Assembly: GCA_963678705.1 (NCBI GenBank)
Contig: OY783205.1
Span: 25,101,034-25,165,033 of the forward strand
Origin: Panorpa germanica
Taxonomy: Eukaryota; Arthropoda; Insecta; Mecoptera; Panorpidae
Direction: 5' to 3'
DNA: 64,000 nucleotides
The translations under genes and the position numbers were made by a program. Positions 1 to 64,000 of this stretch are shown piece by piece (within the stretch, counting starts at the first letter, position 1; each line of letters opens with the position of its first letter). Under the pieces are notes generated by a model, which ran no database searches, was not told where the DNA came from, and was given only the letters and a program-made list of their open reading frames with translations.

Positions 1-1223
1 TCATATCATTACTACATATTTTAAATTGTTAAAAAAATATCTCGTTTGGAGTAAAGAATTATCTACTTTTAAATCATATTGTAGACAATAACGTACTTAA
101 CTTTTATTTCATCCACATCAAACATCAAAACAGACTTACCTCAAATACTTAAAGATCCAGAAGTTTCATCCAGCTTCAACAAGTTTCACTAAATTTAATT
201 GTTAGGTTATATTTTAGTTTTAAATTTGGCGCATGCATTAAATATTAACATGTAAATCACTTCTTTAAAAAGGTTGGTACCTTTACTAATCCTATAATAA
301 ATAATTAGTGTTTTACTACTTAATTCAAGAAGCAACACGTTTTTCTTTTATGGTAAATTATCTACTAAATAAAATTTGGAAATAGGAGCATTTCAGAAAT
401 ATGTAAATTAATGCTGTTGACATGCAGCACTAGCCAACATTGATATGCACTGTCTATAATATAACCTAACTTGCACTGTCACAACACTATTAATTATAAA
501 ATGTACAAAGTTTCCTAGTAGTTAATATAACTTAGTAATTAATTAAACATAGCTACAATAAATCATTTAAAACAAACAAAACCTTAAAGTTTCACAGACA
601 TTACACTTTACACTGCACCTGTCACACGACACTTGTTTCATCTTACAACTTATTTAATTTATTGTCCACATGAAACTTATTATTTTAATGCGTTTATAGT
701 TAATTAGTGTTCAATATAAAACACATTTTATATTAATTACTTTAATATTTTGTACAAGAATTGTGTTTAAAAATGTAGTACGTTCACACAAACAAGTTTT
801 AACACCGCGCCACGAATTGCACTGTGGGTCTTCTGTGTTTTTGTTTAATTCAATCTAATGACCAACGCCATCTGTCCTGCAGTAAACGTAGTTTTATAAT
901 GGATAATAAAATATAAATTAATTAAAATCAAATAAAATTTAAACGACACAGAATGTGAGATACAGATTTAGAAATTAGTTAAAGAATCTTATACTGGACA
1001 GATTTATTAGTTTACATTTTTATAGTTACGTTTTCTGAACTTTATGTAAATCCTTTGTAGTATTTATATAGTTTTAAGTTTGAATTTGCATACTACATAC
1101 TTTAAAGTGTATGCAACATAATCTATTTTTTTGAAACATGACATATGGGTTGTTATACATATTCAAAACATTAAATAATTTGTCAAAACCCGTTGGTGTT
1201 AACGTGTTTTGTTCTTGTTCCAG
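1..1223. other. non-coding sequence, probable upstream intron of the ANKRD6-like gene
   Basis: AT-rich sequence with no recognised exon. The first coding exon seen at 1224 opens directly after a splice acceptor and has no start codon, so this stretch is most simply an intron. The true first exon lies further left or is too short to see here. No repeat family defined elsewhere in the window was found in it. Confidence 0.5.
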
Positions 1224-4200
1224 GGTATCGCGCTGTTGGAGGCCGCTGCGGGCGGTCATGAGGTACCGCTGTCCGCCATGTTGTCTCGAGGTATCGATCC
1301 CAGCGCCAAGGATCCACAGGTAACGACATTATTCTTAACTAATTTACTTTTGAAATTCTACTTAGTTTTTCTTCGTATACTTTTCACACTACTTCAATCA
1401 GTACTGAGGGGATGGGGGGAAATATCTCCGAGGTGTGACAAGATGTGATCAGGAATTTTTATTTTTAAATATTTCTAGCATGGCAACACTGCTCTGCATG
1501 AGGCGGCATGGCGAGGTCATAGTAAATGTGTCAAATTACTTTGTGAAGGAGGCGCTCCTCTTGATGCACGAAATCTTGGAGGATTCTGTCCGTTACATTT
1601 GGCTGCTCAAAATGGTCATAATCAAAGTGTTCGAGAAATACTATTAGCAGGAGCCGACCCAGATCTTCAAAATAACGTAAGATAATAAAATGGGCTTGTG
1701 TCCTATGTCTCAATTTCTATAAAAGTGTACTATATATTGATAAAGTTGGTTACTAGAACCTCAAATGTTCAATTATTTTTTAGGAGATATTTACAATTAA
1801 AAAAGTCATTTTGTTTCTTTAATTATTAAAGGGATTCAACGTTGTACAACACTCCAAATGCATTTGATCTCACAACCGCTAGTTGCTATCTCTTTTATAC
1901 AACAGAGCGTAAAAGAGATATATTCTTGACAGAGTTTACAGGTTACCAACCTTACAGCTCATAAATCTCTGCTATATGTATTTATATATCAAAATATCAA
2001 ATATTATTTACAGCCATTTCAAGGAACAATCAAATTTCAATATTATGTCTGCCTTAGCAGGGTTAAATAAAATAAAAACTTATTATTCTTTGACTTGACT
2101 TGATTATTTCGACTACCAACAGCTACAAAACATTACCACAGCACTGACATAATCAACAAATAACTGACGTTAAAATGCATTTCACGTCATACAAATTTGG
2201 CCGAACATTTCTAGCGCGAAAACTACAATTCAAATTTTTAGTTGCTATATCTCCGTCAACATTTAGATATTTAATAAAATAGACATGCCAATACACATTT
2301 ATTAACATCAATTTCAATCAACAATTGAAAAATCGACCACTACATTAAATATTTTTTGTAAACTATTTGTTTAGCGGGATACATAAAGATTCCTTTAAAA
2401 CGATTATTCTAATTATGTTTAATAAAGGTAATTCATAAACATTTATTATTTAATTTATGTGGAATGTTCGAAATAAAGTATATTTAATTATCCGTAACTT
2501 ATTTAAAATCGTCTAACTTCAAAGAATACGTAATTGCTCTTGATTAATCAATTGGAAATGCATTTTAGTTATATGTTGCATATCTAAATGATTCTACAGC
2601 TCTGAAGTTAGCGAAAAGTTCGAAAATGAGCAGCACTAGTAATGTCAAATTAACATTCGCGCTAATGACTATACACTTGTTGGATTTAATATGCTTTCTA
2701 TTTAAATAAATAACAGCAAAAACTGAATTCTGATTTTTTTTGTGTTTTCAGTATGGCGACACTGCCCTCCACACAGCTTGTAGATATGGTCACGCTGGTG
2801 CAACCAGAATTCTCTTATCCGCACACTGCAAATCTTCAAAAGTAAATTTAAATGGAGATACAGCCTTGCATATAGCTAGTGCAATGGGAAGAAGAAAATT
2901 ATCAAGAATTTTATTAGGAGCTGATTGTGATATAAATATACGGAATGCACAGGTATTGTAACCAAATTTACGTAGCAATTCATATTTAGAAGTAGATGGT
3001 ACATAACTATATTCAGGTTCAATACTCGTATTTAACGAAGTCGAATTCGTTATGAATTCATCAATAAACTTATGAAAAACTCTTCGTTTTTTAATGTACA
3101 TTTATGTTTCAGGGCGAAACCGCGAGAGACATAGCAGATCGCAAAGGTCTTCTAGAAATTATAGAAATCATAGATGCGCCAGTAACAAGTCAATCACGAA
3201 ATTCAAAAGAAGAATCAAAATCAAAAAAAAAATCCAAAAAAAATAAAACCGTTGAAAATATACCAAACACAAATCTTCATCAACCGAACGACCTGAAAGA
3301 TCGAAAGAAATTAAAGAACGTACGTTTTGAACCAGGTTCCGGCAAAAAGTGGTCACCCTATGGTTGTCATTACTTCCCAGATCCCAATAGCTTCCCAAAA
3401 CCAAAATTGGATAGCTTACCAACAGAACCTTTAGGAAAAGGAGAGCAGTACTTCTTAGATCTAGCTGGAAATATATGCAAAGGACCTGTAGGAGTTGGTC
3501 ACACGTGCTACTGTGCTCCATTCTTCAAACATTTGGAAGATCGTATGTCAAGCAACAGAAGAAGTATGAAGAAGTATATTGATAAAACAGCGGAGAAAAT
3601 AGATTTAAAAGTTGCTGAGTTGGCGCATAAAACAGATGGAAGAATTAACGAATTGACGAAATGTGTGGTAGCGGAAAGAGCGAAATGCCAAGAACGGCAT
3701 CTTCATTTAGAGCAGTGGTTGATGAGGGGTCGCTTCAGAGCTTCGGAAGGCCCAAGAAAACGACCACAAGTTGCGACAATGAGCAGATCGAAAAGTTTGG
3801 AATTATTGGACAATGTAGAAACAGTTTTAGTTCATGCCGATAACTTAGGCAGAACTATGAACGAACAAAACGTATCAAAAAGTGTCGATATGTTGGATGT
3901 TGATACAGAAATTGGTGAAGAGAAAATTTCTTTCCATGATAATCGCAAATCCATCGATTATGGCATTGATGATATTGGAAGACACAGTGATATATCAACC
4001 AAGAGCTCTGATTTAAAAGGTAAGATGTTAGACAGGGATAGAGCAACTATGTTATCCGACTATTATAGTTCTGAAGCTATTAACAACGCAAAAGAAAGTT
4101 TAAATGATGCATACACAAAAGTACAAAAATTAAGAAGCCTTGCTTCTAAAAGTGAACATACTATTACTGAGGATCCTCAAAAAAGTACAAAAGTTCAAAT

Positions 4201-5773
4201 GACGAGGAAGGAAAAACAATCTCCCAAAAATATTTATAACATAGAAGAACATAAAATAACTAAAATATTTGATAAGGAAACCGATGATTTAAGCCAATCT
4301 TTAGATTTGTACGAATCTCAATTAGAGTTGTCTAAATTAGATTGTGATTTAAATTCGTCATTCCCGCCAAGTTTGAAAACTAACTTGTTAAGAAAATCAA
4401 TGAATGACGTGAAAGCTAAACGTATTCTTAATAATAACATTGCAGTTGTGGAGGAGTTGAGAAGTAGTATAGAACAAAAGAAAATAGAGAGACTGAAGGT
4501 TCACAAATCACCAATTAAGATAGAAAATATGCAAGAAAGTAAACCACAACTTCAAGTAATTCAGGAACAAGAATCACCAGAAATAAAAGAAGGAGAAGCA
4601 GGAGAATTGTTGAATCAACAAAGTGAGATGATAACTTTAAAAAGAAAAAGTGTCCACGAAATAATAGCGCAATTACAAGGCGAACCGAATCCAACTTCAA
4701 TTCAATCTAATGAACAAACGAAACCAACTTCAGAATGGAATGAAAATGATGAAGATTCAGAAAGTAGTGATGATGAACCAGAACAAATAAACCAACAGTA
4801 TTACAAGACTACCAACATTACAAATCAATCACAAAACTATGAAAATATATTACCAACTTCAAACAGTACATGTGTTAAACCAATTTCAAATCATTACTCA
4901 AATCAAAACTTTAAATTAATAGATACAAGAAATTTAATACCAAAAGATGCATATTTTCATGATAGACCAAATAAAAATAGACCTTATATGGAAACACATT
5001 TTAATTATCAAACTCAGCAATACCAACATCCAGTTGCAGTGTATCCAAACGTACAACAAAATCATCCGTTAGGAAATATACAAAGTACCAATATTCCAAG
5101 AATAAATTTCCCTAATTCTGGTGGTTATTTAGGGAAACCCCAGCCAACTGCAAGAAGCAGACAAAGTTTATATAATACAAATATGGATCTAAATTTAAAT
5201 AGTGATAATGTTGATCCGTCAAAATTGGCGGGCCATTTAAATTATAATCGAGATAATGTAGGAAATATGAACAATTATCGACATTCTGAACTACAGCAAC
5301 ATTTGTATCAAACAAATCCTGCTGGGTTGTCGAATTTGGACTTAGAAATTACACAATTACAATCGCAATTAGCGAGGAATTTTACGATAGCCCAAGTTTC
5401 GAAACAAAATGTGGGTTATCCTAGTAATAGGGATCTTCGGATGCATAGTCCCAACTACAGTCCCTCAGATAGAGACCTTCATAATGATTCTGGATACAGC
5501 ACTAAAATTTACGGAAGTTCGCAAGGTCCTTCTCCCAGCTTATCAGGGGGACAATTGGAGAACGAACATTCGGGTAACAGATTGACAAATATGATTAATT
5601 CCGCGTTTAAAGGGAAACCAAATGGACATGTAATACAAAGAGATAGTTACAAAATACCAGTTACGCAGAATAATGGACATGCCATGCAAATTGGATTAGA
5701 ATGTGAGGCTAACAAAAGTAGTAACTCTATAATCCGATCACAGTCTAATATTGGTGCGTCCAGTTTAGTTTAA
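1224..5773 (+). CDS. ANKRD6: ANKRD6/Diversin (Diego)-like ankyrin repeat protein, 5' partial
   Basis: Four exons read by splice sites: 1224-1319, 1479-1676, 2752-2952 and 3113-5773, all phase 0, at least 1,051 residues. The first exon follows a CAG acceptor, so the start codon is upstream. Residues 1 to about 190 form ankyrin repeats (HGNTALHEAAWRGH, YGDTALHTACRYGH, NGDTALHIASAMGR). After a Lys-rich stretch comes a conserved block (SPYGCHYFPDP, then GEQYFLDLAGNI and GHTCYCAPFF) and a predicted coiled coil. The rest of the 2.66-kb last exon is polar, low-complexity and Asn/Gln/Ser-rich. In ANKRD6/Diversin and fly Diego, ankyrin repeats plus a central Cys-containing block and coiled coil act in Dishevelled-linked planar polarity and Wnt signalling. 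The role here is inferred from that family. A poly(A) signal AATAAA lies at 5941. Intron 2 carries a MITE-A copy starting 12 bp after the donor. Confidence 0.75.
1689..2343 (+). mobile_element. MITE-A copy 1
   Basis: Starts with the family terminus AATGGGCTTGTGTCCT and follows the consensus shared by all MITE-A copies here. It lacks the last ~20 bp, including the right terminal inverted repeat. It carries an extra internal stretch (CGCTAGTTGCTATCTC region) shared only with copy 5. It sits in intron 2 of the ANKRD6-like gene, just after the splice donor. Confidence 0.85.
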
Positions 5774-6171
5774 AAAAGGTTCTTTCTTATATTATGTATA
5801 AATTATTATATGTGATTATTGTTTATAGTATTTGTGTTAATTTTAGATATTTTTAAAACAAAATTGTTGATAGATTTATTAAGTTTATGACATGAAAACT
5901 GCCGTTTTAGATTATTTTATATTTTATGTACCTACCTTATAATAAAATTTTTAAATAAAATATATATTTTTTTTTAAGTTCATTCCTTACTGTACTATAT
6001 TTCTGTACATACGATTGTCTCTATCACAGAAATGCACCTCAATATTAGCTTAAATTTTGGAATCAAACATTCCGCATATACTGAAATTCAGTCGTAATTA
6101 AAAATTCTCTTTTTGATACAAGTAGGCCTAGTTTTCTATTACGGATATTTCAAAAGTACGCAATTTATAAA
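5774..6171. other. 3' UTR of ANKRD6-like gene and short intergenic gap
   Basis: Contains AATAAA at 5941-5946 as the likely poly(A) signal of the upstream gene. The rest, up to the ATG at 6172, must hold the promoter of the next gene. No TATA box or repeat is recognised. Confidence 0.5.
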
Positions 6172-7326
6172 ATGTCAACATTTTCTATAATTTTTATGTT
6201 GTTTTCATTTGGTGTTTTAATTGGTTTTACAACTTTGTGCTTAATAAACTTTCGAGTAGCAAACAAGTCAATCGCATTTACCATTAAAGAAAATAACTAC
6301 GATATTCTATCACTGGGAGAAATAACCAAATTCGCCGTTGAAATGGAAGGTTCTATAGCAAATATCAAAGACATAGAGAAGTCCTCCATCAGTGAAAATG
6401 ACAAAATATATCTTGCTATATCTGTCTGTGGAATAAAAGTAGAAGAAGCAATAATCGCAATAAAGTCTGCTGTCTTGTTCTCCAATGATTTTACATTGCA
6501 CTTTATAATTTTAGCAGAAAGCTATCATGAAAATATTACTAATTTACTAAATGATCTTCAAGACCGGAGAACTTTTTATTTTACTCTCATTAAACCAAAT
6601 TTAACAAATACTGAAGAACGTTTGTATAAGTACTGCTTATCAACAAAACTATTCCTACCATCGCTTTTACCTAATATAGATTCGGTAATTTATATAGAAT
6701 CAAATTCAGTATTTCTAGGCCCACCATCTTTATTGTGGTTCCAGTTATCAATGTTTGTAGATACAGAAATTTTGGGAATATGTCTTGATGATAAGTACTC
6801 AGATAGAGAACCTGTTTTAAAATCATTAACGAAATATGATGCAGGTGTTAATACAGGAGTTATATTAATGAATTTAACTCGAATGCGAGAATTTAATTGG
6901 ACCCAAAACGTACACGCTTTGTACCATAAAATTAAAGCTAAATATTTAAAATCACCAGAGACTGTTCTTATAAATTATCTGTATTTTAAAAATCCAAACA
7001 AAATACGTTTATTGTCTTGTCTTTTTAACTTTAGGAAAACTCATTGTACCGTTCTAGATAAATGTGACGTCAATCAAAATCAAGAGCCCAAAATAATGGG
7101 TGTACAGGAAAATCAAGGTATCATTATTCTTCGATTATATCCGGAAAAATATTTTATAGATATTCAACCAGCTTTTGGTACCATTTATATGATGATTCAT
7201 GACTACCAATTGGATCAAGAACCTAATAGAACAGCTTTGGAAATTCTTGAAAGATTTAGACACGAAAGCCCCTGTGCTGTTGAATACTATCTTAATACTG
7301 CAAAAATTAAGATAATACACAAATAA
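6172..7326 (+). CDS. GXYLT-like type II glycosyltransferase, intronless, DxD lost
   Basis: One uninterrupted 384-residue reading frame. Residues ~4-25 form a single hydrophobic segment behind a short cytoplasmic tail, as in type II Golgi enzymes. The body aligns by eye with glucoside xylosyltransferases (GXYLT1/2; fly Shams), which add xylose to O-glucose on Notch EGF repeats: KLFLPSLLPNIDSVIYIES, YDAGVNTGVILMNLTRMREF and the C-terminal IQPAFGTIY. Three expected active-site features are changed. The DxD motif is ESN (about residues 178-180), the GDQD-type segment reads SPETVLIN, and the HGN motif near the C-terminus reads LRLYPEK. Membrane topology and fold look intact but sugar-nucleotide binding is doubtful. 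The lack of introns suggests a retrocopy. AATAAA lies at 7341. It may be a pseudoenzyme under selection or a recent relic with its frame not yet broken. Confidence 0.7.
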   Translation: MSTFSIIFMLFSFGVLIGFTTLCLINFRVANKSIAFTIKENNYDILSLGEITKFAVEMEGSIANIKDIEKSSISENDKIYLAISVCGIKVEEAIIAIKSAVLFSNDFTLHFIILAESYHENITNLLNDLQDRRTFYFTLIKPNLTNTEERLYKYCLSTKLFLPSLLPNIDSVIYIESNSVFLGPPSLLWFQLSMFVDTEILGICLDDKYSDREPVLKSLTKYDAGVNTGVILMNLTRMREFNWTQNVHALYHKIKAKYLKSPETVLINYLYFKNPNKIRLLSCLFNFRKTHCTVLDKCDVNQNQEPKIMGVQENQGIIILRLYPEKYFIDIQPAFGTIYMMIHDYQLDQEPNRTALEILERFRHESPCAVEYYLNTAKIKIIHK

Positions 7327-7382
7327 TACTGTATAATTAAATAAATAAACCATTTGTATGAAAGTTTTCATTATTTGTTTAA

Positions 7383-8085
7383 TACGAGGCATGTTTTTTA
7401 AGTAAGTACCGTTTTGCGTTTCCGCCTTTGCAGCGCTACGGTCGGCGTTCCGCGCATGCGCGCTGGTTACCTACATCTCTTGTCTACGCACTGACGCCAT
7501 TACAGTCTGATTCTTCATTGTATACGTTGTTTACTGAGTGTTTAAGATGCCTCCGACAATCGTAAGTCCCGCCGATTGTGAAGTACGGGCTGTTATACGA
7601 TTTCTTAGTGCTAAAGGCGTAAAACCGATCGATATTCATCGTGAGATCTGTGAAGTTTACGGACAAAACATTATGAGTGATGGAATGGTAAGGAAATGGG
7701 TGAGAGCATTTAAAGATGGCCGCACAAATGTGCATGATGAAGAACGGAGTGGGCGTCCTTCGGTCTTTAATGAAGATTTTGTGCAGAAAGTGGAAGAAAA
7801 GGTGAGAGAAAACAGACGCTTTACAATTTCATCAATGTGCGACTGGTTTCCTCAATATTCAATAACAGTTGTGATACAGTGGTTAACAAGTCAGGCGGCA
7901 GAATTTTATGAGGAGGGTATTCAAAAACTGGTGCAACGTTATGACAAGTGCCTCAATATTCACGGAAATTATGTAGAAAAGTAGATTAAGGTACAGGCTT
8001 TCATGTAAAAATAAAATTATTGCGATATCTTTGCACGTCTTTTTTTAATTCCAAAACGGTACTTACTTAAAAAACACGCCTCGTA
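7383..8085 (+). mobile_element. internally deleted mariner element
   Basis: The ends are inverted repeats of about 30 bp (TACGAGGCATGTTTTTTAAG at the left; the right end is its complement with one or two changes) flanked by TA on both sides, as expected for mariner/Tc1 target duplication. The total of ~0.7 kb is about half of a normal ~1.3-kb mariner, so roughly 0.6 kb is missing from the middle. It lies 56 bp after the stop codon of the GXYLT-like gene and downstream of its AATAAA. Confidence 0.92.
7547..7984 (+). pseudogene. mariner transposase remnant, in-frame internal deletion
   Basis: A 145-residue open frame starting at ATG 7547 (MPPTIVSP). Residues 1 to ~110 are the N-terminal helix-turn-helix DNA-binding region of mariner transposase (VRKWVRAFKDGRTNVHDEE, SGRPSV). 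After about residue 105 it jumps to the family C-terminus (FYEEGIQKLVQRYDKCLN, ending NYVEK). The segment with all three catalytic aspartates is gone, so it cannot catalyse transposition. The deletion keeps the frame, so a protein with DNA-binding helices could still be made if the element is transcribed. Confidence 0.88.
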
Positions 8086-8369
8086 TATTTTCGTTGGGAA
8101 ACGTTGTAAGTAATGAATCTAATAACGTGAAACTTACACAGATTATATTACGTTGCCTTCAATTTAGGCGTAGTATTTGTCTATAAATATACTATTTTGA
8201 ATTTAAAAAATAATCCTACTTTAACAGAATTTTCTATGGATTACCACTGGTCTTTCACTGAACTCTCATATGTATCTACCCCAAAAGTACAGCAGCTTAA
8301 ACGCTGATTAAGAACACAAATTAATATTTAGGTATTTATTGTTAGATTATAACTACAGCAGGTGATTCT
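8086..8369. other. short intergenic gap, 3' side of CDK5RAP1
   Basis: AT-rich spacer between the mariner and the stop codon of the minus-strand gene. It holds TTTATT at 8335-8340, which is AATAAA on the minus strand and the likely poly(A) signal of CDK5RAP1. Confidence 0.55.
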
Positions 8370-11300
8370 TTAAGCAAACATATTATTAGAATAATATTCA
8401 GTCAACGTCGTATGATAAAGAGGAATTCCTTTCAAAACCTGAGAATTAGTGTCAGTTATTTTAACTACAATAAAATCTCCAGGTCGAATATCTCTTTTGG
8501 GAATATTAACTGCAGTCGCTACATTATTGACTAGTTTAACATTATTTTCAAATTCTAAATTTGATGATTTAGCAATTGGTATCGGTGCTATTGAAAATAT
8601 TACTTTAATATTGGCATCATTGCGCCCATAAAAATCAATTTGAGATCTTTTACTAGGCTGAAATAAAATTTAATTTGTTATTCTTGTTTTTCTTTTAATT
8701 TAAATTTGTTATGAATATATTTACCCCTTCCACCATAACAAGTTGCTCTTCTCCTAAATATTCTTTCATAAGATGCTCTGCTCCTGATCTGTACGTCTGT
8801 ACCATCCTCCTTAAGCGACGACCTTTTTCTTCTTCAGGAACATCGTCTGAATAACGCCGATGTGCAGTTGTTTTCTGCAAAAGTTTAAAAATTGAGGGTT
8901 AGGTTATATATAACAGAATTAAAACTAAATCTATGAATTAAACAATGATTTCGATAAAAATTCATATACACTTCGTCAGTAATTTACAGATGAGTAATGC
9001 GCCTAAATTGATTGCAACACAGAATACTCTGAATTTTACATATATGTAAAATACATACCTCTCTCATACTATATGCAAATAAAAACGCAACGTGATATTT
9101 GACTTGTTCCATAAGGGTTAGAGTCTCAACGAAATCATCTTCAGTTTCACCACAAAAACCACAAATGAAATCGCTGGATAAAGCCAGACCTGGAAGAGTC
9201 GATCGGGCGTGTTTCACAAGCTCTATGTATGCTGAAATTGATTGTTTTAATTAATTTAAAAAACAAAAACAAAGTATTCAAACATATATAACAAATATAA
9301 ATAAATAGAGATATATAAGAATCACTAAACAAATTTATAAAAACCACGAAACAATAATGTTGCTTGCAATAAATATTTAATAAGTTAGTAAGTTTAATTA
9401 AATTGATTAAATAATAAATTGTAAATTATTACCTTCTCTAGAGTATCCACGTCTCATGCGGTCTAATACTAATGAGCTGAAAATAAACCACATAATGTAA
9501 AAAAATATCGGTACATAAATACTGCAATAATCAGAGATGTGCACAAATGCTTTTCAAAAGCATTTAAATACAAAATGCAAATACCTCGTTATTTTCCTAT
9601 TTCAAATACAAAATAAAAAATAAATTTCATGTTAATATTTAAATACAAAATATTTTTTTTTTAAAATACGTATTTTAAAAATACTTTTGAGAAAATAGAA
9701 TACTCTTTATGTTACTAATATAAATGTTATTTTTTTAATAATTATGAGAATTTACATAAAATATATATGTTATGGATTTTAATACCACTATTTGTTCAAA
9801 TAATTTGTCTTTCATTTTTCGCCGATGGAATTTTTTTTATTTTATAGAAGGATAAAGTATTTATATGTAGTTGGGGTAGTTTAGGGATTAAAGCGAACAT
9901 ATATATTTCAGTAAGGAATGTAGTGGAGTGATTGTCTTGTAATAAAACATATAATGAAAGAGAAACTATGATAAACAAATTTAGGTAAACGAAAATCAGA
10001 TGTCTTATGGAGAGGTAACGGGAAGGATAATAAAATAATAGGCACATTTATCATTTTAAATTGTGCAGATACTTTTTAGATCATAGATGCTGATAATATT
10101 GGTGAGGTTTTAAGTTTATATTAAAAAAATAATGTTTACTGATTAACACTATGAATTAACAAAAATGAAAAAAGTATTTTGTATTTTCCAAATAGAAAAT
10201 AGGTTTATAAAAGTTTTCAAATAAAATAAAAAATTCTATACTCTTAAAAGATATTTAAATAAAAAATAGAAAATAGGTATTTACTATTTTGTATTTGCAT
10301 TTTGAGTATATGTATTTGAAAAATGCACATACCTCGTAATAATAATAAATTACAATAAGAAATAATGACAATTATAAACGTTGAATCATACCTTCCAGAT
10401 TGAGCCGGTAAATGCAAACTACGACAAATATTTCTATGATCTCTAATGACATGAAGAACCTAAAACAAATATTCACAAAATTTAAATATTAAATTTAATT
10501 TGAAATTCATATTAGTGATCACTTAGATATCAAGAATACAAACTTCATCAGGAAAATCTTTAGGATGCGGCGAAGTAAATCTAATTCTAACTTCAGGAAC
10601 TTCTTCAGCAACTCTATGTAATAATTCCGCAAATCTTTGACCCCCTTTTTTCTTTTTATAAACTGTTTTAAAACCTTGCACTAAATTTGTTTCTGCGACA
10701 ACATGAGACTTTGTAGATAAATCTCTATAACTATTAACATTTTGTCCTATAATTTACAAAATTTGTATTATTGCATATAAACAGAAATTAATTTAAAGAA
10801 TTGAATTTAAATTTTTATTTACCTAATAAAGTAATTTCCTTTATACCGTTTTCAGAGAGCTGTTTGACTTCCTGCACTATAGAGTCCATTGGACGAGATC
10901 GTTCTCGTCCTCTAGTAAATGGAACTATACAATAAGAACACATGTTATCGCAGCCTCGCATAATAGACCTAAATTTAAACACTCATTGTTAATATACGCT
11001 CTTAACGCCTGGTGAAAGTAGAACTGCAATTATTTAAACACCAATTTATTCATAGAAAAATATGAGATTAATTTACACAAATGCTGTTGTAGACCCTTCA
11101 TTCAATCGAACAGGCATTATATCAGCGTAGGTTTCATCTAGAGAGAGTAGCACATTAGCTGCACGTGGTCCACCACGTGTTATTGCTAATAAACGTGGTA
11201 AATCCTTGTAACTGTCAGGACCAGCAACTACAAATTAATATAAATCTCTTAAAATCCTACACTACTATTTAAATTATTTGCTGTGGAGGCCAATGTGATA

Positions 11301-11978
11301 TACCTATATCTACAGATTGTTCTTTTTCAAGCAGTTGCGTCTTCAATCTCTCAGCCATACATCCAAGTATTCCAATTTGCAGAGGATTTTTACGGGCAGA
11401 TCGTGATCGCTTCATACCTGATAAATGTTTCAAGCGATGCCAGATCTAAAACAAATACAAATATAAAATAAAATATTTTTATTTTAAAATATTGTATAAG
11501 AGCTATAGCTATAAGATAATATTACCTTAGTTTCAGCTCCTTCCCTAATGGCACAAGTAATTACCAAAATAATGTCTGCTTCTTTAATATCATTGGTTTT
11601 TAAGAAACCACTGTTTTTTAAAATAGCCCATACAACTTCGGTATCATTTACATTCATTTGGCATCCATAAATTTCGAAAAATACTTTTCTATTTTCGCCC
11701 CATAAATTTAAATCTTTATTTAGATAAGGGACTTCTTCAGGATTTGTTTGAATTTTTGTAAGATCATTTTTATTAACATTTATAAAATCTTTTAACCCTG
11801 GACCAGATTTTATATTAAGTGAATTTGTTTTGCGTATTATTGAAGACGTCGGTATTGTCACTTCTGTATTTTCATGCTCTAAGTTAAGATAACATTTCGA
11901 CGTGCATAGGTTTCGTACATGTCCATTTACTCCAGCAAATAAATACCTCTTTAAAATAACTTGATTTAAAGATTTCAT
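8370..11978 (-). CDS. CDK5RAP1: CDK5RAP1, mitochondrial tRNA methylthiotransferase
   Basis: Ten exons on the minus strand: 11526-11978, 11304-11445, 11077-11227, 10823-10968, 10544-10746, 10392-10459, 9433-9476, 9059-9231, 8725-8874 and 8370-8657. All join in phase to 605 residues, normal for the family. The product is a radical-SAM enzyme that converts i6A37 to ms2i6A37 in mitochondrial tRNAs. Visible signs are the N-terminal UPF0004 domain ([13 protein letters not shown], a cluster-binding Cys), [12 protein letters not shown], the radical-SAM CxxxCxxC in [19 protein letters not shown], and a C-terminal TRAM-like segment. The chosen start (M at 11978) gives a basic presequence. An in-frame upstream start at 12038 would add 20 hydrophobic residues and is less likely. 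The intron at 9477-10391 is long and full of AT-rich repeat. The gene is divergent with PCNP. Confidence 0.93.
9532..10345. repeat. AT-rich interspersed repeat, possible hAT remnant
   Basis: Fills most of CDK5RAP1 intron 6. It opens with CAGAGATGTGCACAAATGC and contains many runs of AAATACAAAATG-like words. Near the right side similar words recur in opposite sense (TTTTGTATTTGCATTTTGAG, AAAATGCACATACC). CAGAGATGTGCA is typical of hAT termini, but the right end is not a clean match and no 8-bp duplication was found. Confidence 0.4.
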
Positions 11979-12589
11979 TATCAAAGAATCTAGAATTTGT
12001 AAAAAAAAAGAAATTATCAAAAGCAGAATCAAGAGCAAAAAAAAGTGTCACACAGAAGACTAAATATTATGCAGGCAACTTCCAGATTGTAAGAACTTAC
12101 AGTTGGTTTTGCGAAAAAGTTATGTATGTTTGAGATTGCGCATATTTATACTTAATAGAATAGATAATAATCTATTATTATATCTATTAGCTATAACAGA
12201 TTTTTTATTAACTTATTAGCATCTTATTAACTTAAGTTATACCGTTATGTATGGTATAATACTGATAATAATATCTGCCAGTAAAGTATGCCATCACATG
12301 TTTTTGAAAAAGTCGCTGTTAATCGTTAGACAAATGATTTAATGTAAGTCGCCTTCTCATAACTTTATATATCTTCTGTACTATTTCAAGACAAAGAGGC
12401 AATTGTTTTTTATTCAAACTACATATTCAATAAAAACTCTTGGTTTACATTTGAAAGTTACTAATCAAGTTATATTTAGGTTTATATTTTTGTTTACGTT
12501 GGTATGCATTATTTTATTTAGACATAGTAAATGACACCAAATGTTAAGCCTCGACGTTTATAGAATCAATAAAGTATTTTTATCAAAAG
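11979..12589. promoter_or_regulatory. shared head-to-head promoter region, CDK5RAP1 / PCNP
   Basis: 612 bp separate the two start codons on opposite strands, so both promoters must lie here. The sequence is AT-rich with no TATA box in a convincing position on either side. No CpG-rich core is visible. Confidence 0.55.
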
Positions 12590-13921
12590 ATGAGTGGAAG
12601 AAGTTCTGAGGAATATTATAGGAAAGGTAAAATTATTCTTTAATTTATATTAGAGGAATAATATAATGATGTAAAATAATTAATATATATAATTATGTGA
12701 GTTAAATAAATCGTATGTACCTTGTATAAATCCTTTGTGACACTGCTGCCAACAAATTAATGATGTTGATGTACATAACCTATTTACAAACAATGATTTC
12801 TTTTACAAATAAGAAATAATATAATTTATGTAAAAATTATTTATTTCATTTAATTTTTAGCATGTCTAATTTTGCGGTGAAGTAGTTTGCATGTAGAAAA
12901 ACCCTATGTAAAAAAATAAATACTGATCCTAATAAGTGTAAGACACTAAAGAAAAACGTCTTTGGAGTCAAAAATGGACTTTATTTTAAATTAGCTTAAC
13001 ATATCTCTCATTTTGCCAGTGTTTCACATTGTTAGGATCCAGTCGACGAGATAAGGAGTATTCCCCAACTGAGGAGAATTATAGGCAACGTGATAGAGAT
13101 AGACTTGGAGAGCATCGTCGAAGTTATGACAGAGATAAGTATCGTAATGAAGACAGACCAGATAAATCCAGATCTGCAAAATCTCGTTCACCAAAAGATG
13201 ATTCCAGATCCAGATCTCCTTGGAGCAGCGATGAGGAGAACGACAGAACTGAAGATAGATGTGGTATTTATTTATTAATTTAATTGTTAAGAAGGTATAA
13301 ATATTTTAAATTAACAGTATGTTTATTCTTAGTATTTCCAAAACCTATAACAAATCCGGTACCGGATTTATCCGGCTTTCGTGAGGATCTTATTGAAAAA
13401 CAAGAATCTAAAGAAGGTTCTGATGATCTTCCGCCACCACCTCCACCTCCAAGAATATCTAAAGTGTCCTTAACGTTAGGAAAACCTACCACAAGTAACG
13501 TGAGTACAGCTTTTCATCATCTTTATAGAATTAAGTAATCATTACTTGCTTTCATATCTTCATTTATATTTTGCGCAGCCACCGGCTATACAAATGAAAC
13601 TAGGTGGATTTAAAGTTGGGGGTGTTGTTAAACAAGGTGCAGTTAAGAAACCTATGAGTGTTGCTTCTGCATTTAATCAAGATAGCGACGACGAACAAGA
13701 AGAAATGCCTTCAGAAGCTAGAATGCGTATGCGAAATATTGGACGGTAATTTTAAGAAATTCTAAAGCTATTTAATTAAATTCTGAAATTAATGTAATAT
13801 ATGTTTTAACAGAGAGACTCCCACATCAGCTGGACCAAATTCTTACGGAAAAACTAAACATGGATTCTGTGATTCAAAGAAAATTTTTGAAAAAAATTTA
13901 CGTGAAGCTATGGACAAATAA
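12590..13921 (+). CDS. PCNP: PCNP, PEST proteolytic signal-containing nuclear protein
   Basis: Five exons: 12590-12626, 13036-13263, 13333-13499, 13579-13745 and 13813-13921, giving 235 residues. The N-terminal half is an Arg/Ser/Asp-rich charged stretch, followed by a Pro run (about residues 120-127). The C-terminal third carries the PCNP signature: SVASAFNQDSDDEQEEMPSE, then MRMRNIGRETPTSAGPNSYG and a KHGF segment. PCNP is a small nuclear protein reported as a ubiquitination target; its biochemical role is poorly known. The insect copy is longer than the ~178-residue human protein because of the charged N-terminus. Exon 2 could end at 13260 instead of 13263, both in phase, but 13263 has the better GT donor. 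The poly(A) signal AATAAA is at 14037. Confidence 0.88.
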
Positions 13922-14259
13922 CTTCTAAACAAGAGATAACAAATTAATTTCTAAGTTTGAATTACAGTTAATTTATTTTATTTCATTATGAAAGTTTAAT
14001 TTTATAAATGAAATGTTATAGTTGAAGTTACTCTTTAATAAACTGACTTATTAAAAAAAAACATTTATGCGTATTATTGTGAAGAGTATCAAATTAGTAG
14101 AAACATCCTCGTGGCTAAAACACAATGTAGCCTTTGTTTACAGAAGGAAGACAAAACGATATTAACTTAGTTTTAGACAATGAAGATTTCAGTTATTAAT
14201 ATAAATAAAAAGAATTCATTTATTTTTTAAATATTTTATTTATATTTAAGTTACACATT
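13922..14259. other. convergent 3' gap between PCNP and RpS26
   Basis: Holds AATAAA at 14037-14042 for PCNP (+) and TTTATT at 14235-14240, read as AATAAA on the minus strand, for RpS26. The two transcription units converge here. Nothing else is recognised. Confidence 0.6.
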
Positions 14260-14976
14260 TTACTTTCTTTGCGCATTTGGTTGACGATTGTTGTCTCTTG
14301 GGAATGCACGAACTGGTGGAGTCCTAATGCGACGAGCCTCCTTGGAACGATTACGTACTACCTTTGAGTGAATTGCACAGGACACGCAATAATGAAGCTT
14401 TGCATAAAGTTTTGGGAGAACGTATGCTGAAAAATAAAGAAATCAATCAGAAACAAGTTAAGAAACTCCAGGTTTGAGTATACAAAACACTTACATGAAT
14501 AAACTGAAGCTTCTGTGATATCACGGACAGCAGCAGCTTCTACGATATTTCTAATTACAAATTTCTTGATAGCTTTATCTTTAGGTACACAACGAGCACA
14601 ATTGGTGCAACGTACTGGGTTTACATGACCACGACCGTGCTTAGCACGTCCTCCATTACGGCGTTTGCAAGTCTGAAAACAAATACATTGAGGTTAGACT
14701 ATATAGTTTTTGACTTAACTTATGTTTAGGTAAACGTTACTTTATGTTAGAACTCAGATAATATTTTTCATCACATCGATTCAGTCGAAAGATGGTATAT
14801 TTAATAACATCATGGTGTTTATAACAAAAATTAATGCTAGTGCGGATTTTTCAACCACATGGCAAAATATATTTGAAGTACATATTTACAATTAATATAA
14901 ATGTATTAAAAGTATGTTTTCTACAAATATTATAAACTTAATACAGTGAATTTTATATTTTAAAGACACTTACCAT
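14260..14976 (-). CDS. RpS26: 40S ribosomal protein S26
   Basis: Minus-strand exons 14974-14976, 14495-14672 and 14260-14426 give 115 residues, the usual eS26 length. The first coding exon is just the ATG codon followed by GTAAGT, so the second residue comes from the next exon. eS26 sits at the mRNA exit site of the small subunit. The sequence keeps the zinc-binding cysteines ([20 protein letters not shown] and [13 protein letters not shown]) and the [12 protein letters not shown] core, with a basic tail ending in AQRK. A pyrimidine-rich 5' TOP-like stretch lies upstream. It is convergent with PCNP and the next gene on the other side is HADH. Confidence 0.97.
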
Positions 14977-15030
14977 TTTATTTTATAATAAAACCCAAGA
15001 AACACATTCGTTGACAACTAAAACAATTAA

Positions 15031-15043
15031 TAAAAAGGAAGAT
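15031..15043 (-). promoter_or_regulatory. 5' TOP-like oligopyrimidine tract of RpS26
   Basis: On the minus strand this reads ATCTTCCTTTTTA, about 60 bp upstream of the ATG. Ribosomal protein mRNAs start at such a C-plus-pyrimidine run, which places them under TOR/LARP1 control. The exact start is inferred. Confidence 0.5.
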
Positions 15044-16175
15044 GGACTCTCAACAAATTGAAGTTGTCTACTTTGGCAGAACCACGGCAGCACCAGAGTG
15101 CAGCACTAGTATATAATAAGCGGTAAAATTAAATATACTTTAATTTTTTATAATTATGCATTTATTGATATATTTATGTTTAATACATTAAGTAAAAGAT
15201 GTGTTTTATAAATAAAACAATCTAATAAACTTTAACTATCAGTAATAAACTTTTTAATAAAATTAGAAGTACTTGAAGATTAGACATGCTTTGTTTATCT
15301 TTTATTGTGTACTTAAAAGTTCAGCTAAATAGAATAAAAAATAGCAATTAGAATAATAAAATATCAATAATAACATATATAAAATATGTGAAATATTTGT
15401 GCAATACACAAGAGATCGTCTTTTTCCTTTTGGTCTTAATAAGTGCGATTGTATAGTTAAGAAACTTCTAATATAAAAATATTTATCTCCCTTTAAAATA
15501 ATAGGTTGTTGCCTCGAAATATGTTTTAATGTATTTCTATAATTAATATATTTAGTTTCTGAATTTTAATTTTTAAAATACCTGGCTCTAAAAGTTTTAA
15601 TTTGCGTTTATACGAAGGATATAGAAATGTTCTGTTTTGTATAATCGGGTAACCCGTGCATAAATAGTGTTTCATTTTTAGGTGTGTTTAATTTTGACAT
15701 GTGTTTTTATAAATATGTATATAAACTTTTAAGGTGATAGTGAATCATATCATTATTAATGAATGCAATGTAAGTTGTTTTATTTTATATATATTTTATG
15801 TAAATAGAATTTTAAAATATATAAATCTTATAATACTAAACTGATTGATAATTGTGCCGCCATAGTCCTACAGTGCGCATGTGTCAAAAGTTTAGAATGA
15901 CTCGCACATGATGTTTTACAAGTGTATAACAATTTCTCCGAGTTTCACCGATCCCCTCTCTTTTAATATAGAATGAGTTGATTAGTTTTAATCTGTATTA
16001 TTTCTTAATTACATATATTATTGTCTGCGTATTGTAATAATTTGGACTTTGTACGGTCAAAGTTTATTTAGCGATATTACTTTTACTGCTATTTGTTGCT
16101 ATATTTCATTCGCATTCCGGATTCTTCTGAGAGCAATCAGAATTAGAAATAAGGTGTTAAGTGCATTTAGTTAAC
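15044..16175. other. intergenic region between RpS26 and HADH promoters
   Basis: About 1.1 kb of AT-rich sequence between two divergent genes. No open frame, repeat family or TATA box stands out. The GC-richer stretch around 15840-15960 and the 16080-16175 segment are the best candidates for the HADH promoter and 5' UTR. Confidence 0.45.
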
Positions 16176-18410
16176 ATGGCCCAATCTTTAACAATCCTAA
16201 AAAGGGGATTAGCCACTAGCAGTGCAGTCCAGAGTGCAATTAAAAATGTAACAGTTATTGGTGGAGGTCTTATGGGATCTGGCATAGCTCAGGTAAGTTT
16301 AGTTATAAATTTATGATAACATTTAATTGCTAATTACTAAATTAAGTTCAATTATCATTCAAATGAACCTTCGAAATTTGGTAATAGTCTTGCTGACACA
16401 TCATTATTATGCATTAAAAATATTTCCGTTTAAAACAAATAACTTCTAAAATAAACTAGACTTTGTGAAAATAAGTATTATTCAAAGTAATTTTAATTTG
16501 AATTTAATTGTAGTAGATAAAACAAAGTCTACAGAGTTCATTTTTAGTTTTACCTAAAAATCTAAAAACTCTTAAAGTCGTATATGCCGGTGCCATTAGC
16601 ACGACAAATATTGTTTACGATTGAATTTGTTTTAAGTCCAGTTGGACATGACCAGAAAACGAGACTCGAAAACCCAACTATCAGACATCTAATATGTTTG
16701 GTAACTAATTATTCTTAAATTATATAATAATATTTATAATTACCTAACGTTTATCATATTAGTTTACTATGCACATATTTGTATAACACATATGTTTATT
16801 TATGATAAGCATGCTGACTTTGCATATACATCTTTGATAAGAACAATACATAAGATAATTGAAATAAATCATTCACAATCTAAAAGTCCAGAGAATGAAC
16901 TTTGAACATTCAAATATTCATAATTATATAATTATTATTGATATCGATTTTATGATTCTTGAAAATAATAAAAGAGTAATTAATTTTAGGTAGCGGCTCA
17001 AACAGGTCATAATGTAACCCTTGTGGAGGTCAATTCTGATGTATTAACAAAAGCCCAAGCATCTATCAAAACTAATCTAGGAAGAGTTGCGAAAAAGCTT
17101 TACAAAGACAAGCCTGCAGAGGGTGAAAAATTTGTTACTGATGCATTAGCTCGCCTTAAGGGCTCTACTGATGTTAAGGATGCAATTAAATCAGCAGATC
17201 TTGTTTTGGAAGCCATTGTTGAAAATATAGAAATTAAACATAAATTGTTCCGGACAATTGATGAGGTACAATTTTTCTTATAAAACAAATGTTAAATACT
17301 TCTAAAGGTATATCAATATTTTAATTTTGTTGTATTGTTTTCTTACAGTCTGCTCCAGCTCATACTATTCTCGCAAGTAATACCTCTTCACTTTCAATAA
17401 CTGAGATTGCATCAGTCACTAATAGGAAAGATCGGTATAATAAGCTTAAATGTAAATTATTTTATTCAATCATATTTTACACAACTAATAATGTAATTAT
17501 TTAGTTTCGGAGGTCTGCATTTCTTTAACCCAGTGCCATTAATGCGACTTTTGGAAGTTATTCGTACCGAAGAAACATCTGATGATACTTATCAGAAATT
17601 AATGGCTTGGGGAAAAGCTGTTGGAAAAACTTGTATTACATGCAAAGATACACCTGGATTTGTTGTTAACAGACTTCTTGTTCCATATATGGGAGAAGCT
17701 GTAAGGATGTTAGAAAGAGGTTTGTATAATTAGTATATAAAATAATTACTTTTGCTTGAAAGTAGATTATTCTTTTTAATTATGTATTATTTAAAATTAT
17801 ACAGGTAAGGTATTTGTCTTAATATCTTATTTATATATAATTTCTTAACCTTTTGCATGTATGTAACATACAAGAAAGTGAAAACTTTTTTTTAAAACAC
17901 AGTTTTTCCTTTTCTATTATAACATAATTTTATACTTCTGCATGTGTAATTTAAAACGCAAGTAGTAGTTATTTAAAAATATCCAATATGTTATGGTGTC
18001 GTTTACTAGAAGGTCAATAAAGAAATGAGACTGAATTGTGTAAGTATTATGTATTTGCACTATATTCTTCTTTCTGTATTATGTATATTTTAATTTAATA
18101 ACAAAATATTATATTATATACGCATTATTTTAACTAGAAATTCTAAATAAATATTTATTTTATTTTTATAGGTGATGCCTCTGCCAGAGATATTGATACT
18201 GCTATGAAATTAGGGGCTGGTTATCCAATGGGCCCTCTCGAATTAGCTGATTATGTAGGATTAGATACAACCTTGTTTATTTTACAAGGATGGGCTAAGA
18301 AGTATCCCGACAATCCCCTTTTTCAACCAACTGAAACTTTATCAAAATTGGTTAAAGAGGGAAAATTCGGAATTAAAAGCGGAGAAGGTTTTTACAGCTA
18401 CAAGAAGTAA
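16176..18410 (+). CDS. HADH: 3-hydroxyacyl-CoA dehydrogenase, mitochondrial (isoform with exon 5a)
   Basis: Exons 16176-16292, 16990-17265, 17349-17434, 17505-17719 and 18172-18410 encode 310 residues, close to the ~314 of mammalian HADH. The enzyme oxidises L-3-hydroxyacyl-CoA with NAD+ in mitochondrial beta-oxidation. The N-terminus [16 protein letters not shown] looks like a matrix targeting signal. The Rossmann loop is [13 protein letters not shown]. The substrate and active-site regions are [13 protein letters not shown] and [13 protein letters not shown], with the catalytic-type His. [19 protein letters not shown] leads to the C-terminal dimerisation domain ([20 protein letters not shown], then SGEGFYSYK). 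Exon 5a ends with its own stop, and AATAAA follows at 18894. A second last exon lies 692 bp beyond this stop. Confidence 0.95.
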
Positions 18411-18490
18411 ATTTCCGAATGGAGAAATAATCTTATGATAAAGTGTGCTCGAAAGCACACTACTTTTTAAACATTTAAGGGAGATCTTAC

Positions 18491-18693
18491 TTATAGTTCA
18501 AATTACGAAAGTTCGACGGCGACTCATATTTAAAACAAGTTGTGGGGTATAAACAGCCAAATAACTAAAAAGCACTGACTTCTATAATGTATATAGAAAC
18601 GAATAAGATAAAATTCATTACCGTATTATAGATTTATACCGCTTTTATAACCTCTCTTAAGTCGCCGCCGAACTATCGTGGTTTGGACTATAA
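18491..18693 (+). mobile_element. MITE-B copy 1
   Basis: About 203 bp with ~34-bp imperfect inverted ends (left TTATAGTTCAAATTACGAAA; right end reads TTATAGTCCAAACCACGATA on the other strand, then both share AGTTCG, one varied base and CGGCGACT). Copies 2 and 3 lie at 44251 and 45870. It is inserted between the two alternative last exons of HADH, in the 3' UTR of exon 5a. Confidence 0.8.
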
Positions 18694-18893
18694 CATATTT
18701 TTGATACAAATTTTTAATTAACAGATTTATTATATTATAATCATCAAACTATTAAATGAGCTAATATAATATTTTTGTAAGAATCTTATATATGAATATG
18801 TATTTTATACAGCATGGATTGATTGGTGGATTTAATATAATAGATTTGCAATTTAATTATATTTTTTTCTGGAAATTACAAACAATAAAGAAT

Positions 18894-18899
18894 TTTTGA
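18894..18899 (+). terminator. poly(A) signal for HADH exon 5a
   Basis: AATAAA about 480 bp after the exon 5a stop and about 200 bp before the acceptor of exon 5b. Use of this site would end the transcript before the second last exon. Confidence 0.6.
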
Positions 18900-19102
18900 A
18901 TAAAGGCCTTTTTTATTTTATGAGTGATAAAGTTAAACAGACTATGGATGAATATTAAAGGAATTGCGTAAATGTGCTCTTATTTAAATTTTATACTTGT
19001 TTAATTTATTGCTGTAAGAAAATTGTTTTCTAAAGAAGAATGAATTTCACAAACTCGTGTTCGTGTTTAAATTTATTAATAAAAATAAGTTTATAATTTT
19101 AG

Positions 19103-19341
19103 GTGATGCCTCATTCAAGGATATTGATATCGCTATGAAATTAGGTGCTGGATATCCAATGGGTCCATTTGAGCTTATGGATTATACAGGATTAGATACG
19201 AATGTAAATATTATGGAAGGATGGGAAAAGAAATCTCCCAATGATCCGTTATTTAAATCATCACCAACTATTAAAAAGTTGGTTTCTGAAGGAAAACTTG
19301 GTGTTAAAAGTGGAGAAGGTTTTTATAACTATAAGAAATAA
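19103..19341 (+). CDS. HADH: HADH alternative last exon 5b
   Basis: A second complete C-terminal exon, opening after a TTTTAG acceptor with the same phase and the same GGTGATGCC start as exon 5a, and ending in its own stop. Both encode 79 codons of the C-terminal domain and are about two-thirds identical by my count (25 differences in 78 residues). Conserved parts are [11 protein letters not shown], the GLDT segment and the final SGEGFY-YKK. Differences cluster in the helices: exon 5a has [13 protein letters not shown] and 5b has [13 protein letters not shown]. Joining exon 4 to 5b gives another 310-residue protein. AATAAA follows at 19460. There is no upstream dehydrogenase domain of its own, so it is an alternative exon of HADH rather than a separate gene, unless a decayed duplicate. 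Confidence 0.85.
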
Positions 19342-19459
19342 GGAATTTTTAAAATTTTCCAGAATTATTTCAGAAATATTATGATATTATTTTCAATGAT
19401 ATACATACAGGCTTCTATTGTCACGTTATATTAATGCTAAATATGTAATTATCTAAAGA

Positions 19460-19465
19460 AATAAA
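19460..19465 (+). terminator. poly(A) signal for HADH exon 5b
   Basis: AATAAA about 120 bp after the exon 5b stop, a typical distance. It supports use of 5b as a true 3'-terminal exon. Confidence 0.65.
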
Positions 19466-20777
19466 ATATATTTTTAATATACAGTTTATTTTTCAATTTT
19501 TAGTAATCCTCCAATAAATGTTATTAAATAATTATTACAGTTTGGCTCCACAGTGTAAAATTAATGCGGCTCTGATAATATATATTTGCAAAATGTTTCA
19601 TAATATGAACTAGGACGTTGTCATAAATTAGTCATTTTTTATATTCTTAAGGAAATATCGTCTTTAACGTTAAGAAGCTTGGATTACTGACGGTAAAATT
19701 AGCACTTCAGTCCTCGTGATCAGTATTAAGATAATGAGACATCACAAAAGAAATGCATGGGTAAAACACATGTTCATCCTGATAAAAGGATTAGACAATC
19801 TCAATTATGTTGTGCTAATCCCACTCGCTTTTTTATTTTGACAAGATTATTAATTTATACAAGTGACAGAGCCACTCAAAAATTTTATGGTGTTTAAAAT
19901 TCGTTTTAAATATTTGTAAAATAATTTGGTTTAAGTTCAAAAAGTTAATAACTATAGAAGTTACAGAAATATATTGTTAAAAAATAAAAATTAAATTATG
20001 TTTATTGTTGCTCCTTATTTTAGGCAACAAATTTTGCAATATATAAAAATATGTAGTTTCCTAATAAAGGATTGATTACATGTAATCCATTAAACAGAAT
20101 AAAAAACCACAACGCTATTTTGCGGTACACTTGAATTGTTTAATTCTTACAAAATTACATATATGTACCAGCTAGTTTTTGACTATAACACTGTTCCAGC
20201 ATGTAAAATATTATTTATTATTGTTACATATTGTTCAGTGAAATATGATATCAATAAATAGAAAATAATTAAAAAACAGTATTCAAAATTATTAGATGAA
20301 TTAGTATTATTTATATTTTCGTATTTGTCATTAATGTTTAACTTTTGTCAAGGTTTTGGTTACACCCAAGCATGACGATCATTTACTATTTGTTTAATGA
20401 ATATTATGAATGAAATTTAGATAAGCCATTGTTCAAATCAGTGGTTTGTAACCATTCAATATTTAATTGCGTATTTTAAATATCTTCTCTCTACATAAAT
20501 GTTCATTTCTGCATCGTTTATGCATATATAAAAATACATACAGTGCATAACTTTATTGTTAATAGCAACAGCTTGCCTCTAACATACTATTTATATTATA
20601 TTTCAAAGATTATTCAGATTTCGAAAGTTCGTATGGAGAGAATTATTAATCATCGCAAATGACAGTTGCCAGGATAATATTCCAATAAAAATGATCACGG
20701 AAATTGGCTGTTACAAAAGCATGCGCTGTAAAGCCAAGGTGAATTGTTTGCATTCCAGAAAACATTTTCTTAATTCT
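19466..20777. other. intergenic region, nothing recognised
   Basis: About 1.3 kb of AT-rich sequence downstream of HADH with short low-complexity runs. No open frame with similarity to a known protein and no repeat shared with the rest of the window was seen. Confidence 0.5.
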
Positions 20778-21275
20778 TAATAAATGTGTATTGGCGTGTC
20801 TATTTTATTAAATATCTAAATGTTGACGGAGATATAGCAATTAAAAATTTCAATTGTAGTTTTAGCGTTAGAAATGGTCTGCCATATTTGTATGACGTGA
20901 AATGCATTTTAACGTCAGTTATTTGTTGTGTAGGTCAGTGCTGTGGTAATGTTTTGTAGCTGTTGGTAGTCAAATAATCAAGTCAAATCAAAGAATAATA
21001 AGTTTTTATTTTATTTTACCCTGTTAAGGCAGACATAATATTGAAATTTTATTGTTCCTTGAAATAGCTGTAAATAATATTTGATATTTTGATATATAAA
21101 TACTTATAGCAGAAATTTATGAGCTGTAAGGTTGGTAGCGGTTGTGATGTCACATGCATTTGGAATGTGTACAACGTTGAATCCCTTTAATAATTAAAGA
21201 GAGAAAATGACTTTTTTAATTGTTAATATCTTTTAACATATAAGGAATTATTAAAAAATAATTGAACATTTGTTA
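20778..21275 (-). mobile_element. MITE-A copy 2, both ends missing
   Basis: Reverse-orientation copy recognisable by TAAATGTGTATTGGCGTGTC at one side and by the CAACGTTGAATCCCTTTAAT block at the other. Both 16-bp terminal repeats are absent and neither border is sharp. It is an old, truncated insertion in the HADH-IPMK gap. Confidence 0.8.
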
Positions 21276-23788
21276 GTTAAATTACGCTAACACACAAGAC
21301 ATTAACGTTAATCAAATACTTGTACCATTTTACTTAGGCCAACATGGCAATATTTATTCTAAAATGGTTTCATTTACAGTTTTAATAATATTTTATAATT
21401 CTTATTCTGAATCAAATACATTTAAACCTGTCTCACACTCTCGACCAACTACTTGTTATGACTTTTTCAGTAGGGTGTATTTGAGTTGTTTAGCATTGTA
21501 CACTTTATCATAAGCTGAAGCTTTTACTTTAATATGTATCTAAACACCTATATATCGTTTTTCTCTCTTACCGATTCGCTGTCCATGAAATAGTAAACTC
21601 AAAGACGACCACTCACGTTTTGTACGAAGATTCATGTATCCAAGCATGTTCTGGATATACACGACGCAAGTAGAACACGAATGAGGTTGATGAACATTTA
21701 AGTAGAAACTTCCTTTACACACTTTAATGAGTCTAGACTAAATAATGATACAACAATAAATAAACAATTGTCATTAACACAGATGTGTACGCATTCTTTT
21801 AATTCACACTAATACATAAATATTTTTATCTAATTTTATTTAATGGTGATTTGTTTTATGTAATTGACTTGTTGCGAGTTCGGCCCTTCACTCTACTAAT
21901 CGCTCTTCCATCGTGGTCTCACGCGGAGAATTTTACCGACCATTGTTATTGTATCATTAGCTTGCTAAACAGCAACTACTTTGGTTGTATCAGTTCTTAT
22001 ATTTTATGTTATTTATTAATAAGTGTGTTAATTTATACATTTTAATATTTTTTGTTAAATATTGTGGTTTTTTTTTCGTTTATTGTGTTAATATAATTGG
22101 TGAGCTAATTGTTTATATTTAAATAATAAATTTTTATAGTTAAATCTAATGCAGAAGTCAAATAATGTAAATTTATTAAATGATAATGACATAAGTATAT
22201 GTTTTTGAAAAGAAGAACAAATTTTCTCAAAATTCTAGAGCAACCGAATCAAACAAAGACTATTTTATGTTAAAATATTATATTAAATCTACTTGCTATT
22301 TTTTGTCTATTTATATACAGTTAGGTATGCAATTTTCATGTCCAAGTTTTTTATTTTTAAAATGCAGACGTAAAAATTTTAGAACACATTTAAAATGACA
22401 GCTTTAACATATATACCATTATAAATTGATCCATACATTTTTCCATTATGTAATGTAAAGTAATTATAACTGTAATAAAAATGTGAATCTTTCAGCTGTC
22501 ATCTTGAAAATAAGTTCAAACATCCAACTATTTTTAAATCAAATAAAATAAACTGCATGACAACTACAGTTTAAGACAAATAGAGTAGAATATCATAGAT
22601 TCGACTCTGTAACATCTAACCAGATGTCCATCTGATACATCATGAGATAATCGTGTTATAGAGTCACGTTTATCTTCCAGCTATTTATAAAAATAAATAA
22701 GGAAGCTATAGTAAAAAATTGTTTATTATGAATATAAAAATTTATTAGAAAGTTTAATGACGTATCAACTGTATTTTATAGAAAAATACTTCCTCAGACC
22801 TTATTTATGTTGTTGAAACAAATATATAAATAAAGTAGTGTAAGAATGAGAAAGATATTCATAGACATTTTTGTGCTAACACGAATATTTAGTTCTATAC
22901 TTATAAAAGTAAATAAAGAAATTGTTTACTATATCAAAATATAAATAATATAATTTCTGAACAGGTATTTAATAGTTATTATGCAATTAACACTATGTTC
23001 ATGCATGTACTGAATAAATAAATAGATTAAACACTACAAAATAATTAATTTAATAAAATGATTCATCAATATGAAATCGGTAGTTCAACCTTCAAGTACA
23101 CCTTTCTATTATTGAAAATGCAATAATGTATTTATAAATGTTTAACAATCGATTATAATAATATATATTAAAAAAATATGAGATAGTGATAAATAGATTC
23201 CAAGCAAAATCGCACTAATTTTAGATTCTTTAGAATGTAAATTATGAAATAGTACGCCATAGTGAATATCCATACAAGGGCATAAAATATTTTATAAAAA
23301 GGTATTAAAACCACAGACTATTAAAATAATATAATGTAATTAATATTTGCAAAGGATTAGTTTACACTAAGGTTCAGAACCAATCATATGAAGATATCTA
23401 TTTTACGACAGCATTGGAATATAATTATATTACTGACCAAAAAGTCAAAAATAAGTTGCTTTTCTTATAAATAGTAAAAGAAATATATTTATTTTGTTTC
23501 CAGTAAAACTAGTTTATTGTGTAAATGGGACTTGTTTGGCTAAAGTACAATAAATATTAATGTTTTTATTATAGAGGAAGGACATATGAGATTATTTAAA
23601 TATAAATACACCGGTAATAAGGAAAAGAACACATTGGTAACTTAATATTTACTTAATGACGCAGAAATGTCATATCTTCGCTTTTGTTATCAATTATTGA
23701 TACGTACAACAAAATAAATAATATCTATAGTGTCATAATTTTTCAGAAATCATAATAGATAATAATACAAGATGTTTTTGTATTTCAG
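21276..23788. other. upstream region of IPMK, probable 5' UTR exon and first intron
   Basis: The IPMK coding exon begins with a splice acceptor, so a non-coding first exon must lie here. The stretch around 21870-21950 is richer in GC than its surroundings and is the best candidate for the promoter or first exon, but no convincing donor was fixed. The rest is AT-rich without recognisable genes. Confidence 0.4.
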
Positions 23789-23794
23789 TATGTA

Positions 23795-26637
23795 ATGAAC
23801 GGTCCCAAATTCCCCCGATATCAACGCCAGCGTAGTTCACCAGGAGGATATTTTGGACATCCTTTTCCACCACAAAGTGCACCGTATTTCGGTATGGCGT
23901 CTTCTGAGACTCTGCCACCAGGGACACAACCCCTGAGCCATCAGGTTGCGGGACATACGTTTCAACCTGGGACAGATGCCGTGGGTTAGTAATTATTAAT
24001 ATGTATATATACTAAAAGATAATTTATATATTGGTTTGAGTCTTAGCTTTATATCTGGTGCGTTATTTTGATGTTTTAATTTTGTATCTAGGACTATAGA
24101 TATTTATTCATTCAGCACGTTTTATAGTCACTCTCTGTCATCTAGTAAAATTTAGAAGTTAGAAAATTTTAACACTGCGCTGCTATAACACTTTCTGTCT
24201 TCTTTTTATCTTGCAATAAACATCTTATCAAATATCGCAATAATTAAAAGATCAAAAAAACCAGATTAAAACAGATTTTTATTAATCCTTGTTTTTCTTT
24301 TAAATGCGTCATAATTTTATTATAGAGCTTTAATAAAAATACTCGTATGATTAAAATTCATTTCATTTTTAGTTCAGTTATTTCAATTAAAGACAAACAA
24401 ATAAGCGAAATTAAAATGAAGAATTTTTCTTAAAATATATTAATGGTATTATTTTTTAGGTATGTTAAAACATGAAAACGGCACCATATTAAAACCTTGC
24501 AGTAAACCAATACTTGGAGCGCGGGAAATTCATTTCTACAAAACAGTATTCAATGCATCGATTCCCGCAAGTTGGCCTCTACGATCCCTTGTTCCAGAAT
24601 TTCGTGGAGTTGAGAGATTGCCTATAGGATCCCGAGAAATGGACTTTATAGTATTAGGAGATATTACCCAAGGAATGCATGAGCCTTGTATTATGGATGT
24701 AAAGATTGGCAAAAGAACTTGGGATCCACAGGCCACTCCAGATAAAATTCAAGTTGAAAGGGTAATTATGGAGATAATATATTTTTCAATTCCTAATAAG
24801 TGAATTAAATGTTGCATAACTATCAGGAGCAATATATAATTAATTTTTAGCAAAAATATGCCGCATGTAAAGATGCTCTTGGTTTCTGTATTCCGGGTTT
24901 TCAAGTCAGCTCAGTGTCCACAGGAAAAGTAAGACGCTATGGTAAAGAGTACGGAAAGAAATTAACTCCTCAAACAATAAAAGACGGTAAATATACATTT
25001 TTATTAATCTTTTATTTTAATATCTTTGATTTGTATCCCCTAATTTTATTTTCAGCTTTAAAGATCTTTTTGAATGCGGATGCTGGATTAAGTCGGCCCC
25101 TATTGATGCAGCTGCTTTCTGGACTGTGGAGGGTTCTTGCTTGGGCTAGGAGCCAAACGTCTATACGTTTATATAGCAGTAGTTTATTATTAGTCTATGA
25201 TGCCCGTCGTTTGAGAAACAGTCTGAATACTGAAGGAGGTTTTAAAGTTGCCGACAAACCCAAGTGAGTTTAATAAATTTCACCTGACACTACCAAAAAG
25301 TAGATGGGCTTATGAACTAATTTTTAGGGGTAGCTTTTTAAATTTCTGATTGAAATATATGTATTTATTGTTTTTAAATATCCAAATTTTGACGGAGATA
25401 TTCGAGATATCCACCAAAATTAAAGTTTGATATCTGTAGCTTGGAAAAGAACGTATAGAAAAGAAATAAATAAAATGGGCTTGTGTCCTATGTCTTAATT
25501 TCTACAAAAGTGTACTATATATTGATAAAGTGGGTTACTCAAATGTTCAATTATTTTTTAATAACTTCTTATATGTTAAGAGATATTAACAATTAAAAAA
25601 GTCATTTTGTCTCTTTAATTATTAAAGGGATTCAACGTTGTACACATTCCAAGTGCATGTGACATCACAATCCTTGTGTAAGGTTACCAACCTTACAGCT
25701 CATAAATCTCTGCTATACTCGTATGTATTTATATATCAAATATTATTTACAGCTATTTCAAGGAACAATAAAATTTCATTATTATGTCTGCCTTAGCAAG
25801 GTTAAATAAAATAAAAACTTATTATTAATTGACTTGACTTGATTATTTGACTACCAACAGCTACAAAACATTACCACAGCACTGACCTACTCAACAATTA
25901 ACTGACGTTAAAATGCATTTCACGTCATACAAATATGGTCGACCATTTCTAGCGCTAAAACTACAATTCAAACTTTTAATTGCTATATCCCGTCAATATT
26001 TAGATATTTAATAAAATAGACACGCCAATAGACATTTATTAACATCAATTTCAATCAAAGATTGAAAAATCGACCACTAAAAAATGAGAACACAAACCCA
26101 TTGTATGATTTTCATTATTCTAGTTCACCAGTAGGCCGTAGCGGAAGTCTGCGACTTCATATTACTCCACCAGAAGGTCTTGTAAATGGAACATCCGCAT
26201 TTAGTGGACAACAAACACCAACAGGCCCTATATTAGAACCTCCAAGTCCGTCCAGATCTTTACCTTCTCCAGAGAGAATTATACTTAAAAATGACCAATC
26301 TAATAAGTCGGGACAAAACTCACCAAACGCAAACAGTACTACACCTACTTCACCACACTTAAAATACCATAAAATTCAAAGGACACATTCCATGAAAAAT
26401 AACTTTGATAATGATATGAAGAGTATGAGGGAAAACTATGTTTTCATGTTAGATAGTTTAGTAGCTGATGGTGGACATAAAGATACTTGGGCACATGTTA
26501 AAATGATTGATTTTGCGCATGTTTTCCCAGCGGAAAATGAAGGACCAGATAAAAATTATCTAGAAGGTATTGAAAATTTAGTGGAACTTTTTGAAAGTTT
26601 TTTGGAAGAAACTAACTTAAGTGTAAAAGAAGTTTAA
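23795..26637 (+). CDS. IPMK: inositol polyphosphate multikinase
   Basis: Five coding exons: 23795-23984, 24460-24761, 24851-24986, 25056-25263 and 26124-26637, 449 residues. The exon opens at 23789 after CAG and the ATG is 6 bp in. IPMK phosphorylates IP3, IP4 and PIP2 at the 3 and 6 positions, mainly in the nucleus. Signature segments are PGTQPLSHQVAGH (IPMK-type N-terminus), the inositol-binding PxxxDxKxG motif as PCIMDVKIG, YGKEYGKKLTPQTIKD, YSSSLLLVYD and the metal-binding MIDFAHVFP near the end. PCIMDVKIG and the N-terminal motif point to IPMK rather than IP6K or IP3K. An Ser/Pro/Asn-rich insert of ~90 residues separates the last two motifs. Its last intron contains a MITE-A copy ending 21 bp before the final acceptor. 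Confidence 0.92.
25474..26102 (+). mobile_element. MITE-A copy 3
   Basis: Full-length 629-bp copy with both terminal repeats (right end reads GAGAACACAAACCCATT, two changes from consensus). It occupies most of the last IPMK intron. A short inverted fragment of the same family (GACGGAGATATT region) lies just upstream at about 25370-25410. The element ends 21 bp before the splice acceptor, so the polypyrimidine tract TTTTCATTATTCTAG is host sequence but the branch point may be in the MITE. Confidence 0.9.
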
Positions 26638-28357
26638 AAATGATTACTTTTCAGTATAAGTGTATAATAGTAGAAAATGTGATTTTTAAACACTGCAATA
26701 ATAAGTGATTTTTATATGGTATTAGATTTCAGTTTAAGAACAATCTATAAAGTATGCTACCAAACAAATATTCTGCCAAGTTTTTTCAGTGGCGTCATTT
26801 TCAAGCGCTCATCTATTTTATAAAACTTATTGCAATTATATACAAACAATTTATTACCTCTTCTGTCTATATACTAGAAATTTATATTCACTTCAGCTAT
26901 AAAAATTTGTTTTACGAATGTAAATCGTATATGTTAATCTAATTTGTTAATTAAGCTACGCTGTTGTAAAAATGAGAGGCAAGACATAATTTTTAAGTTT
27001 TCTAAAAGTTTGCTTTTGCATTTATTAGAGTATATTGCATATATTGTAACATGCATGTGCTTTTTATAGCTGTAAGTGTAAAAAAGTATTTTATATCAAG
27101 GAAATGTCTTTTTTAAGTTTGTTTTCAATCTTTTGTAAACACATATTTATGATTATAATAATAATAAAATGTTTTTTTAATATTTATATAATAAATAATA
27201 ATATAATATTGATTAGAATTTATATATACATTTTTGTAAATATTAAATTCTACCTTCATTACGAATATATGTTAAATAAAAAAATTATCTTCATTCTGAT
27301 GAAGATTAAATAACGTATTTTTTTATACAATATTATATTGTTAAGTAATTTCGCCTTCCTTAACTTTACTCAACACAAACCAAAGACTACAGGTATCTTA
27401 ACATTATCAATTAATTGAAACGAATTAAAAAAAACGTATTGTTAATGTCATCCAGTTTTTATTTACTTTCCTTTTTTTAGCAAAATAATTCCTTATGTGC
27501 TTGCATAGCAATGTGTAGCCATAAAGTTCATACTATTTATATTATATATAACATTACACATCAATTGACAAAAATAATATTTTTATATATATATATATAT
27601 ATATGACAAAAGCCTGAGAAAAGTGGAACATGGTTGCCCTAAATACATTGCTTCTAAACATATACTTTTATGTAAAACATCATAAAAAACACATATTTAA
27701 TTGATAAGAGTTAAAAATTAAATAATAATATTAAAAAAACAAACAATATAAAAAGAAAATGAAACAAAGACAATTTTATAAATGTCTAAACAAAAACATA
27801 TATATTTTTTTAATTTAAAAATTAAAATTTAGGACAAAACAACAATATAGTATTATATTAAAACACAATAAAACAAAATATGTTCTGACACTAGGTGTTA
27901 AAAGTACGATAATTTTTTTTTTTAAATATTCATTGTACAATATTCGATGAATTTTTTAGTGTTTTTAGGAAATTGGAAATTGAATAGACCATAGACCGAA
28001 TATTGACGATTATCAAATAATTACTCGAAGCATGACGAAACGTTAATATTGTATTTAATTAATCCCTGCCACTTAGTTACATATTTTTTGATAAATAACA
28101 CAAAAAGGTGTTAAAAACCATGAGCCCAAAATATTTGTATCAACTAAATTTATTAAATATGTAAACAAATGACAAAGACTAACAACAATACGTTAAAAAT
28201 ATTGTACAATTTGTTATAATTATTTGTGCGTTTTTAGTATAATAAATTTACTTATAGTTGAAAAGAGGGTTAAACAATATGTATAAGATGCCCATTTTAA
28301 CTAATAGTGATCCGTCTTATCATTGTAGGATCATACTCGTGATAATAGGCGCACAGT
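26638..28357. other. convergent 3' region between IPMK and ZFAND4
   Basis: About 1.7 kb of very AT-rich sequence holding both 3' UTRs. It contains an (AT)n run at 27584-27604. Short open frames here are AT-rich and without recognisable content. TTTATT at 28149 is one possible minus-strand poly(A) signal for ZFAND4. Confidence 0.5.
27584..27604. repeat. (AT)n microsatellite
   Basis: Uninterrupted TA dinucleotide run of 21 bp in the IPMK-ZFAND4 gap. Confidence 0.9.
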
Positions 28358-31300
28358 CTATATTTTAGGCAGTTTTGGAGCTGTTACAACAGGATTGTCT
28401 TGCTCGATCTGCCTCCTACCTTCTTCCTTATAATCATAAGAGCAGTCATGAGTTTCAGCGTAACGATGAAGAGCACAAAAGGTTCCGCCACACCGACATA
28501 CCATCACAGTAGTAATTGTTAATTTTTTAGCGCATACCTTACACCGTATTTTTGCAGTCTTCTTGGGTGGTGGTTTTACTTCATCAGTAACTTCATCATC
28601 AGCTGGAGGATTTTGCTGCGTTTCAGATTTCTCTTCTGATGATGCAGATATAGGTGAATCAGCTGATGATTTCTGTTTCTTTGTTGGGGCCTCCAAAACA
28701 ATAAGTGAGCCATTATGATTTTTCTTCATTGGCATTATAGTAACAGGTGGTAAATACGATTCAGTTTTCGGTCTTGCTGTATTTCTAATATGAGGGAGGC
28801 AATTTGACGAATTTTTATTTTTATTACGGGGTTGTTGAATAGATGGACTTCTGGGAATAGATTCCTCACGGAAAATACCACTATTTGGAATTTTTAATAT
28901 TTTATGTTCATCTCTGTTGTAGTGTCTTCCCTCGCAAGACATGCTAGTAAGGCCTTCTATTGTTTGAAGAGGGCCCTCAACATTTCTTATGTAATCTGGA
29001 TTTTGCACATTTACGGAGTTTCTTCGGCTGAATCTAGTTTTCGCTACATTTGTTGTGTAACTTAAATTATTTTCATGTATTTTGTATAAGCTTTCACTTG
29101 ACCGATTTAAAGTTCTATTTCTGCCATGACTGTAGTTCAAGTTCTCTCGTTTTGTGATGCGTACTCTATCCAGGTTTTCATAACTACCAGTGTAGTCCAA
29201 ATACTCCGTATTGCTGTGTCTAGTTAAATTGGGAGTTTCAAATTTTTTAGTATTTAACTTTTCTAAATTGGATGTACTACAGGAATGTTCAAAGTCATGC
29301 AAATCATTGAAATAAATATTTTTAGATCGATCTAAGTTAGATGTAGAGCTACATTGATGTGGCTGTGATTCTCTATGAAGCGCTGGATTGCTGCGAAAGA
29401 ATGTTCTTGTCGATCTTTGCAAGGATGGTCCATCATATCGCGTTCTACTTGAACCGGGTAAAGCAGTACTAAGATCATGTGTTGATTTAGAATTATTTTG
29501 AAGATATTGTGAAATAACGGTATCAAATGTGGATGTCTTAATATTTGGATATGGTTTCGGATTTGGTAGTTCCAAGCATTCTACCGAATCTGATAGATTT
29601 ACTTTAGCGGACACAGGAGCGTCCAAATGAAGCTTTGGACTTTCTAACTGAAGACTGAAAGTTTCTAGTGAATCATCACGTGCGGATAGCTCCTCTGGCG
29701 TAGTTTGAGGTCTCGGAGAGTCACCAGAAGGAAGTAATAGACATGACAAGTGGTAGCGGGCACTATCTGTAACAGAGAAGTTCATTATAAATTATCTATT
29801 GATATTATCGAGAAATTTTAATATTAATTGATTAGAGATGAAGCGTAATATAATTATATTATATATATTACACACCTTTCTTAATGTTAGAATTTTAAAT
29901 AATATAATTACCACCAGCAGTTGATGGCACATTGCACAAGTTCGTGTGCATCATCTTGTAAGGTTCTTCAGTATCAGATAGACCCAGCTCTAAACTCAAT
30001 TCACTATCGCTCTTAAAACGCATCGCCATGTGCGGTATTTCTTCAGTAGATTCCAACAATTCTGTTTTATGTCTTCGTGAGACTTGAGTAATTCGAGATT
30101 CGTCAGAAGATTCCGAGTCCTCTCGTTGTCGACGGTTCTTCTTTATATCAATTGAATATTTTGGTGATTCCAATCCGAGTAAAAACTTATGATCAACTTT
30201 ATCTGTTCCGGGTTGTATATTTCGTTTCATTGCACCCAAAGTGTTATGAATTTTTGTTTTATTAATCAAACCCAATAATTCCAGCTCTTCACTAATGATA
30301 TCAGCTCGAGATCTCGTAACTTCCTTTTGTTTTTTGGTCTTTGATATTCCGGGAACATTATTGAAATGTTCCCCGGTATCCGAACATATTTTATCAGCAT
30401 TATTTTTGGATCTTTTCAATTGTAAGGTTTCCATTTTGTTACGTAATTCACGAACTTTTCCTAGGGTATTAACATTTTCCCTGATTTTATCAAGAGCCCA
30501 ACCTGGTTCATGAAGAGTATCGGGTTGTTCCACATCAACAGTTGGGGAGTCGAGTGTGTCGTCTGGGATGGCAATGCGGAAAATGCTAACACTATTGCCA
30601 TCTTGATGTACCTCAACACGATAACGGCCCCTAGCACCAGGTTCATCACTAAAAAATGTTATACACAAAATTAAAACTAGTTTTAAAAAGAATGTCAAAC
30701 ACATACTGTGCGGCTTAGGATAATGATTGTCTCTAAAACAGGACTTCATATCACCAGCAACAATTCTAAAAACTCCATAAAAAAATTAAAATATTTATTG
30801 CTGACTTGGCAAGGAACAATCTTGTTTTGAAAAATACGTCGAAAAATATGCGATTATTAAATATTATTATTTATTCAATTAATACCTTATTATTGTAAGC
30901 AGCATTATTCATTAATTATTTTTTCAAACAATACCTGACATATTCGTACTTGTTATTAAGTCTTTGATATTTTTAGCATTAAATTTAAAATATAAAACAG
31001 AGAATGTTTATAAATTGTTTTAGTATAGGGTCATCAAGAATGGTTTTAACTGCAAAAAAAATCTACCTAGCCTATTAAGTAAGATAATTAACTGATTGAC
31101 ACTGGATTTCTTTCATTTTCGATGGTCGCAAATACTTCATTTCTAAGACTTTCATCAACTGTAACAATTAATTACCTGCTTTCAAGAAATTCTTTGAAAT
31201 CTAGCCATGCGTCATCATAGGCTGGTGATTTTAATGTTCTCCTTGTTGCTATAGGACCACCTCGCATAGATACAACTAATTTTAAAGAAGCACCATCTGT

Positions 31301-32138
31301 AATCTGAGAATCTTGAAGAGTTGTCCAGTCATCAAGTTCCTTAAGCCGATATAATAAATGTTGTTGGGTTACTGGAATTCCTAATAATTATAAATTTTGA
31401 AGTATTATTAAAACAGACATGTAGCGAGTTTTTTTTATACTCCGATAAATATAACAATAGATAACGAAATGCATGTTATATTATTATGTTTTACAATAGC
31501 TAAGTGAAATCAACATGACTGATTCACGCTATCAATATTTATAACAGTAACTTAAATGACAAATATCAATTTCTCTATGCCGTGTATCATTTAAAAGTAC
31601 ATGATCACCTGACCAGTATGACTAATGCTGTTATTCAACTTTGAAACCCGAATACTTTGGAAAAAGATAATGAATACATAAATATGAGCAAAGACACAAT
31701 TACTTATACATATTGGTTTTATGACTGCATTTGCGAACAACACATTCTTATCGGATAGAGTACACATAATTAATAGTGTAAATGATAAAACCTATTGTGA
31801 TCTTTGTCTGATAGAATGTACATTATTTAGTTCTTTATGACAAGCAAATGAGCTTTAAGATTATCCTATTCATTTGGCATGTAAATGTGAATGAATTGCA
31901 TGAAATGGAATCTTCCTTTTTAATATGATGTAGTATACAGTACATCTGTATGTGACAAATTAAAATGTTACATCATTTGGATAAGATAAAAATAAATTCT
32001 TATTCAGAACTCACCTTCTACTCTGTAGATCTTCCACTTTATAGACAGTACAGTATCTTGCTTGTTTACAAGTATTTCAAATAACGTTCCCGTTAATGTC
32101 TCAATCATGATTCTTATACGAGTGTTTCGATTTGCCAT
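28358..32138 (-). CDS. ZFAND4: ZFAND4-like ubiquitin-like / AN1 zinc finger protein
   Basis: Minus-strand exons 32015-32138, 31176-31380, 29912-30648 and 28358-29766 encode 824 residues. The N-terminus is a ubiquitin-like fold (IMIETLTGTLFEILVNKQDT, then LLYRLKELDDWTTLQDSQ and GASLKLVVSMRGGP). A long disordered Ser/Arg/Asn-rich middle follows. The C-terminus is an AN1 zinc finger with the expected Cys/His spacing (CKVCAKKLTITTVMVC, then CGGTFCALHRYAETHDC). Ubiquitin-like plus AN1 in this order is the arrangement of ZFAND4 (ANUBL1). Its function is not well defined; AN1 proteins bind ubiquitin or p97 systems. The start (MANRNTRIRIMI) was chosen because an earlier in-frame methionine would put a hydrophobic stretch before the ubiquitin fold. 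It is head to head with eEF1-beta. Confidence 0.85.
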
Positions 32139-33386
32139 CCCGACTTTCAACTCCCCAGACAATAAAACAAAAATAAAACAAGAACAGTACACACAAACAA
32201 TCAAAATCCGCGCACCCGGTAATTAATCATCACTTCGACAAAAAGAATTTTAACAATTTTCACCAAACTTAAAAAAGTTATATACTTACAAAACTTTTGT
32301 TAATAATAATTATCAATTTTTAATATATATACATTGCTATTATAAAGTTGCAAACACACATATATTTTTTTATAACAAATTTATATTTATAATGAAATAA
32401 TTGTTTTATTTTTAATTTTAAATAACCTTGGAAGACTTATATTGTAATATTTGATTTTTTATTATGTTTCGACGACAGTTCGTTCATTTTGTTGATTATT
32501 TTGTTGTTTTGCGGTGTCTGAAAAAATAAAAAACGATCTCAATTTTATAAAAAAAAATGTTTATATTTTAATCAATTTTGTTATAGTTATGAATATGAGC
32601 CAGACGAAATAAATTACAATGAATTACAATCTGCCTATGTATTTGCACAAGCTAATATACGCAATACTGGTATTTATATGATATATTTAAAGATATACAT
32701 GTATAAATATATTCATGATTTCGCAATAGCTAGATTAAAACTAGAGAACATATAATAAAAAATAGACGTACCAAGTATGAAAAACTGTAAAACTAAAACA
32801 TTTTTTTACTATTTCAAAAGCACATAAATTCAATTTACTACAAAAGAAACAATTTACTCATCCACTATCCACACAACTCCAAACAAATCCGACATTGCAT
32901 TGTCATATGAAACTGTGTGAAGTTAACTAAAATTATATTTTCCACATCCCCAAGTTATTGGTACTCATGGTGATGACGAAAACCAACAATAATGGCAAAG
33001 CAGCTGATATTATGAATGTATAATTAAAATGGTTTTAAATTTGTTACAATTAAGAACAAAGCAATCAAAACCAACCACCAAATTTCGAAAGATATTTAAT
33101 TGCTATTACTAATTATGTAATTGATTACATGGTTAAGGAACTGTTTTAAATTTACCGGTCTTTACAAATTTGCTTCTTTATTGAACGCATACATTTGCTA
33201 CAAACTTCCGAGCGATGCTTATGCTCTGAACGGAAATGTCATTAACTAATTTGACTGAATCTCTCCGTTCCATGACTTCGTGACGTTCTCAATCTTTCTT
33301 CTCGTATCCGCCGCCGTCCTCTGCAGGTCTTGTGGTGTTGAGTTTATTTGTTAACTAAATTATATTTAAAATCAAAATCTGTTGCA
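32139..33386. promoter_or_regulatory. shared head-to-head region, ZFAND4 / eEF1-beta
   Basis: About 1.25 kb separate the two start codons. The eEF1-beta side (33180-33340) is distinctly GC-richer, with CGTGACGTTC and a TOP-like pyrimidine run. The ZFAND4 side is AT-rich with no TATA box recognised. Confidence 0.5.
33294..33303 (+). promoter_or_regulatory. 5' TOP-like tract of eEF1-beta
   Basis: CTTTCTTCTC about 85-95 bp before the ATG. Elongation factor mRNAs, like ribosomal protein mRNAs, usually begin with such a tract. The start site itself is inferred. Confidence 0.5.
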
Positions 33387-34218
33387 ATGGCTTTTGGAGA
33401 CGTAAAGACCGAGAATGGACAGAAAGCTCTTGACACTTTCTTAGCTGATAACAGTTATATTGAGGGGTAAATTTTCACAACTTTTTAAATTAACCTAAAA
33501 AGCATATGTGTTTGCACATGCACCGCAAACATTTTTGTAATCACATATGTTATTAAATATTACAGATTCCAGCCATCAAAAGCCGATATTTCTGTATTTG
33601 AAGGTATCGGCAAAGCTCCAGCAGCCTCTTTGTCACATTTGGCTCGGTGGTACCGTCATATTGCTTCGTACAGCCAGGCTGAACGCGCTGCCTGGGGAGG
33701 TCAAGCATGCCCATTAGCTGCTGGAGGCAAACCTACCACAAAACCAAGTGCTCCTGCTGATGATGATGATGACATCGACTTATTCGGCAGTGACGACGAA
33801 GAAGATGCGGAAGCAGCCCGTGTAAGAGAGGAACGTCTTGCTGCTTATGCCAATAAAAAATCAAAGAAACCTGCACTAATTGCCAAATCATCAATTATCC
33901 TTGATGTCAAACCCTGGGATGATGAGACAGACATGAAAGAAATGGAAAAGGTAATAAATAAATCTAATAAATATATCTCCCACTTAATTAGTAGGCAAGC
34001 ACTAAACAGAACTTTTCTAGGTGGTTCGAGGAATTGAAATGGACGGTCTTATTTGGGGTGCTTCAAAATTAGTTCCAGTAGGCTATGGTATTAACAAACT
34101 TCAAATCTGCTGTGTGGTAGAAGACGATAAAGTATCAATTGATTTGCTATCTGAAGAAATCCAGAACTTCGAAGATTTCGTCCAGTCCGTTGATATTGCT
34201 GCCTTCAACAAAATCTAA
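33387..34218 (+). CDS. eEF1beta: elongation factor 1-beta (eEF1B alpha)
   Basis: Three exons, 33387-33466, 33566-33950 and 34021-34218, encode 220 residues, the usual length. The protein is the nucleotide-exchange subunit that recharges eEF1A with GTP during translation elongation. The N-terminal GST-like domain ([27 protein letters not shown]) binds eEF1-gamma. An acidic linker follows ([18 protein letters not shown], with a casein kinase II-type site). The C-terminal exchange domain shows [40 protein letters not shown] and the invariant end [18 protein letters not shown] is at 34289. The large satellite array begins about 0.7 kb downstream. Confidence 0.97.
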
Positions 34219-34417
34219 AAATCTAATTTAATTTCTTTAAAGATTATGTTTTCTTCAATTTTAATGTTTTGTCAACATTTTGCAACGAAATAAATATAAT
34301 TTATACATTAAATAAGTTATTTTATTTATTTCTATTACCAAAAGAAGTATAGCAAAATCATGAATTTATTGTGTAGGGTCATTTAATGGTTTTTGAACAC
34401 ATTTGAAAACGATTTAA

Positions 34418-34705
34418 GGTGAATCGATACTTGGCCATTTTTTCTAGCGAAATATAGATGGCGATACTATACAGCAGGTTAAATATTATCAAAAAAACCA
34501 TGTTTTCTTATGTTTAAATCATCTTATGTAAGTAACTATAAACGCGAATCAAAATCTAAAGCAGCAATTAGTTAGATGAATAACGTATCTACATTTTAAG
34601 CTTTCTTCCACTGACTTTTAATGAGTTGGAACCGCAAAAATACCTATTGAAAATTAATATTGCTATATTTTCTAGTTAAATTCCATTTCCGCGTTTACAC
34701 CTGTG
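34418..34705 (-). mobile_element. MITE-C copy 1, one end lost
   Basis: Begins next to TTAA with GGTGAATCGATACTTGGCC, the family terminus. It matches the full copy at 47650-47985 in opposite orientation until about 34690, where the second terminal repeat is missing. Confidence 0.75.
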
Positions 34706-35215
34706 TATGCTTAATAGAACTAGCTACCACCGGATATGAAGATGCTGTTAGCTTATTTCCGAACCGGAACTATATTTCTGTGGTTCGTTAGGACTTGAAC
34801 AAACTGTGGCTTAATGAACATCAGAGGATCAGTAGCGGCATAAGTCCATCAAAAATTAATTATTGGCCTTCTCTAAGCAAAGAAAATACTTAAACTAGTA
34901 GCTGATATACTCGTATACATCTTAAAATATAACGACGAGTTTAAATATTTTCTGTAAATATATGCAGTTATGTTCGTTATGTAGTAAAATAAACATCTGC
35001 TTCTTTTCATTTTAAATAACTATGCGTGCCTGGCTTTTGTGCGACCTTTTATAAATTCATGAACTTTTTTTCTAAATTTTTTTTTGGATTCTTTGAAATA
35101 TTTTGATGCAGTTATATTCATTAGGCTTTAAAATAAAGAACTGCTGCATTACATTTTAATTAACTACGCGTGCCTGGCTTTTATGCGACATTTTTTAAAT
35201 TCATGGAAAATCTTA

Positions 35216-35421
35216 TTTTTCAACGCCTGATCAGCATGCAAATATATATACACTAATAAAAATATTATAGTTGCATTGATTAATTGTTTTGCATAAGCAA
35301 TTGAAGGCGTGATGTAGTCACCACATATGTCGAATGGAGGTAAAATAAATACATTGATTAACCTATATTTCAATCCAATATTTTAAAATCGCAACCCAAT
35401 TCATATTGTTGTAATCAATCA
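35216..35421 (+). repeat. flanking module copy 1
   Basis: Unique ~205-bp segment beginning TTTTTCAACGCCTGATCAGC and ending near CATATTGTTGTAATCAATC. It recurs inverted at 40541-40745 and again in direct sense at 41059-41262. It interrupts the monomer series on the left. Confidence 0.85.
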
Positions 35422-35540
35422 TGGACATTTTTTTTTTAAACTATTTAAAATTTTTTTTGGATTCTTTTAAATATTTTGATGCAGTTATGTTCGTTATGGT
35501 CTAAAATAAAAAACTGCATCATTAGATTTTAAATAAGTAT

Positions 35541-37890
35541 GCGTGCCTGGCTTTTATGCAACCTTTTTTAAATCCATGGACATTTTTTTTCTAAAAATTT
35601 TTTTTGGATTCTTTGAAATATTTTGATGCAGCTATGTTCGTTATGGTCTAAAATAAAAAACTGCATCATTAGATTTTAAATAAGTATGCGTGCCTGGCTT
35701 TTATGCGACCTTTTTTAAATCCATGGACATTTTTTTTCTAAAAATTTTTTTTGGATTCTTTGAAATATTTTGATGCAGTTATGTTCGTTATGCTCTAAAA
35801 TAAAAAACTGCATCATTAGATTTTAAATAACTACTCGTGCCTGGCTTTTATGCGACCTTTTTTAAATCCATGGACATTTTTTTTCTAAAAATTTTTTTGG
35901 ATTCTTTGAAATATTTTGATGCAGTTATGTTCGTTATGGTCTAAAATAAAAAACTGCATCATTAGATTTTAAATTACTACGCGTGCCTGGCTTTTATGCG
36001 ACCTTTTTTAAATCCATGGATATTTTTTTCTAAAAATTTTTTTTGGATTCTTTTAAATATTTTGATGCAGTTATGTTCGCTATGGTCTAAAATAAAAAAC
36101 TGCATCATTAGATTTTAAATAAGTACGCGTGCCTGGCTTTTATGCGACCTTTTTTAAATCCATGGACATTTTTTTTCTAAAATTTTTTTTGAATTCTTTT
36201 AAATATTTTGATGCAGCTATGTTCGTTATGGTCTAAAATAAAAAACTGCATCATTAGATTTTAAATAAGTATGCGTGCCTGGCTTTTATGCGACCTTTTT
36301 TAAATCCATGGACATTTTTTTTCTAAAAATTTTTTTTGGATTCTTTGAAATATTTTGATGCAGTTATGTTCGTTATGCTCTAAAATAAAAATCTGTTTCA
36401 TTACTTTTTAAATAAGTACGCGTGCCTGGCTTTTATGCGACCTTTTTTAAATCCATGGACATTTTTTTTCTAAAAATTTTTTTTGGATTCTTTGAAATAT
36501 TTTGATGCAGTTATGTTCGTTATGCTCTAAAATAAAAAACTGCATCATTAGATTTTAAATAACTACGCGTGCCTGGCTTTTATGCGACCTTTTTTAAATC
36601 CATGGACATTTTTTTTCTAAAAATTTTTTTTGGATTCTTTGAAATATTTTGATGCAGTTATGTTCGTTATGCTCTAAAATAAAAATCTGTTTCATTACTT
36701 TTTAAATAAGTACGCGTGCCTGGCTTTTATGCGACCTTTTTTAAATCCATGGACATTTTTTTTCTAAAAATTTTTTTTGGATTCTTTGAAATATTTTGAT
36801 GCAGTTATGTTCGTTATGCTCTAAAATAAAAATCTGTTTCATTACTTTTTAAATAAGTACGCATGCCTGGCTTTTATGCGACCTTTTTTAAATCCATGGA
36901 CATTTTTTTTCTAAAAATTTTTTTTGGATTCTTTAAAATATTTTGATGCAGTTATGTTCGTTATGGTCTAAAATAAAAAACTGCATCATTAGATTTTAAA
37001 TAAGTATGCGTGCCTGGCTTTTATGCGACCTTTTTTAAATCCATGGACATTTTTTTTCTAAAAATTTTTTTTGGATTCTTTGAAATATTTTGATGCAGTT
37101 ATGTTCGTTATGCTCTAAAATAAAAAACTGCATCATTAGATTTTAAATAACTACGCGTGCCTGGCTTTTATGCGACCTTTTTTAAATCCATGGACATTTT
37201 TTTTCTAAAAATTTTTTTGGATTCTTTGAAATATTTTGATGCAGTTATGTTCGTTATGGTCTAAAATAAAAAACTGCATCATTAGATTTTAAATAAGTAC
37301 GCGTGCCTGGCTTTTATGCGACCTTTTTTAAATCCATGGACATTTTTTTCTAAAAATTTTTTTTGGATTCTTTTAAATATTTTGATGCAGTTATGTTCGC
37401 TATGGTCTAAAATAAAAAACTGCATCATTAGATTTTAAATAACTACGCGTGCCTGGCTTTTATGCGACCTTTTTTAAATCCATGGACATTTTTTTCTAAA
37501 AATTTTTTTTGGATTCTTTTAAATATTTTGATGCAGTTATGTTCGCTATGGTCTAAAATAAAAAACTGCATCATTAGATTTTAAATAAGTACGCGTGCCT
37601 GGCTTTTATGCGACCTTTTTTAAATCCATGGACATTTTTTTTCTAAAAATTTTTTTTGGATTCTTTGAAATATTTTGATGCAGTTATGTTCGTTATAGTC
37701 TAAAATAAAAAACTGCATCATTAGATTTTAAATAACTACGCGTGCCTGGCTTTTATGCGACCTTTTTTAAATCCATGGACATTTTTTTTCTAAAAATTTT
37801 TTTTGGATTCTTTGAAATATTTTGAGGCAGTTAGGTTCGTTATAGTCTAAAATAAAAAACTGCATCATTAGATTTTAAATACCTACGCGA
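35541..37890 (+). repeat. 147-bp satellite, left array, 16 conserved monomers
   Basis: Counting the word GCGTGCCTGGC (or a one-base variant), monomers start at 35541, 35688, 35835, 35981, 36127, 36273, 36420, 36567, 36714, 36861, 37008, 37155, 37301, 37447, 37593 and 37740: spacing 146-147 bp throughout. Each has long T and A runs, an NcoI-type CCATGG word and usually ACGCGT. The next monomer, at about 37887, is strongly degenerate. Confidence 0.95.
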
Positions 37891-38520
37891 TTTTGGCTTT
37901 TATGCGACCTTTTCTATTTTCATGGACATTTTCTTCAAAAAGAAAAAATTACATTTTCTTGAATTGTTTTGATGCAGTTATGTTCGCTATGCTTTAAAAT
38001 AAAGAACTGCTTCATCAGATTTTAAATATCTACGCAGAAACTAAAAAAATTGCATTGCTCTTAAAATCAAAAAGTGAACCTTTTCATCATTTTTAACAAG
38101 ATTATAGCCTTCTTTCATTGAAAAACTGAAGAAGAAAATATGTTATTTTTATAACCGTTTTTTATATAATTTTGAATGCTGATTTCAAATTTGTAATTAA
38201 TTTTTAGATAAGTCTTTTGGTTTACGAGATATCGGCATAAAAAGCCGAACAATTTTTATGAAAAGTAAGAAGACTATACTCTTCTTACTTTTCATAAAAA
38301 TTTAAAAAATACATGTCATTTTATAACGAATATTAACTTAATTTCAAATTTATAATTCATTTTTAAATAAGTATTTTAGTTTATGATATATCAATATTTT
38401 AAATCTTTTTATCGGAGTATGCAATGAAAGAAGACTATAATCTTGTTAAAAATGATGAAAAGGTTCACTTTTATGATTTTAAGAGCAATGCATTTTTTTT
38501 AGTTTCTGCGCAGATATTTA
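37891..38520. repeat. imperfect palindromic core of the satellite structure
   Basis: The two sides are diverged inverted copies: GAACCTTTTCATCATTTTTA at 38077 mirrors the segment around 38447-38466, and likewise the neighbouring AAGATTATAGCC region. Divergence within the core shows it is not a trivial sequencing hairpin. Confidence 0.8.
38253..38300. repeat. perfect 21-bp inverted repeat at the axis
   Basis: Arms 38253-38273 and 38280-38300 are exact complements (TTTTTATGAAAAGTAAGAAG plus one base) around the 6-nt spacer CTATAC. It marks the symmetry centre of the whole structure. Confidence 0.95.
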
Positions 38521-40500
38521 AAATCTAATGATGCAGTTTTTTATTTTAGACCATAACGAACATAACTGCATCAAAATATTTCAAAGAATCCAAAAAAAAT
38601 TTTTAGAAAAAAAATGTCCATGGATTTAAAAAAGGTCGCATAAAAGCCAGGCACGCATACTTATTTAAAATCTAATGATGCAGTTTTTTATTTTAGACCA
38701 TAACGAACATAACTGCATTAAAATATTTCAAAGAATCCAAAAAAAATTTTTAGAAAAAAATGTCCATGGATTTAAAAAAGGTCGCATAAAAGCCAGGCAC
38801 GCATACTTATTTAAAATCTAATGATGCAGTTTTTTATTTTAGACCATAACGAACATAACTGCATCAAAATATTTCAAAGAATCCAAAAAAAATTTTTAGA
38901 AAAAAAATGTCCATGGATTTAAAAAAGGTCGCATAAAAGCCAGGCACGCGTACTTATTTAAAATCTAATGATGCAGTTTTTTATTTTAGAGCATAACGAA
39001 CTGCATCAAAATATTTCAAAGAATCCAAAAAAAATTTTTAGAAAAAAAATGTCCATGGATTTAAAAAAGGTCGCATAAAAGCCAGGCACGCGTAGTTATT
39101 TAAAATCTAATGATGCAGTTTTTTATTTTAGAGCATAACGAACATAACTGCATCAAAATATTTCAAAGAATCCAAAAAAAATTTTTAGAAAAAAAATGTC
39201 CATGGATTTAAAAAAGGTCGCATAAAAGCCAGGCACGCATACTTATTTAAAATCTAATGATGCAGTTTTTTATTTTAGAGCATAACGAACATAACTGCAT
39301 CAAAATATTTCAAAGAATCCAAAAAAAATTTTTAGAAAAAAAATGTCCATGGATTTAAAAAAGGTCGCATAAAAGCCAGGCACGCATACTTATTTAAAAT
39401 CTAATGATGCAGTTTTTTATTTTAGACCATAACGAACATAACTGCATCAAAATATTTCAAAAAATCCAAAAAAAATTTTTAGAAAAAAAATGTCCATGGA
39501 TTTAAAAAAGGTCGCATAAAAGCCAGGCACGCGTACTTATTTAAAAAGTAATGAAACAGATTTTTATTTTAGAGCATAACGAACATAACTGCATCAAAAT
39601 ATTTCAAAGAATCCAAAAAAAATTTTTAGAAAAAAAATGTCCATGGATTTAAAAAAGGTCGCATAAAAGCCAGGCACGCATACTTATTTAAAATCTAATG
39701 ATGCAGTTTTTTATTTTAGACCATAACGAACATAACTGCATCAAAATATTTCAAAGAATCCAAAAAAAATTTTTAGAAAAAAAATGTCCATGGATTTAAA
39801 AAAGGTCGCATAAAAGCCAGGCACGCATACTTATTTAAAATCTAATGATGCAGTTTTTTATTTTAGAGCATAACGAACATAACTGCATCAAAATATTTTA
39901 AAGAATCCAAAAAAAATTTTTAGAAAAGAAATGTCCATGGATTTAAAAAAGGTCGCATAAAAGCCAGGCACGCTTAGTTATTTAAAATGTAATGAAGCAG
40001 TTCTTTATTTTAGAGCATAGCGAACATAACTGCATCAAAATATTTCAAAGAATCCAAAAAAATTTTTAGAAAAAAAATGTCCATGGATTTAAAAAAGGTC
40101 GCATAAAAGCCAGGCACGCATACTTATTTAAAATCTAATGATGCAGTTTTTTATTTTAGAGCATAACGAACATAACTGCATCAAAATATTTCAAAGAATC
40201 CAAAAAAAATTTTTAGAAAAAAAATGTCCATGGATTTAAAAAAGGTCGCATAAAAGCCAGGCACGCGTACTTATTTAAAATCTAATGATGCAGTTTTTTA
40301 TTTTAGAGCATAACGAACATAACTGCATCAAAATATTTCAAAGAATCCAAAAAAAATTTTTAGAAAAAAAATGTCCATGGATTTAAAAAAAGTCGCATAA
40401 AAGCCAGGCACGCATACTTATTTAAAATCTAATGATGCAGTTTTTTATTTTAGAGCATAACGAACATAACTGCATCAAAATATTTCAAGGAATATAAAAG
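38521..40500 (-). repeat. 147-bp satellite, right array, 13 conserved monomers
   Basis: The same monomer read on the minus strand. GCCAGGCACGC words lie at 38646, 38792, 38939, 39081, 39228, 39375, 39522, 39669, 39816, 39963, 40109, 40256 and 40403. Spacing is 146-147 bp except one 142-bp unit, which has lost five bases next to ATAACGAAC. Monomer number differs from the left array. Confidence 0.95.
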
Positions 40501-40540
40501 AATTTTTTTAGAAAAACATGTCCATGATCAAATCATCATT

Positions 40541-40745
40541 GATTACAACAATATGAATTGGATTGTGATATTAAAATATTGGATTGAAATATAGGTTAAT
40601 CAATGTATTTATTTTACCTCCATTCGACATATGTGGTGACAACATCACTTCTTCAATTGCTTATGCAAAACAACAAATCAGTATGCCACTATAATAATTT
40701 TATTAGTGTATATATATTTGCATGCTGATCAGGCGTTGAAAAATA
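40541..40745 (-). repeat. flanking module copy 2, inverted
   Basis: Reverse complement of the module at 35216-35421, with small differences. It places the same unique sequence at the outer edge of both arrays. Confidence 0.85.
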
Positions 40746-41058
40746 AGATTTTTCATGAATTTAAAAAATGTCGCATAAAAGTCAGGCACGCGTAGTTAAT
40801 TAAAATGTAATGCAGCAGTTCTTTATTTTAAAGCCTAATGAATATAACTGCATCAAAATATTTCAAAGAATCCAAAAACAATTTTTAGGTAAAAATGTCC
40901 ATGAATTTAAAAAAGGTCGCGTAAAAGCCAGACACGCATAGTTATTTAAGATGTAATGAAGCAGATCTTTGTTTTAAAACAAAACGAACATAACTGCATC
41001 AAGAAATTTCAAGAAAATGAAAATATAGATAATGTATCAACTTTAGAAAAAAATATTA

Positions 41059-41262
41059 TTTTTCAACGCCTGATTAGCATGCAAATATATATACACAATT
41101 AAAAGTATTATAGTTGTATACTGAATAATTTTTTGCGAAGACAAATGAAGAAGGAATAACGTCACTACATATGTCGAATGGGTGTAAAATAAAAACATTG
41201 ATTAACCTATATTTAAAAATCGATCTCTAAGTTCACAACCCAATTCATATTGTCGTAAACAA
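41059..41262 (+). repeat. flanking module copy 3, diverged
   Basis: Third, more diverged copy (TTTTCAACGCCTGATTAGC to ATTCATATTGTCGTAA) in the same sense as copy 1, beyond the two degenerate right-hand monomers. It suggests the left half of a second, lost or truncated unit. Confidence 0.75.
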
Positions 41263-41956
41263 TTTGAAACATGTAGAAATTCTTTTTGTAAAGTCGTTAT
41301 GCTAATATGATTTGATTGAGTCACGCTGAAGGTGAAGACAATAGCATGACATAATTCTACAATTTAACACGAATTTCTTTAGGTCCGGGACTCCTGCGGC
41401 TATTATTAATCTTATTAATAATTCTTAGTATTCATTCATTATTAATGAACCGCTAAACACAGTAATTAACGTGTAAATAAGCTATATCTAACATTTGCTT
41501 AATTTGTGACCTATTTTACAGCTTTTTGAAAAATAAACCTATCTTTTTACGCATTTTTAACACATTTTTAAAGATTAAAGAATATTTGAATATCTGTAAA
41601 ATATTGAATAAGTAAAAAAGTATCTATACAACTAAGTAGTATAGATATATATAGATGTATAGATACTACCTAAGAAGTAACTAACAGAAGTATTGGACTT
41701 TATTCATTCTATAGGTAAATAACTAAATTGGTTGAACTTTTATGGTCCAAACCAATGCGACATTCACATAGATATAATTTATTTTAGGGTATTTTTATTA
41801 TATACAAATGTTTCTACTGGCTATCGATAAATGTTTTAATTATGTCATTATTGAAAATAATATAAGACACAGAAACTTGAAAGAATTAGATCAATAAAAT
41901 ATTCTTTCTCCTTTATAACTATGTCCATTGTTAAACAATTGATCTGACTTTACTAC

Positions 41957-42044
41957 TTTTTTTTTTGTAACTCTGGCCCGGGGATCGAACCCGAGAACAC
42001 AGTAGTCAGAGTCAAACATCAATGCTCTCGCCCAACTGTGTCGT
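41957..42044 (-). repeat. tRNA-derived SINE
   Basis: Read on the minus strand: an A-box-like CAGTTGGGCGAGAGC, about 30 bp later the canonical B-box GGTTCGATCCC, then GGGCCAGAGTTAC and an A run of 10. It cannot fold as a full tRNA. The arrangement is that of a SINE head with a short A tail. A diverged relative lies at about 42770-42885. Confidence 0.65.
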
Positions 42045-42769
42045 TGACTTTATTACTTAATTTATTTTGCAATTTATTAATGTTTTATAAATATATAAAA
42101 CTGTCTAAGTGAATACGTTGTACCGACAAAGAATGTCGATGTATTAAGCTACTTGTTACTTTAACAAGTTGTACAACTTCTTCCAACAAATGTTGGTTGT
42201 TAATATTTTGTGTCTTACGGATATATACTTCTAAATGTTTTATTTTATACTTCAAAATACGTTTTATATTAATATAAATTTATATATAATAAATAATTAA
42301 ACCGGACCGACTAGACAATATAAATAAATTAGAATTTTAATATAGGCCGTGAACTTAATGTTATTATACTTGGACGACTATTATATTCAGTACGACGGTA
42401 AAATGAATACATCTGTAAAAATGCAACTTGTCTGAAATTCCAGGTGTCCATGAACTTGGGAGAGCGAGTGCAGCGACCGCTCTCTGCGTTGTAATAAGAA
42501 GACACGCCAAACCCTTATCCACACCTCAACCTCAACACAGAAGAAAATGCAACAAAATTATTAACAGCGATAAATAGAAGTTATTTGTGTTGCTGCAATT
42601 CAGGGGCTTTACACATGAACCATGAATATACAGCTTACAATTAATACAGTACATTCTGCTGCATTTTATATATAACTTATGAAACGTCGGCCTATTTCAG
42701 ATGCTAAGTTCTATCACCGACTTTATATAGGCAGATATGTGCAGCTACAGGCTGCCTAATAAGTTTATG

Positions 42770-42885
42770 ATTATAACTCAGGTCCGAATATCGAACCCGA
42801 AGACACAGCAGTTAGATTATCAAGTATATTTTATAACGTCTCGGTGTGTGCCATCTGAACTACGAGAATGACCAGCTTGCTACTA
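42770..42885 (-). repeat. diverged SINE-like fragment
   Basis: Shares TCGAACCCGA, GACACAGCAG and nearby words with the SINE at 41957-42044 but has lost B-box bases and the A tail. Borders are approximate. Confidence 0.4.
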
Positions 42886-42959
42886 GCGGGGCTGCATTAC
42901 CATCGCCCTCGCGAGGCCCCTACTCGTTGTTACTTGTCTTACCGGTTGTTTGCGTGCTG

Positions 42960-42968
42960 TATATAAAG
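42960..42968 (+). promoter_or_regulatory. TATA box of the lysozyme gene
   Basis: TATATAAAG, about 90 bp before the ATG. A GCAGTG initiator-like word follows ~23 bp downstream at 42982, at the right distance for a focused insect promoter. It is the only clear TATA box seen at the start of a gene in this window, fitting an inducible secreted product. Confidence 0.65.
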
Positions 42969-43052
42969 TTCTGCGTGGTCTGCAGTGTCTCATAAGTGCT
43001 AAATATTTCGAACGAAGTTGTCGCGACATTGTGTTAATAGTTAATCATAAAC

Positions 43053-46000
43053 ATGGGTTCCAGAAACATGATTATTGTGGCCATTGCCTTACTTGCCGCT
43101 GGTTTTTGGTGTGTTAAAGGTAAATACATTATTTTCCATTAAAATCTAACCTCAAAAAAGTTTTGTTAAATGTTGTTTCAAATATTTGTTTTAATATTGT
43201 ACGGACTACTTGTACTTGCTTGAATTAATTGTACTTTTTAGAAATCGCCTAATATTTATTTAATACTAGTTGACCCGATAGAAGTTGTCCTGTCCAAATT
43301 TCTATAAATTTCATCAAAATTCTTTGAAAATAAACAACTGAATCAATTTTTCGTTACTATTAGCCTGAGCACAATTTTTAAATCAGCTGTCAAACGATAT
43401 TTGCGCACATAGTAGCAAAAATCACATAGAAAAATGTGCTTTCAGTCTGTCAAATTTTTCGAGCAAATTTTTCTTTCCCTAAAAATCTATTAGTTGTTCT
43501 CAAGTGATATGCTTTCCAATGAGTAGCATTTTATTTCTCCTTATGTAGAAGATTGTAGATTGACTCTTTATGTAGTTAGAAAATTAAACTAATCATTAAA
43601 TACCGAACCATAAATATACGTATTATGTAACTATTTTTAACGGGTGTATAACATTTAATTTACCCGAAATTTTTCATACAACAGCCCAGTAAACATTTTG
43701 GAGTCACTTTGACATCATATTGAAGATGCGTCATGATTTTTTTGTCATAAAAGAGTTCATTTATAGTTCAGTTTCTCACATTTTTTCATATAAAATGTCT
43801 ACTTTATCGGCTACAGATGGCGGAATTACTCCACCTGTCGGAATACAAATGAAGATAAAGTTGATGCGAACTATAATTGAAGTGAAATAGTGAGAGAAAC
43901 GTCACTAAATAGGGCACTTCACCAAATTGTTTACTGGGAGATTGTATGTTTGCAAAAAATGACTTAAATATGTCTTGAAAAGGTCCAATAAAACTAAATA
44001 CAACTAATAAATCACAGTTGCGTGTATTTCAGGTTCAACCAAGATAACATAAACATTTTTACCTAAAATACAACGTTTTGTGACCTATATTTCTCCTTTT
44101 TGAAAAATAGAATTCATGAACTATATTAAGTAGACCGTTTCAAGGATTATGGAATTAGGAATTCGTTTTTAAGCACTTTAGAGAGTTTAGACCCTTTTAA
44201 ATGAAATATTAAAAGGTTATACTTATGTAAAATATTACAAGAATGTAGGGTATAGTTCAAATTACGAGAGTTCGGGGCGACTCATAATTAAAACAAGTTG
44301 TGGGGTTTAAACTACCGATATAACTAAAAAGCACTGACTTACTTATTTTTCTATAATGTATATAGAAACTAATAAGATAAAATTTATTATCGTATTATAG
44401 ATTTATACCGCTCTTATAACCTCTTTTAAGTATAAGTCGCCGTCGAACTATCTTAATTTGGACTATAACATCAATGTTATATTTTTAGCGAATGTGGTAA
44501 TCAACTTAATGAATTTTGAAGCTAAAGTTTAAGAAAAACAAAATTGGCGCGACCTTATTGCCCTGCCCTATTTATTTTATAGATTATTGTATGAATTACA
44601 TGCTACGAGAATTTAAACGCGGTATAATGTTCAAGAAATATTACTGAATGTCATCGAATGTCAACATCTTTGACTTATTTAAATATTTTTATATTTTTAA
44701 CGATCGTATCGCATCCTATGTGTTTTTCCCATTTATAATTTTCAATTCGATAAAGGAAGGTTATGTAAACATTTAAAGGAGTTGCGTTAAATCAACAAAT
44801 AAATACAAGTGTAAATTATCATGGACAGACAGGGACGAATTAAGACATTAAATACCATAGGGCTACTAGAAGTCGTTCCTCCTCTTATTCCAAAATTACT
44901 TTTTCGTTGCTATCACATTTACTTTACTTTTTCAGACAATGGGCTAGTGTCCTATGTCTCAATTTCTATAAAACTATACTACTATATATTGAGAAAGTAA
45001 GTTACTAGAACTTCAAATGTTCAATTATTTTTTTAAAACTCCTTATATGTTAAGAGATATTAACAATTAAAAAAGTCAATTTGTCTCTTTAATTATTAAA
45101 GGGAATCAACGTTGTACACATTCCAAATGCATGTGACATCACAATCGCTGCCAACCTTACAGCTCATAAATCTCTGCTATATGTATTTATATATCAAAAT
45201 ATCAAATATTATTTACAGCTATTTCAAGGAACAATAAAATTTTAATATTATGTCTGCCTTAGCAGGGTTAAATAAAATAAAAACTTATTATTCTTTGACT
45301 TAACTTGATTATTTCGACTATCAACATCTGCAGAACATTACCACAGCACTGACCTACTCAACAAATAACTGACATAACTCCATTTCACGTTATAAAAATA
45401 TGGCCGACCATTTCTAGCGCTAAAACTACAATTCACTTTTAATTGCTATATCTCCGTCAATATTTAGATATTTAATAAAATAAACACACCAATACACATT
45501 TATTAACACCAATTTCAATCAACAATTGAAAAATCGATCACTAAAAAATGAGTACACAAGCACATTTCTTTACGGGCTTTTTGGTACATTGCGTTTATAC
45601 GGTCCTGTGTGCAAATCGTAAACAAATATATAAATATTTAACGATTTTTTCAGACGTACATTCAGTTAATAAGAAATGTAAAGACATAAAAATCTCTGAG
45701 TCAAGGATTCCTCTTAAAGATATGCTTAAATGAGGTATTCCCGGCATTGGTAGACAAACGGTGTGACATCTTTTACTCATGTTTCAAATTACCTACGTTC
45801 TAGGTTATATTACTTTTACCTAACCTTACGTTTTACTATAGAGCGAAGTGTAACTATAGAGCGAAGTGTAAGAAACGAATAAAATAAAATTCATGATCGT
45901 ATTATAGATTTATACCGCTCTTATAACCTCTTTTAAGTATAAGTCGCCGTCGAACTATCTTAATTTGGACTATAACATCAATGTAATGATGATATTGTAA

Positions 46001-49000
46001 TGATAATTCGATTATGTTCAAAGATACATTGTGTCAATAAATAATTGCAAATCTTTTACTAATATTTGTTTAATACGTAACATTATATAATCTAGCACAA
46101 AAAGCTTTATTGAAATCAGAAAATGTAAATTTATGTTCAAAGATAACTTTTGTTATGTAATGCTACATAATATCAACCTAAAAATGTTATGTAACAAGTA
46201 AACTTTTATGTTAAATATACCTTAAATGTATATATAACTATGTTTAGCGGATTACATTTGTAGTCTTCATGATTTTGAAGTAGTTTAATTCGAGCTGATC
46301 TCAATTGTTGTCTCAGTAAACTCGTACTGCCTTGCAGGCGTCTTGTGTGTACATCTTTCGGGGGGAAAGATTAAAAAGGGGGTTTTTAAGAGTCCACTGA
46401 TTCAGATCCACGTTTTATGAATCAACAATTTTTTTTACGTGACAAATTCAAATAAATTTGAATATAACCTTCAATTTAAAATGTCACTTGCATTAAATCG
46501 GACCTTATGGTTTTTGTGATTTCATTATTCATTCAATATTATAAACAAATATCTTATTGTCTTATAACCTTTATTGTTAGGAAACGGAAATCCTCCTAAT
46601 ATGGTCGCCTTGCGTGTACATAATATCTGAGGTTTTGATAAAGTAAAGATCATGACAAGTAAATGACATAAAGCAATTATATTAATTAATATATATCAGC
46701 ACATTCATTAACCACAGGTTTCTAATTAGGTTATGAATCATATCAGAATTTATTTAAAACTGCGCTGTTTATTAATAAGTTGATTAACATAACCTCGAAT
46801 TTTCAATTATTTTTATTCAATTCGCAATATTACATCAGTTCTTACAATATATTATTCTTTGAAGCAGTCTTTCGCCACTTTCGTTATTAAAGAAATCAAA
46901 AAAGTGTTGTTAAACAACAGAGTGTCAAAAAGATGCATAATCAAACGTCAAATTCTCCTTACAGCTGCCTCGACAATCCATAAACTTTTAATATTAGAAT
47001 GTGGTATACAATAATAAATAAATTTGATCAGCTATTATCTTGACATCAAAAATATGGCTAACAATTAAGCAGTAAAATGAAATTCAAACTATAAATAGCT
47101 ATATGTCTCTATTAATAGGTTTAATAAAGTAAAAACGCCGATATATATCTATATATTTACCTATATTTTAGTAATAAACGTAATAAACTAACCTAAAAAT
47201 TAGTTTCTTAGCATTCGATATATCACTTACAATTTAAAACAGTGACTGACGTCATTTTGGTCTAATTTCTCCTAGAATATTGCGACTAATTAAAATATAA
47301 AAACAACTAGATCTTACCCATAAATACAGTTACATATATTTTATATATATTTACCATAAAAAAGTTACCTATTTCGTAAACGGAAAGATTCAGGAAATTT
47401 CGTGCCAATGACATTGAATGATAATTAATTAAATATGTAAGAAAGTATAAAATTTGATAATTAGTTGATATTTCAATCATTAATAATAATTGTGATAATT
47501 AATGAAATAATTCAAGGTCTGTATACAAATTAAATTAGTACGTCTTCCGAGAATTTGTAGACTTTAAGAAGAATTAACTTAGAAAGTCAAGGTTTTACCA
47601 GGTATAGCTTTTACGGCCTTACCTTTTTATATTATCTTATCCAGCTTAATGTGAAACGATACTTGGCCATTTTTTCTAGCGAAATATAGATGCGAATGTT
47701 ACCAGTAATATAAAAATTGGAATTTAACTAGAAAATAGAGCAATATTCATTTGCAAACCTTATTTTTGCGGTTCCAACTCATTAAAAGTCAGTGGAAGAA
47801 AGCTTAAAATGTAGATACGTTATTCATCTAACTAATTGCAGCTTTAGATTTTGATTCGCGTTTATAGTTACTTACATAAAACAATTTAAACATAAAGAAA
47901 CATGGTCTTTTTGATAATATTTAACCTGCTGTATAGTATCGCTATCTATATTTCGCTAGAAAAAATGGCCAAGTACCGTTTCACCTTAAATTATAAAATT
48001 ACTTTGCTTCAATGTTTTCCTACCCTCTTCGCCTCATTCTTCTCACTTCTGCTATCCACCGCCAGATGGAGGAGAAGGCGTATACAGCGACAGCTACGGT
48101 TATATTAGAAATATTTTAAACTTGCTTTATTGAAATTTCTTATACGTTAAACTAAGACGGACTTTAAACACCTTTGAACACCTTCTAGATGTTTGATTTC
48201 TATGCATACGATTTTACAATCAATTCTCATAACTGGATGTCATAACGCAAGTTTATAAAATTTGCATATGGAATAAATATATTACTGAAATAAATTATTA
48301 AATATTTGAATGGGGCCAAGGTAAGGTGAGAAGCCTGTTTAATGGAATTAGTGCCACCCAAGAGTTTTATTAGTAATTATTAGAATTAATTATTAGTAAA
48401 ATTTGACGTAAACATAGTTTATATATTAGCAATGTAACATTTTTACAACCATTAACAAATTTATCAGTTTTAACATGAGCTTCCAAAAAGAAGATACAAT
48501 GGGCTTGTGTCCTATGTCTTAATTTCTATAGAAGTGTACTATATATTGATAAAGTTGGTTACTAGAACCTCAAATGTTCAATTTTCCCTTTAATTATTAA
48601 AATGATTTAACGTTGGACAACGTTCCAACTGCATGTGACATCACAACCGCTAGTTGCTATCTCTTTTATACAACAGAGCGTAAAAGAGATAGCATATTAA
48701 AGATAGAACTCTGGCAAGTCAATTTGGCAGACATAAAAGTTATACTGCAGAGTAAATATTACTACTATACATATAAATAGGTAATATTGTGTAATTAAAT
48801 AGAAACCCGACCGCGCGTTGGATACCCTTGAACTAAACTATTGACCGTGAAGATGAATATTATCGTTGAAAGATTATTTAACATGATAATTTCATTAGTA
48901 TAATAATAAATACATATATTAATAATAATTCAACATAATATATTCTATTTTCTGTTATTAAATCGGAATTCCCAATATATAAACGTCATACCGGATTTAA

Positions 49001-51375
49001 ATCTATTTTTCTTAGTAGATAAAACAGATTCCAGAGTTACCTAGCTATATATTTTTTTGAAGGTTATGTAACATAGGTATTGTATGTATTTTCATTTGTC
49101 GCGGTAAATGATATAAACTACATATTTATTTATAAGAATGAATCATTTTAATTACCACCTTAAAGGCCTATGTATTGTTGAGGTTTCAATGACGCATTTC
49201 TGACGATCAACATTGAATGACCTTTGTTATAAATAATTTCTTTATTAAAAAAATCTGACATTTACAAGTCGTATAAATATTTTATTTGTAATTGAAATCT
49301 TGAAAATGAAGGCCTAGTTTGAATTTAAAAAGGTCCGCATTGGTTTTATCGAATCTATCTTATTACTACAACCGACTACATGCGACCTTTGAGGATGTTT
49401 ACCTTTAGAGTTCAAAAATATTTCATTACGATATCATATTTATGTTTCTTTTGTCTAGAAGAAATAATTATTGACAAATTTATTTTGCAATAAAAGAAAC
49501 TCTTGAATTATTGTTATAAATTAATGTTTATTATTAATTTTTATTTTAATAATTACGAAAAAAGATGAATTATGTATCCATTATATTTAATAATTATGAA
49601 GAAATGTCGTAAATATGGCTATTAAACTCTGTAAAATAAAATATGAAGTAGGCTAATTAAAAAATGCTTTTTCCTTATTTTGCAAACAAGAAAAATGGTG
49701 TTTAAACTTGTATTATTAACAAAGACGTCATCTGTATAACTTTTTCATCTGAATGGGCTTGTGTCCTCATTTTTTAGTGGTTGATTTTTCAATTGTTGAT
49801 TGAAATTGATGTTAATAAATGTGTATTGGCGTGTCTATTTTATTGAATATCTAAATGTTGTCGGAGATATAGCAATTAAAAATTTGAATTGTAGTTTTAG
49901 CGCTAGAAATGGTCGGCCATATTTGTATGACGCGAAATGCATTTTTACGTCAGTTCTTTGTTGAGTAGGTCAGTGCTGTGATCATGTTTTGTAGCCGTTG
50001 GTAGCCAAATAATCAAGTGAAGTCAAAGAATAATAAGTTTTTATTTTATTACTGCCTGTTACGGCAGACATAATATTGAAATTTGATTGTTCCTTGAAAT
50101 AGCTGTAAATAATATTTGATATTTTGATATATAAATACATATAGCAGAGATTTATGAGCTGTAAGGTTGGTAGCGGTTATGATGTCACATGCATTTGGAA
50201 TGTGTACAACGTTGAATCCCTTTAACAATTAAAGAGACAAAATGACTTTTTTAATTGTTAATATCTCCTAACATATAAGGAGTTATTGAAAAATAATTTA
50301 ACCCTTGAGGTTCTAGTAACCCGCTTTATCAATATATAGTACACTTTTATAGAAATTAAGACATAGGACACAATCCCATTCAGGTCTCCCACTTTTCCAA
50401 ATTTCTTGTCAAACAAACAAAATGTTTTTAGACTCATTGTCATTAAAGATATGCACATAATTCATCGACCTTGACTCTGCCGTAGATGGTACACAGCATT
50501 TAACAATCCGGTTCTTTTCTTTGTCTGCAAGATCCGTTTAACACAACCGCGGGCATCTTATATCGCATCCAGCGTGTCCAATTAAAATAACATAAAAACA
50601 CGCTCACAAAACAAGGAGGAGCAACTTAAATATGACACATTTATCTATTAATAATCTTTTAATTTATTTACCGTTTTAAATTTGCATACTATATGTAAAA
50701 ATAAATGCTAATTCCACACAGTGAATGATCACCACTAGTTAAGATTTAAACCACAATATTAAAACCCCTGTTGTGTATGCAACATTAATAACATATTATT
50801 ATTTAATTATTGCAGGTGATGGACCAGTGACTGAGGTATGTCTAGGTTGCATCTGTGAAGCTATCAGTGGTTGTAATCAAACCCTAACTTGTGATGGAGA
50901 AACTTGCGGATTATTCCGTATTACTTGGGCTTATTGGTCAGATGCCGGGAAACCAACCAAAAATGGAGAGAGTCATACTACTCAAACAGGTATTTTAAAT
51001 TGCTAAAATATTATACTTATGAAAAATAATTCTTGCATACTACAAATAATAATTTGTATATCTTTCTTTCAGCATATTCTAACTGCGTGATTGATCCACT
51101 CTGTGCAGCGAATACAGTTCAAGGATACATGGCTAAATTTGGACAGGTAGACATTAAATATAACTGTAACGATTTCTTTAATACAGTTCGTCTAGGAGTG
51201 CATATTTTAAATAATGTTTTAATTTACTTTGCAGGACTGTAATGGAGATGGTAGAATCGACTGCTTCGATCATATGGCCATTCACAAACTAGGAGGATAC
51301 GGATGCAGTGGTGCACTTCCTGAGCACTACAAAAACCGCTTCCAACAATGTATTAACTATGTTCAATCCGGTTAA
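43053..51375 (+). CDS. i-type (invertebrate) lysozyme / destabilase family
   Basis: Exons 43053-43119, 50816-50989, 51073-51146 and 51235-51375 give 151 residues. Exon 1 encodes the signal peptide (MGSRNMIIVAIALLAAGFW). The mature part has the Cys-rich i-type pattern: VCLGCICEAISGCN, CGLFRITWAYWSDAG, YSNCVIDPLCAANTVQGYM, FGQDCNGDGRIDC and HKLGGYGC. It is secreted; family members cleave peptidoglycan or isopeptide bonds. In clam i-type lysozyme the catalytic Glu lies in a CICNVESGC-type motif. Here that position is Ile, and the segment around the catalytic Asp is shortened, so muramidase activity is doubtful. Several insect members share this. Intron 1 is 7.7 kb and holds seven or more repeats. 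The poly(A) signal is at 51636. Confidence 0.93.
43685..43938. mobile_element. MITE-E, ~254 bp
   Basis: Ends are inverted repeats CCCAGTAAACATTTTGG and, on the other strand, CCCAGTAAACAATTTGG (one mismatch). Further inward, TTTCTCAC-type words also face each other. It lies in lysozyme intron 1. No target duplication was resolved. Confidence 0.7.
44251..44470 (+). mobile_element. MITE-B copy 2
   Basis: TATAGTTCAAATTACGAGAG at the left, TAATTTGGACTATAACATC at the right, and the family core (AAAAGCACTGACTT) between. It lies in lysozyme intron 1. Confidence 0.8.
44938..45566 (+). mobile_element. MITE-A copy 4
   Basis: Full-length 629-bp copy in lysozyme intron 1, with mutated termini (GGGCTAGTG at left, ACACAAGCACATT at right). 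Confidence 0.88.
45835..45979 (+). repeat. 18-bp tandem duplication joined to truncated MITE-B copy 3
   Basis: ACTATAGAGCGAAGTGTA occurs twice in tandem (45835-45870), followed directly by the right half of MITE-B ending TAATTTGGACTATAACATC. The left half of the MITE is missing. Confidence 0.75.
47030..47170 (+). repeat. distant MITE-A relative
   Basis: Shares the order of several words with the right half of MITE-A (AATTCAAACTATAAATAGCT, then AATAAAGTAAAAACGCCGATA) but is much diverged. Either a very old copy or a related family. Confidence 0.4.
47650..47985 (+). mobile_element. MITE-C copy 2, TTAA-flanked
   Basis: 336 bp with ~40-bp inverted termini (GTGAAACGATACTTGGCC at left, complement of GGTGAAACGGTACTTGGCC at right). 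TTAA directly flanks both ends (47646-47649 and 47986-47989), which is the piggyBac-type target duplication. It lies in lysozyme intron 1. Confidence 0.82.
48498..48690 (+). mobile_element. MITE-A copy 5, left part only
   Basis: Starts with an intact left terminus and breaks off after the CTCTTTTATACAACAGAGCG block, which it shares with copy 1 only. The right two-thirds are missing. Confidence 0.85.
49752..50380 (-). mobile_element. MITE-A copy 6
   Basis: Full-length 629-bp copy in reverse sense in lysozyme intron 1. The ends are AATGGGCTTGTGTCCTCA and GGACACAATCCCATT. The flanking bases CTG/CAG extend the symmetry by three bases. Confidence 0.9.
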
Positions 51376-51718
51376 AAATGACCCTGAAACTCGATTACAA
51401 AACAAGAATATAATAACTACTGTTTAATAATTTCTTACTGTAATCATCCATTTTATTGAAAATATAAAATTTGATAAATAAGACATCTTATTTACCGACT
51501 AATGATTCATGTGATTTAAAATATTTATGCTTAAAATTTACCATAATGCCCGTATATATTATTCATATTTGTAACCGAACATTGTTGTTATTTTCAAATT
51601 GTTTATTATCTCAAGTAATTTTAAGTTAAAACCACAATAAAAATATTACTAACATTTTTTAAAACATGTTTTTTTTTCTTATTTTGTATGAATCAGTTTG
51701 TAAAATGTCTGTAACATG
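51376..51718. other. 3' UTR and downstream flank of lysozyme
   Basis: Contains AATAAA at 51636-51641. The last 8 bp (51711-51718) are the left copy of the hAT MITE target duplication. Confidence 0.6.
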
Positions 51719-52117
51719 CATTGAGATATAAGAATAGAGTATGCGAAGTGTTCGGCCGCGTGTAAGAGGAAGCGATAAAGACAAAGAGAGAGATAGCCTA
51801 CTGAGAGTCCAATCTGTTTCTTTCTAGCTGAACCGCTGCTGCTGGCTTGGTTGATTGGCGGTATGATAGGGGGTAAACAAGCAAGCAGACGCTATAGTTA
51901 AAATAAAAATATTTGTAAAAGGGAGTGTAGCATACAGTAAATTTCAAAATGAATAAAGACACCGACAGCCCCCCACTCTGACGGAACGTGGCTCTAGTAT
52001 AGCTATATTTTCGTTAGCGCGGCTCGAAAGAGATACAGAGGACTTTCGAGGCTATCTCTCTCTTTGCCTTTATTACAGTATTCAACCTCTTGCGCACTCT
52101 ATTCTTATATCTCTATG
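51719..52117. mobile_element. hAT-type MITE, 399 bp
   Basis: Flanked by an exact 8-bp direct repeat GTAACATG (51711-51718 and 52118-52125). Termini CATTGAGATATAAGAATAGA and, on the other strand, CATAGAGATATAAGAATAGA continue symmetrical for ~25 bp. An 8-bp duplication with CA-starting ends fits the hAT superfamily. The interior is GC-richer than its surroundings and has no transposase. Confidence 0.88.
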
Positions 52118-52283
52118 GTAACATGTTTGTAAAAGACCATAAGCGGCTTTTTTGCCTAATTCTTATCCTTGTGGATGGTTCACCATTCTCTTTATGGTTA
52201 GACACCTGCAATAATTTTTAATGAAGAATTAGTCTTAATATATTATGCTATACTTGTATCTTTCAAAGATTAATTATATGTAC

Positions 52284-53000
52284 CTGTTCGCAAGAATAAA
52301 ACACTTCCGTGGATGTCTCAGCAACAAGATTAATACCAAAACCAGGAGTTTTACCACCTTGAGGTCCTTTACACTGATATAACATCAGGTAGGAAATTCA
52401 GCATTACTCCTTTTGCGGCAGCGGCACTTATTCTACGGTTTGCCATTTCAGGTGAAACATTAGGCATGCATAAACTGTACCACGAATTCTACTAACTTTG
52501 CGAGCAAGTACCATTTGCGCTGACTGAAGTTGTTTTACCATGGGGAAAGTTAACTTGAGTTAACAGAAGGTGAGGTAGCTCTAATTAGAGCTACCTCACC
52601 TTCTCCTAGATGCATCATACCTAGGAACAAATTTTAAGTTACAGTTATACAACAGTTACTTTAATAAAACAGGTTAATTAAAACATTATAAGTATACTTT
52701 ACCTCATTTATTTATTCTCTCTTTGATTGTGGCAAAACTACTTCTTTTATCTGATTCACTGAAGGAGAATCATAACTATTAGTAACACCTCGAAGAGTTA
52801 TATTTAGAGAATGTTAAATGGGGCCAAAGCTAGAAACGTCTACAGCATACCCTATGAAATAAAATATCAGACAATTATTAAAAGTTACTTGAGTTATACA
52901 TAAAATTTTGTATCTATCTACTTACCTATTCTATGGAGAAGAATACTCTCATGCAATTTCTTTCCCCCAGTTAAGATTTCAGATGACGCTGCCATTGCTT
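52284..53000 (-). pseudogene. RCL1: RCL1 (RNA 3'-phosphate cyclase-like) pseudogene, unprocessed
   Basis: Read on the minus strand, three decayed exons follow each other. The first (about 53000-52926) gives SEILTGGKKLHESILLHRIG and ends at a GTAAG donor. The second opens after ATTTCATAG (about 52852) with GYAVDV, an in-frame stop, then LNITLRGVTN and SVNQIKEVVLP, then another stop. The third (about 52545-52284) gives KVSRIRGTVYA, a frameshift to NVSPEMANRR, then CKGPQGGKTPGFGINLVAE and a GTACAT donor. These match, in order, RCL1, a protein of 18S rRNA maturation in the U3 processome (LRGVTN, RIRG, VSPQMAN, KSPGFGLSLVAE). Retained intron borders show DNA-level duplication, not retrotransposition. 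A 40-bp palindrome interrupts the third part. The functional gene is not in this window. Confidence 0.8.
52565..52604. repeat. perfect 40-bp palindrome
   Basis: AGAAGGTGAGGTAGCTCTAA is followed immediately by its exact reverse complement. It has no spacer and lies inside the RCL1 pseudogene where the GEGEVAL coding segment should continue, so one half is coding-derived and the other its inverted copy. Confidence 0.95.
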
Positions 53001-53544
53001 GAATTATATTTTATTGAATAAGGTTATGTACACCAAAATTGATGACCACAGTATTCATACAACCTAAAATTATTATTTAAAAATTAAATAAAACATATAA
53101 ATTAAAGTAATATGTAAATGCTATGAAACTTATAAGTTTTAACTAAATATGGAATTATAAAAATTAATAAGAAGTGATAATAATCCTAGAGTGCTCGAAA
53201 TATTAATCAAAACAATATTATAAAATTTATAAAGCCAAAGAATGTCTTTCTGCACAGCGTTTCAGAAATAATAACAATTAAATTGTGGTCTAATAAGTAA
53301 AATAAATGCAATATTATTAAAAGTTATTTATAAACATTATTTCAAATGTCAACTTGAATAGTTATTTGGATAGTTACATCTGTCATTTGAAGAGGGTGCT
53401 ACAGTATAGCTTGAGAACATTCAAGAATATTATCTTGTAACCTCAAAATTAGTTGAATTTCGCTTGTTTCTTGTAAAATATTAGTCTCAAAACTATTAAT
53501 AAAATTATCAGTTCAAAAATAATTTGTAAATATTTACATCAATA
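53001..53544. other. upstream region of COX17
   Basis: AT-rich, with no TATA box and no repeat recognised. It must hold the COX17 promoter and 5' UTR. Confidence 0.45.
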
Positions 53545-53836
53545 ATGGGTAATAGTACAGGAAAAATAAAGGCAGATACTGTATTAGCTCAGGATTTAAA
53601 GGAGACTGAAGTAAAGAAACCAAAATGTAAAGCTTGTTGTGCTTGCCCAGAAACGAAAAAGGCTCGTGATTCCTGGTAAGTTTAATAATTATTATAATAA
53701 CTAATAGAATAATCTCCAGAGCTGCTTTTAATAATTCTATTTTTATTGCAGCATAATGGAGAACGGCGAAGAGAATTGTGGAGAACTAATTGAAGCACAT
53801 AAAACTTGTATGCGAAAAATGGGTTTTAACATTTAG
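53545..53836 (+). CDS. COX17: COX17 copper chaperone
   Basis: Two exons, 53545-53675 and 53752-53836, encode 71 residues. COX17 carries Cu(I) in the mitochondrial intermembrane space to SCO1 and COX11 for cytochrome c oxidase assembly. The copper-binding [14 protein letters not shown] segment follows a Lys-rich stretch, and the twin CX9C pattern is visible: [11 protein letters not shown] and [11 protein letters not shown]. It ends KMGFNI, like other family members. The N-terminus MGNSTGKI carries a possible Gly-2 myristoylation context, but COX17 is not known to be myristoylated. AATAAA is at 53903. Confidence 0.96.
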
Positions 53837-54961
53837 AAATACATTACGACATAATAGGTTTTAGCTCTATTATTTATTTTTATTTGTAGTCTATAATATG
53901 TAAATAAATAATTTTTGTTTGAATATTTGACTTTTTATTGAAAATAGATTAAATAATGATTTTTTATAATGATGCAATAGTGTTGATTGCAATACTCATT
54001 CTCAGTTCCAAATGAGCTATAACTATATTTGTTAATCTTTATAGACCTAGATAATTCTTGGTAAAGTCATTTTAAAAGTAAATCAATTTTTAATTATTAT
54101 TAATTAATACTATAAGATAATTGTTGTTTATTTAAATTGTACGAAGGTGTTAGCACCTGGTTTTGGTATTCAAAACTAACAATATATTTTAATAGTTTGG
54201 TTTGTTTCTCAAATATTCCCCTTATACTTATGTTCAGTAATTAATAAATACCTTGAAAATGAAATATAATTAAGGTCTGTGGTAAACATTTACATTTTAT
54301 ACAGCAACAATTAATTATTATATCTTATTTATAATATTTTTTTAAACGTAAGTGGTAATTTTTTTAAACGTAAGTGGTTCTATAGTGACATGTGGGTTAG
54401 GCTGCATAACTCCTGCTTTTGCAGGGGTATCTTGATCAGCTGCTGATACGAGCACGATTTGACATTTTGACATTACACGGTAAAGTATTACAACTTGATT
54501 TTAATATGATTTATAACATAAATACAATGATTTTAATGAAAATTCTTGAATTAAAGTGTATCATTTATTTTATTACTTGATAAAAATGCTATTCACATTT
54601 TTAGTTTTACTATTTGTAATACAATTGCAGATATTTTATCGATCTAACCTTGCTTATATTGTCGTTTACTTTTGTTAAGGATGTCCGCTTTCTAGCACAC
54701 GCACGCGATAAAAACCTATTTCTTTTATTGTAGCTGTCTCTAAATCAGATATAAATTATGATTAATGAGTTGTTATCATATAACAAACATTTGAAAATTA
54801 TAAAGCCGGAAGAGTTCTGCAACCAGGAAATGTACTTATAGAATGTAGTTATTTATAAAATTACCTTTCGTAAAAACTGTTGGATTTTATTATGTAATAT
54901 ATTAGTATTATACAATGTATAGTATGTGTAACAAATATTGCTATGAAAATTAGGAGCCGCT
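53837..54961. other. intergenic region, COX17 3' end to ZUP1 start
   Basis: Contains the COX17 poly(A) signal at 53903 and a 22-bp direct duplication (TTTAAACGTAAGTGGT core) at 54337-54378. Around 54420-54480 is a GC-richer block with CTGCTTTTGCAG and CAGCTGCTG symmetry that may be promoter sequence of ZUP1. No further gene is recognised. Confidence 0.5.
54337..54378 (+). repeat. 22-bp tandem duplication
   Basis: Two adjacent copies of TTTTTTTAAACGTAAGTGGT separated by AA. A small local duplication without other context. Confidence 0.85.
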
Positions 54962-57900
54962 ATGGCGGATGGGGGAGCGATATCCCATTGCTGCGAGATT
55001 TGCGGACTGGCGGGGCTCTCAGATGAGGCTATGCGAACACACACGGTTTCTTGCCATGTAGAGGGTCGTGCTGCTTGTCCATTTTGTGGGCTCTGGGGCG
55101 TTTCTTCTGCTGAACTACTTCTTCATGTCAACCAAGCACATCTTGATTATCTTACACCGGAGAATGAACTCATGTCCTTTATTGATGACCAGAGCCCTAG
55201 GTGTGTTTCTCATAAAATATATATGCATGCACTCCTTTTTCATCACTTGCTATTTTAAAACCAACATTCTTTAAGACAAGCAATTCTTTTCATGGCCATT
55301 TGAAATGAAAATGTATGTTTCTGATGTCCGTTACAGTATTGATGAAGACTCCGATACGTTGTCGGAATGCCGGGGTGCATCACCCTCGTTTCCAGATGTA
55401 TGGCCACATCAGGCAGCCCCCAGAATTAATAATATTAATCAATATGCCAGTTTAAATGGTCTTTCTAGCAATAAACGACATAAAGATAACTCTGAATTCA
55501 GTCTTGAAGCATATCGCAGTAATTCTGAGGGTGGTGATCAAAATTCTAGTTATAAACCAACTAAAAATTTAAATCAACAAAGGCAAGACCTACATTTAAA
55601 TGATAGATACAAATATAACTCAAGTAGTAATGGTTTGGACGTTCCACATGAAACAGTCAATGGAATAAACGGAAGTTTAGATCATTCCGACAAAAACAAA
55701 TTTCAGCAACTAAATGAACATTTCAATATAAATTCGCATCACACGACAACAAAAACAAATCTTAATTTAAAATCTAGTAGAAATGTAACAACATTCAATA
55801 ATGATATTGGTAGGGAAACAAATGGTATAAGCAAAGGATCTAAAAATACAAACAATAAATCAAGTCCTTCATCGACAAATTCATCTTTAAATTCTTACAA
55901 TGGTGCCACTTATGTTGAAAAAGACTTTAAGGAATATCAAAATGGTACACGTAACAAAACAGGAAAATATGAGGAAGAAAAATTGGATTATTCTTATACA
56001 GATGCTAGTGGTTCAAAAATAACAAACGGTTGTTCTCCTGGAGCTGCAGGACAGGGCTCGCCTTTAAGGTCACAGTTGGGTCTGAAATTAAAATCTCATA
56101 CACAAGGTTCAAGCAAATTCCAGGTTAGTTATTGTGAGAATGTTTTCTTATTCATTAGTTTCTTTAATATTCGAATATAATTTGTTTGTAGTGTCCACTT
56201 TGTCCACATACAAGTGACTGTGCTAATCGACTGGAGGAACATATCAATCGCGTTCACTTTGACCCGACATCTCCATCAGTACCTCCGCAAGGTACTGCTG
56301 GTTTAACAACTGCGGCTTCGTTGCAGTGCCCTCTCTGCACCAGAGGATTTGAAACGGGATCTGATTTAGAACTACACGTTAATATAGAGCACAGGGATAT
56401 CTTGAGCCCGGAAAAAGTATATTTCCTTTATAATCACATTATTTACGACCTCCTGTATAGGCATATAAATAAATATTTGTTTTTTTAGGGTTCTATTAAA
56501 ACTGAACCGATTCCAGAAATTGATGTTGAGCCAAATGGTGGAAATTCAGAAGAATGCCCAATGTGTGGTATTAGCTTAGCTGATTTACCTTGTCAGCATG
56601 ATGTAGTAAGATATTAGTTTAAGTTTGAGGGATGAATATTAATTCAGTAATATTTATATAATGAAATTCTTATTTATTATCAACAGGACAGTCATATAGA
56701 AAGCCATTTTCCTAAAAGTCCACTAGGAGCTCAAGCCGTACCAGATGTAGAACGAGAAGCTCGCAAACTTCGGGAACAAAGAGAATTCGAAATGTTAAGA
56801 GTTAGTACTTATAAACATGGAAAGTTGATTAATGTATAATTGCCTGTATTGATTATTGCATATATTACAGGCGCAATATGGAATGGATGACCAAGGAAAT
56901 TTCCGCGAACAGTCTGCAGCAGCTATGCAAAGAGCTGTGTATGCAGGGGAAATGAGTGTGGCTGATTATTATGAAAGACAAGTAGGACTTCGAGCTGCTG
57001 AGAGTCACGGTGTGGATGATAGTAGTTCGTGTACAAAAGGTACCGTTTTTTTTAAATACGTACAGGCGTATATCTTTGAAATCATGGAAAATCTTTTACA
57101 GGTGTCGCAGCTCGTGTTTTGTCTTTGAGCTCTGTAAGTCCGGGAGTTTTGCGATCTTTATTGTGTTCTGCTGTTGATCATTACGCTTCTAGCTACGGAG
57201 ATAGGGGATGGGGATGTGGATACAGAAATTTGCAAATGTTGTTGTCATCGTTATTACAGGCAAGTATTAAATAATCATAATAATTTTATTTTAATAATGT
57301 AAAAATTAATTTTGGTTTGTTTTAAATTCAGAATACTGCTTACAATGAGGCATTATATAGCGCTTGGGGTGGAGCTGGTCTTCCTCGTACTGCAATGCCT
57401 AGTATATCTCGATTGCAACGCATGGTTGAAGCAGCCTGGGCTCAAGGATTCGATTTACAAGGATCTGAGCAGTTGGGATGTCGCCTTTATAATACTAGAA
57501 AATGGATTGGAGCTACTGAGGTTGTAACAGTCTTATCGTGGTTAAGAATTCGATGTCAATTGATAGATTTCCATCGTCCTACTAGTCCAGACGGTGGACA
57601 CCCTGAATTATTTCAATGGGTGTTATCTTATTTTGAGGAGCCAAATGAATTTAAACCACCACTGTATCTACAACATCAAGGTTACTAAATTTAATTTAAA
57701 TATTTATAGACGAACATAATGGGCTTGTGTCGTGTGTCTTAATTTCTATAAAAGTGTACTATATATTGATAAAGTGGGTTACTAGAACCTCAAATGTTCA
57801 ATTATTTTTTAATAACTCCTTATATGTTAAGAGATATTAACAATTAAAAAAAGTCATTTTGTCTCTTTAATTATTAAAGGGATTCAACGTTGTACACATT

Positions 57901-59230
57901 CCAAGTGCATGTGACATCACAATCCTTGTGTAAGGTTACCAACCTTACAGCTCATAAAGCTCTGCTATATGTATTTATATATCAAAATATCAAATATTAT
58001 TTACAGCTTTTTCAAGGAACAATAAAATTTCAATATTATGTCTGCCATAGCAAGGTTAAATAAAATAAAAACTTATTACTCTTTGACTTGACTTGATTAT
58101 TTGTCACGTCATACAAATATGGCCGATCATTTCTAGCGCTAAAACTACAATTCAAACTTTTAATTGCTATATCTCCGTCAATATTTAGATATTTAGTAAA
58201 ATAGACACGCCAATACACATTTATTAACATTAATTTCAATCAAAAATTGAAAAATCGCACACTAAAAAATGAGGACACAAGCCCATTAGAAATAGTTTAC
58301 ATAGAATGTTGTTTTCAGGCCATTCACGTACAATTATTGGTGTTGAACAACGTCGTGGGGGGTCCCTTACGCTTTTAGTATTGGATCCGAGCCACAGCAA
58401 CCGGCAAGTTTCTGGATTAAGTTCAACAAATGGCGCTCAAGGTGCTTTGCGGATGCTTCGAAGAGGAGGAGCAGCAATGAGAGCTAGGCAGTATCAACTT
58501 GTCGCTGTTAGGGGCCTTATAGACACAGAAGAGCAATACGAGGTATATTTTACACTGTAACGAACACTTACTTTTTACAGTTATTATTATTAATTGTTTA
58601 TTGTTCGCCTTTCGGCTTTACAATCTACATTCTTAATACATTTCATATACTTCATCTTACAATTAAATTTACATTATTCTAGACCTTTTTATTTCCAAAA
58701 GTACTTTCTGCTTCTTCTTCTCTTGACCCTCTTTCTTCATTTTCCATAGTCTTCCTTCTGGACTGGTCTATTCCCTAGTCTATTTTTCTGGGCTGAAGTT
58801 TAACTGTTTCCTCGCTACTTCTTTCTTTCTCCTGCTTCCCTTCACTGCCTCTTTTAGTACTTCCTTTCTCTTCCTGTTCCTTGTGCAACCCAGCCACCAG
58901 CTTATTTATTCTCCTGTTTTCTCTTTCCTTTTTACTATTTCCGCCATTCAACCTCTTTCCTTCACTGCCTCCTTTTAATAGCTGGCCAATATTCCTTTCG
59001 CTCGCTACTTTTTCCTTAAACTCAAACTTAATGTGCTCCAGTGTTTCGTCCTCCGCTCCGCACACTCTACACTTTCTTTCCTCACTACTTTCCCAGTATC
59101 TATTTCCTTTTTCCTCATTTCCCAATCTAAACCTTGCTTACAGTTTTCACAATAACTCAATAATTAAAAGAAACTTCTATTTCAGCAAAGTAAAGTTCTT
59201 CGTTCAATTCGCCTACCACAGGATCGATGA
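54962..59230 (+). CDS. ZUP1: ZUP1/ZUFSP K63-specific deubiquitinase
   Basis: Ten exons: 54962-55200, 55337-56123, 56192-56416, 56489-56605, 56687-56800, 56871-57039, 57102-57259, 57332-57680, 58319-58542 and 59186-59230, 808 residues. Two zinc fingers lie in exon 1 (CCEICG..., CPFCGLWG...), two more in exon 3 (CPLCPHTSDC..., CPLCTRGF...) and a partial one in exons 4-5. The C78 peptidase domain follows: catalytic Cys about residue 589 in GDRGWGCGYRN, His about 721 in GHSRTIIGVE, Asp about 742 in LVLDPSH. ZUP1 cleaves long K63 ubiquitin chains and acts in genome stability. Exon 2 adds an Asn/Ser/Lys-rich disordered insert of ~260 residues, making the protein longer than the 578-residue human one. 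Intron 7 has a GC donor. Two introns are filled by mobile elements. The stop at 59230 was chosen by exon phase; reading the last exon in another frame would run to 59264. Confidence 0.93.
57718..58287 (+). mobile_element. MITE-A copy 7
   Basis: ~570 bp with both terminal repeats exact or nearly so, and a ~60-bp internal deletion after the CTTGATTATTTG word. It makes up nearly all of ZUP1 intron 8: 37 bp from the donor and 31 bp from the acceptor. Read with termini ATGGGC...GCCCAT it is flanked by TA on both sides. Confidence 0.92.
58577..59138 (-). mobile_element. 5'-truncated non-LTR retrotransposon fragment
   Basis: Minus-strand frame reads RFRLGNEEKGNRYW then KCRVCGAEDETLEHIKF, the C-terminal zinc-knuckle region that follows reverse transcriptase in jockey/R1-like elements, with the last Cys replaced by Phe. 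A Lys/Glu-rich tail and a 3' UTR follow, ending GCCGAAAGGCGAAC and TAA-like repeats. It fills most of the last ZUP1 intron. Confidence 0.75.
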
Positions 59231-62200
59231 AGTAACTGTGAGCCTTAATGAAAATTTACCCTAGATTCAATTAAATTAGTGTATTAAAAACCTATCTTAA
59301 AATGACATAGTTGTTGTCAAGTCCTCGTTTATTGAGCGCCTTTAAATAAATTTGTTATAATGTTAGACTATCGTAGATATTTTGCACCCGATAACATCGA
59401 TGCACCTTGAAGTTTTATAAATTTGCTAAAAACATTCAGAAAACACATATTTTTTATATATTTTGCACAGCTTTGTTTGTAGTTGTATATTATACATGTT
59501 ATCTTTGTTATTTTTGTGTGTTGTATATATACTGTTTACTTTTTTTTAATATATTTTATTGTAAATGTAATTTGACCAAAGGCATGTGTTCTAAACGTAT
59601 TATTAAACCGTTATTTTATAAATAATTTGTTATAAAATTTGTGCTTCTTGATGTTTCTTGCATTATACGTTGCCTTGCTCATAATGTTTTCGAATATTAT
59701 TAAGATTAAGTATTTTTTGTGCTTTAATATTCCTTAGTTTTAATCAGTTGAGTTTTAGAGTTCAAATATATGTATATTATAAAGAATAGAAATTATTTTA
59801 GGAAAATATACAATTTTAGTAAATAAAATTATAAAACTTGTTTAAATTAATCTATATTAAAAGAAATTCGAATTTATTGTTAATAATTATGTTATCGTTA
59901 ATTATAATATATTATAATTAATTTAGATGTTAATAGTTTTAACAAAACATTAAATACAGTTGCAGTGTAGATCTAGATTGTAGTTTTAATTGCACAGTAA
60001 TTGGAATTAGAATTGGAAAGAAAATTGAATTGTTTATTAAATAGATATTCATATAACATATTTATCTAATTTTAAAAGTATTACGGCAATATTTTTAGCA
60101 ATTTTAAAGCAACGAAAAATGCAACTGAATTTAGTAACATAAATAGCAACTACTTTCAACATTTTCAGTTTTATTATTACTTTGAAATATAATGGTTTAT
60201 TTATGTTATTAAATTTTTGCTTAGAGTATTTAAAAGACATTATAGTTAAGAGGATTGAAAAAATATTGAAACGCTTAGGATAATAAAATAAAAATCGTTT
60301 TCCTGTTGGAAAACAGTACATAAAAATAGTTAAATTATATTTGGAGATTATGTGACCACAGTTATCGAAGTGGATATTTTCCAACTAGTAATATTTTCTT
60401 CGAAATCATATTTCAAGCCATCTAAATGGTTGTTTCAAACTAATCTATGTTAATAAATATTTAAATAATTTAAATTAATTTTATATTTAATAATAAGTAC
60501 TTTTTCCAATGGAAACGATATAATCTAATCAGCTGCTACTTCTTCTGCGATAATAAAATGTTTTTATAGTAAAGAGCTTTAATTCTAATTAGTGTAACTA
60601 ATTTCAAAACTAATTTTATAAAAAGAATATTTAAACGAAGTCAATCTGTGATGAAAATCAAAAAAGAATATTGATTATGTATTCATTCACCTATTACTGA
60701 ATTTGACGGGTCTTAAATGCATTTAGAACGGGTTTTTATTTATATTTAACATATTTTTGATACCGCAAAGTTTCTGGTACAAACATGTTCAATTAAAATA
60801 ACTATATTTAGTAAGAGTAATATATAGAATAAGTATTTTTAATATGTAAATACCAGCGCCTAACAAATACGATAATGCAAGGTGCAAAACGGTAAAATCA
60901 TGTTTAAAATACTCATACTCTATTTTCTAAAAAAGAAATTTAAGGATATTATAAAAATGCAATAACTTATAATACAAAATAACACTGGGTAATAATAAGC
61001 CATTATATTAAGTATTATTTCCATCCAAGTAAGTTAAACACATAATTTATAATAAACAGACCCTAATACAACTAAAGTGAACAGAAAACTAAAGAACTTA
61101 TGTAATTTTGGATTTAGATTAAATTCTATGAATTTAGGATAATTACTAAAATAAGAATTTAAAATTAGATAGGCAAAATCTAAAAGAAGTATGTGAATTA
61201 AAAATCTATAATTAACAAAATGGTTTAGTTCTAAGATATAAGTATTTGTATGTGTGTATATTTTTTTCTAGTCATTACTAGTTCATTTTCTCTAATAATT
61301 TCTGCCAACACTTTGTCAAATTACATGCTCTATTTTATTCAATTTAGTTTTCTAGATGACTATTAATTAAAAACCTAGTAAAGTTATCAGGACGCTCATG
61401 AATTATTGAATAAATAAATTCCTCAATCTTTTTTGTTTTGGAATGTTATTTTTGTTATAAAGAAACGTATAGTAGCAATGAGCTCTTACACTATAACCGG
61501 GTACTTGCGAGTTGTTTCCCATAGGTACGCTATATCATTACATAAAGTTTGTACTTTAATGTTTTTTAATACACCACTGTTATAAAATAAAATCTTTATA
61601 CGGCTACTGCATGTTTTATAGTCCCGCACGAATATGGATAAAGAAACAGATCATAAAAAGTAAACGGACATTGATAAACATTAAAGTTAAACTTTAAACA
61701 CCCTATTGAAAAGGTCGGATGTTGTAAGTAGCCGGTTCCAGCTTGAGGGAGGCTTTACTCTTCTTATTTTTTCTCTCATTTACCAATAGCTTACCAATTT
61801 ACTGATCCATAGCTAAGGAAATTTTAAAAAGAGAGCGATAGATGTTTACTGGGTATTCGAGTAATTTTCTGTAGCATCTGTATATACACACATATATCAT
61901 TATGTGCTTTTGCGATGCCTTCTAGTTTTTATAGAAAATTATCAACTGTTTTATATTTTAAATTAAAAATAATATCATAAGTAAAATTTGTCGAATATAT
62001 AAATTAATTATGTATTAAATTAAAATATTAAAACTGTTGGTATGGTTTGCCATAATGCCGATAGATGCCTCGCCCTTCGTCTTAAAAGATTTAAAATTAA
62101 ATTAAGTAAAATAAAATGAAATGTTATTAATTTTATTAGAATAATATTGGTTGGTTACTATAGGGTACAATTAATTATATTAGAAAAAATATTTAAACTC

Positions 62201-64000
62201 ATATTGCAAATGTGTGATAATATGTATTTGAAGATATAAGTTCTTAGTTCCTCAAAGCGGAAAACTAATTGAAAACAAGTGCTTTATTGTAATTGTACTC
62301 TAAAAATAATATGTTTTACTATTAATGAATCTATTATTCATTATTAGCGATCTTACATCTTGCATACCGGTTTCGAAATTCATTTGTTGGGACAGTCGTA
62401 TTCAGAGAAGGAAGAATGCTGTATTTTGCTCTTGGATCTTAAATTAAGATCTCTATTTGTAACTTTCAAGGTCTTAATTAAAAAAATATATGTTGGTGGA
62501 CATCGTTCAAGCGAATAACTAAAAAGAAAGCTGATTTATATATGCTTATTTTCGATTTTTATTAAAGACATGTAATAGTAAAACTTAGATAATAAAGATG
62601 GGTACAGCATATCTGTATTGTGGAACTAAGTGCTTCAAACTTATTCAAATCAATTATAGTACAATATATTTAACCAGTTTTAAAAATCTTTAAATAATTT
62701 TATGCTTCATATAACTTTAAAAACTTTCAAAATATAATCTGTGACGGTAAATCAAAGGTGCTGATATCTCTTTATCATTAATTATTATTTTTCATACGTT
62801 CAAAATAGTTTTGTCAAATTTTTAAGCTCAAAATATAACAAATTATGCACTTTCTTGAATATGCTATTGGTAGTTGATTCACTTGCTGCTGTAAAGGTAA
62901 TGCACTAGCTATTATTTTAATGATAAAGTATTTTGAACGTTATTCTCTTATACATTTTTCAAATTTTTATTGTTTTTAAGATTTGTCCGAAGGATTTATA
63001 GGAATCAAGCCATTTATCTAGGGTTTTATAATACAAACGGACGAAAATATTACCTTATTTGAAAAGAAATTTCTGAAAGTCCCAGAAGTTACCGTTTTAT
63101 CATGGAAAAACACTGCCCTAGTCCTTATCAATATATTATTAAGTCACTAAAACATGTGACTTAATTATGCTAAGTGATAATTAATGTAATGTATGCCTGC
63201 TATTAGAAATATTATACATATGTTATAATTAATAATGTTGCAAAGTTTGGTTCCGACAAGTTACTAAAATCTTTATCAAATAATAGATACTAAAAGTAGG
63301 CATATATTTTAGAATAATTTTATGATACAAGTCACAGATTGTATTAACTAATATTCTATAAGTGAAACTCTGCACCATTAATAATGAAAACACAGTTCTG
63401 TAAAATAAAACCTGTAAATCATATTATTAACATAAGAAAAATAAAAAATTAAACTTTTGTTTGTATTTTATTAAAAATTATTTCCGATAGTTAATAAATT
63501 CATTTCGGTCAATGGCTGTGAACGTATTGTTATAGCGTTGCTATTCAAAGTAATTGTTTGCATAAATATCATACGATGGTTATAAATATGTATCAGTTAG
63601 TTAATGATCACGGTGACCATTCCATTAAACCAATTGACTTTTAAAAAAGAATAAACTCTTACAATGTCTGTGGGCAGAGGTCATATTTTGACTTTATGAA
63701 GACCTCCGCTATTTTATGTTTGCATTTAATTTACTAGTATGCCACATTAGAAATAAGATTATTTATTTATTAGAATTTCTAACTTATTTCCTATTGTATT
63801 AGTCAAGGTTATAGATATTTAAATAAAAAAAATAATAATTTTCAAAAATATTTTGCATTTCATTTATTAAAATATTATTTAATATTATATAATACAACAT
63901 TTATTATCTGGAACACCATTTTAAATATTAAAAACTACTTTATTTATATTTTAACAAATAGAATAACAATAAAATATACATAATTATGAAGATGAGCAAA
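59231..64000. other. gene-poor AT-rich region downstream of ZUP1
   Basis: 4.8 kb without a recognised gene, RNA gene or repeat family of this window. It begins with the ZUP1 3' UTR (AATAAA near 59345). Short open frames are very AT-rich and without domain signals. It may be intergenic or an intron of a gene beyond the right edge. Confidence 0.5.

Follow-up and report, generated by a model that had tools for sequence, protein, structure and literature searches.

The window, i.e., the whole stretch of 64,000 nucleotides of Panorpa germanica DNA analysed here, contains a single old member of a widespread family of repeats, the body of which consists of two mirror-image satellite arrays. In the youngest branch of this family (branch D), the ends are those of a Helitron and not those of a fold-back transposon. 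The window copy itself is probably an old member of the same non-autonomous Helitron-type (rolling-circle) family with a fold-back body, and for this copy and its 12 sisters sharing the type-A core we infer mobility. The pairing of a fold-back satellite with a Helitron is unusual.

In the window, facing 147-bp arrays surround a palindromic core, and the whole repeat, outer monomers and modules included, extends from 34962 to about 41263-41292:

34962..35207, plus strand: two outer diverged 147-bp monomers; left repeat edge, beginning within a monomer at ATGCAGTTATG
35215..35440, plus strand: module M, left copy
35447..38035, plus strand: left satellite array, 147 bp x 17.7 (TRF, 95% matches)
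38036..38514, no strand: palindromic core of type A; self-complementarity 74-79% across 13 copies
38255..38301, no strand: hairpin at the centre of the core, conserved between core types A and B
38515..40526, minus strand: right satellite array, 147 bp x 13.7 (TRF, 96% matches)
40534..40744, minus strand: module M, inverted copy, 94% to the left copy
40754..41012, minus strand: two outer diverged monomers
41058..41292, plus strand: third copy of module M, diverged (79%), oriented as the left copy; right repeat edge

The initial annotation had described two oppositely oriented 147-bp arrays with an axis near 38276, and both points were borne out by the TRF arrays, by self-BLAST, which pairs 34947-37448 with 38508-41018 (94.8%), and by a dyad found at about 38276.5. 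Its counts of 16 monomers on the left and 13 on the right were slightly low. The module that it placed, in inverted copies, beyond both arrays does exist; it occurs three times, however, with two copies in the same orientation, and the arrangement is not like that of terminal inverted repeats (TIR). Searching the genome with this module, as had been proposed, located (nearly) full-length module M at four places, three of which lie in the window copy; the widespread T hairpin motif CGCCTGATCnnCATGC makes up its opening ~60 bp. The left flank (34690-34960) matches no other place in the genome. On the right, similarity elsewhere stops at 41263 (two matches) and 41292 (one match), so the repeat ends there, and the flank beyond, to 41520, gave no second match in a search that passes over very common words. 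The fold of 38020-38530 (z = -21) and the recurrence of the same plan at many loci exclude chance as the source of the structure. No Rfam match to the window repeat was obtained at gathering thresholds. The period of 146-147 bp is kept across branches whose monomers are just ~62-66% alike, which would be compatible with a constraint on length without demonstrating one.

The family's mode of spread is seen most directly in branch D. All 22 three-prime ends that were read (19 chosen from a list of 41 matches, plus L021-L023) show a hairpin followed by CTAG and then a host T. The boundary is sharp: when the L021 end with its host flank was used as a query (40 of 263 candidates scored), 37 of the 41 listed matches, the self-match being among the 41, started 1-20 bases beyond the element's final base (query position 63). 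Eighteen young array edges were fetched (L040, L041, L043-L058), and a listed 3' end stood on the opposite side in matching orientation in 14 of the 14 arrays whose other edge was read; outside this count are L049, L050, and L056, which show the 3' subterminal region themselves, and L048, in which the edge was not reached. At the 5' side, an A|TC start is present in L040, L043, and L044, the three copies alone in which the exact 5' base was read, and in none of the other 15 fetched edges, where the 5' region abuts or is interrupted by another Helitron, or the edge is the other flank, the 3' side, or not reached. In 8 of the 18 edges, a near-identical 5' region meets the array at one common base. 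In L047, L051, L054, L055, and L058, the 5' region abuts the CTAG of another Helitron, so that the first base is taken as read for L040, L043, and L044 and not for L079. The host pair is A-T at all three joined sites, without target duplication, and at two of them the joined flanks match uninterrupted DNA. Those of L044/L069 align ungapped to L020 (95.5% over 112 bases) and, at 92-95%, to five places in L024; in L018 the alignment has a gap, but one well away from the junction. L073 and L077 occupy exactly that insertion point in the repeat that these flanks match. For L040/L068, the joined flanks align to a 147-bp monomer (58 bases, 78%), and the alignment runs through the junction unbroken. 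Branch D thus has features of Helitrons: a TC start, a hairpin and CTRR end, and A/T insertion without duplication. Accordingly, of the initial suggestion of a fold-back element with satellite arrays as inverted repeats, the arrays as inverted repeats of a dispersed family stand, but a fold-back element in the sense of Tetris is not supported, given the unlike ends and the A/T insertion without duplication in branch D.

The whole young copy L079 (5.2 kb) consists of an X1 5' region, 11.6 units in plus orientation, ~21 units in minus orientation, and the 3' end; despite the inverted interior, its 5' region is unlike its 3' end, so there are no terminal inverted repeats. It is filled by arrays and the RepHel protein is absent from it, and no Helitron gene is tied to the D 3' end, so the element is non-autonomous. 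In L074, X1 sequence directly follows a D 3' end, hence X1 is also a target. In L041, an autonomous-type Helitron lies 46 bp from the array, and since its 5' end TCTTAATATATAAAAG falls inside the X1 region, it represents a separate insertion. Helitron genes are abundant in the genome (893 candidates, 150 scored), with many open frames of 1119 aa. The 1119-aa family at C2 and C3 was considered as the autonomous parent and rejected, having no arrays in the stretch read and a different 3' hairpin. The autonomous Helitron of L033/L034/L042 likewise differs in its 3' hairpin and has nothing convincing in common with arrays or core, and among the Helitrons examined, none was identified as an autonomous partner with a D-type 3' end.

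The inverted plan recurs at dispersed places. Both array orientations are present at 19 of the 19 array loci read whole, a sample that is not random: L009-L020 were picked for the similarity of their cores, L027 and L028 for that of their monomers, L021-L026 through a module search, and L079 from the young list, with L024-L026 (no proper array) and L078 (a 1-kb piece) left out. Genome searches scored the best 40 or fewer candidates (150 for Helitron genes), and their counts are lower bounds; the type-B core list is likewise the best 40 matches, and the type-A count comes from a pattern search. A genome search with the core, also proposed at the outset, gave 87 matches to a core-specific type-A 56-mer on 10 chromosomes (203.5 of 464.2 Mb), with 0 for the control.

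What links the window copy to Helitrons is the character of its nearest relatives. Among the loci read whole, its closest array relatives are L027 and L028 (89-91%), which have common hairpin and CTAA ends and diverge afterwards; in L027, the base after CTAA is G and not T, which counts against the Helitron reading. In L078, a hairpin and CTAG|T stand beside 146-bp monomers 79% like those of the window copy. The window copy has no hairpin with a CTRR 3' end within 500 bases outside its arrays; its ends may be lost. A related 3' end lies beside the arrays in none of the 13 type-A copies (the window copy and 12 sisters); in L016 one is present, but far away. A generic 3'-end scan beside type-A arrays gave one match (L010) in 26 scan windows, within the control level; all 36 scan windows gave four matches, three of them L021-L023, against 5 in 272 control windows. 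The left flank of the window copy, with a weak hairpin and CTAG at ~34893, was rejected as a Helitron 3' end, having no second match and no support from the generic scan. No terminal sequence as well conserved as the 96%-alike type-A core accompanies that core, and type A may therefore have spread, or been homogenised, in another way.

One such way would involve no recent transposition: the type-A arrays could be old loci kept alike by mostly intra-chromosomal conversion, or re-seeded from extrachromosomal satellite circles. We consider this possible, if on balance doubtful. Type-A cores are 96% alike between loci, the adjoining arrays ~85%, and the flanks mostly unrelated, and array edges fall at many different monomer phases, all of which would suit conversion. 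The same can be said of the restriction of the 56-mer to 10 chromosomes and of the clustering of its variants, since both members share a chromosome in 46 of 81 same-variant pairs, compared with 11.5 expected and a maximum of 27 in 1000 shuffles. Core variants are thus strongly partitioned by chromosome; however, chromosome-biased variants are also expected from local transposition, and conversion leaves the founding of the loci unexplained, whereas the young branch was founded by Helitron insertion. In several type-A loci among the 13, one arm resembles the other more closely than arrays of different loci resemble each other (95-99% arm to arm in some copies vs ~85% locus to locus); this high likeness is limited to some type-A loci. 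As to a possible growth of the arrays outward from the core, likeness between loci declines only slightly across the first blocks, and blocks farther out may already lie past the end of the shorter arrays.

It is less probable, and in our view unlikely, that the type-A branch, the window copy included, represents a genuine TIR (fold-back) transposon of the Tetris or FB kind, whose ends would be the C stem-loop and T hairpin modules, and that D alone was captured later by Helitrons. T and C motifs do occur on the flanks of many type-A copies and often point inward, copies of the C-T module are dispersed (40 of 307 candidates scored), and the 13 type-A copies have no adjoining Helitron end. However, the distance from module to array is very variable (tens to hundreds of bases), both orientations occur, and similarity among the main listed matches of the C-T module is 78-83%, compared with 96% for the core; the flanks of type-A copies share no sharp boundary, and the closest array relatives of the window copy bear Helitron-type 3' ends. 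The C and T modules were therefore rejected as element ends, being irregular in place, orientation, and likeness. Finally, although chimeric reads are a known source of inverted arrays, a single array read into a hairpin during assembly can practically be dismissed, as the initial annotation had held, given the unequal arms, the asymmetric core, the flanks without a second match on either side, the same plan at all 19 loci read whole, and the 87 core matches, many of them with private variants.

If the window copy is an old Helitron-type element, as we favour, its history might be pictured as follows. The body is a 147-bp array followed by its own inverted counterpart, with a palindromic core or a bare axis between the two. 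The RepHel protein of some autonomous Helitron would copy this unit, starting at the 5' end and stopping at the 3' hairpin; once inserted, its arrays would expand and contract, with conversion between them across the dyad. Different 5' ends could become joined to the same array and 3' end by read-through at a neighbouring terminator. The window copy and its type-A sisters would stem from an earlier spread by the same route and would since have lost recognisable ends, with core and arrays kept alike by conversion, mostly within chromosomes. More speculatively, and with less likelihood than the conversion of old loci discussed above, the facing arrays may be a working part of such "fold-back Helitrons": a kilobase hairpin in single-stranded DNA beside the 3' terminator would make for an efficient stop, and the arms would correct each other. 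If so, the hairpin in the single-stranded rolling-circle intermediate would carry the 10-bp stem of every monomer, various Helitron 5' ends would acquire the array and 3' end through read-through, and arm-to-arm correction would keep a mobile satellite homogeneous, with mostly local spread or conversion giving chromosome-specific variants. The family offers copies at different stages, young ones with intact ends and old ones without recognisable ends whose arrays are well kept. It is an example of a dispersed repeat with strongly chromosome-partitioned variants, and it makes the homogeneity of mobile satellites testable, because arm-to-arm and locus-to-locus likeness can be compared.

Among insect Helitrons, the Lep1 family reportedly has TC/CTRR ends with a 3' hairpin. 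TC/CTRR ends and a 3' hairpin are also described for Hel1, the exemplars of which are short (162-257 bp), with no mention of facing satellite arrays in the sections available (PMC6544945). Helraiser and the bat Helitrons share with branch D the 5'-TC, the CTAG-3', a hairpin upstream of the 3' end, and A/T insertion, and read-through to new 3' ends is described for them; Helraiser is, however, autonomous, and the available text mentions no kilobase inverted array beside its ends (PMC4778049). Apart from a remark on oyster Helitron-type elements, no description of facing satellite arrays as a Helitron body was found in the open-access literature, as far as its accessible parts go; that remark, in the accessible part of a review, mentions arrays "oriented in different directions" and is a partial precedent (PMC12628747). 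Cg_HINE of the oyster, alongside which DINE-1 is named, is a non-autonomous Helitron/Helentron with satellite-like central repeats and, in the portion available, resembles the present family in being dispersed and non-coding, with tandem repeats between two unlike end modules and no target duplication (PMC7492417). In the present family, by contrast, the repeats are arranged as two arrays that face each other across an axis or palindromic core; HINE, a non-autonomous Helentron, has one repeat orientation and a TT site, whereas here both orientations occur (19/19 loci) and the site is AT at the three D sites. With Tetris and FB the family shares long inverted repeats of tandem units (about 220 bp in Tetris) in variable copy number, an ORF-less middle domain, and satellite seeding; the terminal domains of Tetris, as described in the part of the source available, are inverted, and its insertions are flanked by target duplications of 8-10 bp (PMC4079207), unlike the D copies with their unlike ends and, at three joined sites, no target duplication. 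One element thus unites two transposon routes to satellite seeding, that of fold-back elements and that of Helitrons.

The initial annotation had read 34950-41270 of the window as a fold-back-like structure of facing 147-bp satellite arrays. The two arrays are real: they lie on opposite strands, and a self-comparison of the window pairs 34947-37448 with 38508-41018 at 94.8%.

Features of the window's own repeat copy
35447-38035, plus strand: left satellite array, 147 bp, 17.7 copies, 95%
Between the arrays, about 470 bases: core, an imperfect palindrome
38515-40526, opposite strand to the left array: right satellite array, 147 bp, 13.7 copies, 96%
Outside the arrays, two per side: diverged monomers
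35215 plus, 40534 minus and 41058 plus: module M, a unit beside the arrays

As single-stranded DNA, 38020-38530 is predicted to fold far more strongly than shuffled sequences (z = -21). No second match in the genome was found for the left flank (34690-34960); matches elsewhere extend on the right side to 41263 or 41292 and no further. Left of the structure, an EF-1 guanine-exchange gene (EF1_GNE, 3e-23) has its last exon, which ends at 34218. One module M (35206-35430) is embedded in the array between two TCATGG copies, as if inserted with a short target duplication; at full or nearly full length the module was found in four places only in the genome. Another dispersed repeat forms an inverted pair in the window (34501-34688 and 47715-47902, 92.6% alike), one copy of which ends to the left of the array structure, at a distance of ~270 bases. 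An open frame at 7538-7984 with a Mos1-type HTH domain (HTH_48, 9.6e-09) is probably a mariner remnant or relative. The T hairpin (the first ~60 bp of module M) also adjoins a C stem-loop, GCGCCATCTATTAAACAGTAG...GTTTCATAGATGGC, in the flanks of loci L011, L013, L015, L018, and L028; the stem-loop presumably resembles a CTCF site. This C-T module is dispersed (307 candidates), with 13 of the 41 matches listed on chromosome C21. In locus L024, two open frames of 138 aa, identical in translation, lie 2915 bases apart, a tandem duplication that carried the T motif along; we take them to be of a trypsin-type protease.

The window's copy is one member of a family rather than an isolated event. Across the genome searched (464.2 Mb, 249 contigs), the satellite is very widespread: a 401-base piece gave 1214 first-look candidates, of which the best 40 were scored. 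The window's core was matched along its length at 40 scored loci, the best 40 of 1023 candidates. Twenty regions of 10 kb were read, and both array orientations are present in all 19 array loci read whole (the window's copy, L009-L023, L027, L028, and L079).

Branches of the family
Type-A core: the window's copy and L009-L020
Type-B core: L027, whose core is a 91% palindrome
L028 branch: on C20
Branch D, the youngest: L021-L023 and L079, arms meeting without a core

Branch-D monomers are ~62-66% like those of the window, and the 146-147 bp period is kept in all branches despite this. Branch-D pieces on 14 chromosomes show 96-100% likeness among the matches listed (575 candidates, 34 of them scored); branch D has therefore spread recently.

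The ends of branch D are of particular importance. L021, L022, and L023 can be aligned to exactly one common base, beyond which they differ. Read outward, the 3' end consists of the hairpin CCCATTGC-TAG-GCAATGGG, then GCGAAGAG, then CTAG. A query of the L021-type 3' end with its host flank gave 41 rows (best 40 of 263 candidates scored). In 37 of these the match starts 1-20 bases beyond the element's last base; the query itself, two matches extending further out, and the second piece of one copy make up the remaining four. CTAG is followed by T in all 22 ends read (19 chosen from these rows, plus L021-L023). The sequence beyond CTAG differs among them, except in L069, L073, and L077, which share one repeat, and in L074, where the 3' end stands before an X1 region. 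At the 5' side, this nearly identical X1 region is joined to the array at one same base in 8 of 18 fetched edges. Region X starts with TC after an A in L040, L043, and L044, the last having merely ~24 bases of it ahead of the array. In L047, L051, L054, L055, and L058, region X abuts the CTAG of another Helitron; these loci and L074 have Helitrons end to end, a CTAG 3' end against the next 5' region. Where the non-3' edge of an array was readable (14 arrays), a listed D-type 3' end lies opposite and in matching orientation every time. The whole copy L079 (~5.2 kb) comprises the X1 region, 11.6 units plus, ~21 units minus, the 3' hairpin, CTAG, and T; its own first base is not readable because another Helitron stands before it.

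When the flanks of a copy are joined, host A is followed by T in three of three pairs, and no target duplication was seen at these sites. The L044/L069 join aligns without a gap across the junction to uninterrupted L020 DNA (112 bases, 95.5%), to five places in L024 (92-95%), and to shorter stretches of L025 and L026; L018 aligns with a gap that is distant from the junction. This host repeat has also taken up L073 and L077, and three D elements (L069, L073, and L077) share one insertion point in it, between TACTA and TATATTGATAAAG; uninterrupted copies of the repeat lie in L020 and L024. At 78% over 58 bases, the L040/L068 join aligns with a satellite monomer and runs gap-free through the junction; this copy therefore jumped into another array. 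For L043/L072, no matching uninterrupted site was found among the DNA compared. Judged by sequence, the ends and insertion sites of branch D carry the marks of Helitrons.

Among loci read whole, the window's arrays are closest to L027 and L028 (89-91%). Both have a related 3' end, a hairpin followed by CTAA, and diverge from each other beyond it; CTAA is followed by T in L028 and by G in L027. L078 has 146-bp monomers 79% like those of the window and ends with the hairpin, CTAG, and T. A related 3' end stands beside the arrays in none of the 13 type-A copies (the window's and 12 others), and it is therefore from kinship that we infer a probable founding of the window's copy by a Helitron. It is classed as an older member of branch D's satellite family.

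Type-A cores are 95.9% alike (range 93.6-98.8; 78 pairs) and remain so in all 13 loci, in contrast to the arrays: blocks adjoining the core are ~85% alike, and the outermost blocks compared, some beyond the ends of shorter arrays, 74% and 78%. When left and right monomers are paired by rank within a locus, likeness is 94-100% at many ranks for the window's copy, L009, L019, L020, and L016, and mostly ~75-90% in other loci (e.g., L011, L014, and L018). Comparing arm-to-arm with between-locus likeness therefore indicates local re-amplification and correction across the axis in several loci. The core's outer shoulders hardly differ, whether types A and B or the two sides are compared, and fragments of these shoulders also turn up within some arrays. 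A type-A-specific 56-mer (pattern search, up to three mismatches) gave 87 matches (control, 0), limited to C1, C2, C3, C6, C9, C10, C12, C18, C19, and C20, ten chromosomes making up 203.5 of 464.2 Mb. Of 81 pairs of identical non-reference variants of it, 46 share a chromosome (pairs <20 kb apart on one chromosome excluded), against 11.5 expected and a maximum of 27 in 1000 shuffles. C9 is the sole chromosome common to the best-40 lists of types A and B (overlap 2 vs at least 18 in 5000 shuffles), a weaker test because the lists hold the best 40 of each only. Type-A cores are slightly more alike within than between chromosomes (96.5 vs 95.9%, p = 0.036).

The most likely mechanism is rolling-circle transposition of a non-coding unit, a RepHel protein being provided in trans. 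Candidates for the Helitron domain (Helitron_like_N) number 893 in the genome, and long open frames occur in many of the best 150 scored. Such genes lie on C2, C5, and other chromosomes, many of the 150 with 1119-aa frames, a sign of a recent burst of autonomous Helitrons. Among the matches listed on C2, Helitron genes lie at 1.6-18.4 Mb and arrays like the window's at 22.3-25.2 Mb. Copying would begin at the TC of the 5' end and finish at the 3' hairpin, and after insertion both arms would grow in place and correct each other. The chimeric 5' ends (X1, the longer L040 region, and the bare 24-base end) would fit read-through past a terminator, which PMC4778049 describes as experimentally shown for Helraiser. 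In the boldest reading, the facing arrays, once single-stranded, would act as a strong stop. One monomer is predicted to form a 10-bp stem (TGATGCAGTT/AACTGCATCA); single-monomer folding gave no significant excess over shuffles (z = -1.6).

No Helitron with a body of facing arrays was found in the titles and abstracts searched, a remark on oyster (PMC12628747) excepted. Both Helitrons and fold-back elements that carry satellites are already known, according to PMC7492417, PMC4079207, and PMC12628747. We place branch D among the non-autonomous Helitrons, as a new variant whose marks are as described for bat Helitrons and Helraiser (PMC4778049) and for insect Helitrons (PMC6544945).
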